42,979 bases of DNA from a virus, in the IMG/VR virus record IMGVR_UViG_3300024353_000014, positions 1-42,979 of that record, one strand, 5' to 3'. The notes beneath the pieces are model-generated. The model saw nothing but the letters and a program-made list of their open reading frames with translations, searched no databases and was not told the DNA's origin. The translations under genes were made by a program, and so were the position numbers. Below are positions 1-42,979 of the stretch, piece after piece (the first letter of the stretch is position 1; the number at the start of each line of letters is the position of its first letter).

Positions 1-2963
1 TACTGTGCTGATTCCACCCCACCCTGAGGGTCGACCGTAGAAGTTGTCATTGTAGAGAACAGTGCACCAACCCATTATCTGATTTCCATCTGAGTCAGTG
101 AGGTTGCCAGTGGTCCATGTGCCTACAGAGCCGGGTGTGGTTGAGTATTGAGCGAGCCCAGGCCATCCATAGCCTCGATCGAGATAACGGTAAAAGTAGG
201 GGAAACAGAAAGTCCCGTTTTCATCGAGGAAGGGTGCACCTGCCCTTATCCTAGTGGGCATTTCAGCAACTAGAGCATTTTCCCCCCAAATAGGCAGTGT
301 TAAGGTTGTTCCGTTCCAGTGTCGCCAATTCATTCCCCTGTCGGTGCTATAGATCATGTACAGGTTTTCGTCGGCGCCTTTGGTGATGTTGTACCGGCTG
401 AAACCAAGATAGATATTGTTGCCATCCTGGTTCACGTTTGCATACAGCGTTTCGTCATCATAATAGCCAGCGTCCATGTAGATGAGCGTGGTTTCATTAT
501 CGAAGTGAGTGCCATTCCACTGGCGACGAGACCAGTTACCTTCGTCACTGCCTGCGCCTGATCTGCCGAAGACCACAACCCAGTCGTCCCAGGCTAAGGG
601 CTGAGGATAATCAAAGTGATTGCTTTCAACAGCATACTCACTGTTCCAATCGCTGATGATTGTGTTAAGATTACTGACTGTGCTAATATTCTGTTTACCC
701 ACCCGGTATTTTATGCTGTAGGGGGATCCAAAGTAGCCATATACCATGCAGAGACTACCATTTGGCAGCCTGGTGATCGAAGGATTCCAGTGAGCATCAT
801 TGCCCATTGCTATTCCAAGGTCGTGATAGTCTGTCCACACCTCAGTACTGACGCTGAAGGCTCGCGCATTCAAACGCCAAGTTGTCAGCGTACTGTTACA
901 ATAGGCCACATAAATAGCGTCAGCGCCTCCAGTGGCTGAGCCATTGTAGTAAAAGGCGCCGCCCCATCTCGAAGACCCCTGGCTGATTCCGAAGATGCGT
1001 TCACTTGCATCCTGGGAAATTAGCCAAACCCATAGTTTTCCGAGTCCGGTTGTGTTCCATACAGACCCGTTGTTCTTAGCCCAGAACTGATACTCAAGCA
1101 GCCAGCCCCCCAGGGGTGTGGTGGGGTCGGTGAGGTTCAAATGTTCGGTGGATGTGGAAGACCCGGCGCTGAACGCGGTTTCGCTGCTATTCACGAAAGT
1201 GCCAGTTTTATTGTGACCGAAAATGTAAGCATCCATCTCACCATCACGTTCCAGCCAATCAGCTGTGAAGTTGCAGATTTCATTTGCTACACTGGCGTTG
1301 AGAGTAAGGGTAGGATCGGGTTTGTAATAGACAAACATCCAGATGGCTGAGACTCGAATCACACTGTAAGATATGAAGTAATCAGTGCGTCCTTTCACGC
1401 CTACCTGGAGACTGTTGAAGCTTGTTTGATTCCACCTGAAATCTGTATCATCAGGATTAACAGTCCACGTGTAGCTGTCATACCCCCATGCAGTAGTCAT
1501 AGCGATGGCGCTGCTGAGATACTCATTGCCTTCAACTGAAACCATCAGGTACAGTTGGGGTCCGGTGCGGATCGTGTAACGTGAATAGGCAGTTAGGATT
1601 ATTTTCTCAACGTCCATGCCAGCCCTGACACTAACAGGCTCGATGTTGTAGAGATCTATTACAAAGCTCTCGCCATCATAGTTTGTGCGGATGTAACCAC
1701 TGTCACCATCGCTTGGATAGCCCTCATCAACATATTCCCAATTATCATTCACGCCGCTGGCATTCCACTCAGTTTTGTCACCTGAAGCAACAGGCAGGTA
1801 AGGACTCACAGTGTCAGGAATTGGCTCTTGACCCCCCCAATTATAGACAACAACTTTCTCACCGGTTGTCGTGATTTTCCGTAGACGCACCCAATCAAAA
1901 TAAGAGTACTTGAGGAGACCTGCAGCAGTATAATTATTGTTGAATTCGGACCCAGTTCCGTACGCGGGCGAGTCATTTCCTTTGCCAAGGAGGAAATAGA
2001 AAGGTCCAGTCCAATCGCCTCCTTTCGTGGCAGTCCGCAGTAACGTCCAACTGCCTAGGACTGTAGCATAATAATAACGCACGTGGCTGCTATTCGTATT
2101 CACCTTGAGGTAGTACCAAATGTCCTCCGTCAGTATGCCTGTTTGAGTGGAGGTGAGGGCAGAATCTATTCTTTCCTCAGCGCTGATTTTGCCAGTACCA
2201 TACTGACCGAGCCGATACCAATCACCGTCCTCCCACCAAGAGACTACAGCAGATGTCCAGGATGCGCCATTATCCAGTTGCTTATATTTTACAATTACTT
2301 CATGGTTGTAAAATTGGACGCTTGATTTTTGAACGTGGCAGAAATAGTTCTGGTACTGTGTGATTTTCAATGTGTTGCTGCTGATTGCGAGTGCGCCGCC
2401 TGTTGGCCCCTCATCTTCAGTCCATCCATTTCCCACAGTGGCGTTATTAGCCCGGTTAAAATCATCATAGATAGTGAAAACATCAGATGCGCTGCTAGTT
2501 GTGGATGTCGTATCGTTCCCATAATAGATATGCCCGCCATTGAATTGACAGATTCAACCCATACTGTGACGTTGTCACCGTCGTAGGTGAAGTCGGGGTC
2601 CAGCCAGTAATCAAACTCAGCGCTCCCGGTACTGTCTGTGAAGCGTATATCATCAAAGTCACTTTGACATTTGCTATCAAGATACACTACGTCAGTGCCA
2701 TCAGTTCCATCACCATAATGAACCACAAACGTGACAGGGAAAAATGAAAGAGCACCAGTTGTATCTTTGAACCATCCACTTTTCCTATAAAGGAACCCGG
2801 TTAGCCAACCAGACTCTGCAGAAGGCACATCAGGATACAGGGGAGTGTGTGGAGGCTGCTCAACTAGGAAAGTGAAGCCGAGGATAGCGCCTGCTAATAG
2901 TATGAATATTAAGATGAGACTTTCAAGCCACTTAGGTGTTTGACTCAAAGGAAATCTTTCCAT
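1..2963 (-). CDS. Giant DUF2341/beta-propeller adhesin, 5' part (frame disrupted; continues at the right window end)
   Basis: Seen: an N-terminal membrane segment (about residues 16-35 from the ATG at 2963), then a DUF2341-like domain (FDDIRFTD, later FDDFNRANN and a YFDWVRLRK strand), then a long beta-rich region with Asp-box-like repeats (STDRGMNW) suggestive of a sialidase-type propeller. The first 140 codons are in one frame; the rest, from about 2553 to base 1, is in the -1 frame and open throughout. At base 1 the frame is in phase with the 307-codon frame ending at 42056, giving roughly 1,290 residues if the genome is circular and the shift is repaired. A 218-codon frame opens earlier (3023) but overlaps the upstream gene. 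Probably a surface-exposed receptor-binding or tail-tip adhesin; the membrane anchor is odd for a virion protein. Confidence 0.7.
2530..2556 (-). other. Frameshift point in the adhesin gene
   Basis: The DUF2341 domain starts in one frame (ending NVTVWVESVNS) and resumes as HIYYGNDTT in the -1 frame. A TGA at 2554-2556 bounds the second frame. No X XXY YYZ slippery heptamer lies in the overlap. One extra G in the GGCGGGC tract would restore a continuous reading frame (VNSMAGHIYYGN), so a single-base deletion or assembly error is the simplest explanation. Confidence 0.7.
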
Positions 2964-3585
2964 CTTTGACGGAGATACGGTCCGTATTTTCCGGTAGGGG
3001 GACGTGTGTGTATGCTTGGTCACGAGTCCAACTGAACATGGCTGTTTCCAAAGGGCAGGCTTTAGGCTGCTGATCGCTTATGTTAGTCCAGTCCAGCTTC
3101 AACCATCGCATAGTCAAATCACTGTAATAGAGCACATACAGGTGATGAGCCATGTAGGACAATCGGACACGCCAGGCAGGTATCCCCAGGTTCACCAGGA
3201 TATTGGCAAGTAAGATAGCGCCATCTTCACAGTCGCCTCGAGCAAGCTCAGAAGTTTCATGAGGCATCAACCAGAGCTCGTCAACACCAAACTGCCCTTT
3301 GTCAGAATAATACTTGATTGATTTCCGGACAAACTCTAGAGCCCAAATAACCAATTCGCTATCAGACCCAATAGCCTTGATGATTTTGCCCTGGCGCTTC
3401 TCGTAGCGCAGTTGCTCAAATAAGTAGGAGTTGGGGTTTGTGAAGAACTCACGGACGTCCAGGGGTATCTTGCCCACTCGAGGCAGGAAACGCGCGTGGT
3501 AGAAAATGGATGCATGGGGGTATTTGCGATCATAGTAACTTTTCGGGTGTAGATATCGCCAGAGCTCACGCCATGATATCTTCAT
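2932..3585 (-). CDS. Transglutaminase-like cysteine protein (217 aa)
   Basis: Seen: a core of the papain/transglutaminase fold with GDCEDGAILLANIL (catalytic Cys about 119), a His pair in MAHHLYVLYY (about 147-148) and an Asp in WLKLDW (about 165), the usual Cys-His-Asp order. No signal peptide. It lies between the structural protein at 3626 and the giant adhesin, overlapping the adhesin start. Family members are proteases, amidases or peptide crosslinkers; in a virion context it could process surface peptides during entry or mature the adhesin (inference). A second, divergent transglutaminase-like gene lies upstream of the terminase genes. Confidence 0.75.
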   Translation of the reverse strand: MKISWRELWRYLHPKSYYDRKYPHASIFYHARFLPRVGKIPLDVREFFTNPNSYLFEQLRYEKRQGKIIKAIGSDSELVIWALEFVRKSIKYYSDKGQFGVDELWLMPHETSELARGDCEDGAILLANILVNLGIPAWRVRLSYMAHHLYVLYYSDLTMRWLKLDWTNISDQQPKACPLETAMFSWTRDQAYTHVPLPENTDRISVKDGKISFESNT

Positions 3586-3625
3586 CAGCCCTGACCTCCA
3601 GGGGACGAAGTATTTTGGGGGGTGG

Positions 3626-4195
3626 CTAGGCGCCGCTTAAGACAATTTTCTCAGTGATTTCCACTGAGTCGCCTGCGTCCCAATCAACAGCTAGACCTGC
3701 AAATACTTGTCTGCATAATGTGATGCCTGTGGTTGTCATGTTGGCGACAATAGCTTCTTTCACAGAGCAGGTTCCGCTGAGACCGTCGCTGCTACTGAAG
3801 GTCGAAATAAGCTGAGCTGTATCGTTTGTCGTGGTTGTGGTTATTCGAGTTCCAGTGCCCTCTTTGCGTTTGATCTCGAATTCTAGGCCTGTGTTTGTTG
3901 CTTCAGCTATAAAGTCGCCTGTTCCAATCCCGATGACGTCAAAGGCTGTCAAGCCAGCGACATCAAGTAGGATTAGGCCAGCGACTTCAGCGAGTCCAGT
4001 GTTGGTGATTATGTCAATGACTTTGCGTTGGTCTTTGATTCGGCCACTCTTGTCCCGGACTTTGATTTCCATGATGTCTAGGATTCCCATTGTATTAGGG
4101 CTCATGTCACGTTGCTTGCTGAAATGCTCGGTGAGGTATTGTCTAGTCTCATTGTTGACGCGCAGGGTGTCTAAGCCAATTTCTGGTCTTTGCAT
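3626..4195 (-). CDS. Virion structural/fibre-like protein (189 aa)
   Basis: The C-terminal half has the layout IGIGTGDF...NTGLEFEI...TRITTTTTNDTAQLISTF...VKEAIVAN...LCRQVFAGLAVDWDAGDSVEITEKI, a pattern I recognise from small phage decoration or tail-fibre-type proteins (gly-thr strand, NDT strand, RQVF strand, final amphipathic strand). The exact role is uncertain. The start is ATG at 4195, behind TAGGAG; an ATG eight bases upstream is out of frame. The gene has its own structured 5' region after a strong terminator, suggesting an independent, abundant transcript. Confidence 0.6.
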   Translation of the reverse strand: MQRPEIGLDTLRVNNETRQYLTEHFSKQRDMSPNTMGILDIMEIKVRDKSGRIKDQRKVIDIITNTGLAEVAGLILLDVAGLTAFDVIGIGTGDFIAEATNTGLEFEIKRKEGTGTRITTTTTNDTAQLISTFSSSDGLSGTCSVKEAIVANMTTTGITLCRQVFAGLAVDWDAGDSVEITEKIVLSGA

Positions 4196-4225
4196 TTTTT
4201 CATTCTCCTATATTTACTGTGATTA

Positions 4226-4286
4226 GGGCAGTGGACTGCCCGGCTCTTTAAAAGAGCAGGTGCACCGGATTGCCCGAGGGTGCACC
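4226..4286 (-). promoter_or_regulatory. Three consecutive hairpins in the leader of the 189-aa structural gene
   Basis: In minus-strand order: GGTGCACC paired with GGTGCACC (4286-4279 with 4266-4259, 12-base loop), then GCTCTT/AAGAGC (4257-4243), then GGGCAG/CUGCCC (4241-4226, loop UCCA). They lie between a poly-T terminator and the Shine-Dalgarno of the gene starting at 4195. Likely a stable 5' untranslated region, or a promoter plus processed leader. Confidence 0.5.
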
Positions 4287-4294
4287 AAAATTAG

Positions 4295-4321
4295 AAAAAA
4301 AGGGGTGGGGTTCAAACCCAC
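4295..4321 (-). terminator. Hairpin plus T7 terminator
   Basis: Immediately after the TAG of the 155-aa gene, the minus strand reads GTGGG-TTTGAAC-CCCAC followed by CCC and seven T residues. It resembles an intrinsic terminator; archaeal polymerases also stop at such T tracts. Confidence 0.7.
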
Positions 4322-4322
4322 G

Positions 4323-4790
4323 CTAGGGTTCAGGTGGATCGTATTTTCCTTGCACCACGATGTCCAATGAGAAATCGTCGAATCCACTGGGTAAGTCAGG
4401 GTCAACAGTTAGAATCAGATACATCGCTGTGAACTCGCCTGGCATTAGATTGTAGGGTTGCTGAGTTATAGCTGTGAGATTCATGTACTGGGAGATGTTG
4501 CTTGGAATCCAGTTCTCTGCCCACACAGTGATGTTAATGGGTAAAGTTGGGCTAGGGTTGAAAACGTAGCAGCCGAAGGGTTTGGTTTCGCCAGGGGACA
4601 TCCATCCCCAATCAATGAAGTCTACTGTCTGATTTGTGTTAGCGTAAAGGTAGACTTCCACATCTATCTTCCTGATTTTACCCACACTGCCGATTCGCCT
4701 GTAAGCATACAAAGCCCCGGCGACAACTAGTGTGATGGCTATCGATAACGCGATCAGTCCATACATTTGGTTTTTAGTTGGAGGGTTCAT
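4323..4790 (-). CDS. Signal-anchored extracellular beta protein (155 aa)
   Basis: Seen: one hydrophobic segment at about residues 9-29 (GLIALSIAITLVVAGALYAY) followed by a beta-rich ectodomain with several N-x-S/T sites (NQT, NIT, NIS, NLT). The arrangement is like archaeal secreted or pilin-like proteins. The start ATG follows the 13-base leader GAGGAAACCAAGC plus two A, which also heads early genes in this genome. Flanking poly-T tracts at both ends suggest its own transcript. Function is not recognised; it could sit in the host membrane or envelope near the lysis/adhesion genes. Confidence 0.65.
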   Translation of the reverse strand: MNPPTKNQMYGLIALSIAITLVVAGALYAYRRIGSVGKIRKIDVEVYLYANTNQTVDFIDWGWMSPGETKPFGCYVFNPSPTLPINITVWAENWIPSNISQYMNLTAITQQPYNLMPGEFTAMYLILTVDPDLPSGFDDFSLDIVVQGKYDPPEP

Positions 4791-4792
4791 TT

Positions 4793-4805
4793 GCTTGGTT
4801 TCCTC
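4793..4805 (-). promoter_or_regulatory. Leader motif GAGGAAACCAAGC, copy 4
   Basis: The minus strand reads CGAGGAAACCAAGC, then AA, then the ATG of the 155-aa gene. The GAGG can act as the ribosome binding site. The 13-mer is identical to three plus-strand copies at 24951, 25087 and 27431. An A/T-rich stretch (AAAATAATAA, about 4845-4855) is a possible TATA element. Confidence 0.7.
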
Positions 4806-4826
4806 GAGGTAAATATTTGGGCTAAA

Positions 4827-4841
4827 AAAGGGGTTTAGATT
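4827..4841 (-). terminator. T6 terminator after the holin-like gene
   Basis: On the minus strand ACCCC is followed by six T residues, between the stop of the 143-aa membrane protein and the leader of the 155-aa gene. There is no strong hairpin, so the call rests on the T tract and the gene context. Confidence 0.4.
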
Positions 4842-4862
4842 ATTATTTTACTGCTTGCTCAG

Positions 4863-5294
4863 CTACCCTACAGGTGGTTCGATGACAGTTACCCATCCCA
4901 CTTTGATTGCGATGATTTTGATGAGCCAATACATCCAGATTGTGATGTTCCCATTTGCTAGCCAGGTAAGACCTTGTGTATAGTCCCAACCTGTGACAAC
5001 GCTGATCCAGCCTACAAGCATAGATAGGCAGAGTGTAGTGAGAAACTTAACGAGCTCAAAGTCTTGAGGAGGGTTTTGCTTGATATATCCAAGCATGCAG
5101 TGCATGAAGGCTATGATGAAGGCGGGGGGAATCACTGAACCAATTTGAGACAGAAAATCTGTCACGGGTGTACTGTAGTCAGCGGCAGTCGCCATGTCAG
5201 CCACTACGCCTCGAACTGCCACTGTGACGGCGAAGAAGATCATAAATGCGATGAGCGGAATCAACAGACGATTTCGATTATTCAGGCCATTCAC
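4863..5294 (-). CDS. Multi-pass membrane protein, holin candidate (143 aa)
   Basis: Seen: hydrophobic segments at about residues 9-28, 49-68, 84-102 and 117-134, giving three or four membrane spans, with charged Asn/Arg-rich N terminus. No enzymatic motif. The first in-frame start is GTG at 5294, but it directly abuts the SD GGAGGTGA; a CTG at 5285 sits five bases behind that SD and would be better spaced. Position between the head-tail adaptor and other surface genes fits a holin or membrane-remodelling role, but that is inference. Confidence 0.6.
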   Translation of the reverse strand: MNGLNNRNRLLIPLIAFMIFFAVTVAVRGVVADMATAADYSTPVTDFLSQIGSVIPPAFIIAFMHCMLGYIKQNPPQDFELVKFLTTLCLSMLVGWISVVTGWDYTQGLTWLANGNITIWMYWLIKIIAIKVGWVTVIEPPVG

Positions 5295-5329
5295 CTCCTC
5301 TAAGCTGTGAGCGTTAAAAACAGGTTAGC

Positions 5330-5947
5330 TTATCCAAAGCTGGCCTCGATTTGCTTGTAGCGTCTGAGCATGTCCTGCAGTTCTTTCGTGAAAATTTTAG
5401 ATCCTGACATGCGGACAGCCCAATCATCAATCCGGACCACTGGCGCCACTTTTCGCTGTAAGGCGTCATGCAACGCGTTTGCGACAAGCTGCCCAGCTAC
5501 GTAGGTGATGTCACCGGGCGTGGCAGCGTAGCCAGCCACATAGGTGACTTTGATATTTTGTTGGATCACATAGAAAGTTAGATTGTAGAAGTATAATGCG
5601 CCTGAAACCAGGTCAACTCTCCTGTTTGCCTCAGCCACAACAGACCATGAAGATGCAGAGCCATACTGAGCCGTGTCTACTGAGGCAGTTGTGATGCTGA
5701 TTACAGGTTTATAGCGTAAGCTCACATAACTGTTCGTCCGCTTCAAATCGTGATACTCATCGGTGAGGGTGACACCGCCAGCTTCAAAGAAGCCAGTAGG
5801 CACGTCGCAGAAGTTGTCAATGATTGATTGGGCATGCACAATAAGGTCGTTGACTGTGGCTTCATACTCGCTGTCGGTGTCGAACTCCAAGTCTTCCATT
5901 TTCATCTGTGCAAGTGTACGAGCCTTTTTTACAGTTATGTAGGTCAA
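5330..5947 (-). CDS. Head-tail connector/adaptor protein (205 aa)
   Basis: Matches the layout of gp6/Ad1-type adaptors: helical N terminus with VNDLIVHAQSIIDNFC, a central strand set with VSLRYKPVISITTASV, then VTYVAGYAATPGDITYVAGQLVANALHDAL and a basic helical C terminus. In tailed viruses these form the 12-mer ring below the portal. Start is TTG at 5947 behind GAGGT. Gene order (capsid, two glycosyltransferases, adaptor) is unusual because the sugar enzymes interrupt the head-neck block. Confidence 0.7.
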   Translation of the reverse strand: MTYITVKKARTLAQMKMEDLEFDTDSEYEATVNDLIVHAQSIIDNFCDVPTGFFEAGGVTLTDEYHDLKRTNSYVSLRYKPVISITTASVDTAQYGSASSWSVVAEANRRVDLVSGALYFYNLTFYVIQQNIKVTYVAGYAATPGDITYVAGQLVANALHDALQRKVAPVVRIDDWAVRMSGSKIFTKELQDMLRRYKQIEASFG

Positions 5948-5971
5948 AAAAGTTACCTCTCCCTTTACCTA

Positions 5972-6985
5972 TTACTTCTTCCGGGTGATTATGTTCAAGT
6001 AATTCCGCGCGAACTCAGGATAGTCATGAAGTGGCTTCATCCAATCATACAGCGACTGGCCTAGTTCAGTCCTGAGCGCCAGGTCACTGCTCATCTCCTG
6101 GAGCTTATGGAACAGGTCTTTCATATCGTGCCACATGACGATCGGAGGCGATTCCCCGACTAGCTTCTTATACATGCTGACAGTGGTTTCAGTCATCAGG
6201 GTGATTGCGGGGATCTTAAAGGCGGCAGCCTCCACACAAGTGAGCCCGTATGTTCCAGCGCCAGCCGCAGCGCCTAGAACCATGTCAAACTCACTGTATT
6301 TTCGCATGCAAGCGTCCCAGGGAGTGTTTATCACGATTGTACTCCGCAAGTTTTTGTTGAAGCGCATAATGTCAGTGAGAACAGCAAAGAAGAACTTACT
6401 GCCTTTTTTCCCGACGCTACTCGAGGGGTGCCCTATTGTTATGACTTTCTTCTTGCCAAACACGTGGCGAGCCATTTCCTCTTTAGCGTTGAATCCATAG
6501 TTACGGATTATCGCATTGAAGTCACGAGGCACAGGCAGCCAGTAGGCTTCACGATCCTGTTCAATGTGAGCGAATAAATCAGGAGTACTAACACAAGCCA
6601 CATGGTCAGGCAGATACTCTTTAGCGTCTGCAAGTAGCTGTCTGTGTTGGGTTCTTAGCAGTGTCCCATGGTACCATACGAGTGTTTTCTTCTTCTGAAT
6701 TATTTTCGGGTCTAAACCTAGTGAAGTGAAGAAAGGCTTGGTGTGAATTTGGAAGTGGATCACATCAGCCTTGTAAAGCATATTGCGCACAGCTTCTCGA
6801 GGATACCTGTTAGCCCAAATATACGCTGGAATCCGAGCCCAATCATTCACAAACCTGATGTTTACAGAAAGGTGATGTGAATGGTTGTTGACAGCTTGTG
6901 ACGAGAAGAACCCACTGCCGCCGGTGTCATGTGCGCCTATGTGGATAATTTTAAGAGCTTTCTTTCTCCGTTGTTTGTCTTTCAT
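5972..6985 (-). CDS. Glycosyltransferase, GT-B fold / GT4-like (337 aa)
   Basis: Starts KIIHIGAHDTGGSGFFSSQ, a glycine-rich N-terminal loop of GT4-type enzymes; middle VIHFQIHTK and LVWYHGTLLR; the C-terminal donor domain carries KKVITIGHPSS and GTYGLTCVEAAAFKIPAIT, the usual E-x-A region binding a nucleotide sugar. ATG start behind AAAGGT, overlapping the end of the upstream glycosyltransferase by 35 bases, so the two are co-translated. Embedded between capsid and adaptor genes; probably decorates virion proteins or host surface. Acceptor and sugar are unknown. Confidence 0.8.
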   Translation of the reverse strand: MKDKQRRKKALKIIHIGAHDTGGSGFFSSQAVNNHSHHLSVNIRFVNDWARIPAYIWANRYPREAVRNMLYKADVIHFQIHTKPFFTSLGLDPKIIQKKKTLVWYHGTLLRTQHRQLLADAKEYLPDHVACVSTPDLFAHIEQDREAYWLPVPRDFNAIIRNYGFNAKEEMARHVFGKKKVITIGHPSSSVGKKGSKFFFAVLTDIMRFNKNLRSTIVINTPWDACMRKYSEFDMVLGAAAGAGTYGLTCVEAAAFKIPAITLMTETTVSMYKKLVGESPPIVMWHDMKDLFHKLQEMSSDLALRTELGQSLYDWMKPLHDYPEFARNYLNIITRKK

Positions 6986-7691
6986 CTTTACCTTTTCCCT
7001 TTCCTAAATAATCATCTATTTCCTCACGGTGAGGTTCCTGCCAGCCTCGGTCACGCAGCACAGCCATATACTCGAGGTGAGGCTGGAGTCGAACTCGAGG
7101 CTTCAAAGGTTTGAAGTGGCACATCACCATATCTTGAGTCCACCAAACAGGATAGTCGCTTTCAATTATCCTGCCATATTTATCGCGGATTTGCCAGTGC
7201 GTTCCTTCAAAATGAGTCCCAGGGATGTTTTTCCAGATGCGTGGATGCCAAAAATAATGCAGGCGATCTATGTCACATCCCAAGTTCACCAGGGGAACTC
7301 GTCCTGTGATACAACCGCTCTCGGTAATCTCTCTGAATCCCTTTGCGACATCGCCGACAAGCATCTCGTCAGCGTTTAAATCAAGAAACCATGCGTCTTC
7401 TGGAACAGCCTGGAGCAAGGCGTTCATTTTCTCAACTTGGTTTTTCCAGCCTTTGGGGGGAACCCGGAGGAACTGGATATCAGGCAAGTCACCTAGATGC
7501 TTCAAAACCTCGATACTGCCATCAGTGCTCGTCACTTTAGCATGTTTGAAATGTTTCTTATAGACCTCATAATAGAGCTCGTATGCGCCATCGCCTACGA
7601 TGATGCCTTCAACAAAACGCTTGATGCTTTCTACAGCTGCCACAATGAATTGAACGTCGTTGTAGACTTTGATAATTGCGAACATTCCCAT
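6951..7691 (-). CDS. Glycosyltransferase, GT-A fold / GT2-like (246 aa)
   Basis: Seen: N terminus MGMFAIIKVYNDVQFIVAAVES, a Gly-Asp-Gly loop (IIVGDGAYE), the segment VEKMNALLQAVPEDAWFLDLNADE in which DLNADE is the DxD-type metal/nucleotide-sugar site (about residues 104-109), and a C-terminal acceptor part with FEGTHWQI. No membrane anchor. ATG start behind AAGGG. First gene after the capsid gene and an intergenic stem; forms a two-gene sugar-transfer cassette with the GT-B gene downstream. Confidence 0.8.
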   Translation of the reverse strand: MGMFAIIKVYNDVQFIVAAVESIKRFVEGIIVGDGAYELYYEVYKKHFKHAKVTSTDGSIEVLKHLGDLPDIQFLRVPPKGWKNQVEKMNALLQAVPEDAWFLDLNADEMLVGDVAKGFREITESGCITGRVPLVNLGCDIDRLHYFWHPRIWKNIPGTHFEGTHWQIRDKYGRIIESDYPVWWTQDMVMCHFKPLKPRVRLQPHLEYMAVLRDRGWQEPHREEIDDYLGKGKGKDERQTTEKESS

Positions 7692-7743
7692 TTTCCCTTA
7701 AAGTGACTGTTTTCCTAAATTTCATCTAGAAACGGGGAGGGAA

Positions 7744-7824
7744 TATCTCTTAGCCCGGCAATGCTCGCAGTGCCTGCGCGCGCGTGTCTTGAGTATTAAG
7801 AAGGCTTTAGTGGGATAAGAGATA
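7744..7824 (-). terminator. Long-stem hairpin downstream of the capsid gene
   Basis: Two 13-base arms (7744-7756 and 7812-7824) pair at 12 of 13 positions; the enclosed 55 bases contain a GCGCGCGCG run and an inner GGCA/TGCC hairpin. It begins 18 bases after the capsid stop codon. There is no U tract, so it may stabilise or punctuate the capsid mRNA rather than terminate it. Confidence 0.45.
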
Positions 7825-7841
7825 AGAATTTATGGGTAGGA

Positions 7842-9026
7842 CTAAGCGACTAGTTGGCTTGTGTTGATTCTGCAGAATTCTTTGGGGTCGAGGATTTTGA
7901 GTCCGATGGTATGGCTTCCTGTCAATGTTTGGGTTCTGCCCACAGTGTCTTTCTCAGTTTCCAGCAATAGCTCACGTTTAGGAGCTAGAATTACACCACG
8001 TTTCCAGCGGCCAATATAGCAAGCATAGCATGTTCCAGTTGCCCCCATTCGGGGTGGTCCAATAGCCCAAGGCGCACCGACCACTATGTGCACACCCATG
8101 AGCTCAGTGATTTTACCAGTCTGCAAGTATTGAGGACTTGTGTAAGCAAAGGGTTGGTTAGCTGCTATATCTTCAAGAAGTCCAGCGTATGCGCCTCCAG
8201 TTAAGTAGGCACAACATTGCCCAGGCTCAACAGCTTTCCCAGCGATTAACAGTTTCCCAATTGCTTGGGGAATGTCAGTCGCTGAGATTTTACCTGTGCC
8301 CGTCGATTCAGTAGATCTGTTGATGGCGCCAGCCAGTAGGTTTGTGGTGGCGTCGTCAAGCGCTTCGAGGATTATCTCGTCCTCAGCGCGCAACGCAGCT
8401 GTTTTAAACGCATTGTTGATTTGGGATAGCAAGTCCGAGTTGATTTTCTCAATGTCTTTGTAGGCGATTCTAGTCCAGCCTCCAGCTTCCTGGAGTGCAG
8501 TGACTGTTGTCCCGAACACATCGCCCAGGGAATCAGAGAAAGCAGCGCCGACCGAAGCTAGGATTTCAAAGTCAAAGTCTTTGACGTATGGGACGTTTAC
8601 AACGTCACCGGCTTTGCCTTTGGTGATTAGAGTAGTGAAGCAGAAATCTCTAAGATGCCCTGTGAGTTCTTTTGTGGTTAAGCCAGGCATCGGAACCATC
8701 CACTGCTCTTTCATAGGATTCTCCTTCAAACGAGCAGCTGTTTCCTCAACCATCTTTTTGTATTCGAGAAGTTCAGGTGCAACCGTGCCCTGACCCTCTA
8801 CGCGTTCTAAGTCCAAAGTTTTTTTATGAGCCTCAAGAATGCCCTTCATCTCTTCCCTCATTTCTGCCCGGATTTTGGAGGTGTCGATGCTGATTTCCAC
8901 TGGCTTGTCTTGCTCTTGCTCGCCTGGTTGTTTGGCTGCCACTGGCTTCAGCGTTGCACCTGCAGGGTCGGGAGCAGGGGGAGGACTGACATTCTTAGGA
9001 TTCTCATCTTTTTCTAATGATGACAA
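7842..9026 (-). CDS. Major capsid protein, HK97 fold (394 aa)
   Basis: N-terminal 120 residues are charged and helical (IRAEMREEMKGILEAHKKTL), like a delta/scaffold domain cleaved by the prohead protease. The remainder has the HK97 layout: N-arm with VVNVPYVKDFDFE, A-domain with AAFSDSLGDVFGTTVTALQEAGGWTRI, spine helix region NSDLLSQINNAFKTAALRAEDEIILEALD, and P-domain strands with ITELMGVHIVVG and KRGVILAPKRELLLE. Start TTG at 9026 behind AGGTGATG. Directly follows the protease-scaffold gene; a TATA-like CATATAAC just after that gene suggests a private promoter. Confidence 0.85.
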   Translation of the reverse strand: MSSLEKDENPKNVSPPPAPDPAGATLKPVAAKQPGEQEQDKPVEISIDTSKIRAEMREEMKGILEAHKKTLDLERVEGQGTVAPELLEYKKMVEETAARLKENPMKEQWMVPMPGLTTKELTGHLRDFCFTTLITKGKAGDVVNVPYVKDFDFEILASVGAAFSDSLGDVFGTTVTALQEAGGWTRIAYKDIEKINSDLLSQINNAFKTAALRAEDEIILEALDDATTNLLAGAINRSTESTGTGKISATDIPQAIGKLLIAGKAVEPGQCCAYLTGGAYAGLLEDIAANQPFAYTSPQYLQTGKITELMGVHIVVGAPWAIGPPRMGATGTCYACYIGRWKRGVILAPKRELLLETEKDTVGRTQTLTGSHTIGLKILDPKEFCRINTSQLVA

Positions 9027-9145
9027 AATACATCACCTGTCAAAAATGGTCCGTAATACGCTCAGTGCGTTGACGACTGCATGGACCTAAGTTGTGTCAG
9101 CCGAGGGGCGTCATCCAGCCCCCCAAGTCGATGTGTCACAAAAGG

Positions 9146-9158
9146 ACTGTTATATGTT
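9146..9158 (-). promoter_or_regulatory. Possible capsid promoter (TATA-like)
   Basis: The minus strand reads TGAACATATAACAG at the end of the protease-scaffold gene. A transcript starting about 25 bases downstream would have a leader of roughly 95 bases before the TTG start of the capsid gene. The 123 bases between the genes hold no reading frame I would call. Confidence 0.35.
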
Positions 9159-9713
9159 CAATTGCACGCGCGCGATACGTCGAGCCTTAGCTACACGTTT
9201 CTTGAGGCCTTCAACCTCAAGTCTGAGAGCAATGTTCTCATTGTTTCGCTTGGTCAGCTTTGTGGTGAGTTTGAGGTTGTCTTCCATCGTGAGATGGGTT
9301 TTGTCCTCCGCAAGCTCAACGCGCTTACGAATGTCCTCTAGGGTATCATCAGTTAGTTTTTGCGAGTTCTTGAGGCTGATATTCTTTGCTTCGAGCTTTG
9401 TGTTTTCAGCTATGAGGTCACCGACTTTATTGTCAGTGGTTTCATGTGTGGTCCGTAGTTCCTCAAGGCGTGAGTTAGTATCGATGTGACGTTCCTCAAC
9501 TTGCTTCTGCTCAAGTTCAAGTTTGCGAATCCTCACGTCTTTGATTTCTAGCTCGTCCTGGTTGTGTTTGATCTCAGCAGTTTGCATATCTATTTGTTCT
9601 TCCTGGTCCCTGTTGAGGCGTTTCATTTCGCTGATGGCTAATTCCAGTTTTGCCCTCGATTCCTGTTTTGTAGCAGGAGGCTTGACAGGCTGCTGGGTTT
9701 CAGATTTATTCAT
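9150..9713 (-). CDS. Nested scaffold protein from an internal start (187 aa)
   Basis: Inside the protease-scaffold gene an ATG at 9713 (residue 280, MNKSETQQPV) lies 11 bases after AAGGAG, exactly at the hinge between the protease domain and the coiled coil. This mimics the lambda C/Nu3 arrangement, in which free scaffold is made from an internal start. The SD and hinge position are seen; expression is inferred. Confidence 0.45.
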   Translation of the reverse strand: MNKSETQQPVKPPATKQESRAKLELAISEMKRLNRDQEEQIDMQTAEIKHNQDELEIKDVRIRKLELEQKQVEERHIDTNSRLEELRTTHETTDNKVGDLIAENTKLEAKNISLKNSQKLTDDTLEDIRKRVELAEDKTHLTMEDNLKLTTKLTKRNNENIALRLEVEGLKKRVAKARRIARVQLNI

Positions 9714-10550
9714 TTCTTTTTGTTCTCCTTGGAACTGTGATTCGGGTCTGATTTTCTCAGGGGATCCTAACTCAGCCCCCTTCAGATGAGTAATTACTGT
9801 CAGGGGAATCCCTGGCAATGCAAATTTGCGTCTTAAGAAAGCTAATCCCATAAAATTCAATCCCAAGCAAGCATAGCCATTGTCAACTCGTTTAGATCCC
9901 CGCTTACACCTAGCTTCAATGCTGACACTGTAGATTTCCGGGGGAGTTGATAACAACATATTGTTGAGGTTTAAGTCATACTGCTCGCCAGCTTTCCTGT
10001 GGACTCGGATGAGGCATTCAGCCACACCATAATAGAAGAGATCGTCGTCTTTTCCCTCTCGAGGCACGCGCATACATTCGATGCGAGCATACTGGGCGTC
10101 GTCTATTTCCACATACTCACTGTGGAGAACCAGAGATCGGTAGTGGTCAATGTTGCATCGCTTGCCGACAAGGGTTCTGGTCGCTTGGATAAGTTCGCCT
10201 TTGCTGTAGTAATTACTATTCATGCTTATGAGAGGCAAACAGGCTTCTACGAGATACCATTTGTTCTCAGTGTCCTGTTTGATGTTATCCAGTTTCCACT
10301 GTGGAATCCACGAGGTGCTTTCCCGAGGGGTTTCAGCATCGATCGATATCATGCGCACTGGGGGGAATAATCCCATTGCTTCGAGGCTTCCAAGTTGCCT
10401 GTAATCGTAGGGTTTAGTGTCATCGAGTCCATAGACTGTCAGGAACTTTGTGTAGGCGCTGACGCCAAGTTGACAGACGTTGTCTTCACTCTTGCAGTAT
10501 CGTCTCATGAACTGCCTTCGGATTTTCTTAAAATCTTTATGTCTAGTCAT
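9150..10550 (-). CDS. Prohead protease fused to scaffolding coiled coil (466 aa)
   Basis: Residues 1-260 look like an assemblin-type prohead serine protease: LVGKRCNIDHYRS (catalytic His about 136), strand SEYVEIDDAQYARIEC, and IYSVSIEAR (Ser about 208-210). Residues 280-460 are an almost continuous charged coiled coil (MKRLNRDQEEQIDMQTAE and so on), a scaffold. Protease-scaffold fusion is known in several tailed viruses. Its start ATG directly follows the TAG of the portal gene (TAGATG). It would cleave the scaffold and the capsid N terminus during maturation. Confidence 0.75.
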   Translation of the reverse strand: MTRHKDFKKIRRQFMRRYCKSEDNVCQLGVSAYTKFLTVYGLDDTKPYDYRQLGSLEAMGLFPPVRMISIDAETPRESTSWIPQWKLDNIKQDTENKWYLVEACLPLISMNSNYYSKGELIQATRTLVGKRCNIDHYRSLVLHSEYVEIDDAQYARIECMRVPREGKDDDLFYYGVAECLIRVHRKAGEQYDLNLNNMLLSTPPEIYSVSIEARCKRGSKRVDNGYACLGLNFMGLAFLRRKFALPGIPLTVITHLKGAELGSPEKIRPESQFQGEQKEMNKSETQQPVKPPATKQESRAKLELAISEMKRLNRDQEEQIDMQTAEIKHNQDELEIKDVRIRKLELEQKQVEERHIDTNSRLEELRTTHETTDNKVGDLIAENTKLEAKNISLKNSQKLTDDTLEDIRKRVELAEDKTHLTMEDNLKLTTKLTKRNNENIALRLEVEGLKKRVAKARRIARVQLNI

Positions 10551-11861
10551 CTAGGTCACCTTTAGAATATATTCGAACCTCTTCTCATCGTCACCGTTCT
10601 TTCGAGGTGGCGGTCCAGGAGGCTCTTTATCTTTGCCAGGCTCAGGCTCTTGGTCAAGGGGAGGCCGGTCTTTATCAGGATCGTCCGACTTCACATCCTC
10701 AACGGGGATCCCCATTTTCTTCAACAAGTCAACTGCTTGGGTTGGTGTGAGAACCCGTGAATCAACAAGATCAGCTAGTCCTGCGAGGTCTACGTCTTCG
10801 ATACCTGTTTTCTCAGCACCCCAATTCAACGTGACTTTATCAGTGATGCCATAATGAGCAAGCACTATCTCGAACATATCCTGCTCGATTACTCGTTTCC
10901 AGTAGCGTTGAATCCCTTGGTTCTGTGCGTCTATGACTTCAAGCATTTTACCGGCTGAGGCTTGAGTGGCGTTTCGCAGGTAGTGAAGTAGAGGCGCTTG
11001 TAAGCCTTCAAGAATCTGGTCGTTCATCTCCCGGATATACTCTGTGAACCGGGCTCTTGGATCGATTTCAACAACTTTAAAATCCACGTCGTCAGGCGTG
11101 ACGTTCCCTAGGAACAAATCGTGGTCGGACTCGCGCTCAGTGACAGCTTTCTTCACTGGCTTGATGCTTGTCCGGCTCTTCCAAACTGTCATGGGTGAGG
11201 CATAGCGTTTGAAGATTAACGCCATATCCGCATTGATTGAAGCCTTAGCCTTCACGAGCGATAGGACACTCTGGACTTTACTTGTGCCATAAGGGTCTAA
11301 GCCAATTTGCTGATGAACAGCCCAGATGATGTCTTGGGGTCTGAATAAGTGAGTTGAATCAAACCAGTCCTGTTTGAACCCGAGGTGTTTTCCCTTTTTA
11401 GTCGACCGATATTTCATGCTTTCAGGGGGAAGCATCTTCAAACATAACTTGCCAGGTGGGGGACCAGGTACGAGCCATCGTTCAATGGGCACGAATCCGC
11501 TTCTGAGATAAGTTCGACAAGCGTTTTGAAGCAGCTGATCGAGCTTCACGTCAGCGCACCACTTGTCAATTATTTCCTTAGCTTTATCGTTCTCTGATTC
11601 CGTGTAGAAGCCAATGCCCACACTCATGGCAGTTATGACGTTAATGCCACTGCTGACAGCGCCATCCTCATCATAATATTTCTTGTAGTCAGCCAGATCG
11701 GATGGGTGAGGCCAAACATCATCATAAGACAGTGAGCCTACTTGGATTACTACCCCTTTCCGCTCTGGAGGCATGTGTCGACTACCTGACTCAGCCTGCT
11801 TAGGACGTTCAAGGATACCTGTGCGCAACAGAAAGTTTACAGCTGATTTTCGGACGTTCAT
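10551..11861 (-). CDS. Portal protein (436 aa)
   Basis: Portal hallmarks: N-terminal region DYKKYYDEDGAVSSGINVITAMSVGIGF, clip region LRSGFVPIERWLVPG, LKMLPPESMKY, QDIIWAVHQQIGLDPYGTSKVQSVLSLV, and the crown-side helix GLQAPLLHYLRNATQASAGKMLEVIDAQNQGIQRYWKRVIEQDMF. The C terminus is a proline/charge-rich tail. It lies between terminase and protease as expected for the packaging vertex. ATG start one base after the stop of the basic 47-aa gene, so translation is probably coupled. Confidence 0.85.
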   Translation of the reverse strand: MNVRKSAVNFLLRTGILERPKQAESGSRHMPPERKGVVIQVGSLSYDDVWPHPSDLADYKKYYDEDGAVSSGINVITAMSVGIGFYTESENDKAKEIIDKWCADVKLDQLLQNACRTYLRSGFVPIERWLVPGPPPGKLCLKMLPPESMKYRSTKKGKHLGFKQDWFDSTHLFRPQDIIWAVHQQIGLDPYGTSKVQSVLSLVKAKASINADMALIFKRYASPMTVWKSRTSIKPVKKAVTERESDHDLFLGNVTPDDVDFKVVEIDPRARFTEYIREMNDQILEGLQAPLLHYLRNATQASAGKMLEVIDAQNQGIQRYWKRVIEQDMFEIVLAHYGITDKVTLNWGAEKTGIEDVDLAGLADLVDSRVLTPTQAVDLLKKMGIPVEDVKSDDPDKDRPPLDQEPEPGKDKEPPGPPPRKNGDDEKRFEYILKVT

Positions 11862-11862
11862 T

Positions 11863-12006
11863 TTAACTCAACATCCCCGGTCCAGATAAAATTTCCATGC
11901 GAGGCTTTCGCCTGCGTTTACGCGCGCGCTCGCGCTTACGTCGCACAGGCTTCTCTTCGACTTTCTTTAGGGGTTTCTTCAGGGTTTTCTTTTTGTGTGA
12001 GGACAC
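11863..12006 (-). CDS. Extremely basic small protein (47 aa), overlapping gene
   Basis: A GTG start (12006) ten bases after GAGAGG opens a frame with 11 Lys and 9 Arg in 47 residues, including KKKTLKKPLKKVEEK and RRKRERARKRRRKPR. It overlaps the 3' part of the 73-aa gene in a different frame and ends one base before the portal ATG. Composition is protamine-like; a role in DNA condensation, packaging or terminase-portal contact is possible but unproven. The consistent Lys/Arg run and the tight coupling argue that it is translated. Confidence 0.55.
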   Translation of the reverse strand: MSSHKKKTLKKPLKKVEEKPVRRKRERARKRRRKPRMEILSGPGMLS

Positions 12007-12157
12007 GATGTCTCAACCTCTCAACATCAAGTGGATCGCCTAGAAACTCGATTCGCTCAATGACTAGGTCTAGCTCAAAATCCATGGATTTTCTCGGCAA
12101 AGCCAATTCACCATAAGAAGACAAGATGAACATGCTTGCGCACAACGTGTTGAACAT
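11936..12157 (-). CDS. Small acidic protein (73 aa), unknown
   Basis: Lies between large terminase and portal. Sequence is helical and charged in the second half (MDFELDLVIERIEFLGDPLD, then VERLRHRVL). The ATG at 12157 is preceded by GGGGGATG about 15 bases upstream; an internal ATG (MDFELD) is an alternative start. The start region carries a 15-base palindrome CTATGTTGAACATAG. The last third overlaps the basic 47-aa frame. No family recognised; could be a head or terminase accessory. Confidence 0.45.
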   Translation of the reverse strand: MFNTLCASMFILSSYGELALPRKSMDFELDLVIERIEFLGDPLDVERLRHRVLTQKENPEETPKESRREACAT

Positions 12158-12184
12158 CTATGTTGAACATAGAAAGACCACATC

Positions 12185-12195
12185 CCCCTGGGGGT
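12185..12195. repeat. CCCCCTGGGGG palindrome after the large terminase gene
   Basis: A perfect 11-base GC palindrome 19 bases after the large-terminase stop codon. Too short and without a U tract to call a terminator. Confidence 0.3.
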
Positions 12196-12213
12196 CGGGG
12201 TTCACTGGTGCAT

Positions 12214-13683
12214 TTACCGGTTCACTCGTCCGGTTTCAACTTCCATTTGGCTAGTTCCAAAACTAGCTGTGCCCTTAAGGCAAATCGCAGTAGCCCAGAA
12301 CCTGTCGTCATGGCTACCTTTAGGATGACTAAACGAGTAGTGCTCGCTACCCGGTGACTGCTCCCACTGGACCACGTTATATTCACCTTGAACATCCATG
12401 TCGAAAGGCATCTCAAATTTCCTACGCGCGTCCTTTGTGAGAAGCTCACGGTCTTCGTCCCGCTTGCTCATCATCAGGTCTTTGAAGAACGTGGCCATAC
12501 CATGTTTGCTGGGCTTACTGAACCACACGCCTTCCAGCCGGGGAAAACCTAAGCGCTCGATTTGCTCTTCAACGCCTTTCGTCCCAGTCCGGTCGTATAG
12601 GACGCTCGTGACATAGTCCCATCTGTCGCAGATACTTTTGATGTAGCCCATGACAGTGGTGTGAGGCACACCTAGCTTGAACACTTTGCAGTGGACTAGG
12701 CGCCTAACATCCTCGTCAAGCTGGACAACAGTTACACAGGCAGGGTCCACAGTTTTCCCCAAGTCCCATCCTATGAAAAACATTCCATGGGGGCTTGCCT
12801 CAAAGGGTGTGAAGCTGAGCTCGCTGTTTTGGCATTTGATTATGAGGCTACTCGGTAGGAAGCTAGTTTCATCGTCGATGAAAGCCTGTTCCATCTCACG
12901 CTTCCATCGCCAGGGGTCACCTTTATACTGCTTCCTCATCAGGTCGACTTGAGACCTTAGAAGCGGACCTTTAGGTTGTATAACCTGATCCCATCGCCTG
13001 AAGTACTGGTGGTTATGCTCATTAAAGTCGTTACCGTGAAAGATATCGAATTCCTTACTCGTGCACATTTTATGATAGACACTGCCTTTCGACCAAGGCG
13101 TGCTGGCGATGCTGATATCAACGCGCTTGGTCAAGGTCATGGGCAGTAATGCGCTGAGCCACAAGTCCTCGTCCTGGCGAATGAAGTTAAACTCGTCAAT
13201 GTTTATACGATCAGGCCCATGCCCACGAATCGTGAAGGGCTCAGGTGTTTCAGCCACAATAGCTGACCGGGTTTTCGTCCGGATAATGGTTTGCAGTTGC
13301 TCGCCAATGTAAGCGTCCCGGAAATCTTCTCTCATCCGAGCAATATGTGAATGAAGCCCAGCGTCGCTTTGGAAATAAATCTCTTTTATCTGGGTAAACT
13401 TGGGCATGGTCACAATCGTAGTCGTGCTGGGGTGCTGCATAGCAAACCGGAGGTCTTCACCGCTCATGACAAAAGTTTTACCCGCTCGCCTACACCATCG
13501 AAACAATTTCATCGGATGAGTGTCTTCGATGGCTAGTATTTGGTGAGGATACAGCTTTTTGACTTGGAGAACTTCATACCAGAAGTCCAGAGGCTTCTTA
13601 GGTACTTTGAGCTCTGGCAGAACTAGCCTCTCGAAATCGCGCTTTGTCCTCCTTATCGCGTTTTGCCAACTCGGCGCTGACAA
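12214..13683 (-). CDS. terL: Terminase large subunit (489 aa)
   Basis: ATPase domain: Walker A CRRAGKT (about 64-70), adenine/coupling region TIVTMPKFTQIK, Walker B RINIDEF (about 159-165), coupling motif III SIASTPWSKG (191-200). Nuclease domain: FFIGWDLGKT (Asp about 307), VLYDRTG (Asp about 364) and GSHDDR (Asp about 459-460), the three acidic clusters of the RNase H-like fold. It packages DNA through the portal. The chosen start is TTG at 13683, about 12 bases after GGAGG, giving an 86-base overlap with the upstream gene. Confidence 0.92.
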   Translation of the reverse strand: MSAPSWQNAIRRTKRDFERLVLPELKVPKKPLDFWYEVLQVKKLYPHQILAIEDTHPMKLFRWCRRAGKTFVMSGEDLRFAMQHPSTTTIVTMPKFTQIKEIYFQSDAGLHSHIARMREDFRDAYIGEQLQTIIRTKTRSAIVAETPEPFTIRGHGPDRINIDEFNFIRQDEDLWLSALLPMTLTKRVDISIASTPWSKGSVYHKMCTSKEFDIFHGNDFNEHNHQYFRRWDQVIQPKGPLLRSQVDLMRKQYKGDPWRWKREMEQAFIDDETSFLPSSLIIKCQNSELSFTPFEASPHGMFFIGWDLGKTVDPACVTVVQLDEDVRRLVHCKVFKLGVPHTTVMGYIKSICDRWDYVTSVLYDRTGTKGVEEQIERLGFPRLEGVWFSKPSKHGMATFFKDLMMSKRDEDRELLTKDARRKFEMPFDMDVQGEYNVVQWEQSPGSEHYSFSHPKGSHDDRFWATAICLKGTASFGTSQMEVETGRVNR

Positions 13684-14146
13684 GCCTCTTCAATTCCTCC
13701 AGGTCTTTTGTGATTTGATGTTTGTCGAACCCCGCAAGATAGCTATTCAACACTTGGAAAACATAACCAGATATCCGATACCATTTGAGTTTGTGGGGGA
13801 CGGTGTTAGCAGCCTTCGCATGCTTCATACAGACCGCTATGAGTTTCCTCAGTTGTTTGATGCTTTTCTGACGCTCTCGCTGAGTGTGCACAACAGGCAC
13901 TTCTAATCCTTTGATTCGCTTCATGAAGCGCCGTGTGTTTACGAGCTCTTGCTTTGTAGGTTTCAGGTCTCGGACACTGATTTCCTTACGTATTGCGCTC
14001 GCTTCCTCCCGGACATCTTTTGACACACCAAGATTCTGCAGGACAGCTCGCTGCTTAATCTGTTCCAAAGGCCAAAAGTTTGGAAGAGCGCCTAGAAACA
14101 CGCTTTCACTGTCTGAGGATGAATGGTCCTTTCCTTTTGAGGGCAT
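13598..14146 (-). CDS. Probable terminase small subunit (182 aa)
   Basis: Assigned mainly by position, immediately upstream of and overlapping the large terminase. The protein is helical and basic, with KKEISVRDLKPTKQELVNTRRFMKRIKG-like charged helices and a C-terminal charged tail (ELAKRDKEDKARF). I see no clear helix-turn-helix. ATG at 14146 behind GGAG. Alternative: unrelated accessory head protein. Confidence 0.5.
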   Translation of the reverse strand: MPSKGKDHSSSDSESVFLGALPNFWPLEQIKQRAVLQNLGVSKDVREEASAIRKEISVRDLKPTKQELVNTRRFMKRIKGLEVPVVHTQRERQKSIKQLRKLIAVCMKHAKAANTVPHKLKWYRISGYVFQVLNSYLAGFDKHQITKDLEELKRLVSAELAKRDKEDKARFREASSARAQST

Positions 14147-14789
14147 TTAAAGCTAACTCCACATAAGCCTGACTTTTCAAAGTATCTTCTTGCCAGGTTG
14201 ACTCGTTGAACCTGCAAACAGGATCATACAGGTGAGGCAGAGTGCCCTTGGGTCCGTAAACATCCTTGTCCAGGAAGAGACTTGGTTTCTTCGGACTTGT
14301 AGTTTCCACCACGAGCACTCGATTATTAACATCTATGACTTCAACCCATGCATGAAAGCCTTTCAGATTTCGTCTTTTCGGTGTGAGCACAGCGCCTAAG
14401 ACTACACAGGCGTTCAGTTCTTTCAACCGCATTAATGTGCAGCATAGGACAGCGCTGTCAAAGCAGATGCCATAACCTGTTTTCAGGAGTTGGTTAGGCA
14501 TCAGCCACCCATACTGGCATTCATGGTCGACCAGGTAGAGCGGCCCACGATACTTGAAGATCTGCACGTGTCTGCTTGCGCATGGATTGTTATCTTGGCC
14601 GACAGCATATTTGACGTGCCGGGCAACATAGAGAGCACATTTGCCAATCACATCGTCGTGTGAACGTCCTTTAATTTTATCAGCCACTTCTCTCAGGTGA
14701 GGGTTATTCACCTGGATGTAGTCGGTGACAAAATGCGCCTCACTCAGCAAACCGAATTTAACTGTTGGAACATTTGGTGGATTTACCAT
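14106..14789 (-). CDS. Transglutaminase-like protein (227 aa)
   Basis: Seen: LLKTGYGICFDSAVLCCTLMR (catalytic Cys about 109), LKGFHAWVEV (His about 146) followed by VLVVETTS (acidic residue about 153-162). This is the Cys-His-Asp/Glu arrangement of the transglutaminase fold. It differs from the 217-aa gene near 3 kb except for the fold core. Neighbours are a two-span membrane protein and a Dam-type methylase, so it may belong to a lysis or entry function (inference; archaeal virus endopeptidases of this fold are known in methanogen viruses). Confidence 0.7.
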   Translation of the reverse strand: MVNPPNVPTVKFGLLSEAHFVTDYIQVNNPHLREVADKIKGRSHDDVIGKCALYVARHVKYAVGQDNNPCASRHVQIFKYRGPLYLVDHECQYGWLMPNQLLKTGYGICFDSAVLCCTLMRLKELNACVVLGAVLTPKRRNLKGFHAWVEVIDVNNRVLVVETTSPKKPSLFLDKDVYGPKGTLPHLYDPVCRFNESTWQEDTLKSQAYVELALNALKRKGPFILRQ

Positions 14790-15045
14790 TTTTAGATAGA
14801 AACTCCCTGATTGTTTGTAAGAAGGCTGCTAGCGCACTCAGGAGAGAGCTGTACAAGGTGACTTGCCACACTAGCTCAGGCTGGCTACTTAGACCGGCCG
14901 CCATCATAGTGCAGAACACAATGAGAGCAGTTAGAAGTGACCGCCACAACATTCGCCTTGTGGAAACCCGCAGGAAAGGCTTCATCCAAACTTCATCGTT
15001 TCTTGACAATATTTTGTCCTCGAGGCTTAACGTAGTTCCTGACAA
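14758..15045 (-). CDS. Small two-span membrane protein, holin candidate (95 aa)
   Basis: Hydrophobic segments at about residues 34-52 and 58-76 separated by a short loop, with charged ends (C-terminal FLSKNGKSTK). This topology is typical of small holins. The first start is TTG at 15045; ATG at 14985 (MKPFLRVS) is a shorter option. It overlaps the methylase upstream and the transglutaminase-like gene downstream, suggesting co-translation and possibly a holin-endopeptidase pair. Confidence 0.5.
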   Translation of the reverse strand: MSGTTLSLEDKILSRNDEVWMKPFLRVSTRRMLWRSLLTALIVFCTMMAAGLSSQPELVWQVTLYSSLLSALAAFLQTIREFLSKNGKSTKCSNS

Positions 15046-15841
15046 GGAGATGTTTGTACGAGCCTCGCGGTCCTTTGGAGGTACGAGTCACACCCCTGGA
15101 GGCTCTGAAAGAACTCAGCACGTTTGTCACCCAGCCCTTCCGCGTGAACAGGTCTTTAGTGAAATCGTCTAAGCCGATAGTGAGAAGGAACTTCCCCTGG
15201 ATCGTTTCGCAGATATTTTTTAAAACATGGTAGTCGCTGTCGCTCATTTTTATGTGATTAGCTTGACTGACGTTTCGGTAGGGTGGATCTAAAAAGAAGA
15301 AGGTGTCAGGGTTGTCCCATGTTTTGATGCAGGTTTGGAAATCCCTGTGTTCAATATACACTTTCTTCAAGCGCTCATGGATCTTTGTCAGAGACTCAAT
15401 TTTCCTCTGGAAGACCATCGGCTCACTTTTACTGACTCGTCCATAAGCCCAACCAATCCCCCTCTTGCCAGCAAACGCACTCATGTAACAGTAAAAAGTC
15501 CGGACAGCCCATTCCACTGGACACTCGGGGGGGGGAGATATCTCCCACCGGTTTTTTAACTCTCGACTGTAGACTAGAAACTTAATTTTCTTCTGGAACT
15601 CCGGGAGACGTGACCGCACGACCTCGAAGAGGTTCACCAGGCTATTGTCAATGTCGTTATAGACCTCGATTTCCACAGGTTGTTTGCTGAATAGAAACTC
15701 TGCTGAGCCCCCGAAGGCTTCAACATAAATCCTGTGTGGAGGCACTAAGGGCAGAAGACGTTTCATCAAAAAGAATTTGCCACCCATGAAGCGGAAAAAC
15801 CTGCCCATTGGCAATAAGAAGCCAGTGTCCAAGATGCTCAA
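14993..15841 (-). CDS. Dam-like (D12 class) adenine-N6 DNA methyltransferase (282 aa)
   Basis: Class alpha order: motif X/N-terminal FMGGKFFLMKRLLPLVP (about 18-34), motif I YVEAFGGSAEFLF (39-51), acidic YNDIDNSLVN, and motif IV FFFLDPPYRN (DPPY 185-188). SAM-dependent methylation of adenine, often at GATC, although the target here cannot be read. No nuclease gene lies next to it. TTG start six bases after GGAGGT. Confidence 0.85.
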   Translation of the reverse strand: MSILDTGFLLPMGRFFRFMGGKFFLMKRLLPLVPPHRIYVEAFGGSAEFLFSKQPVEIEVYNDIDNSLVNLFEVVRSRLPEFQKKIKFLVYSRELKNRWEISPPPECPVEWAVRTFYCYMSAFAGKRGIGWAYGRVSKSEPMVFQRKIESLTKIHERLKKVYIEHRDFQTCIKTWDNPDTFFFLDPPYRNVSQANHIKMSDSDYHVLKNICETIQGKFLLTIGLDDFTKDLFTRKGWVTNVLSSFRASRGVTRTSKGPRGSYKHLLVRNYVKPRGQNIVKKR

Positions 15842-16197
15842 GCCATTACCTCCATGTGCGAGTAGAGTTCCAGATCAGGGTGAACGTAGCCTCGTTGGTC
15901 GAACAGCACATCACCCGGGTCTACCCTGTGATGATAATAGTCATGCATTGAAACAAGTTCAGCTGCTGATTTATCCCACCAACTTTCAGACAGGATTTGA
16001 CGGCGTTCTCGCTGACGCAAATAGTACAAGCGAGCTCTGGTTTGATCACGTTTAAAATTTCGATGACTCTTCACCATAAATGGCTGAGCCTCCCTATTCC
16101 ATCCGCTCAAAAACAGAAAATAATCAGGCTTCCTCACAGCGGCGGCAAGAACATTAATCACCTTGTTTTTCTCAGATAAAAGTTTATTGTGTCGCAC
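15838..16197 (-). CDS. Unknown basic protein (119 aa)
   Basis: First gene of the late minus-strand block after the control region. Rich in Arg/Tyr/Trp (YYLRQRERRQILSESWW) with a His-rich segment HDYYHHRVDPGDVLF. No family recognised. The GTG at 16197 has no Shine-Dalgarno but lies about 30 bases after a TATA-like TTTAATAA, consistent with a leaderless transcript; a GTG at residue 13 is an alternative. Its stop overlaps the methylase start region. Confidence 0.5.
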   Translation of the reverse strand: MRHNKLLSEKNKVINVLAAAVRKPDYFLFLSGWNREAQPFMVKSHRNFKRDQTRARLYYLRQRERRQILSESWWDKSAAELVSMHDYYHHRVDPGDVLFDQRGYVHPDLELYSHMEVMA

Positions 16198-16396
16198 TAT
16201 ACGAGAATAGTATGGGGATTTGAATTATTAAATCACATTTCCATGGGAGATTCTAGCGCTGAAAACATACCCCCCCCTACCCTTTTACCATACCTCGTCG
16301 GTCACGGACGAAGTATCTATTCTCTCGAGGGTTTTAGTTTTCATGGTAAAACACCATTAAAAAATCGCTCGAGGTAAAATATAATTGCTGAACCTT
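16198..16396. promoter_or_regulatory. Gene-free control region A
   Basis: 199 bases without a gene. Contents: a T6 tract (minus strand, about 16357-16362) that may end the transcript of the gene starting at 16774; an ATGGT/ACCAT hairpin near 16342-16356; 8-base inverted arms GAGAATAG/CTATTCTC (16203-16210 and 16317-16324); the 44-base element also found at 37.4 kb; and a TATA-like TTTAATAA near 16226-16233 for the late block. Confidence 0.55.
16250..16293 (+). repeat. 44-base element A (C8 tract), inverted partner at 37405-37447
   Basis: Reads ATTCTAGCGCTGAAAACATA, C-run of eight, then TACCCTTTTACCATAC. About 39 of 44 positions match the reverse complement of 37405-37447. It is followed by a five-base-stem hairpin TCGTC/GACGA; the partner is followed by CTTCC/GGAAG. 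Confidence 0.8.
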
Positions 16397-16774
16397 TCAA
16401 AATGTGCGCTTTTTCTTATGTCTCTCCGTTAAGTCGCGCATGAACTTGGCGAGATTTATCAGACATGAAGAGCTGAAAACCAAGTAGTCGACGAGGAGCA
16501 AGGGGAGGAAACAGTATTGTCGCCAAGGCGCATACCACTTCACAATTCCGAGAGTTGATTCATCGCTTCCCACGACCATCCATAATTGGGTTTTTCCGGA
16601 AGGCGAGTCGCCTTTGCGATCAAAGGATATGCGTCCAAGTTCCACGTGTGTTCTTTTAGGGAAAATATAGGAGGGCTGAGGGAGAAGAAGCCCACAGTGA
16701 GGACATACTTCTTCACCACTGGCGATGTCATAACCAGGCGTCGTGTATTCTTCTTTGCAGTTTGGGCACATCAA
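16397..16774 (-). CDS. Zinc ribbon fused to WYAPWR-domain protein (125 aa)
   Basis: N terminus has CPNCKEEY and VCPHCGLLL (two CxxC pairs, residues about 3-27). The rest carries LGIVKWYAPWRQYCFLP and LINLAKFMRDLTERHKKKR, a domain I have seen as small stand-alone phage proteins of unknown function. A paralogue without the ribbon lies two genes upstream (17107). Last gene of early module A. Possibly nucleic-acid binding. Confidence 0.65.
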   Translation of the reverse strand: MMCPNCKEEYTTPGYDIASGEEVCPHCGLLLPQPSYIFPKRTHVELGRISFDRKGDSPSGKTQLWMVVGSDESTLGIVKWYAPWRQYCFLPLLLVDYLVFSSSCLINLAKFMRDLTERHKKKRTF

Positions 16775-17100
16775 GACGTGCGTTCCTCCAGGGATCTATC
16801 TTCAATCGGCTTCTCTGTGTTGTAGGCGATGTGATCTTTCACACACTGGATGCTTACGTCAAGAATCTTGCGCAGCCACTGTCTTTGACTAATTGTCAGG
16901 GGAATCACCATGACTTCTAGTCCATCTGGAGACGCTAGTTTGCGATGTAACTTTTCAGCCTCTTTGAGTGTCATGTAATAGATGAATTTGACAGCTGCTT
17001 CCTTCCGATCATAAACACGCCTGGGCAGCGGACCGGGTCCTTTGAAGGTCACCCGGTAAGGATACACGCTTTCCGCAGTAACTTTCGGCCTAAAAGGCAT
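16771..17100 (-). CDS. Unknown protein (109 aa)
   Basis: Sits between the two WYAPWR paralogues and overlaps the downstream start by four bases. Contains RVYDRKEAAVKFIYYMTLKEAEKLHRKL and a C-terminal amphipathic stretch. No motif recognised. ATG start behind GGAGGTGAAGAC (SD GGAGGTGA). Confidence 0.6.
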   Translation of the reverse strand: MPFRPKVTAESVYPYRVTFKGPGPLPRRVYDRKEAAVKFIYYMTLKEAEKLHRKLASPDGLEVMVIPLTISQRQWLRKILDVSIQCVKDHIAYNTEKPIEDRSLEERTS

Positions 17101-17106
17101 CTGTCT

Positions 17107-17412
17107 TCACCTCCGTTTTTTCCTTTTTCGTTTCGCGATGTCCACGCGTGTGAGAGCACCTATACGTTTGAAAACATGCGCTTTAGTCAGGTCTCGAGCA
17201 AACGTGGAGATAGAGTCTAGGCAGTCAGGCGAAAAAACAGTATCATACCCGCGCTCGGGAAGGAAACAATACATTCGCCAGGGGGCATACCATTTCACAT
17301 GCCCAAGCACCACATCACCACTTCCAGTGATTACCCAGATTTCTGTTATGCCTGATGCTGACTTGCCCCAGAGTGTTGCACGCACATATTTGCCGATGAT
17401 TCGACTATCCAC
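17107..17412 (-). CDS. WYAPWR-domain protein (101 aa)
   Basis: Shares IWVITGSGD..LGHVKWYAPWRMYCFLP and SISTFARDLTKAH with the C-terminal part of the 125-aa zinc-ribbon protein. The C terminus is very basic (RVDIAKRKRKKRR). GTG start behind AGGAG. Tandem paralogy with divergence suggests duplication; the basic tail hints at nucleic acid contact. Confidence 0.65.
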   Translation of the reverse strand: MDSRIIGKYVRATLWGKSASGITEIWVITGSGDVVLGHVKWYAPWRMYCFLPERGYDTVFSPDCLDSISTFARDLTKAHVFKRIGALTRVDIAKRKRKKRR

Positions 17413-17432
17413 TTTGACTTATCTCCTCTTTT

Positions 17433-17747
17433 TCAGGTCTTCATTTGCGCGCGTGTATCAGTTATTTCTTTCTTCAAAGATGGAAAAGCCACAGCGAGAC
17501 TTCCAGCAACATAACCTGTACAATGAGTTAAATCACATTCACCCAGTTTCTTACAGGCAACAGCGTGCTCTTCCTCGCCGGTGCAAGCATGATGAACTAC
17601 ATTAGTGCCACACCAACAGCATCGTTCGTGCTGAGCGCTGGGAGAGATAAGCAGATTGAGGAAAATCTTGGTGCAAGCTCTAGAATCGCATTCCCCTGTG
17701 CGCAGTGGACTCCCATCGCATTTCAAACATCGTTCAGCAGTTGTCAT
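17433..17747 (-). CDS. Cysteine-rich zinc-binding protein (104 aa)
   Basis: Contains CLKCDG, CDSRACTK, CCWCGTN, HHACTG and CKKLGECDLTHC, about eleven Cys in the first 80 residues, enough for two or three zinc sites. ATG behind GAGGTGAAAAAAGA. Overlaps the upstream gene by four bases. Unknown role. Confidence 0.65.
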   Translation of the reverse strand: MTTAERCLKCDGSPLRTGECDSRACTKIFLNLLISPSAQHERCCWCGTNVVHHACTGEEEHAVACKKLGECDLTHCTGYVAGSLAVAFPSLKKEITDTRAQMKT

Positions 17748-17998
17748 TCTTTTTTCACCTCCTCAAATATTACGGTCTCACCCTTGGTTTGCGCGGGCGC
17801 TTCATGTCCCCTTTCACTTAATATTCGCTCACCTGCCGCATAGATGAAAGACATGGATGTGCGAGTAATGATGCGAACCAACTCAGCGCAGGGGATATCC
17901 TTCATCTTCTCCACGTATTCTAACACTAACGCTTCATGCTCATCTCTATGTCTACGCGTGTCAAAGATTGTTTTGCCACCGCAGAGTTTACAAGTCAT
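17744..17998 (-). CDS. Small zinc-finger protein (84 aa)
   Basis: Starts MTCKLCGGKTIFDTRRHRDEH, a CxxC followed by H-x3-H, i.e. a C2H2-like single finger, then a helical domain (LEYVEKMKDIPCAELVRIITRT). Overlaps the previous gene by ATGA. Probably a nucleic-acid-binding regulator; no family assigned. Confidence 0.65.
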   Translation of the reverse strand: MTCKLCGGKTIFDTRRHRDEHEALVLEYVEKMKDIPCAELVRIITRTSMSFIYAAGERILSERGHEAPAQTKGETVIFEEVKKE

Positions 17999-18159
17999 TC
18001 TCGGTTCGCCTCCTCTCCTAGTTTCTGTTGTGATACTTTACTAGTGTAGTAATTGACTTCTCGCTCAGCTTTCACAGCTTCCTCAAGCACAACTGTTTTC
18101 TTAATCACGAGAAGAGACTTACCACAATGGGGGCAAGGCACTTCACAGACAAGATCCAT
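17995..18159 (-). CDS. Zinc-ribbon mini-protein (54 aa)
   Basis: ATG at 18159 behind AAGGAG; the protein begins MDLVCEVPCPHCGKSLLVIKK and continues with a charged helix to EEANRE. It has Cys at positions 5, 9 and 12. Its TGA overlaps the ATG of the next gene (ATGA). Coupling on both sides supports a real gene. Confidence 0.7.
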   Translation of the reverse strand: MDLVCEVPCPHCGKSLLVIKKTVVLEEAVKAEREVNYYTSKVSQQKLGEEANRE

Positions 18160-18170
18160 CTTCTCCTTAG

Positions 18171-18728
18171 TCAAGCAATCACCTCCAGTAGTTCTCTCTT
18201 TGCGTCAGCCATGAACTGACTGTGTGTTTCCAGACTAGGGTGAATGCTGGGCGCTCGTGTGTGAGGTGCACCATTCCAGTAGACTTTGATGAAATCGGGG
18301 GGGAACTGGCTCACGTTGTAAGCCGCCATTGAGCTAGCTCGAGGGTCAGTGTTCTGGATGATGGCAATTGGCTCGGGGTCAGTGAAGTATCGGAAGTCAC
18401 CTAGGAGGTACTGGATTATTTTCTCGCCAGAGTAATCAAGCCAGCCATACAGGATATAATTCACTTTGCCCATGCGGACCTTATCGATCTCGGTGAAGAC
18501 GCCGGAGAGCCTTTTCCAGCGTAAAGTGAACTGATGTCGATATTTCTCGTAGTATTTCCAGCGACGCAGGCGCGCACCTACGCTGAAAGGCTTGAGGTGG
18601 TACACTGCAAAGTCTTGGCCTTCCGTCATGTCCTTCGCCTCGTCTTTACGCAGGAAGTGCTTTGCCAGTATGATTTTGATGTCAGCTGTGAACTTGGTTT
18701 CTATTTCCCGGTCATCATCGTAACTCAT
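18171..18728 (-). CDS. Conserved phage-type protein, possible PD-(D/E)XK-like (185 aa)
   Basis: Has the order ETKFTADIKIILAKHF, DMTEGQDFAVYHLKPFSVGARLRRWKYYEKYRHQFTLRWKR, TEIDKVRMGKVNYILYGWLD. The D-x(n)-R-R...FT-R...TE pattern resembles a phage family whose fold I believe is nuclease-like, but I cannot confirm the catalytic set. Overlaps the MT-A70 methylase start by four bases, so a methylase-nuclease partnership is conceivable. Confidence 0.5.
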   Translation of the reverse strand: MSYDDDREIETKFTADIKIILAKHFLRKDEAKDMTEGQDFAVYHLKPFSVGARLRRWKYYEKYRHQFTLRWKRLSGVFTEIDKVRMGKVNYILYGWLDYSGEKIIQYLLGDFRYFTDPEPIAIIQNTDPRASSMAAYNVSQFPPDFIKVYWNGAPHTRAPSIHPSLETHSQFMADAKRELLEVIA

Positions 18729-19552
18729 TGGCTCACCTCGTTTCCCCAGGACACAAAGCCCGGTCGATGTTCCCTGGCAAACAGGTTTATGCGAGGCAGA
18801 GGGCTGACACGTGTCACAAGCTCATAGAACACATCAGGCTTCCTGGAGTGACCTGATGTCTTAGCGTGGAAGTCTAATCGCTCACCCAACTTCATGAGTG
18901 GCAACGAGCCACGCCTGCCAAACAACACGTGTTCAGTTGAGTACATCCACGAGTATGGTGTAAAACCAACATTCTTCACCCATGTGAGGACACATTGATA
19001 CTTCACTTTCCAAGCCTTCAGAATCTCTAAGCCAGCCGGGAGGAAGCGTTGAGTCACCCACAGGTAGATGTGACATCCGTCTGCCATCAGGTCTTGGACA
19101 GGCAATGCTTTAATCTGCTTCAAACTCAACGTGCTATATGGCAATGGCTCGGTCTGCATCAGTCGCTGGCGCCTTAGAATCTTCTTCATAGGCCAAGGCG
19201 GATCAACCACCACACACCGGTATTTTCCCTCAGACAGCTCTGGGAGGGGTCGTTCCTTACGACGTAGCCGACTAGTCGCCCAAGTGTGGAGTGATTGAAA
19301 GTTAGCAACGGTGTTGCTAAATTCCATATCTGACATTTCACCCAGCTGAATAATATTACTGAAAGTTCTCTGCGAGACCCCCCACATAGCAAGCGCCTGG
19401 CGCCGAGCCTGACTATGCCACTTGCCCTTTTCGTAGCCAGCGTTAAGAACGATCTGCCCAGAAGCCCGGTAGCCTTCAAAAGTGTGCTTATGCAAGTCGC
19501 CGAGAATCTCAGCCACAAGTACAATCGCCTGACTCACATTAGGATCTATCAT
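18725..19552 (-). CDS. MT-A70-family adenine methyltransferase (275 aa)
   Basis: N-terminal 100 residues are helical with a helix-turn-helix-like piece (ALAMWGVSQRTFSNIIQLGEM). The catalytic part has YRCVVVDPPWPMKK (DPPW 117-120), HIYLWVTQRFLPAGLEILKAW, and STEHVLFGRRG, the MT-A70 signature. Transfers methyl to N6 of adenine in DNA or RNA. One of three methyltransferases of different classes in this genome. Confidence 0.85.
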   Translation of the reverse strand: MIDPNVSQAIVLVAEILGDLHKHTFEGYRASGQIVLNAGYEKGKWHSQARRQALAMWGVSQRTFSNIIQLGEMSDMEFSNTVANFQSLHTWATSRLRRKERPLPELSEGKYRCVVVDPPWPMKKILRRQRLMQTEPLPYSTLSLKQIKALPVQDLMADGCHIYLWVTQRFLPAGLEILKAWKVKYQCVLTWVKNVGFTPYSWMYSTEHVLFGRRGSLPLMKLGERLDFHAKTSGHSRKPDVFYELVTRVSPLPRINLFAREHRPGFVSWGNEVSQ

Positions 19553-20250
19553 TTTCCACGCGCGTCACTAGCAGCCTCATCTGAGACAGTAGGAGGGGTT
19601 AATAGCTCGATGAACCACGTGCCAGGCTTTAGGCTAGAGTCGATGACTACAGGCAGACCTAGAAGGTGTGAGACTTGAACTGGCTTCTGGTCAGGTGTTG
19701 TCTTGGCGAAGAACCTAGCAATTTCATCATGTTTTAATTTACTCAGCCGGATACGAGTAATCTTCTCCCCTTGAGCAACAAGCTGGGCGATTGTATTTCT
19801 TAGTCCGTCAAGCAGGTCAGTAGACCTTTGCGAGTCAAACATGCCCATGATATCAGATTCTAAGCAAGTTAGTGCACCTTTAACCTCAGCCATGTTCTTT
19901 GGTCCAGCAAACTCAGCCATGAGCCAGCCTTGGAATACTCGGAAGCGTTGTCTCACTTCTACAGGGGTAGGGCCTTGAAAGAACAATCGTAGCCGGTCGA
20001 CCAGATACTTGTAGTCATCTTCAGCCTGCCGAGCTCGTTCCTCAACCGCTGCGATGATCCAGTTCTTTACTTCCTCCTTCGCCTCAAGACGCTGTTTTAA
20101 ATCGTCGACTTGAAATTGTAGAGACGCCATTTTCCCTCGAGGCGCTGGCTCAGGCAGATCCCCCTTCTTCAGTCGCTCAAAGTCCTTCACGAGTAGTTTA
20201 AGGTCTTTGCGGATTTGCGTCATCTCAGGGTCAGGATTCTTAGGACACAT
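19549..20250 (-). CDS. Coiled-coil protein (233 aa), unknown
   Basis: ATG at 20250 (MCPKNPDPEMTQIRKDLK) chosen because it overlaps the upstream stop by only 11 bases and has GGTGACC upstream; a longer form from 20337 would overlap 98 bases. Residues 10-80 form charged coiled coil, followed by a helical domain and a beta-rich C-terminal end (LLGLPVVIDSSLKPGTWFIELL). No family recognised. Confidence 0.6.
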   Translation of the reverse strand: MCPKNPDPEMTQIRKDLKLLVKDFERLKKGDLPEPAPRGKMASLQFQVDDLKQRLEAKEEVKNWIIAAVEERARQAEDDYKYLVDRLRLFFQGPTPVEVRQRFRVFQGWLMAEFAGPKNMAEVKGALTCLESDIMGMFDSQRSTDLLDGLRNTIAQLVAQGEKITRIRLSKLKHDEIARFFAKTTPDQKPVQVSHLLGLPVVIDSSLKPGTWFIELLTPPTVSDEAASDARGK

Positions 20251-20998
20251 AAAACCGGTCACCATCCTTCTCTGTGCTACCGTTGTCAGGGGGGGATATC
20301 CCCAGTTGGATTCTAGTAAGAAGCTTCTGCAGGTCACGACTCAAGCGCTCGTTTTGCTCACCCCAATCAGGATATTGAGCTTGAACCTCAATACTCGAGG
20401 GATCGCTCAAGTCACCCACCTTAATGATAACGCCATTGCTCTTGCTGAACAAGTCAATAGTCATGAGAGGCATCCGATGGCCAGTTGGAAACACGTAGTG
20501 CGCCCCCTTAAACCGGACATTTTGAAGCATCGTGCGGAGTACATCCATATCAGTCACCAAACCGGTAAAGCTGAAAGCATTACACACAAGCTGGAACGTC
20601 TTACCCTTCGTCGCCGGCGCACGGACATACAAGTTAATCCTACCAGTCTCAAACCACATCAACCGACCGAGCTTATCCTTCCACAAAAACCACCTATTCC
20701 GACTCTTCGTCTTCCGCCAACCCGCCTTCACAGCCCCAACACGACCCGCCAAAACAACTTTAGGCACGTCCTGAATCCACCCACGCCACGCATGCATTCT
20801 AAACTTTAAGCCCTGTTGTTTTTTCGTGTGAGCTTTCCAGAGACTGCGTTGATTGGTCACATAGCCTTTATAGTCGCTATGGCGGAGTCCTAAGAGCTTG
20901 CATAGGTCTTTTGGTTTGAGTAATGGATTCTTGTCTAGTTTTGCCCAGATGCGTTTACGCATGCTTTGAGGCTCACGATCCTCACTGTGAGCAGTCAT
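20240..20998 (-). CDS. Possible DNA-binding/replication protein (252 aa)
   Basis: Residues 13-60 look like a winged helix (RIWAKLDKNPLLKPKDLCKLLGL then YKGYVTNQRSLWKAH). The middle is basic and aromatic (KAGWRKTKSRNRWFLWKDKLGRLMWFETGRINLYVRA); the C-terminal part is beta-alpha with a coiled end. Together with the next gene upstream it occupies the place where tailed viruses often keep initiators, but no HUH, helicase or primase motif is visible. Confidence 0.45.
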   Translation of the reverse strand: MTAHSEDREPQSMRKRIWAKLDKNPLLKPKDLCKLLGLRHSDYKGYVTNQRSLWKAHTKKQQGLKFRMHAWRGWIQDVPKVVLAGRVGAVKAGWRKTKSRNRWFLWKDKLGRLMWFETGRINLYVRAPATKGKTFQLVCNAFSFTGLVTDMDVLRTMLQNVRFKGAHYVFPTGHRMPLMTIDLFSKSNGVIIKVGDLSDPSSIEVQAQYPDWGEQNERLSRDLQKLLTRIQLGISPPDNGSTEKDGDRFYVS

Positions 20999-21795
20999 TT
21001 TGTTGAGTCCTTGCCGGGTATATTTCGGTCGTCAGCGTGTTCAGAACAAAAGTCTCGAACAGCTTTGTGAACGTCTTTTCCGTTCCATCTCACGGCGGTA
21101 TAAGGGTGCCGTCTTCGCTCTACATGGTCAGTGTTAGGGTGATGGCGCAACTCAGTTTGTATAACGCCTAAAAATCTCAGGATTGGGATTAATAACGAGA
21201 AAGTGCAGTCCCCTGCTTTCATTAACCCTATATATTGGTTCTGACAGGTAGTGTAAGCTTGCCAATCTTTTCCAGTAAGAACATGCAGATTAAGTGTTTT
21301 CCAACTTCGAAATAGAGTACCAAATAAGATTACAATCATTTTATGTCTGCTGGCTGATTCATAGAGAAAAGCTTGCCGCGTGGAGTCATATAGAATATTA
21401 GTATATTTACTAGGTGAACGTAAGAAGGGAACTTTGCCCACATGCATAATGACGCCTTTGGCAACGAGCCTTCGTAGAACTTTCTGCGACACCACGCTGT
21501 CACGTTTTTGTTTAGGTTTAGTGCTTAATTTGATGTTTGGTTTTGGTTTTTCGGGTGCACGCGCATTAGGCTCATCAGGCAGTATTTTACAGGTCAGCTT
21601 CAAATGAGTGAGCACATTTCCAAGTATTACAGGTTTGACTTTGAGAAGTTGAAAGGCTAAGAGTTTATCTTCGATTTCACCATATTTTAGAAACTTGTCT
21701 GCGCTTCCAACGCCTAGTGGACCCCAAGTAACGTCTTGAATCAATGTGACGCCATCTTTTGAGAAGCTAATGGTGATGATATCTTCCGGCGTCAT
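20995..21795 (-). CDS. Unknown protein with possible winged helix (266 aa)
   Basis: N-terminal beta-rich part (ISFSKDGVTLIQDVTWG), a basic proline linker (PEKPKPNIKLSTKPKQKRD), a winged-helix-like segment (VVSQKVLRRLVAKGVIMHVGKVPF) and a C-terminal helical domain. Overlaps the 252-aa gene by ATGA and is coupled to a 27-aa peptide gene upstream. Candidate regulator or replication factor. Confidence 0.45.
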   Translation of the reverse strand: MTPEDIITISFSKDGVTLIQDVTWGPLGVGSADKFLKYGEIEDKLLAFQLLKVKPVILGNVLTHLKLTCKILPDEPNARAPEKPKPNIKLSTKPKQKRDSVVSQKVLRRLVAKGVIMHVGKVPFLRSPSKYTNILYDSTRQAFLYESASRHKMIVILFGTLFRSWKTLNLHVLTGKDWQAYTTCQNQYIGLMKAGDCTFSLLIPILRFLGVIQTELRHHPNTDHVERRRHPYTAVRWNGKDVHKAVRDFCSEHADDRNIPGKDSTK

Positions 21796-21875
21796 TTTTG
21801 CTCCTCCTGGTCAAGCTCGATTACAGGGCAGGCGTTGAATCCTATTTCCCGTCGTTTCCGCTTCTGCCTAGCCAT
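21792..21875 (-). CDS. Basic leader-like mini-protein (27 aa)
   Basis: ATG at 21875 behind GGAGGT; sequence MARQKRKRREIGFNACPVIE ends EEQK. It shares one base with the upstream stop and overlaps the next start by ATGA; the strong SD and double coupling support translation. Could be a coupling peptide for the 266-aa protein rather than a functional product. Confidence 0.5.
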   Translation of the reverse strand: MARQKRKRREIGFNACPVIELDQEEQK

Positions 21876-22198
21876 CAATCATTACCTCCCGCGTGCAGTG
21901 TGTTGATACAGTGTTGTTCCCATTCCATCTCTTTCAGCCTAGCTTGTTCATCGGCAATTTGCTTGCGTAAAAGTTCAATGCGTGCTTTTAGAGGTCGCTT
22001 TGTTTTTGTGTGCACAACACCTCCGGAGCGAGGCAGTGTAATGTATTCAATTGTCAAAACGCTGGGTGACCCAGATGTTTGTGCAAGTTCCGTTTTGTAA
22101 AGTTTGACTTGTCCCGTGCTGATGCGTCGCATTAGCTCAATGAATTTCTCGTCCAGGTCGCCCTTCCAACTTAGCTTTTTAACAGCCCAATCAGCCAT
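21875..22198 (-). CDS. Unknown protein with C-terminal coiled coil (107 aa)
   Basis: ATG at 22198 (MADWAVKKLSWKGDLDEKF) behind GGTGAATAAA; longer in-frame starts would overlap the Cys-rich gene upstream. The N-terminal beta part includes TGQVKLYKTELAQ; the C terminus RIELLRKQIADEQARLKEMEW is a coiled coil. Unknown function. Confidence 0.6.
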   Translation of the reverse strand: MADWAVKKLSWKGDLDEKFIELMRRISTGQVKLYKTELAQTSGSPSVLTIEYITLPRSGGVVHTKTKRPLKARIELLRKQIADEQARLKEMEWEQHCINTLHAGGND

Positions 22199-22199
22199 T

Positions 22200-22358
22200 T
22201 TATTCACCTCGAGCTTCCTTGGGGTATGGACATCGGTCGTTCCGGTCCACACAGTCCCGGCAGCGATGGTCGGTTTTTAGGTGTCTGCGGAGTACTTCCT
22301 CGGGGTCTTCTGACCTTCGCACTGTCACGTTTCTGCCACAACATCGACATAAGGCCAT
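22200..22358 (-). CDS. Cysteine-rich zinc mini-protein (52 aa)
   Basis: ATG at 22358 directly abuts the upstream TGA. MALCRCCGRNVTVRR then HLKTDHRCRDCVDRNDRCPY: Cys pairs CRCC and CRDC plus two His, a likely one- or two-zinc knuckle. Followed by GAGGTGAATAA, which contains the SD of the next gene. Confidence 0.65.
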   Translation of the reverse strand: MALCRCCGRNVTVRRSEDPEEVLRRHLKTDHRCRDCVDRNDRCPYPKEARGE

Positions 22359-22595
22359 TCATTCACCCTTCCTCAGTTTTGCCGCTAGTTTGGCTGCTGC
22401 TTGAATCTTCTTAGGGTTAGTGACTGTGCCCAAAGCTAGTTTGAAGTTCACCATAGCGCTGGTGTCAGTGGCGCCTTTCACTTCCAGGTACATGCTAGTG
22501 CCTTTGTAGCTTCCATCCTGTTTGAGAACTGAGTATTTGATTTCAGACAGGGCGCGCGCGTGCTGGCGCTTGAACGGGTTACTAGGCCACTTCAA
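22359..22595 (-). CDS. Small basic protein (78 aa), unknown
   Basis: TTG start behind GGTGATC. Contains KYSVLKQDGSYKGTSMYLEVKGATDTSAMVNFKLALG, probably a small beta sheet, and a lysine/alanine-rich C-terminal helix (KKIQAAAKLAAKLRKGE). Overlaps the upstream gene by four bases. Confidence 0.55.
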   Translation of the reverse strand: MKWPSNPFKRQHARALSEIKYSVLKQDGSYKGTSMYLEVKGATDTSAMVNFKLALGTVTNPKKIQAAAKLAAKLRKGE

Positions 22596-22858
22596 TCTCG
22601 ATCACCAGGCGTCTTGGGTTTGTGATTAGGATTCATGAGCCAAACGCCCAAGCGAACAAGTGACATCAGCCGGTCAGCGCATTCAATGCAGAAGGGTCCA
22701 GTGGATTCACATGGTTGGTCAAGCGAGTTAATAGCCACTACAGGTCGACGGCTTTCTATCCGGACGTGTTGACCCCAGGGAATTACTTGAGGACACGTGC
22801 AGCATTGAACTTCATACGATTTTGGTGTGTCTTTTTTGAGTTGAACAGCTACAGTCAT
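22592..22858 (-). CDS. Zinc-binding protein (88 aa)
   Basis: CCTCPQVIPWGQHVRIESRR and PCESTGPFCIECADRL give a C-x2-C ... C-x2-C pattern with a His between, resembling compact treble-clef fingers. ATG behind AAAGGA; overlaps the MazG-like gene by four bases. Confidence 0.6.
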   Translation of the reverse strand: MTVAVQLKKDTPKSYEVQCCTCPQVIPWGQHVRIESRRPVVAINSLDQPCESTGPFCIECADRLMSLVRLGVWLMNPNHKPKTPGDRD

Positions 22859-23214
22859 TTTGGGGGGATCCTTTCCCCTTTTAGAATTCTATGCAGTCGC
22901 AGAATTTTCTTATTGTAGATTTCACGCCAGAGCTCAGGGTTCTGGATAAGATACCTCATCTGCTTGCACATGAGCTCGACGTCTATGACTTCGCCAACAA
23001 CGTCACGTTCTGACCCGACTTGATTATGTATTTTAGCTACAGCAGTGATGAGCTCGCCACATTCCTCAATCAGCTTCAATGATTGGCGTTTACGTCCCCA
23101 GTACTGTATCGCTTGCTCGTAGATGTTTTGGATAGGTTCCCGCGGAGGCTGTTTAGGTTTCTCAACCATCTGTTGAGTAGCCAACAGAGCCAGCCCCTCA
23201 AGTTGTACCTCCAT
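22855..23214 (-). CDS. MazG-like nucleotide pyrophosphohydrolase (119 aa)
   Basis: All-alpha NTP-PPase signature: LKLIEECGELITAVAK (Glu 50, 51, 54) and DVVGEVIDVELMCKQM (Glu 75, Asp 78), the EExxE...ExxD metal site. Hydrolyses (d)NTPs to monophosphates; in phages MazG proteins modulate nucleotide or alarmone pools. Single domain, normal family length. Confidence 0.75.
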   Translation of the reverse strand: MEVQLEGLALLATQQMVEKPKQPPREPIQNIYEQAIQYWGRKRQSLKLIEECGELITAVAKIHNQVGSERDVVGEVIDVELMCKQMRYLIQNPELWREIYNKKILRLHRILKGERIPPK

Positions 23215-23335
23215 GCTTCCGAGTGAACTCGCGCATTAGGAAAATGAAGGCGTCCGTCCTGTTCTTAAAACGACCACTTTCCTGCCAAGCATCGTCAAAA
23301 TCATGCAGAAGCTTCTTTGGGCTATTGAAATGCAC
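23198..23335 (-). CDS. Small protein (45 aa), unknown
   Basis: GTG at 23335, eight bases after GAGG located at the end of the recombinase gene. Reads MHFNSPKKLLHDFDDAWQES then FKNRTDAFIFLMREFTRKHG. Overlaps the MazG-like start by 17 bases. Amphipathic helices; no family. Confidence 0.5.
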   Translation of the reverse strand: MHFNSPKKLLHDFDDAWQESGRFKNRTDAFIFLMREFTRKHGGTT

Positions 23336-23345
23336 AGGCAGTTCC

Positions 23346-24140
23346 TCAGTCTTGGACAGTTGGCGACACCTCCACTTTCAACGCCGAAAACCTTCGGCAA
23401 CCACTACTCCAGGGGGAAGAGTCACAGGCTTCGGGGATGAATTTACACACCTGCCGGTGACTACATTTGGCGCACCATTTCTCATAGAATGGTGATTCCA
23501 CATAGTTGGGGTCTAACATTTTTTTTTCCTCGTTCAAGTTGGGGATTGATGTTAGACGGTCAACTTCGCGCTTCAAGTCCTCAAAGAACACAAGCCTACC
23601 GAGATAGATCTGCGTGTACGCTAGGCTCTTATGGCGCATGATTCGCCTGAGGGTTTCAACACTGCCATGATGCTTGTAGATCCAGTTAGCAGCGAAAAAG
23701 TGCCTTAGCAACGTGGTGTTGATTTGATGCCAGTTGGGAATTCCAGTGCGAGACGCGTAGCGTTTGGTCATGTGATAAATTTCTTCGCGGGTTAAAGGCT
23801 CTTCAATGCTGCAGCTGTGTCCACGAGTGTGAGGTAGCCTTCGCACAACCAGGCTGTGATCCGGGTCCAAGCATTTCTCAATGAGCTTAGCGATGTCATA
23901 GGGCATAGGCACAGGAAACATCTTAGCTTTCTTGCTGTCTTCAACGTAGATGCACCCGTTTTCAATGTCGACCTGGCGCTTCCTGAGCAACCTGACCTCG
24001 CTGACTCGGAATCCCATCAGCGCAGGCAAGCTTAGAACTAGCTGATCACGGTTCCTCTTCGGAAAAGCCAGGAGGCTTTCAATGTCGGCCCTTCGGATTA
24101 TGATGGGCTCGCCTGACTGCTGATAAGGAACTGCTGTCAC
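23346..24140 (-). CDS. Compact tyrosine recombinase with C-terminal zinc motif (264 aa)
   Basis: Catalytic domain: ALMGFRVSEVRLL (Arg about 45), Lys 70/71 in VEDSKKAKMF, NTTLLRHFFAAN (box II Arg about 146, with Thr where the His of HxxR normally is), IMRHKSLAYTQIYLG (His 170, nucleophile Tyr 179). After it comes KWCAKCSHRQVCKFIPEAC...GC (Cys 223, 226, 232, 239, 248), a likely zinc site. The N-terminal core-binding domain is nearly absent. Could be an integrase or a dimer resolver; no tRNA attachment site is visible. GTG start adjoining the previous TAG. Confidence 0.8.
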   Translation of the reverse strand: MTAVPYQQSGEPIIIRRADIESLLAFPKRNRDQLVLSLPALMGFRVSEVRLLRKRQVDIENGCIYVEDSKKAKMFPVPMPYDIAKLIEKCLDPDHSLVVRRLPHTRGHSCSIEEPLTREEIYHMTKRYASRTGIPNWHQINTTLLRHFFAANWIYKHHGSVETLRRIMRHKSLAYTQIYLGRLVFFEDLKREVDRLTSIPNLNEEKKMLDPNYVESPFYEKWCAKCSHRQVCKFIPEACDSSPWSSGCRRFSALKVEVSPTVQD

Positions 24141-24425
24141 CTAGTCCTTCTCCCCTGACAGAATCTCCTGATGCACCAATGCGCTCAGCGGATAAAGCCT
24201 TATGTGAGCACTGGGACATCGCGTTGGTAGAGAGACAGGTGTTGTGAACGCATTGACTGAAGGTTGCCGAGCTGATGGGTATTTATGGTAAAAGTTCCAT
24301 AAAGGGCTATCTTGACTTGGGTTATAGAACATTTGAGGGAAAGTTATTTCACTTTGTACCGTGAACATTAAATCACTGCGCGCGCTTTCCAGTTGACCGT
24401 CTTCCGATTTTAAAACGCGCTTCAT
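24141..24425 (-). CDS. Unknown protein (94 aa)
   Basis: Ends exactly where the recombinase begins (TAG then GTG), so translation is coupled. No motif. A TATA-like TTTTATATA lies only about 10 bases before the first ATG (24425), so the true start may be the internal ATG at 24368 (MFTVQSEITFPQMF), giving a leaderless mRNA. Coding call is moderate. Confidence 0.5.
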   Translation of the reverse strand: MKRVLKSEDGQLESARSDLMFTVQSEITFPQMFYNPSQDSPLWNFYHKYPSARQPSVNAFTTPVSLPTRCPSAHIRLYPLSALVHQEILSGEKD

Positions 24426-24438
24426 GTATATAAAACCT
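24426..24438 (-). promoter_or_regulatory. TATA-like box before the recombinase operon
   Basis: The minus strand reads AAGGTTTTATATACATG. A start about 25 bases downstream would fall near 24403, inside the annotated 94-aa frame and ahead of its second ATG. Confidence 0.4.
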
Positions 24439-24453
24439 TACAAGGTTGATACA

Positions 24454-24798
24454 TTAACCCTGCCAGTAATAGTAGGTCGTTTCAGAGCTCGCAACCCACA
24501 AAACGCCCTCATTTTCATGTGTCCACACGGTGACAAAGCCTAAGTTCATTTTCACCGTTGCCACTTGCTGTTTAAAGATGGACCATTCGGTTGTTTGCTT
24601 GAAAATGATGCCGGGACGGGATGATTGGGCATCACTGAAAGAGTTCTCGTAAGCCTGAGTCACAAAGCCCTCTTCTTCTAACTCGGCAACCTTCCGGCTG
24701 AAAACTGAGGGCTCTGTCAGTCCGGATAGGACTACCCAGGTGATTATTACGACGCCAACAGCCGCAACAATTAGACCCCCTGTAAGTCGCTTTCCCAA
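24454..24798 (-). CDS. Signal-anchored small membrane protein (114 aa)
   Basis: One hydrophobic segment (GGLIVAAVGVVIITWVVLSGL, residues 7-27) and a beta-rich exterior domain ending TTYYYWQG. TTG start behind CAGGAG. First gene of the leftward early operon. Could be a membrane-exposed exclusion or signalling protein; nothing in the sequence decides. Confidence 0.6.
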   Translation of the reverse strand: MGKRLTGGLIVAAVGVVIITWVVLSGLTEPSVFSRKVAELEEEGFVTQAYENSFSDAQSSRPGIIFKQTTEWSIFKQQVATVKMNLGFVTVWTHENEGVLWVASSETTYYYWQG

Positions 24799-24834
24799 GT
24801 TGCTCCTGTTCCCTAAATATTTGTTGAGACTCTT

Positions 24835-24847
24835 CGTTTAATAAATA
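24835..24847 (-). promoter_or_regulatory. Leftward early promoter (TATA-like)
   Basis: The minus strand reads CTATTTATTAAACG about 40 bases upstream of the TTG start of the 114-aa gene; a start around 24815 leaves a short leader containing the SD AGGAG. Confidence 0.45.
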
Positions 24848-24874
24848 GATATGTGGTTCATGGGACGGGTTGAT

Positions 24875-24894
24875 TAGACTAGAACATTAGTCTA
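24875..24894. promoter_or_regulatory. Operator-like dyad TAGACTA-N6-TAGTCTA
   Basis: Perfect seven-base arms with a six-base spacer, also containing a direct repeat CTAGAAC 13 bases apart. It lies between the leftward early promoter and the structured RNA, so a dimeric regulator bound here could control both directions. Confidence 0.5.
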
Positions 24895-24902
24895 GAACAA
24901 AA

Positions 24903-24914
24903 ACCTATATTTTC
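24903..24914 (+). promoter_or_regulatory. TATA-like box for the structured RNA
   Basis: ACCTATATTTTC lies about 25 bases upstream of the 5' arm of the three-way-junction element, a distance that would put transcription start close to its first stem. Confidence 0.4.
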
Positions 24915-24928
24915 AAGTCGCAGGGCTG

Positions 24929-24995
24929 GGTGAGTGTGCCCCGGGGTTTTGAGGAAACCAAGCTCTCCGAAAAGAGCGCCGGTGCGACACTCACC
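24929..24995 (+). ncRNA. Predicted three-way-junction RNA with the GAGGAAACC motif
   Basis: Pairing is read directly. Outer stem 24929-24937 with 24987-24995 (GGTGAGTGT/ACACTCACC, 9 bp); it continues past a bulged G86 as G38-C85, C39-G84, a mismatch, and CCGG/CCGG (24941-24944 with 24979-24982). Inside are two hairpins: GGTTT-TGAGG-AAACC (24945-24959) and GCTCT-CCGAAA-AGAGC (24962-24977), joined by AA and closed by one G. No meaningful coding frame. It carries the first copy of the 13-base leader motif, with GAGG partly in the loop. Could be a small RNA, a regulator's decoy or a riboswitch-like leader for the plus-strand operon. Confidence 0.6.
24951..24963 (+). repeat. GAGGAAACCAAGC motif, copy 1 (inside the structured RNA)
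   Basis: Identical 13-mer to the mRNA leaders at 25087, 27431 and (minus strand) 4793. Here it spans the loop and 3' arm of one hairpin and the first bases of the next, and is not followed by a convincing gene start. Confidence 0.75.
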
Positions 24996-25020
24996 GCATG
25001 AAGGACAACGATGGAAACAG

Positions 25021-25030
25021 GTTTAAAAAC
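25021..25030 (+). promoter_or_regulatory. Second TATA-like box (GTTTAAAAAC)
   Basis: Preceded by the purine-rich GGAAACAG, like an archaeal BRE plus TATA. It could give an additional start upstream of the better-supported TATA at 25056. Confidence 0.3.
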
Positions 25031-25055
25031 GTTCCTAGACGTTGGATGCACATGA

Positions 25056-25099
25056 TTTATAAGACTCACATTGCATCTGAGACGTCGAGGAAACCAAGC
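25056..25099 (+). promoter_or_regulatory. Rightward early promoter-leader cassette, copy 1
   Basis: TTTATAAG (25056-25063), GCATCTGA starting at offset 18 and CGAGGAAACCAAGC ending the block. The copy at 27400-27443 has the same three parts at identical distances (TATA to GAGG is 31 bases in both). GAGG is then the ribosome binding site of the TTG start at 25101. Confidence 0.65.
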
Positions 25100-25100
25100 G

Positions 25101-25388
25101 TTGGAAACAACCGAGACCCCCACAATTAAGATGGAAGACGACATAGCTCACCTGGCTGACAACATTAACTTTAGAGAAGTAATCAAAGGGCTTTTTGAGC
25201 GTAACCCAGACCCTGTGAAAAGATATTATTGGCCTACAATTGGCACCATACGCTTTACACAGGACAAAGACGGCGTGTGGATTGGCAAAGTTGAAACCAC
25301 ATTCACAATGCACGATCACCTGACCATGCTAGCACGTAGCCTCAACAACACAAGCGCTAACCTGATGAAAGGAGGCGATCTGATTTGA
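25101..25388 (+). CDS. Unknown acidic protein (95 aa), first gene of early module B
   Basis: TTG at 25101, ten bases after GAGG in the conserved leader, preferred over the upstream TTG at 25071 that lies inside the promoter cassette; ATG at 25131 is another option. Sequence has MEDDIAHLADNINFREVIKG and GTIRFTQDKDGVWIGKVETTFTM, a small alpha-beta protein. Ends in GGAGG and TTTGA, overlapping the next start. Confidence 0.6.
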   Translation: METTETPTIKMEDDIAHLADNINFREVIKGLFERNPDPVKRYYWPTIGTIRFTQDKDGVWIGKVETTFTMHDHLTMLARSLNNTSANLMKGGDLI

Positions 25389-25537
25389 ACGCACTAGCAT
25401 CGAGGCATTGGGCTGGATACCTACCGAAGAAACACATCTGCCCGGTATGCAACGAAACAATAGAGTGCTACGACCTCAGAACTTTCCAAGACCATATAGA
25501 ATGGTGTAAAAGAAAGGCGGCTAAGAAATGTCAGTGA
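25385..25537 (+). CDS. Single zinc-finger mini-protein (50 aa)
   Basis: TTG behind GGAGG. Contains HICPVCNETIECYD and DHIEWCKRKAAKKC, a CxxC plus H-x3-C finger. Overlaps genes on both sides. Probably nucleic-acid binding. Confidence 0.65.
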   Translation: MNALASRHWAGYLPKKHICPVCNETIECYDLRTFQDHIEWCKRKAAKKCQ

Positions 25538-25644
25538 TAGGCAGCGACTTTTACTTCAACACCATCATTGAGGAAGATGGCAAGCGCTACAAGCTCGTGT
25601 TTAATAGCTGGAACAAGAAAGTCAAGAAGGTGCACATCAAATGA
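25528..25644 (+). CDS. Mini-protein (38 aa), unknown
   Basis: MSVIGSDFYFNTIIEEDGKR then YKLVFNSWNKKVKKVHIK; likely a small beta hairpin with a basic tail. ATG overlaps the previous stop and its TGA overlaps the next ATG (ATGA). Confidence 0.5.
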   Translation: MSVIGSDFYFNTIIEEDGKRYKLVFNSWNKKVKKVHIK

Positions 25645-25985
25645 GCGATGAAGCACGTGACGCAGTGGCTGCACTCAATACATGGGCGCGCGCTATGATG
25701 ACAGGGGGAAAACGTCCCCAAGCACCCAAACAGAAATCCAGATATATTTATTGGTTCACCCCCAAGGGCTGGACAGGCACAGTCTACCGATTTGGATATA
25801 CTCCCTGGAAACAAACCATCCACGATGTGAAAGCCTACTGGGCACTGAAATATAGGATCTACAAAGATGGCAGTCGCAAGCTAGTGAAAGCCGTCAAATT
25901 TGCGAAACGACGAGTAGCTAAAGCAAGAGCCTACAAATGGTATGTGGAATATTACCTGCCGAAGGAGGTGACACCTGATGCTTGA
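25641..25985 (+). CDS. Basic aromatic protein (114 aa), unknown
   Basis: Second half is strongly basic (YRIYKDGSRKLVKAVKFAKRRVAKARAYKWY). The middle has YWFTPKGWTGTVYRFGYTPWKQTI. Possibly nucleic-acid binding. ATG overlaps the upstream stop; downstream gene starts inside its last codons behind GGAGGTG. Confidence 0.55.
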   Translation: MSDEARDAVAALNTWARAMMTGGKRPQAPKQKSRYIYWFTPKGWTGTVYRFGYTPWKQTIHDVKAYWALKYRIYKDGSRKLVKAVKFAKRRVAKARAYKWYVEYYLPKEVTPDA

Positions 25986-26115
25986 AGCTGTTCTAGGGAC
26001 TTGTGCGATACTCGCCACTGCAGGCGGCATCATAGGCTTTATCGGAATCATTATGAAGAAGCTGAACTGCGACAAAGAAGTGAAGATCGCTGAGATTGCA
26101 CACGCTAGAAAATAG
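25978..26115 (+). CDS. Single-span membrane mini-protein (45 aa)
   Basis: ATG behind AAGGAGGTGACACCTG, one of the strongest SD sequences here. MLEAVLGTCAILATAGGIIG then FIGIIMKKLNCDKEVK: one membrane helix (residues 4-26) and a basic/acidic tail. Possibly inhibits or signals at the membrane. Confidence 0.6.
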   Translation: MLEAVLGTCAILATAGGIIGFIGIIMKKLNCDKEVKIAEIAHARK

Positions 26116-26148
26116 GCAGGCTTAGGGGGAAAGGAGACCTAGATTTTT

Positions 26149-26469
26149 TTGGCTAGGAAAATACGTCGTACACCTAGAAACTGGGGGGATCTAAAATCCT
26201 GTGAGGCTTATATCACTGTGGCTAAAGAAGAGCCAGCAGGACACTTCACTGAGCCATGGTATAGCATCGACACAATCTGCAAAGGCTGTCAAATGCATTG
26301 CGGAACAGCCTCACCGATCAGAAAAAAGGTAGACCTGCAACCCGCCTTTTTGAAGCACGTGGCTCGCATCAGGGATTGCCTGGAAGGCCGGAAGAACAGA
26401 ACTCGAGGTGTCCACATTTTCATCGAGGACTTTAGAAAAGCACAGAAAGGTTTGGAGGTGTTTACTTGA
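26149..26469 (+). CDS. Cys-containing protein (106 aa), unknown
   Basis: TTG start behind AAAGGAG. Contains SIDTICKGCQMHCGTASPIR (CxxC-x2-HC, a possible zinc or redox site), then a basic helical region (FLKHVARIRDCLEGRKNRTRG). Ends in GGAGGTG and overlaps the next TTG by four bases. Confidence 0.55.
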   Translation: MARKIRRTPRNWGDLKSCEAYITVAKEEPAGHFTEPWYSIDTICKGCQMHCGTASPIRKKVDLQPAFLKHVARIRDCLEGRKNRTRGVHIFIEDFRKAQKGLEVFT

Positions 26470-26636
26470 GTGGAATGTATGTGATGAGTGGCAAGCCTTC
26501 TGTGACAATCAGGATCTATAACAACAAGCGAAAACAAGCGCCGATCGTAATCGACATCTATGGCGACAATGAACCTAAAGATGTTGAACGCTTTATCAAA
26601 GATGCACTAGCCAGAGAAGGAGCTAAGATTCAATGA
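26466..26636 (+). CDS. Small protein (56 aa), unknown
   Basis: TTG behind GGAGGTG. Beta strand pair PSVTIRIYNNKRKQAPIVID followed by an acidic helix (EPKDVERFIKDALAREG). Overlaps the next gene by ATGA. Confidence 0.55.
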   Translation: MSGMYVMSGKPSVTIRIYNNKRKQAPIVIDIYGDNEPKDVERFIKDALAREGAKIQ

Positions 26637-26869
26637 GCACTGACAAAGTCCCAACTATGACGCCAAAGAACTGGCTGGAATTTCAGAAGCTGCAGCGCAT
26701 AAAAGTGGGGTATATGGCGGCGATCAACGTCAACAACCAGATGGCTAAACAACACGCGTCTGTTAGACGATGCGTCGACTTAGTCAACAGGCAAATCAGG
26801 GCTGAAATCAAAATTTGCCAAAGCCACATTGACAAGTTGATGCACTGGGTTGTTCAAGAATCCCCATGA
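26633..26869 (+). CDS. Helical protein (78 aa), unknown
   Basis: Mostly helical with basic residues (NWLEFQKLQRIKVGYMAAIN, RRCVDLVNRQIRAEIKICQS). Last gene of the first early-B transcript, followed by a T8 terminator. No family recognised. Confidence 0.55.
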   Translation: MSTDKVPTMTPKNWLEFQKLQRIKVGYMAAINVNNQMAKQHASVRRCVDLVNRQIRAEIKICQSHIDKLMHWVVQESP

Positions 26870-26899
26870 TGAAAACAGGCAGCCAGCCACTAAAACCTC

Positions 26900-26907
26900 T
26901 TTTTTTT
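26900..26907 (+). terminator. T8 terminator
   Basis: AAAACCTC followed by eight T residues, 31 bases after the stop of the 78-aa gene; the archaeal type of terminator needs only such a tract. Confidence 0.6.
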
Positions 26908-26945
26908 CACAAATACCCTAGATTAAAGGTGTGTCGAAAGTCATC

Positions 26946-26999
26946 GTTACGTAGTTACATACTATGTATTGGAAAGCAATCCTTATGGCGTGACGTAAC
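26946..26999. promoter_or_regulatory. Control region with palindromes before the HTH gene
   Basis: Arms GTTACGT (26946-26952) and ACGTAAC (26993-26999) flank a perfect 13-base palindrome TACATACTATGTA (26956-26968). Fits operators for the helix-turn-helix protein encoded just downstream, i.e. autoregulation (inference). Confidence 0.5.
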
Positions 27000-27048
27000 T
27001 ATAGCATAGCCTTAGATTTGAGAGCAATGGGTAAGGGGGTCTAAATAA

Positions 27049-27330
27049 TTGACTAAACTCGCAAAGCTGAGCGATAAGGAGATTGAGCTACTGGACATGA
27101 TGGTTAGTCTTGTTAAGAAGGGGGAAAGGGACAAATCACGCATTTACATGCTGTCAGCCAGTAAACTAAAGCTCTCAGGTGACACCGTCCGAGCGCGTGT
27201 CAGTAGGTTGAAAAGCAAATATGAGGTTTTGATGTACACAATTAAAGAGATGAGAGGTTATCAACAAATATTTTTCCAGCGAACCGGGGGGAGATTTAAT
27301 CCGCTAAGTCGCCGGGGGAAATCAAAATGA
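27049..27330 (+). CDS. Helix-turn-helix regulator candidate (93 aa)
   Basis: LSDKEIELLDMMVSLVKKGER then YMLSASKLKLSGDTVRARVSRLKSKYEVL: the second helix pair SASKLKLSGDTVRARVSRL has the form of a sigma4/LuxR-like recognition helix-turn-helix. The C terminus is basic. TTG start behind AAGGGGG. Sits between a palindrome-rich region and a conserved promoter cassette. Confidence 0.6.
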   Translation: MTKLAKLSDKEIELLDMMVSLVKKGERDKSRIYMLSASKLKLSGDTVRARVSRLKSKYEVLMYTIKEMRGYQQIFFQRTGGRFNPLSRRGKSK

Positions 27331-27399
27331 GAAGCGCGCGCGCATAAGAAACAGGCAGAATCCAAGTAGTCGACATTCCCGAAGCGCGCGAAGAGGGCG

Positions 27400-27443
27400 T
27401 TTAAATAAGGCTCTCAGCATCTGACAGAACGAGGAAACCAAGC
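27400..27443 (+). promoter_or_regulatory. Promoter-leader cassette, copy 2
   Basis: TTTAAATAAG at 27400, GCATCTGA at offset 18 and CGAGGAAACCAAGC at the end, with the same spacing as at 25056-25099. It leads straight into the next gene. Confidence 0.65.
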
Positions 27444-27682
27444 TGAAGAACCCTGAAATATTAAAGCGGAACGACAATGGAAGCGTCATAGTTAGAATCA
27501 GTGAAACAACCTGTCTAGTTTTAGTGAAGGCCAAGGAAGGCGAGCCAACACACGAAAGCGGATGGTACATAATTAGAAGCTACTCGCCGAAAACACTAGG
27601 ATGGGAAGACTACCCAAGACCAGGCTGCGGCGAAACCTGGTGGATAAACAAGGACATAGCCAAACTGCTGGAGTTGAACTAA
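27443..27682 (+). CDS. Small protein with probable CTG start (79 aa)
   Basis: The open frame following the leader has no ATG, GTG or TTG at its beginning; a TGA closes it upstream at 27421-27423. The CTG at 27443-27445 is eight bases after GAGG and aligns with the ATG of the gene that follows the same leader at 4790. Protein: KNPEILKRNDNGSVIVRISE, then ESGWYIIRSYSPKTLGWEDY and CGETWWINKDIAKLLELN, plausible and Trp-rich. TAA adjoins the next ATG. Unknown role. Confidence 0.6.
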   Translation: MKNPEILKRNDNGSVIVRISETTCLVLVKAKEGEPTHESGWYIIRSYSPKTLGWEDYPRPGCGETWWINKDIAKLLELN

Positions 27683-28045
27683 ATGACGCGCGTGAAACTG
27701 ACAGTAGCCGAGAAAATGGGACGCTACACAGAAAAGCTGGCTCGCTGGGAGCAAGACAACATTGAGCAAGGACCCTGCTGGCGATGTAAGAAGAGTCGCT
27801 ATATACGAAACCCTGAGCTCAAACTAAACGAGTTAATGTGTGAAAGCTGTGGCTCAAAACTCATCTTTAGCACTTTCGAAGAATTTAGACGCGGACGAGC
27901 CCACGCGACTGAGTATAGAGCTGACAGGGCAAAGATGGAACTGGAACAAACCCAGCGAGAACTAGCAATGACTGAGAAAGAACTAAACCGAAAGACGTGG
28001 TTGCTCATACGAGCACGCGTTGAAGCAAGGAAGTGGCGATACTGA
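27683..28045 (+). CDS. Zinc ribbon plus coiled-coil protein (120 aa)
   Basis: CWRCKKSRYIRNPELKLNEL then MCESCGSKL form a C4 ribbon (about residues 32-57), followed by a charged coiled coil (AKMELEQTQRELAMTEKELN). ATG directly after the previous TAA. Likely a nucleic-acid-binding oligomer. Confidence 0.65.
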   Translation: MTRVKLTVAEKMGRYTEKLARWEQDNIEQGPCWRCKKSRYIRNPELKLNELMCESCGSKLIFSTFEEFRRGRAHATEYRADRAKMELEQTQRELAMTEKELNRKTWLLIRARVEARKWRY

Positions 28046-28158
28046 CCAAAGTAATCTGCTCAAGTTACCTGGCGACTGTGCGAGCGCTAGAGCATCATAA
28101 GGATAAGGTGACGCACGTGGATTGGACAACGAACACAATCGTCCTGGAGGAAGCCTAA
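28033..28158 (+). CDS. Mini-protein (41 aa), unknown
   Basis: GTG start overlapping the previous gene by 13 bases; AAGGA lies very close to the start, so initiation is probably by coupling. MAILTKVICSSYLATVRALE, ends TNTIVLEEA. TAATG joins it to the next gene. Confidence 0.4.
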   Translation: MAILTKVICSSYLATVRALEHHKDKVTHVDWTTNTIVLEEA

Positions 28159-28412
28159 TGAATTGGCAAGAGCTAATTGAGAAAGTCACCAGGAACAACC
28201 AGATGTTTTTTTGCCCAAACCCTGACTGCGGAAAACGCCTTAAACGAGTGAACGAGCACTACAGCGCTGTTGATGATGTGGTTTTACCCTGCTTAACCTC
28301 AATGAAGCAACTGGATTTTCAAATTGAGAAATATACCTGCCCAGAATGCGAAGCGGACATATCAAACACCGTCGCAAAGTGGAATGAAGGGGGATCTAAT
28401 GAACTGCCCTAA
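28158..28412 (+). CDS. Zinc-ribbon protein (84 aa)
   Basis: ATG at 28158 behind GGAGG preferred over a longer form starting inside the previous gene. MFFCPNPDCGKRLKRV and KYTCPECEADISNTV give two Cys pairs spaced about 45 residues apart, a rubredoxin/zinc-ribbon arrangement. Confidence 0.65.
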   Translation: MNWQELIEKVTRNNQMFFCPNPDCGKRLKRVNEHYSAVDDVVLPCLTSMKQLDFQIEKYTCPECEADISNTVAKWNEGGSNELP

Positions 28413-28569
28413 CTGCGCGCGCAATGGCGTGACTGAAAGGAAAATGACTAAGCGCGCGCGCGAGGGATTAGAGTTGTGCCCGAAAGGTTATGCTTGGTGT
28501 ATTGCTGATTGTGACCAAGGTCAAGAATGTGACAAATGCGACATAGACTCATATCTCCATCCAAGATAG
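28399..28569 (+). CDS. Cysteine-rich mini-protein (56 aa)
   Basis: MNCPNCARNGVTERK then CPKGYAWCIADCDQGQECDK and CDI: eight Cys. ATG behind GGGGGATCTA (SD GGGGGA). It overlaps the previous gene by 14 bases. Contains two GCGCGC runs in its first 20 codons. Confidence 0.6.
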   Translation: MNCPNCARNGVTERKMTKRAREGLELCPKGYAWCIADCDQGQECDKCDIDSYLHPR

Positions 28570-28583
28570 GAGGTGCTTAAAAA

Positions 28584-28703
28584 ATGAGGCTATCTATAAG
28601 AATTGAGTTAATTGTTGGAGAAACAGTGATTCTCAGAAAAACGATTCCTATTGACAAGATTAGATTTGACAACTTCAAAATACTAAAGGTGCTTAAAAAA
28701 TGA
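28584..28703 (+). CDS. Mini-protein (39 aa) in a repeated-junction array
   Basis: ATG behind GGAGG. MRLSIRIELIVGETVILRKT ending KILKVLKK. Its end (GGTGCTTAAAAAATGAGG) is also the RBS and start of the next gene, a junction repeated at three successive genes. Unknown. Confidence 0.45.
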   Translation: MRLSIRIELIVGETVILRKTIPIDKIRFDNFKILKVLKK

Positions 28704-28828
28704 GGACTAACGGAAAGATTCATCCTGAATGGCTCAGTGTAACCATAACACGCTTTCATCATTATACACTGATTGGTTGGAATATGACGATTTACCCGAA
28801 TGGTAGTTGGGAAGGGCTTAAAAAATGA
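28700..28828 (+). CDS. Mini-protein (42 aa) in a repeated-junction array
   Basis: MRTNGKIHPEWLSVTITRFH ... NMTIYPNGSWEGLKK. Overlaps both neighbours by ATGA; starts and ends at copies of the GCTTAAAAAATGAG junction. Unknown; beta-rich. Confidence 0.45.
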   Translation: MRTNGKIHPEWLSVTITRFHHYTLIGWNMTIYPNGSWEGLKK

Positions 28829-29106
28829 GCAAGAGGAAAGAGCTAGTCTGTAGTTACTGCGCTCGCTCGTTTCAACGTGTCAGGAACAACCGGAACACAC
28901 GGTGTCCGAAATGCGGCAGATCTGGACCCCACACACGTGTGGTTGAAGGACCACCGGTAAAACGTCACTTGCGCGCGCGCATAATTTTAAGATGGCTAGC
29001 GCTGACCGGTTTTAGATGCCCTAAAAAAAGTCTATGCGCTCAAGCGTTGCTGAGCCAGTTGGACATACGTGGGGTTCAGGTCCACACCTATGTAGCGGAA
29101 GCCTAA
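28825..29106 (+). CDS. Zinc-ribbon protein (93 aa)
   Basis: LVCSYCARSFQRVRNNRNTR then CPKCGRSGPHTR: C4 ribbon (residues 9-31), with a basic middle (KRHLRARIILRW). Last gene of early module B; its 3' end overlaps the converging methyltransferase gene by 75 bases, so opposing transcripts could interfere. Confidence 0.6.
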   Translation: MSKRKELVCSYCARSFQRVRNNRNTRCPKCGRSGPHTRVVEGPPVKRHLRARIILRWLALTGFRCPKKSLCAQALLSQLDIRGVQVHTYVAEA

Positions 29107-30870
29107 GTCCCTCGCCATGAGGCAGGATGTCCCGGCGCCTGCGAATGGATCTAAAAGGACACCTGGCTGAAAACCTGCATCGCACTTACAGCTCTGCCAC
29201 TCAACCTTTTTCCTGAGTTTAGTCACAAGGCTAGCGCTCGAATCACCTATGACCTTCGTTACTCGGACACGTGGCCTGCCACATTTGACGCATACTTGCT
29301 CAGGACATCCAGCTTTCAACACGAGCTCAACGAGCGCGGGGGGAAACGTCGCAAAGTGAGCACCCTTAAAGGGCTTGGTGTTGATTCGCCAAAGGTCACC
29401 TGGGTTCTTGCCAAGTGGGTGATATTGCTCGCTAGTTCCAGCCTCAATGCCTCTGGTGTTAAATTCAGAATGCCCGCCATACTTCCGCTTCGAGCCAGGT
29501 ATCACTACGTCACTAGGGTTCTTGCCCAACGGGTGATGAGATTTATTGTGCAGTGGATCATCATAAGCGCCTTTACCAACTCGGTCGACTGCTTGGTCAT
29601 GCTTGGTTGGAGGCAGGAGGAATACAGCGTTAAGGAATACGTCACCGGGATTCTTGCCTAGCGGATGGCCATCATGGTCGTGAATGTAAGCGATATATTT
29701 CTTCTGGGTTTCCACGTCACCGGGGAAAAGCTGACGGGCTATGCGCCTCGAGATCGCACGTCGTTGAGCTGTGGATTGCACCCGGACAAAAGCCTGCAGT
29801 GTCTGACCATGTTTGCCAGGTTTAAACTTGCTTTTGTAAGTGGCCACCACGTCCCCAGGGTTCTTACCCAATGCATGTCCTGTGTGGCCTAGACGCATTA
29901 CATCTCTCGATCGGTCAATTGGCATAGCCAGTGGACCACGAGAAAGCTGTTCTGCTGTCACGACATCGCCAGGGTTTTTGCCAAGCGGGTGCTGCCCAAT
30001 GTAGCCGCCGGGATTCAAGTCTTGCTCACGCGCGCCGGTGTCGTGTTTTGGTGTGGGGGTGTCGTGTCTTTTGCGGCCGATGTCTTTGAGGCTCGTGTGA
30101 GGCATCCGGACATTGTCCAGGTCAAAGAAGTAGCGCCGGCCTTTGCTGAACATGAAAACTTCCTCGTATGCGCAGGTGAACCGGTCTTTCACGCTGGAGG
30201 GCATGTGATTGTGCTTGTACCAGATAATTTTGTTCCGGAGTAGCCACCCGTCGTCCTGCATCAAAGCCGCTAGCCGGGTAGGTATAAGCATTAATTGTTT
30301 AGGTCTCAGCCACTGGCTGCCATCACTCTTTTGGGGTGGGATTCCAGCGTAGTTTAATGCGCCTTTGCTAGTCATTTGCTTACAGGGATTCTTGAATTTC
30401 TGACCCCTGCCACCGCCGAAAAATGTGTCACCCATCACTAACCAGAATGTGCCGGTGGGTTTGAGCACGCGCTTGAAGGATTGAAACACCTGCACCAGAT
30501 GGTTCATGTACATTCGAGGGTGAGGCTCAAGACCAAGTTGCCCAATCCAGCCGCCACATTCCTCGCAGAACAATCCTTGGGCAGGCTTCTTGAACAGTGC
30601 TTTCTTCAAGTGGTTGCCTACGTCGCTGTTTTTGCCAGCTCGAAACCTAAACCTGTCAGTATGACCATCGCTTAGATCTCGAGTCCACACGTGTTCACAG
30701 TCAAGGTCACCATTCCAGAGCTTGATTGTTTCATGACCATAGTTTCTGAGAGCCCAATACGGAGGCGACGTCATGATAACGTCAATGCTGTCAAGTGGAA
30801 AGTGATTGAGCACTTCCTGTGCAGCGCCGCATAAAATTTGGTTCTCAGGTAGATCTAGCAAAACAATCAC
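29032..30870 (-). CDS. Beta-class DNA methyltransferase with five GKNPGDV repeats (612 aa)
   Basis: Order IV-TRD-I: VIMTSPPYWALRNYG (motif IV, about 32-46) at the N terminus, motif I DPFAGAGTSCLMA and IGVDLNPTYV at the C terminus. N4-cytosine or N6-adenine specificity is not decidable. Normal enzymes of this group carry one GKNPGDVW followed by HFATFP; here (H)PLGKNPGDV-type motifs occur about residues 291, 331, 400, 443 and 481, separated by 30-60 dissimilar residues, and only the last is followed by AHFATFP. A zinc knuckle (CEHVW...CEECGGW) and CVKCG/CKC are also present. Last gene of the late block. Confidence 0.85.
   Translation of the reverse strand: MIVLLDLPENQILCGAAQEVLNHFPLDSIDVIMTSPPYWALRNYGHETIKLWNGDLDCEHVWTRDLSDGHTDRFRFRAGKNSDVGNHLKKALFKKPAQGLFCEECGGWIGQLGLEPHPRMYMNHLVQVFQSFKRVLKPTGTFWLVMGDTFFGGGRGQKFKNPCKQMTSKGALNYAGIPPQKSDGSQWLRPKQLMLIPTRLAALMQDDGWLLRNKIIWYKHNHMPSSVKDRFTCAYEEVFMFSKGRRYFFDLDNVRMPHTSLKDIGRKRHDTPTPKHDTGAREQDLNPGGYIGQHPLGKNPGDVVTAEQLSRGPLAMPIDRSRDVMRLGHTGHALGKNPGDVVATYKSKFKPGKHGQTLQAFVRVQSTAQRRAISRRIARQLFPGDVETQKKYIAYIHDHDGHPLGKNPGDVFLNAVFLLPPTKHDQAVDRVGKGAYDDPLHNKSHHPLGKNPSDVVIPGSKRKYGGHSEFNTRGIEAGTSEQYHPLGKNPGDLWRINTKPFKGAHFATFPPALVELVLKAGCPEQVCVKCGRPRVRVTKVIGDSSASLVTKLRKKVEWQSCKCDAGFQPGVLLDPFAGAGTSCLMARDLGFRYIGVDLNPTYVQLAQQRLSA
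29394..30005 (-). repeat. Five-copy GKNPGDV coding repeat in the methyltransferase
   Basis: On the plus strand the repeats read as variants of ACGTCGCCAGGGTTTTTGCC or GTCACCGGGATTCTTGCC near 29396, 29514, 29645, 29850 and 29964. The nucleotide variants differ at silent positions, so the copies are not recent identical duplications. Confidence 0.8.
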
Positions 30871-30921
30871 TAGGCTAGTTTAAGAATGATGGAGTTTCGC
30901 AGAACTTGCGATAAGGTTTAT

Positions 30922-31503
30922 CTAAGCCAGCTTTGACGCAGCTACCTCTAAGGGGTCAACGTCTATTCGCTTGAAGTAGGCGACACTCGTGTTAGGGTAA
31001 GCCCACAAATTATCTTTGACAAGTTTGAAGCCATATATTTTGAAGTAGTCAAAAAGTTTCCTAGCCATCGGTCGAGTGTGGATTTCAACCAAGTACTCAG
31101 GAACCAGGCGCAGGCAGTTCTCTGGAAGCTCTAGGAGAAGCCTCTCAAAATATTTACCACCTGGTGCATCCAAATCATATTTGACCACGTCAGGCCTCAT
31201 CAGGAAAAAGTAACCGGCCAGCAGTTCGGCGTTGTCGACTGTGGCATAGGTAGGTTTCACAGTTTCGAACTGAGGGTCTTTTAGAATCGCACGTATGTTC
31301 GTTTTTAACTGAGCAAACCTCACAACGTCAGCTTCTACAGCAAAGACCACAAGAGCGCCTTTTTGGAGGAAGTAGTCAGCTGTGGACCCCACATCAGCGC
31401 CTAGGTCTAGGACTGTTTTATCCTGGTAATCTATGATACCATAAATTTTCTCGTAGAAAGCAAAATTCTCTTTCCCAAGGTGACTTATGATTCGCTGCTT
31501 CAC
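30922..31503 (-). CDS. FkbM-type SAM methyltransferase, copy 1 (193 aa)
   Basis: DKTVLDLGADVGSTADYFLQKGALVVFAVEAD is motif I of class I SAM methyltransferases; the C-terminal VPEYLVEIHTR and GFKLVKDN match FkbM-like O-methyltransferases, which often methylate sugars. A paralogue lies at 38365 (identical GADVGSTAD). GTG start behind GAGGCG. With the glycosyltransferases it suggests methylated glycans. Confidence 0.7.
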   Translation of the reverse strand: MKQRIISHLGKENFAFYEKIYGIIDYQDKTVLDLGADVGSTADYFLQKGALVVFAVEADVVRFAQLKTNIRAILKDPQFETVKPTYATVDNAELLAGYFFLMRPDVVKYDLDAPGGKYFERLLLELPENCLRLVPEYLVEIHTRPMARKLFDYFKIYGFKLVKDNLWAYPNTSVAYFKRIDVDPLEVAASKLA

Positions 31504-31880
31504 TACTTACGCCTCAAAGTTAAGCTGTAGCCTCGATGGGGAGTGGTTGTGTCACTCGCCAAGTCTAAGTCAAATCGGCACTCCGAGATATAAACTGCTT
31601 CACTCATTGAGTGTAGATCGCCAGCGTCAGTGATTTCAAAAGTCACATAGTTGCCAGCGTCCATGATGTCTTCAAAGTGTTTGATTACACTGCTAGGCCA
31701 GCCTAGTCCTTCCTCGAAGCAATCCAGCTTCCATCCTTTGACTGCACCAACAGCTGTCACATTGCTGCTGTAAGCTTCATTTTCCCACTTGTCCCATTCG
31801 GATCGTTGCCAGGTCATTATTTGCCTGAAGCCTCTGGATCGAACCCGGATTACTTTGTTGTCCAATTTGACTGTTGTCAT
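31503..31880 (-). CDS. Tail-associated protein (125 aa)
   Basis: Follows the tape measure and a large beta protein in the distal-tail position. Beta-rich with FRQIMTWQRSEWDKWENE and NYVTFEITDAGDLHSMSEAVYISECRF. No family assigned; by position a distal tail or baseplate component. ATG behind AGGAGG. Confidence 0.5.
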   Translation of the reverse strand: MTTVKLDNKVIRVRSRGFRQIMTWQRSEWDKWENEAYSSNVTAVGAVKGWKLDCFEEGLGWPSSVIKHFEDIMDAGNYVTFEITDAGDLHSMSEAVYISECRFDLDLASDTTTPHRGYSLTLRRK

Positions 31881-31895
31881 GTACTCCGCAGCCTC

Positions 31896-33014
31896 CTAGC
31901 GCATATCTGCTGCCACTAGGCTGATACACATTCCATGCATTGTCACCCCTGAAGTGTAGGTGAGGAATGTGACGCCCGCAGGATCTACAGTTTGAAAAGT
32001 ATAGTTCCAAGTGACGATGTCGACGCCAGTATCACTGTCGTAGTAATCAGTGCTTGCGCCATAGCTTTTGAATCTTGGTTTACCCAAATACAGTGTTTTG
32101 GTCTCGTTCTGCCAAAGTGGTTCCATCACGATATACAGTGTACTTTGGAAGGGCAGGTTAGTGAGAGTAAAAGGTTCATTATATGATGAGCCGATGAGCC
32201 ACACGCAGGCAATAATATGCAAATATACATGATGATATACGAGCGCGCCAGTATTGTTCCTGGCTTCTACCCTAACATCCACTGTTCCCCCGACATCAGC
32301 GTTCATGTTGTAGAGCCCATAACTGCCTTCGCCCATGGTTAGATTCGAGCTGCTGATTATCCGGTCATGTCTACTCTCAGACCAGGGAACCTGCGTATCG
32401 TTGATGTAAAGTCGCCATCCACTCCAGCCACTGGTGGGTACTGCTTCATTATCCTGCATTTGGCTGCCACGGACATTCGTGACGCTGGGCAGAAAAGTCA
32501 TAATGATGTTGCAGGATTTTGTGACGCCAAAAGGTAGGGTTCGCTCTGTGGGCAAAGTGAAGGTTTCACTCAGCACTGTATCAGTGACACCGTTAGCGAT
32601 TTGTTGATAGTTATAATAGGAAGCGAAGGATGCGTCGGGGAAGTTGAAGACCCCGATATCGATAGCTGTGATTTTCATATCGTTAGTTGTGCGCTCGAAG
32701 CAGGCGATTTGGAAGTTGAAGGTTACAGCGCCAGCGGCTCGCCTGATGATGCAAGTGCGATTCAGTGTTGCAGCAGCTACCTCACCAGAAGTGACCACGA
32801 AGTTACCTGCGTTAATTGTGACTTTGGCAGCGCCTCGAGTTCCGGAATCAGCTACTGCAGTGAAGTGTATGTAGATGAAGGATTCCTTGGCTAAGGTGAT
32901 GGTTTCCTGCCTGACAGTCGCAAAGTCCTGGATGCTATTGACATTGTACGTGGTGTTGTTATCTACTTCATTGTTCTCGTCTTGGAGTAGTCGGACTTGC
33001 TCGGAATATAACAT
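31896..33014 (-). CDS. Beta-rich distal tail/fibre protein (372 aa)
   Basis: Immediately downstream of the tape measure. Two jelly-roll-like parts: about 30-130 (ATVRQETITLAKESFIYIHF) and about 140-370 (TVLSETFTLPTERTLPFG). No catalytic motif. In tailed viruses this position holds the distal tail protein or a receptor-binding protein; I infer such a role. Confidence 0.55.
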   Translation of the reverse strand: MLYSEQVRLLQDENNEVDNNTTYNVNSIQDFATVRQETITLAKESFIYIHFTAVADSGTRGAAKVTINAGNFVVTSGEVAAATLNRTCIIRRAAGAVTFNFQIACFERTTNDMKITAIDIGVFNFPDASFASYYNYQQIANGVTDTVLSETFTLPTERTLPFGVTKSCNIIMTFLPSVTNVRGSQMQDNEAVPTSGWSGWRLYINDTQVPWSESRHDRIISSSNLTMGEGSYGLYNMNADVGGTVDVRVEARNNTGALVYHHVYLHIIACVWLIGSSYNEPFTLTNLPFQSTLYIVMEPLWQNETKTLYLGKPRFKSYGASTDYYDSDTGVDIVTWNYTFQTVDPAGVTFLTYTSGVTMHGMCISLVAADMR

Positions 33015-33015
33015 T

Positions 33016-35991
33016 TTAAAGCCTCGATAAACGGATTCTGCTAGTGATTACATTTGTGCCAGTGCTAGTGGCTTCAACCACTACTTTCTTCAGGTTCTCA
33101 GTAACTAGACGAGCTGCTTCTTCCGCAGTTGCCTGGTCTGCTGAGCCCTGGATTTGAACCACTGGACCTTGAAAAGTGAAGTTGATAGGCTGGGCACTTT
33201 GCCCACCGTATATGCTGGGCATATTTTGTGTGGGGGTTGCGACAGCACTGGGGAAAGCTGGCATCTCAGCCATTGCTAGACCACGCCATGCTTTCAACTG
33301 GCGCATTTGGTCAGCTAAGGCTTCGTTCCTAGCTCGGAGCATCCCTGTTTCCTTCGCGAGCCCTGTTTTCTCAAGCCACGCTATTTCAGCAGCGTTCTTA
33401 TCGTATTCTTTCACCAGGTCGTCTAGGTATCCTGCGATTTGGTCGACCATGTCAAACTGTTTGCCAGTACTGCACTCTACGAATTCCGCAATCTTACTTT
33501 GCGCGTCGCCGATGAGCCCTCGTTGAATAAGAGAGTTGATTTCATCAACGAGTGAAGTCATAGCCACAGCGCCGGACTCTAAAGGCTTGCTGAGTTGATC
33601 CACTAGGTCTTGAAAGATATCAGTGTCAATACTGGACAGGTCTAAAGAGCCGGTCAGTTCTCGCACGAGGTCTTCAAAAGTGTCAGTATCCACATCGTCC
33701 AAGTCTAAGGCGAGCTGTAGGTCGTCCACTAGGTCTTGGAAGGCGCTGGCATCAGCGTTTTCCAAGTCAACTAGAAAACCTGTGATGACATCATGAGCGC
33801 GGTTAATATCAATGCTGAAGGAATCTGCAAAGTCACTTACTGTCTGTGCTGCATCTTCGAAGCGACCAGATTCAAAAGCGTCTTTGAACTGCGCGCTGAT
33901 ATCAGGTAAAACGTCACTGGCTGAAGCATCCATAATGTTACTCTGATCCTCGAGCTCACGAGCTAGAATTGAAATAGGACCAAGAACCGCGTTGACTGCG
34001 ACCCCAACTTGGTTGAGACTTGTGAGATACTCGTCAATAATAATACGCGCTGTTTCAAAGCTAATTTGATGTTTACCCGCAAAAGCACTTATGGCGGCTG
34101 AGGCACTAGTCCATCTTTTAGCTGAGAAAGCATCCTCGAAGGCTTCGGCAAACCCGGGCAGATAGATGTCGGCTGCTGCGTTAATAGTGTGCCACTCAGT
34201 TTCCAGAGCATCAGTGAACGCCTTTTCACTTTGAGCCACTTGTTCCTGGTTACTTAGAAAAGATGACTCAGCCGCTTTGATTGTGGCCAGTATTTGCTCG
34301 TGTTCACTTAAGACCTCCTTCATTGCTGCAGCATAGTCTCGGATGATATGTTCAGCAGCTTCAAAGCTGATTCCAGTAGCTTCCGCAAAGTCCCCTATGA
34401 CCTGTGCAGCATCAGTGAACCGTTTTGCTTCAAAGGCGTCTGAGAACTCTTTTGTGATTACTCTCAGAGCCATGCTACTTTTAGCAGCTGTAATATTCCA
34501 CTCGTCCGCTAGCACCTCAGCGGCTTTAGATACCAATATGACCATGCCTATAACTTTCTTCGTGTATTTTGTGATGATAGCCTCAGCGTTTTCGAATGTG
34601 AGATTATGCAACTCAGCAAAAGTAGTAATGATAGTTGCAGCTTCCCTGAAGCGTCCTCTTTGCCACGCATCCTCATAGCTTAAGGCAATAGCTTCCATGT
34701 CGCTAGTTACCTCGATCGCTAGCAGGCGATGTTTTTCCTTAAGGTCAACTATTTTGGAGTCGATGAACCGGGCTGTAGTGTACCATGAATGCCCAGATTC
34801 ATCCACTACATCATTCAAGTGTTGCATCTGCTCAGCGTTCTTTTTACTCGCTGACGTAGAAGATACCAGGCTAGTGGATAGGTCGCCTTCAGCCTCTGCC
34901 GCAGCTTCAGTAACCTTAGCCATCGCACTCGTGACTGCTATGGTGGTGGCTACAAGTCCAATGCCGAGTGTAAGTAACCCAATTTTCACAGTTAAAGCAG
35001 CGTTCAAAGCCCAAGTCGCAATTTTATGGGCTATGGTCGCAGCAGTGTTTGCTACCATGGCGCCGATTTCCTTCAGGTGCCCTGCGATAGTGATGTATGT
35101 GGACTTGCTCACAAGCGCCTTGCTCAATGCTAGAAGCTTGCTGGACATAGCCAGGAGGTTGGTTTTCGTGATTAGTTTAGGAAGTAGAATACCTGCGAGG
35201 GTTCCGAACATGGGCATTAATGCGCTTATGGCTGGGAGAATAGGCTGGAATATTTTGAGGAAGTTACCCATGGAGGTGCTGAGGTTTTTGAGTCCAGCAT
35301 TCCAGCGTTCCTGTGCGAGTTGAGTCTCACTTGTGATGTCACCGAGCTCTTCAGATTTCTTCATTATTTGCTCGATGGCGTAGGTTTGCCATCCTAAGCG
35401 CTTCTCAGATTCATCAAGTTGATTACTTGTTTTCCCCAGTGTCTCAGCATACCAATCATAAGCTTCCGATGCCTGGAAGACAACGCCTAAGTTGTCCAGT
35501 ATAAGTTTGCTTTGGCGACCGACACCGGTAGTAAGAGATTCGATAGCGTTCCGCGCATCGATACCCATTGCATGTCCCAGGTTCACAGCAGCTGCAGCTA
35601 GCTGGTCAAATTCTTCAACTGGGATATTTAGCAAGAGCGCTTGGTTAGCTGCTTTCAACAAGTCTATGTCAGCCACGGTGCCTTGGGTGGCGTCTCGAAG
35701 GCTCTGTAATGTGAGTTGTGTGACACCTGCAGATGCAGTTAGTTTGTTGAAGCTGTTTGTTAAGGTTTCAACTGTGCCTCCTAACTGAATGGCTTCCTGC
35801 ATGAAGCGACTTGCGCCACGAACCATGTCAGCCATCAGGATCCCCCCAGCGACTGACGCAGCTGTACCTAAGCCTTTCATCTTACCTGACAGTTCACTAC
35901 CGGCATTCCCAACTTTTCTGAGAACACCGCTAGCCATGTCGACAGCTTTCACGAGCAGACTAAGTTGATATTGCACCAAGTATTTTCCCAA
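33016..35991 (-). CDS. Tape measure protein (991 aa)
   Basis: Classical N terminus (KAVDMASGVLRKVGNAGSEL, SVAGGILMADMVRGASRFMQEA), glycine-alanine helices, hydrophobic spans at about 280-365 (GTLAGILLP, LLTLGIGLVATTIAVTSA), and four degenerate repeats of the form xFxDAFxxxRFxxAAxxIxxFA (about 433, 514, 615, 700) plus three shorter FQDLV repeats (about 747-815). By the usual 0.15 nm per residue the tail would be near 150 nm. TTG start with no good SD. Preceded by the frameshifting chaperone genes. Confidence 0.9.
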   Translation of the reverse strand: MGKYLVQYQLSLLVKAVDMASGVLRKVGNAGSELSGKMKGLGTAASVAGGILMADMVRGASRFMQEAIQLGGTVETLTNSFNKLTASAGVTQLTLQSLRDATQGTVADIDLLKAANQALLLNIPVEEFDQLAAAAVNLGHAMGIDARNAIESLTTGVGRQSKLILDNLGVVFQASEAYDWYAETLGKTSNQLDESEKRLGWQTYAIEQIMKKSEELGDITSETQLAQERWNAGLKNLSTSMGNFLKIFQPILPAISALMPMFGTLAGILLPKLITKTNLLAMSSKLLALSKALVSKSTYITIAGHLKEIGAMVANTAATIAHKIATWALNAALTVKIGLLTLGIGLVATTIAVTSAMAKVTEAAAEAEGDLSTSLVSSTSASKKNAEQMQHLNDVVDESGHSWYTTARFIDSKIVDLKEKHRLLAIEVTSDMEAIALSYEDAWQRGRFREAATIITTFAELHNLTFENAEAIITKYTKKVIGMVILVSKAAEVLADEWNITAAKSSMALRVITKEFSDAFEAKRFTDAAQVIGDFAEATGISFEAAEHIIRDYAAAMKEVLSEHEQILATIKAAESSFLSNQEQVAQSEKAFTDALETEWHTINAAADIYLPGFAEAFEDAFSAKRWTSASAAISAFAGKHQISFETARIIIDEYLTSLNQVGVAVNAVLGPISILARELEDQSNIMDASASDVLPDISAQFKDAFESGRFEDAAQTVSDFADSFSIDINRAHDVITGFLVDLENADASAFQDLVDDLQLALDLDDVDTDTFEDLVRELTGSLDLSSIDTDIFQDLVDQLSKPLESGAVAMTSLVDEINSLIQRGLIGDAQSKIAEFVECSTGKQFDMVDQIAGYLDDLVKEYDKNAAEIAWLEKTGLAKETGMLRARNEALADQMRQLKAWRGLAMAEMPAFPSAVATPTQNMPSIYGGQSAQPINFTFQGPVVQIQGSADQATAEEAARLVTENLKKVVVEATSTGTNVITSRIRLSRL

Positions 35992-35994
35992 AAT

Positions 35995-36560
35995 TTACTT
36001 TTTTGGTGGCTTTTTTCCTCTAGGTCGATTCCACCAAGACCACCAGGCTTGGAGAAAAGCAAGCTGAGGGTCAGTCAACTTACTGATTTGTGTGAAGTCG
36101 AATCCAGCTTGAAAAACCAGGAGTCCTAAGAACTGTGCTTGTCCGCTTCTCTTGATCCAGCGCTTGATTGTTTCGGGGTTTCTAAAGGGGTGTCCTTGGT
36201 CAATGCGTCTAGGAGTTGTGTAGCTACTTTGTCGCCGAGGTTCTTCAGGTCTTCCAGTTTGAGTTCCTTGTCTACTTTCTTGAGCATCATCCATAAGATG
36301 TGGACAGCTCGCTCATAGGTGTCAGGTATTTTGTTGATGATAATATAGTCCCCGAGGTTTAAGCGTCCAAACTCTACTCGTTTGACTTTGCCCTTGATTT
36401 CAATGTATTGCACTTCACTGGCTGCGTTATCGGTTAGGAAGTCGCTTACTTTGAAGAGTTCAGCATCTTGTTTCTCTTTGGCAGTGTAGTTGCGCATGCG
36501 ATCGTCTAGTTTCTTTTCACGTTCCCGATCGATCTCGCTCTGGCTCTTTCCTTTTTCCAA
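35995..36560 (-). CDS. Tape-measure chaperone fusion (GT-like) by -1 frameshift (about 188 aa)
   Basis: Ribosomes slipping at CCCTTTA (36189-36183) leave the 144-aa frame and read RNPETIKRWIKRSGQAQFLG ... WWSWWNRPRGKKPPKK to the TAA at 35995. The downstream frame has no start of its own with an SD. Architecture equals lambda G/GT: short protein in excess, long form binding the tail tube and tape measure. Confidence 0.75.
36126..36560 (-). CDS. Tape-measure chaperone (G-like, 144 aa)
   Basis: TTG at 36560 (MEKGKSQSEIDRERE) five bases after GAGGTGA is preferred over GTG at 36569. Charged N terminus, then QYIEIKGKVKRVEFGRLNLGD and helical YERAVHILWMMLKKVDKEL. Lies directly upstream of the tape measure gene. 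Zero-frame product of the slippery gene. Confidence 0.7.
   Translation of the reverse strand: MEKGKSQSEIDREREKKLDDRMRNYTAKEKQDAELFKVSDFLTDNAASEVQYIEIKGKVKRVEFGRLNLGDYIIINKIPDTYERAVHILWMMLKKVDKELKLEDLKNLGDKVATQLLDALTKDTPLETPKQSSAGSREADKHSS
36183..36189 (-). promoter_or_regulatory. Programmed -1 frameshift heptamer CCCTTTA
   Basis: Minus-strand codons are ACC CCT TTA in the zero frame, giving X XXY YYZ = C CCT TTA. The -1 frame continues as AGA AAC CCC for 62 codons. The relative frames of the two reading frames are exactly those required. Confidence 0.8.
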
Positions 36561-36741
36561 TCTTTTCACCTCTTTTAACTAAACGTAATCGCTCACCGGA
36601 GACAGTCATGTAAACTATTTTCAGCGAGTCAGCGCTGTCGTGTATCATAGTCTGTAGTTTCTCGATGTCCCGGAGAGTTCCATAGGCGATTAAGCCTAAG
36701 TTCAAGAAAACATCCTTGTTCTTTTCCTTGATACTTTCCAT
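36517..36741 (-). CDS. Small tail-operon protein (74 aa)
   Basis: ATG at 36741 five bases after GAGGG is preferred over TTG at 36753. Reads MESIKEKNKDVFLNLGLIAY then TLRDIEKLQTMIHDSADSLK and a basic C terminus (RGEKIGKRKEPERDR). Between tail tube and chaperone genes. Unknown. Confidence 0.5.
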   Translation of the reverse strand: MESIKEKNKDVFLNLGLIAYGTLRDIEKLQTMIHDSADSLKIVYMTVSGERLRLVKRGEKIGKRKEPERDRSGT

Positions 36742-36762
36742 AAAATCCCTCAATCCCTAAAG

Positions 36763-36787
36763 GTCTAAACCCGTTAGAGGTTTAGAC
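36763..36787 (-). terminator. Perfect 9-bp hairpin after the tail tube gene
   Basis: GTCTAAACC and GGTTTAGAC pair perfectly around a seven-base loop; the 3'-most base belongs to the stop codon of the tube gene. No T tract follows, so it may be a partial terminator or an RNase-blocking stem that lets the tube mRNA accumulate. Confidence 0.5.
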
Positions 36788-37188
36788 TAAGCCGCTACAG
36801 TGCCAGTGGCGATGCTTTCGGCTTCACCATCGCAAGATTCCAAGACAGGACCATCAGCGTCGAAACCTAGTTCCCACGTGTTGATTCGGCAAAGCGAGTA
36901 TGTGATTGATGGTTCACCCGCAGCTGTTCCAGAAGGATGCACGTCAAGTGCAAATGTTAGTCCACCAATCAAGTCATTGACTAGCGCGTAGTCAGTGAAC
37001 AACCTGTCGATGTGGATTGGATATGTCTTGTGTCCTATTTTTATCATAGCAGGATCGGCTGAGCCAATTTCGTATTCTTTGACGAGAACAGCATCCATGC
37101 CGACTGTAACGCCCTGGCATTTAGCGAGGACGCTACCGCCTTTCTTGACTTTTGCGACGGACCCTATATTCGGAAGGTCAAATACCAA
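36787..37188 (-). CDS. Major tail tube protein (133 aa)
   Basis: TTG at 37188 (MVFDLPNIGSVAKVKKGGSV) lies 11 bases after AAAGGAG. A longer frame from 37326 has no SD and would add an odd Cys-rich 46 residues, so I reject it. Beta-rich, with ITYSLCRINTWELGF near the C-terminal end and an alanine/glycine tail. Position upstream of the tape-measure chaperones identifies it. Confidence 0.65.
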   Translation of the reverse strand: MVFDLPNIGSVAKVKKGGSVLAKCQGVTVGMDAVLVKEYEIGSADPAMIKIGHKTYPIHIDRLFTDYALVNDLIGGLTFALDVHPSGTAAGEPSITYSLCRINTWELGFDADGPVLESCDGEAESIATGTVAA

Positions 37189-37375
37189 TTGTGTTTTTAT
37201 CTCCTTTAGGTTAGTACAGCCTGCGCCACATGCAGAGCATGCAAAACAGGCCGTCCACGTGATTTGTGAATAGTTTAATGGCGCGCGCGCCACTATGTAC
37301 GCAAAAATAGGTTTTTTTTGATCCAATAACTATACGATTTGAAGAGTTTCATGGATAGTTATTTCACAACTAATG

Positions 37376-37393
37376 GTTTGGAAGCTTCCAAAC
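37376..37393. repeat. 18-base perfect palindrome GTTTGGAAGCTTCCAAAC
   Basis: Fully self-complementary, 12 bases from element B. Typical of an operator or recombination dyad. Confidence 0.7.
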
Positions 37394-37404
37394 GGGGAAG
37401 TCAT

Positions 37405-37447
37405 GTATGGTAAAACATAGGGGGGGGTATGTTTTTCGCGCTAGAAT
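37405..37447 (-). repeat. 44-base element B (G8/C8 tract), inverted partner of 16250-16293
   Basis: The minus strand reads ATTCTAGCGCGAAAAACATA, C-run of eight, TATGTTTTACCATAC; one gap and a few substitutions relative to element A. Orientation relative to the local genes is opposite to that of A. Confidence 0.8.
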
Positions 37448-37518
37448 TTTTGTAAACGATGCATCTCGAGGTGCTATTTGATACATGATAGACCCCTATT
37501 TTCCGGTCAGTTGATACA

Positions 37519-37941
37519 TTAAGCATCATAGAATCTTTGTGTTTTGAACCGGATTATTCCACCATAAAACAGCTTGTTGCTTACGGTGATTTGCCCAGGT
37601 GAATGAAAAGTCCAGTGTATGTCTTTCACTGAGCCAGTGAGGGTCCGGTCAGCCATCACAGCATCAATCACAGCTCCGGTGAGAGCAGAGATATCTGAGA
37701 ACCAATTCGCTGGCACAGTCTCCCGGATAATGATATATACGTCAAACGTGCCCACGAGGAGGAATTGATCTAAAGATATCTTTGTGGCTTCTTCCTCGGG
37801 AGGCTCAATTATTGCCAGGGGAAGCTTTGAGAGTCTGAAGCTGGATGTTTTACCCGCGAACACCTTCTTGATAGTTGAAATACCTTCCAGTAACGCAACC
37901 ATCTTAGTCACGATCGCTTCATAAGCTGTGTTGTAGGGCAT
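37519..37941 (-). CDS. Tail completion/terminator protein (140 aa)
   Basis: YNTAYEAIVTKMVALLEGISTIKKV, PLAIIEPPEEEAT, and VGTFDVYIIIRETVPANWF show the alpha-beta layout of tail terminator (gpU/minor tail) proteins; VNKLFYGGII-like final strands. Overlaps the HK97 gp10-like gene by one base, the usual neck-to-tail order. Confidence 0.6.
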   Translation of the reverse strand: MPYNTAYEAIVTKMVALLEGISTIKKVFAGKTSSFRLSKLPLAIIEPPEEEATKISLDQFLLVGTFDVYIIIRETVPANWFSDISALTGAVIDAVMADRTLTGSVKDIHWTFHSPGQITVSNKLFYGGIIRFKTQRFYDA

Positions 37942-38372
37942 TAGTCAGTTCTCCAAACCATTCGCCAAAATCGAGGGATCTCTCTTCTCGTGGCTTCTGC
38001 TGTTTGCCGGACAAAAGGTTGAGGCTTTGTTCCAGGATGATGCACATACTTTGCGAAAACCACTCGGCCGCCTATCTCGAAGCGTAGTGCTTGAGCAGCT
38101 ACAGGCTCAATAAGGTGAGGCATTGTTCCTTCCTCAACGAATATTGCATAGTCGACTGTGGGCCCAATTAGACAGTGAAAGCCAGTAACTAGCTTCAGGA
38201 TGCTTCTAGCCATTCGACCTGTGCGCTTAGGCGCTTTCTTAACCATTGTCCTGTGGGCGAAGTCGCCAGTTAAGTTGACTAGTTCCATCAGTTTCCGGTT
38301 GACTTTGTCAGGCCAAAGCGACACGTGTGTTCCTGTTTGCTCTATTACCACTGATATCATACTATCACTCAA
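37941..38372 (-). CDS. HK97 gp10-like neck/tail-joining protein (143 aa)
   Basis: VKKAPKRTGRMARSI, VDYAIFVEEGTMPHLIEP, ALRFEIGGRVVFAKYVHHPGTKPQPFVRQT are the family hallmarks. First in-frame start TTG at 38372; ATG at 38360 also possible. Acts at the head-tail joint. Confidence 0.8.
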   Translation of the reverse strand: MSDSMISVVIEQTGTHVSLWPDKVNRKLMELVNLTGDFAHRTMVKKAPKRTGRMARSILKLVTGFHCLIGPTVDYAIFVEEGTMPHLIEPVAAQALRFEIGGRVVFAKYVHHPGTKPQPFVRQTAEATRREIPRFWRMVWRTD

Positions 38373-38895
38373 GTTTGAAATAACCCACTCGCTGAGCTAG
38401 ACGTCGCATGTGAAAGCCAATAGACCCCATACAAGTCATAGTTATGTCTTTCAACGTGTTGCCATGCATCTCGATGAGCCATTCATTGCAGCATTTGAGG
38501 CGGTGGGGATCTACTTTACAAAGGAGATGTTCAACATGCGAACACTCTCGTCCTTTACCATTGACGTCTAGTTTGGTGATGTCAGGATTAGCGCGTGTGA
38601 GTAGTTGCTCGAAATGCTCGGGTGTTTGCACAGCCATGTGAATAGGCACAACCTTTCCAGCCCCCAGGATAGTGTCCACGTTTTTGACGAGTTGATCGTA
38701 TATTTTGGGCTCGGATTCAACTGCGAAGACTTTACGAGCGCCTTTCTGGAGAAAAAAGTCAGCTGTAGATCCCACGTCAGCGCCTATGTCCAGCACTACT
38801 TTCTTACGGTAGTCGACACAGCCATACATGAGGTCATAACGCTGAAAGTCTTCCGTACGATCAAAGGGGTTCCTGATTCTAAGATGATTAGTCAT
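38365..38895 (-). CDS. FkbM-type SAM methyltransferase, copy 2 (176 aa)
   Basis: KKVVLDIGADVGSTADFFLQKGARKVFAVESE (motif I) is nearly identical to the copy at 30922; the rest diverges (DVNGKGRECSHVEHLL, NEWLIEMHGN). Lies between neck genes. Paralogy within one genome implies two acceptors or sequential methylation. Confidence 0.7.
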   Translation of the reverse strand: MTNHLRIRNPFDRTEDFQRYDLMYGCVDYRKKVVLDIGADVGSTADFFLQKGARKVFAVESEPKIYDQLVKNVDTILGAGKVVPIHMAVQTPEHFEQLLTRANPDITKLDVNGKGRECSHVEHLLCKVDPHRLKCCNEWLIEMHGNTLKDITMTCMGSIGFHMRRLAQRVGYFKLE

Positions 38896-38980
38896 TGTGA
38901 GTGGGAAGGTGTGTCAGCCATCTTCTGCTTGGTCGCCTGAAGAGAAAGGAGAAGAAATTGGAACTGACACATCCATCCGG

Positions 38981-39262
38981 TCAGGTTGCTATTACAGCAA
39001 ATTCCCGGCTGATTACCCAAGTGTTGGCGCCGAGAACAGCTGTCCACACAATCTTATAGTTACCAGCTACGCCTCCTGCAGGTATTGTGAAATCAGTATA
39101 GAAAAGCTCATCAGCATCGTCCCACGTGGGGTCGTCATCTGTGAAGATTGAAACGCCAGCAGCGTTGGTGACAACTATCGAGTTGCTTGTCGGCTCTACA
39201 ATTGCGTCGTCAAAGTCTTTGAACTGACATTTATACCGGATTGTTTCACCTAAATAGACCAT
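38981..39262 (-). CDS. Ig-like beta-sandwich protein (93 aa)
   Basis: MVYLGETIRYKCQFKDFDDA, then PAGGVAGNYKIVWTAVLGANTW: repeated beta strands as in small Ig-like virion proteins. ATG behind AGGAGAAAATGAAAGA. In the neck region; may be a stopper or decoration protein. The 85 bases to the next gene hold only a 20-codon frame of doubtful value. Confidence 0.5.
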   Translation of the reverse strand: MVYLGETIRYKCQFKDFDDAIVEPTSNSIVVTNAAGVSIFTDDDPTWDDADELFYTDFTIPAGGVAGNYKIVWTAVLGANTWVISREFAVIAT

Positions 39263-39266
39263 TCTT

Positions 39267-39371
39267 TCATTTTCTCCTGTGAGAGCCAGTCCAGTAACTA
39301 TGTCCGCAGGATGGACATTTGTTCTGGTTTACATCAAATAGTCTGCCACAATTAGGGCAGGTTCTATTCAT
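39267..39371 (-). CDS. Zinc-ribbon mini-protein (34 aa)
   Basis: ATG at 39371 close behind AAAGGT. MNRTCPNCGRLFDVNQNKCP then SCGHSYWTGSHRRK: two CxxC pairs spaced 11 residues, a complete minimal ribbon. It is in the structural block, four bases after the upstream frame ends. Confidence 0.65.
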   Translation of the reverse strand: MNRTCPNCGRLFDVNQNKCPSCGHSYWTGSHRRK

Positions 39372-39375
39372 ACCT

Positions 39376-39917
39376 TTACTCGACAAAAATAATCACTGGG
39401 AAGGGGGTGAGCATCACCGTCTCTTTCAACGGTTCTAGCTCACCCACGTGGTTATGCTTTCGCATAATGCACTGGGAGGAAGGGGGAAAGTGAAAAACCC
39501 CCTTCCAGGTTATGTACGACTCTGGGTGTACTGATGTCGAGACAGTACCATGAGGTAATATAAGCGGCGCTCGTCTAACCGGTTTCTCAGGAACCCCCCC
39601 GATCGTAATGGAAGAGGTGGAGGGGTCAACCAAGCTCGTTGGGTTGCCTATGTATGAAGCTACACTTTCCAGGTTGCCTCCGCAACGTGGATGGCAGTAG
39701 CCCGGCCTAGCCTGTCACACACATAGTCCTCAACTGTCGGTGACGTGGCGCCTTGGTGTGGCATCGTGATATAGTGAGGGGGGAAATGGGATCTGGGGGG
39801 GAAAACTGAGGCACCAACACGACACCCATCCTTGCCGAGTGAAGCCTCAAATTCCCACTCTAATGCTTGGAACTGATTTCTTGGTTCTGGTGTTTGCGTT
39901 CTAGATGCAGTGTTTTC
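39376..39917 (-). pseudogene. Broken or frameshifted gene (two overlapping open frames)
   Basis: Frame 1 (39917-39660): ALEWEFEASLGKDGCRVGAS ... VEDYVCDRLGRATAIHVAEA, no usual start. Frame 2 (39714-39376): NLESVASYIGNPTSLVDPST ... KGVFHFPPSSQCIMRKHNHV, first start TTG at 39633. Both look protein-like and join if the frame moves by -1 near GCAACCTGGAAAGTG; no standard slippery site is present. C7 and C6 tracts upstream are error-prone. Probably a tail protein disrupted by mutation or assembly errors. Confidence 0.45.
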
Positions 39918-39943
39918 TTACTCTGTATTTCAGAGATAAATAA

Positions 39944-42043
39944 TTACTCCTCTTCCAGCGTAAGTGTGGCTAGGAGTTTCGCTAGATCTAAGTCTTTTAC
40001 GAGGCTGACTTGTGTTGTTGAGGCAAGTAGCTTGTCGACCTCGAGCACTGTTAAGAGCTCACTGAGCGTCAAAGTCTTCGCTAGCACTATCTGAGTGAGT
40101 GTTCCAAAAAACGGACCAAACATCGACGCGCTGACTAGATCGGCTAGTTGGAGTGCCTCAGAAAATGTCCGGTGAGAAGCCCACGCATGTGCACTTGCAT
40201 CTGTGAGTAGAAGTTGGTCAGTTATGTATTTGGATATTGAAAAAACAGGTTGAGGATGAGTTAGCGTCAAAGTGTCCTGGAGCGATCGTGTTAGCACCCG
40301 GACTCGAGACACTGAATCCAGCAGCTGAAGAGTATCAGTTAAAGACCTTCGGATCGCATGCGCGCGCGCAACTGTATCAGCCATCTGCATCTGAGTGGTC
40401 AGGTGCTTGTGCCAAACCATAGCGCCTCTGGACCACAGGTCTTGAAGGCTGATGTTCTCAGTGAGTATTTTACCCACCTTCTTGATCACGCTGTCCGTTA
40501 TGGTCAGGTAATCGGTTTCGCCATGGGTGATTAGACCATAGTGCAGTGTCACAGTCGGCGCTAGGTCATTCACGTTCAGGGATTCTGATAATGTTCTGAG
40601 CAGGGTTTGTCTGCGGATTACATTGTCAGAGAAGACCATGCTTTCCTGTAATTGCCTTTTAGCAGTCCAATCACGAGCAAACACATCGCTCATCTGTAAT
40701 TGCTCAGCCAGTTGTCTTCTAGCATCCCAAGTCCTGGAAAAAGCATCACCTAGCTGAAGGGTTTCCGTCAGTGTCCTGCCTTTGAAGATTCGTCCTGTGT
40801 GGATATCAGCCAGGTTCAATGTGTCTGAAAAAGTCCTGTGGATTACTCGTGAGGCAGCGTAAGAGTCAGCGAGCTGTAGTGCTTCTGAGAAGGCTCTCGC
40901 AGTTGCTTTGATGATGGTGTCTTGGAGTTGAAGGTTTTCAGTTTCCACTATGCTAGATGCTTTGAGGATGCTGTCACCGAAGTACAATGTTTCGGTCAGT
41001 TGTTTGCCTTTGAAAAGCCTGTGCGCCTCATCATCGTTGAGGTTCAGTGTTTCCGAATATGTTTTGTGAATTGCCCTGGATTTAATGTAAGAGTCTGCCA
41101 GCTGCAGATTATTGGTGAAGGTTCGCCTAGTTGATTTGACCAGGCTATCTTGGAACTGTAACTCATCTGACAGCACTATGCCAGCGGCTTTGATGACTGA
41201 GTCCACTAGGCTCAATGTTTCAGTCATGGTCTTGGACTTGAAAATTCGGTGTGTCCGACTGTCAGCCATCACAATCGTGTCGGAATAAGTTTTGTGAATT
41301 GTCCGGGAGGCAGTTTGAATATCTGCTAGTTGTAAGCTGTCAGATAGTTGGCGATGAGCATCATATATTTTGGAAAAGGCATCTGCGAGTTGTAAAGTGT
41401 CCTGGACAGTCTTATGATAATGGATATGGCGTGAGGCGATATCGCCTAGCTGCAGATTGTCTGAGATGAATATGGATGGTGCTTTAACCAGAGCGTCCTG
41501 CAGTTGCAGTGTATCAGTAACCGTCTTGTGAACTAATCTGAAAGCAGTCCGGACGTCAACTAACTGCAGGGTGCTTGATAGTTGACGTTTAGCTACCCAA
41601 GTCCTGGAGAAGACATCGGTGAGTAAAAGTGTGTCCTGCAGGGTTTTATGATAGGTGATTTTGCGCTCAACTGTGTCGCCTAGCTGCAAGATATCTGAGA
41701 TAAATATAGAGGGGGCTTTGATCAGAGCGCCCGTCAGATTCAATGTTTCCTGCTGGCTTTTGACAAGCTGATCAAAATCTAGGAGGCTACCTGATTCGCC
41801 TTCTGTGGCTGTGTCAATTTGATAGGCGTTCCCCCAGCCTACAGCAGTTGCCTTAATCGAGTCACCATTGTGAACTGTGCCCTCATTGGTTAGTGTAACC
41901 TGGTACTCGCCATAGGAATTGGTGTAGACAGTTTTCTCAAATACTTGAGTGACGTCTTCGACCTTGACTTCAATGTTGTTAGCTGGGCTGCCATCTCTGA
42001 GCAGTTTTCCCCACACAGGCCAAGGATGAGTGAGCGCGGTCAA
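39944..42043 (-). CDS. Repeat-rich tail fibre (699 aa)
   Basis: Residues 1-85 form an Ig/carboxypeptidase-regulatory-like domain (VWGKLLRDGSPANNIEVKVE, TNSYGEYQVTL). Then about 28 tandem units of roughly 20 residues with the core DTLQLAD or ETLNLND (alternating with an aromatic/basic linker such as HKTYS or RTWDARRQLS), to about residue 640; a short acidic C terminus ends LTLEEE. Repeats of this kind build long beta-solenoid or coiled fibres. TTG start behind GAGG. Lies between the adhesin and neck genes. Confidence 0.75.
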   Translation of the reverse strand: MTALTHPWPVWGKLLRDGSPANNIEVKVEDVTQVFEKTVYTNSYGEYQVTLTNEGTVHNGDSIKATAVGWGNAYQIDTATEGESGSLLDFDQLVKSQQETLNLTGALIKAPSIFISDILQLGDTVERKITYHKTLQDTLLLTDVFSRTWVAKRQLSSTLQLVDVRTAFRLVHKTVTDTLQLQDALVKAPSIFISDNLQLGDIASRHIHYHKTVQDTLQLADAFSKIYDAHRQLSDSLQLADIQTASRTIHKTYSDTIVMADSRTHRIFKSKTMTETLSLVDSVIKAAGIVLSDELQFQDSLVKSTRRTFTNNLQLADSYIKSRAIHKTYSETLNLNDDEAHRLFKGKQLTETLYFGDSILKASSIVETENLQLQDTIIKATARAFSEALQLADSYAASRVIHRTFSDTLNLADIHTGRIFKGRTLTETLQLGDAFSRTWDARRQLAEQLQMSDVFARDWTAKRQLQESMVFSDNVIRRQTLLRTLSESLNVNDLAPTVTLHYGLITHGETDYLTITDSVIKKVGKILTENISLQDLWSRGAMVWHKHLTTQMQMADTVARAHAIRRSLTDTLQLLDSVSRVRVLTRSLQDTLTLTHPQPVFSISKYITDQLLLTDASAHAWASHRTFSEALQLADLVSASMFGPFFGTLTQIVLAKTLTLSELLTVLEVDKLLASTTQVSLVKDLDLAKLLATLTLEEE

Positions 42044-42055
42044 TCAATCCTCAAC

Positions 42056-42979
42056 CTAGTATTCATGATTCCACGTGTCAACCACATTGATGAAGAGCCA
42101 TACGTAATCATTCATAGCATTTACGACGTGGGAAGTATCATCAATGTGATACCCGTAGATGAATCCATACTCGCTTCCATTCGCATATTCCAGGACAATC
42201 ACAGTCCAGCTAATTGATTCACTGTTCAAGCTAGCGTTGACCTCAGCTAGAGTATGTGTTAAATCTCGTCCCCACGCAGCCACTTGGTTCCAGCCCACCG
42301 CTAAGTTTGTGGGTGGCCTGACACCTGTCCCTCTCATAACAAGCTGGCTACTCCAACTCCGGGTACTGGCTATGCGCGTGTAATTGTTCCAGGTTTCCTC
42401 GATGTCGCTTAGGACATCAGGATATGAAACTAGCCAGCCGTTGTCCGCCCACATACTGAAGTTTTCAGTTCCCCCAGTGTCATCATAGTACCATGCGCCT
42501 ATTCCATCGCCATCAACCTTAAGGGCAATATAGTATGTTTCCCCCGCCACGATGTTGGCTGAGCCTGTTTGAAGGTTCCAAGTAACTGGAAGAGCCCACA
42601 CAGGGTCGACGATTGTAGAGTCCACGTCTTTACCCTGGCTTTCAGCCAGCCAGTGTCCTGTGGAGTTGTAGAGGGCGAAGAAGACCTTGTCAGATGGGTC
42701 GTTTACATCCATGCAGATTTGCACAGTAGTTAAGTCGATAGTGCGATTCGCCACTATTTTGACAGCGTAGAGAGTGGTGGAATTCAATACTTGTTTGTTT
42801 GCACCTTGCGGATAGTAACTTAAAGCGTCTTCTGCGCGTTCCTGGAGAAGCGCCTCAAAGAGACCTGGTGTATTTCTGACGACGCCGATACCTCCGTATT
42901 CAATGACGTGCACTTTACCGTAGTCAGTGTCCTCGAGCACTACTCTGAAGACGCGAGTTTCATTCCATTCCCGAACCAT
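42056..42979 (-). CDS. C-terminal part of the giant adhesin (307 aa visible)
   Basis: Open from the last base of the window; the frame is in phase with the open frame ending at base 1, so this is most likely the continuation rather than a new gene, although the first codon happens to be ATG. Contains a beta-sandwich (SYYPQGANKQVLNSTTLYAV ... GETYYIALKVDGDGIGAWYY) and a C-terminal domain with NLAVGWNQVAAWGRDLTHTL. Ends TAG, 12 bases before the fibre start. Confidence 0.7.
   Translation of the reverse strand: MVREWNETRVFRVVLEDTDYGKVHVIEYGGIGVVRNTPGLFEALLQERAEDALSYYPQGANKQVLNSTTLYAVKIVANRTIDLTTVQICMDVNDPSDKVFFALYNSTGHWLAESQGKDVDSTIVDPVWALPVTWNLQTGSANIVAGETYYIALKVDGDGIGAWYYDDTGGTENFSMWADNGWLVSYPDVLSDIEETWNNYTRIASTRSWSSQLVMRGTGVRPPTNLAVGWNQVAAWGRDLTHTLAEVNASLNSESISWTVIVLEYANGSEYGFIYGYHIDDTSHVVNAMNDYVWLFINVVDTWNHEY

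Follow-up and report, generated by a model that had tools for sequence, protein, structure and literature searches.

The DNA analysed here is a viral contig of 42,979 bp (the window), in which a portal, terminase, tape measure, integrase, and DNA methyltransferases are recognised (PHROGs or Pfam), and its source is a head-tailed archaeal virus. Relatives of the terminase are carried by four Bathyarchaeota MAGs, at 55–60% identity, so that the host is, judged from these matches, most likely a bathyarchaeon; the closest viral relative (IMGVR_UViG_3300034378_000220) has a terminase identity of 62%. Leftward genes and rightward early genes flank a divergence zone at 24799-25130, an intergenic gap of ~330 bp (Table 1). 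The virus would be a temperate tailed virus of Bathyarchaeota, and this gap would lie in its divergent early control region. The AT skew turns at about 24900-25000. A palindrome with arms AGACTA and TAGTCT around GAACAT (AGACTAGAACATTAGTCT, 24876-24893), located between the three-way-junction element described below and the leftward promoter, is likely an operator. Homologs of the early genes were not detectable in the terminase relatives examined.

Table 1. Positions in the window of the element, its predicted transcript, the leader motif copies, and the flanking genes and promoter-like sequences.
Feature	Position	Strand	Basis or remark
Three-way-junction element, near-palindromic, folds on both strands	24929..24995	(-) preferred	folding of both strands
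Predicted small RNA, ~102 nt	24899..25000	(-)	TATA-predicted start plus T5 run (inferred)
TATA-like box TTTTTAAA of predicted small RNA	25022..25029	(-)	rank 58/85,942 on minus strand
U5 tract, terminator-like end of predicted small RNA	24899..24903	(-)	T5 run 22 nt past fold
Anti-leader GCUUGGUUUCCUC, CCUC in hairpin loop, UU in junction	24951..24963	(-)	folding
Weak TATA-like stretch invoked in the earlier note	24904..24913	(+)	CCTATATT rank 687, TATATTTT rank 1295
TATA box TTTATAAG of rightward early promoter	25056..25063	(+)	rank 5/85,942 (TATA matrix)
Leader motif GAGGAAACCAAGC before possible start TTG 25101	25087..25099	(+)	predicted transcription start 25085.5
TATA box TTTAAATA of second early promoter	27400..27407	(+)	rank 4/85,942 (TATA matrix)
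Leader motif running into possible CTG start 27443	27431..27443	(+)	predicted transcription start 27429.5
Leader motif 2 nt before ATG 4790 of gene 4323-4790	4793..4805	(-)	exact match
Leftward genes	24454-24798, integrase 23346-24140	(-)	divergent side of control region
Rightward early genes	from ~25101	(+)	divergent side of control region

Folding of both strands reveals that 24929-24995 forms a three-way junction. In particular, the plus strand forms a stem of 9 bp, 2 bp, and 4 bp, with single-base interruptions between the segments. Two hairpins, of 6 and 5 bp, cap this stem, and the junction has 2 and 1 unpaired bases. The MFE of -33.8 kcal/mol compares with a mean of -19.97 for shuffled sequences (sd 3.55), giving a z of -3.9, and the architecture drawn in an earlier note on this DNA is reproduced, with one hairpin of 6 bp in place of 5. 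The fold of the minus strand has a z of -4.39 and an MFE frequency of 0.60, versus 0.21 for the plus strand. The element is the most stable local fold of up to 80 nt on either strand of the whole window. A genome-wide calibration, for which the window was shuffled in 200-nt blocks (n = 24, folds of up to 73 nt), gave a best fold of -35.7 or lower in 5 of the 24 shuffled windows, indicating that stability alone is not exceptional (P of ~0.2 genome-wide). The fold is notable chiefly because it lies within the ~330-bp intergenic gap, beside promoters, a placement that makes chance less likely but still not negligible. The earlier view that the element matches no nameable RNA class is borne out by Rfam covariance models, which gave no match, to the c4 antisense RNA family or otherwise (23500-28000 at E ≤ 5, whole window at E ≤ 1); ARAGORN calls no tRNA gene. 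Elsewhere in the window, a second stable three-way-junction fold, unlike the element in sequence, occupies the intergenic gap before gene 39376-39633 (39647-39726, minus strand, -34.8 kcal/mol).

The centre of the element carries a 13-mer, GAGGAAACCAAGC (24951, plus strand), that recurs exactly at 25087(+), 27431(+), and 4793-4805(-), as had been claimed of three viral mRNA leaders, and that, counted with its complement, is the only 13-mer found four times in the window. All three gene-linked copies end 0–2 nt before possible start codons (TTG 25101, CTG 27443, and ATG 4790). Read from the sequence, TTG 25101 and CTG 27443 are possible starts: the former shares its frame with ATG 25131, and the latter is in frame with ORF 27524-27682. 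Gene 4323-4790 encodes a membrane protein conserved among related viruses; its homolog in the closest relative (62% terminase identity) retains only CTCGAGG of the motif. Copies 25087 and 27431 begin 1.5 nt past the transcription starts predicted from strong TATA boxes, and the copy at 4793-4805 (minus strand) lacks a strong TATA at a fitting distance. Because copies lie at predicted starts and just before possible start codons, GAGGAAACCAAGC resembles a short 5′ leader that includes a Shine-Dalgarno, GAGG being a Shine-Dalgarno-like core, and this is the simplest reading of the motif in the mRNAs. In two of the three leaders the motif is predicted to be mostly unpaired.

The repetition of GAGGAAACCAAGC is a property of this virus, since the motif is found only 0–2 times per genome in 257 Bathyarchaeia genomes, with 27 of 30 fetched matches within an ORF. 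A DNA search of the same 257 genomes returned no multi-copy match of the element, and a solitary CRISPR-repeat mimic (anti-CRISPR RNA) was rejected on these results.

The window contains several further repeats. A 25-nt repeat around GGTGCTTAAAAAATGAG is present in three copies at successive gene junctions (28564-28829). A 29-nt repeat is present in five copies, with a period of 114 or more (29395-29993), within DNA methyltransferase gene 29032-30870, where it encodes a repeated HPLGKNPGDV in the middle of the enzyme. Two intergenic inverted copies of 30 nt with ATACCCCCCCCTA lie 21 kb apart (16250-16293 and 37405-37447). The intergenic stretch 4196-4322 comprises tandem hairpins and a tRNA T-arm-like GGTTCAAACCC, has a counterpart with GAGTTCAAATCCCGG at the matching place in the closest relative (L112:2247-2400), and may represent a terminator or else an attachment site within a tRNA gene.

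Searches of IMG/VR, the 257 Bathyarchaeia genomes, and Rfam returned no homolog of the element. DNA searches of 42 related virus records and the 257 genomes gave short chance matches only, the best of which, 22 nt exact, does not adopt the fold and lies inside a gene that is metallo-beta-lactamase-like. A single-sequence covariance model recovered only the window itself from ~1 Mb of relatives, and its one match in the 257 genomes (E 0.03) is expected by chance. In scans of IMG/VR, neither the promoter-leader composite nor the hairpin core gave a match. A scan for TATA plus motif gave 50 loci, but none of them had another copy or encoded a relative of any window protein, and one-mismatch motif copies in relatives have contexts that look like coding sequence. 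Nothing was found when IMG/VR was scanned with the proteins of the first early gene, the portal, and the integrase, or when the region was compared with phage records by blastn. Among integrase relatives in Bathyarchaeia, the best is L157, whose divergent early region lacks such a fold. In 17 other viral or MAG loci, the repeated 13-mers include no equivalent leader family, and a palindrome family occurs in one virus only: a related virus (L109, G032) has at least 7 mostly noncoding copies around GGATAGAAATTCTATC (e.g. at 382, 499, 1096, and 3289), probably a set of repressor operators.

A stem scan of IMG/VR revealed three intergenic 67-nt elements (L145:5688-5754, L146:2217-2283, and L147:10309-10375) that have the same arms (GGTGAGTGT/ACACTCACC). 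They were rejected as kin, since their interiors differ and fold poorly and, judged by eye, they look like transposon ends; their interior TTTAATTTGTCGTC is reminiscent of Tn7-like transposon ends.

The strand of the element was assessed with TATA ranks from a crude home-made matrix (85,942 scored positions) and with a promoter/terminator test devised after the locus had been seen. The TATA-like box that had been placed at the right distance before the element on the plus strand (24904-24913) is weak, ranking ~690th to ~1300th. Transcription from it would start within the outer stem (~24933), and the RNA that remains has an unremarkable fold, with a z of -1.5. There is no T-run after the element on the plus strand, and the plus-strand reading with its own promoter is not supported. 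On the minus strand, the box at 25029-25022 has a predicted start at 24999.5, four nt before the stem; read on the plus strand, as TTTAAAAA, the same box ranks 2, scores higher than on the minus strand, and could serve rightward transcription instead. T5 runs number 38 on the minus strand in 43 kb. A TATA-predicted start lies at the 5′ end of two of 325 stable folds on both strands, and, in this post hoc test, only 24929-24995 on the minus strand has both such a start and a T5 run within 45 nt. In these predictions the minus strand fits the element better than the plus strand, having the better box, the better-defined fold, and an aligned U5 tract.

We propose that the element may be a minus-strand gene for an antisense small RNA directed against the leaders of three viral mRNAs, a reading of sequence and predicted folds to which we give somewhat less than an even chance. 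Leftward transcription would be driven by the TATA box at 25029-25022, with a start near 25000; it would cross the three-way junction and terminate at the U5 tract (24903-24899), yielding an RNA of ~100 nt. The anti-leader GCUUGGUUUCCUC comprises 13 nt exactly complementary to the three GAGG-containing leaders, and the loop CCUC and junction UU of the minus-strand RNA are predicted to be 0.99 unpaired. The hairpin loop would offer CCUC for first contact, whereupon the small hairpin would unzip and the adjoining strand would extend the pairing to the 13 nt of GCUUGGUUUCCUC. Such pairing would cover the GAGG Shine-Dalgarno as far as the start codon and would keep ribosomes from binding, so that two early genes and one gene in the leftward structural block would be repressed. 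By RNAduplex, pairing of the minus-strand RNA with the leaders has energies from -30.5 to -34.8 kcal/mol, and each co-fold with a leader is 6–7 kcal/mol better than the separate folds. Complementarity is automatic for the opposite strand of any repeat and therefore does not by itself choose the strand. The earlier note had suggested a decoy as one possibility; its structured element carrying a motif shared with three mRNAs is supported, but the decoy role is not. A decoy needs the plus strand and would put much of the motif in a hairpin, in contrast to the mostly unpaired motif predicted for two of the three leaders. Antisense pairing by the minus-strand RNA accounts for the exact 13-nt identity at least as well as a decoy.

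In the main rival reading, the 13-mer is a promoter-leader cassette that has been duplicated and that unites a start site with a Shine-Dalgarno; it may serve a viral regulator as a DNA site as well. The copy at 24951 would then be one more such site, within a fold that has no RNA function. We regard this as possible but rather unlikely. Intergenic promoter repeats of 58 and 29 bp, with a TATA box and a conserved start-site motif, are known in halovirus HF2 (PMC8707807), and copies 25087 and 27431 resemble such cassettes, having a common TATA spacing and, a few nt upstream, a common GCATCTGA; copies 4805 and 27431, moreover, stay similar into the coding start, and the frequency of equally stable folds in shuffled windows (5/24) would suit an incidental fold. 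The HF2-type layout (TATA at about -26, motif at the start site) is, however, found only at copies 25087 and 27431, being absent from 24951 and equivocal at 4805. The 24951 copy differs in lacking a strong TATA at the right distance and a following start codon and in its intergenic placement inside the window's best short fold, and the 13-mer is not palindromic.

It is less likely that the element acts as a plus-strand RNA, either a free small RNA or a structured 5′ leader of the rightward early transcript that hides the Shine-Dalgarno-like GAGG or binds a protein shared with the leaders. The plus-strand fold (z -3.9), the sense orientation of the motif for rightward transcription, the turn in AT skew, and an ATG at 24998, the start of a 43-codon ORF whose end lies 1 nt short of ATG 25131, are all consistent with such an RNA. 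Against it are the weak nearest TATA, with a predicted start that strips most of the outer stem, the missing T-run, and the position of the strong rightward TATA boxes (25022 and 25056) downstream of the element.

A function at the level of DNA, as a cruciform or as a replication or recombination site in the divergent control region, is improbable: the near-perfect dyad is intergenic, folds equally on both strands, and adjoins integrase genes and the separate palindrome AGACTAGAACATTAGTCT, but simple DNA sites do not usually show a three-way architecture whose hairpins are well defined, no iterons accompany the element, and there is no clear cumulative-skew minimum at the element itself. Slighter still is the chance that the leftward genes (24798 and integrase) have the minus-strand RNA as their 5′ leader or attenuator, with the same minus-strand TATA in use and the U5 tract as a possible attenuator, since those genes have a TATA-like box of their own (24845-24838; predicted start ~24815, ~17 nt before TTG 24798).

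Bacterial phages are well known to control lysogeny and early genes through RNA. The proposed antisense small RNA resembles the c4 RNA of phages P1 and P7 (77 nt) and the sar RNA of P22 (68/69 nt), which target ant mRNA, and of which c4 probably has its complementary sequences in loops and acts around the ribosome site (PMC12197685). Like these, it would be a short structured phage RNA with a loop-exposed complement (by prediction), and its 13-nt match lies around the ribosome sites of the leaders, where it is predicted to act. It differs in that the virus is archaeal and a single 13-nt anti-leader would face three mRNAs, in place of one; having no Rfam match, it is not a member of the c4 family.

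In the archaeal-virus literature examined, antisense RNA is described only as counter-transcripts in phiH, namely in halovirus phiH1 (PMC6210493). The element would likewise provide antisense RNA in an archaeal tailed virus, but its targets would lie elsewhere in the genome, in trans. The same mode of action has been reported in an archaeon: a trans-encoded sRNA of Methanosarcina mazei, host-encoded rather than viral, masks a start codon together with its ribosome binding site (PMC3432209).

The antisense proposal makes sharp predictions as to strand, ends, targets, and a 13-bp pairing. If it is true, one small RNA would act as a one-to-many switch, being matched to a leader that early genes have in common with structural ones. 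The wider claim, that a trans-acting antisense small RNA silences several of the virus's own mRNAs through one shared 13-nt leader and would thus constitute an RNA-controlled viral regulon in Bathyarchaeota, is more doubtful, and we put it forward as an attractive but rather unlikely outcome.
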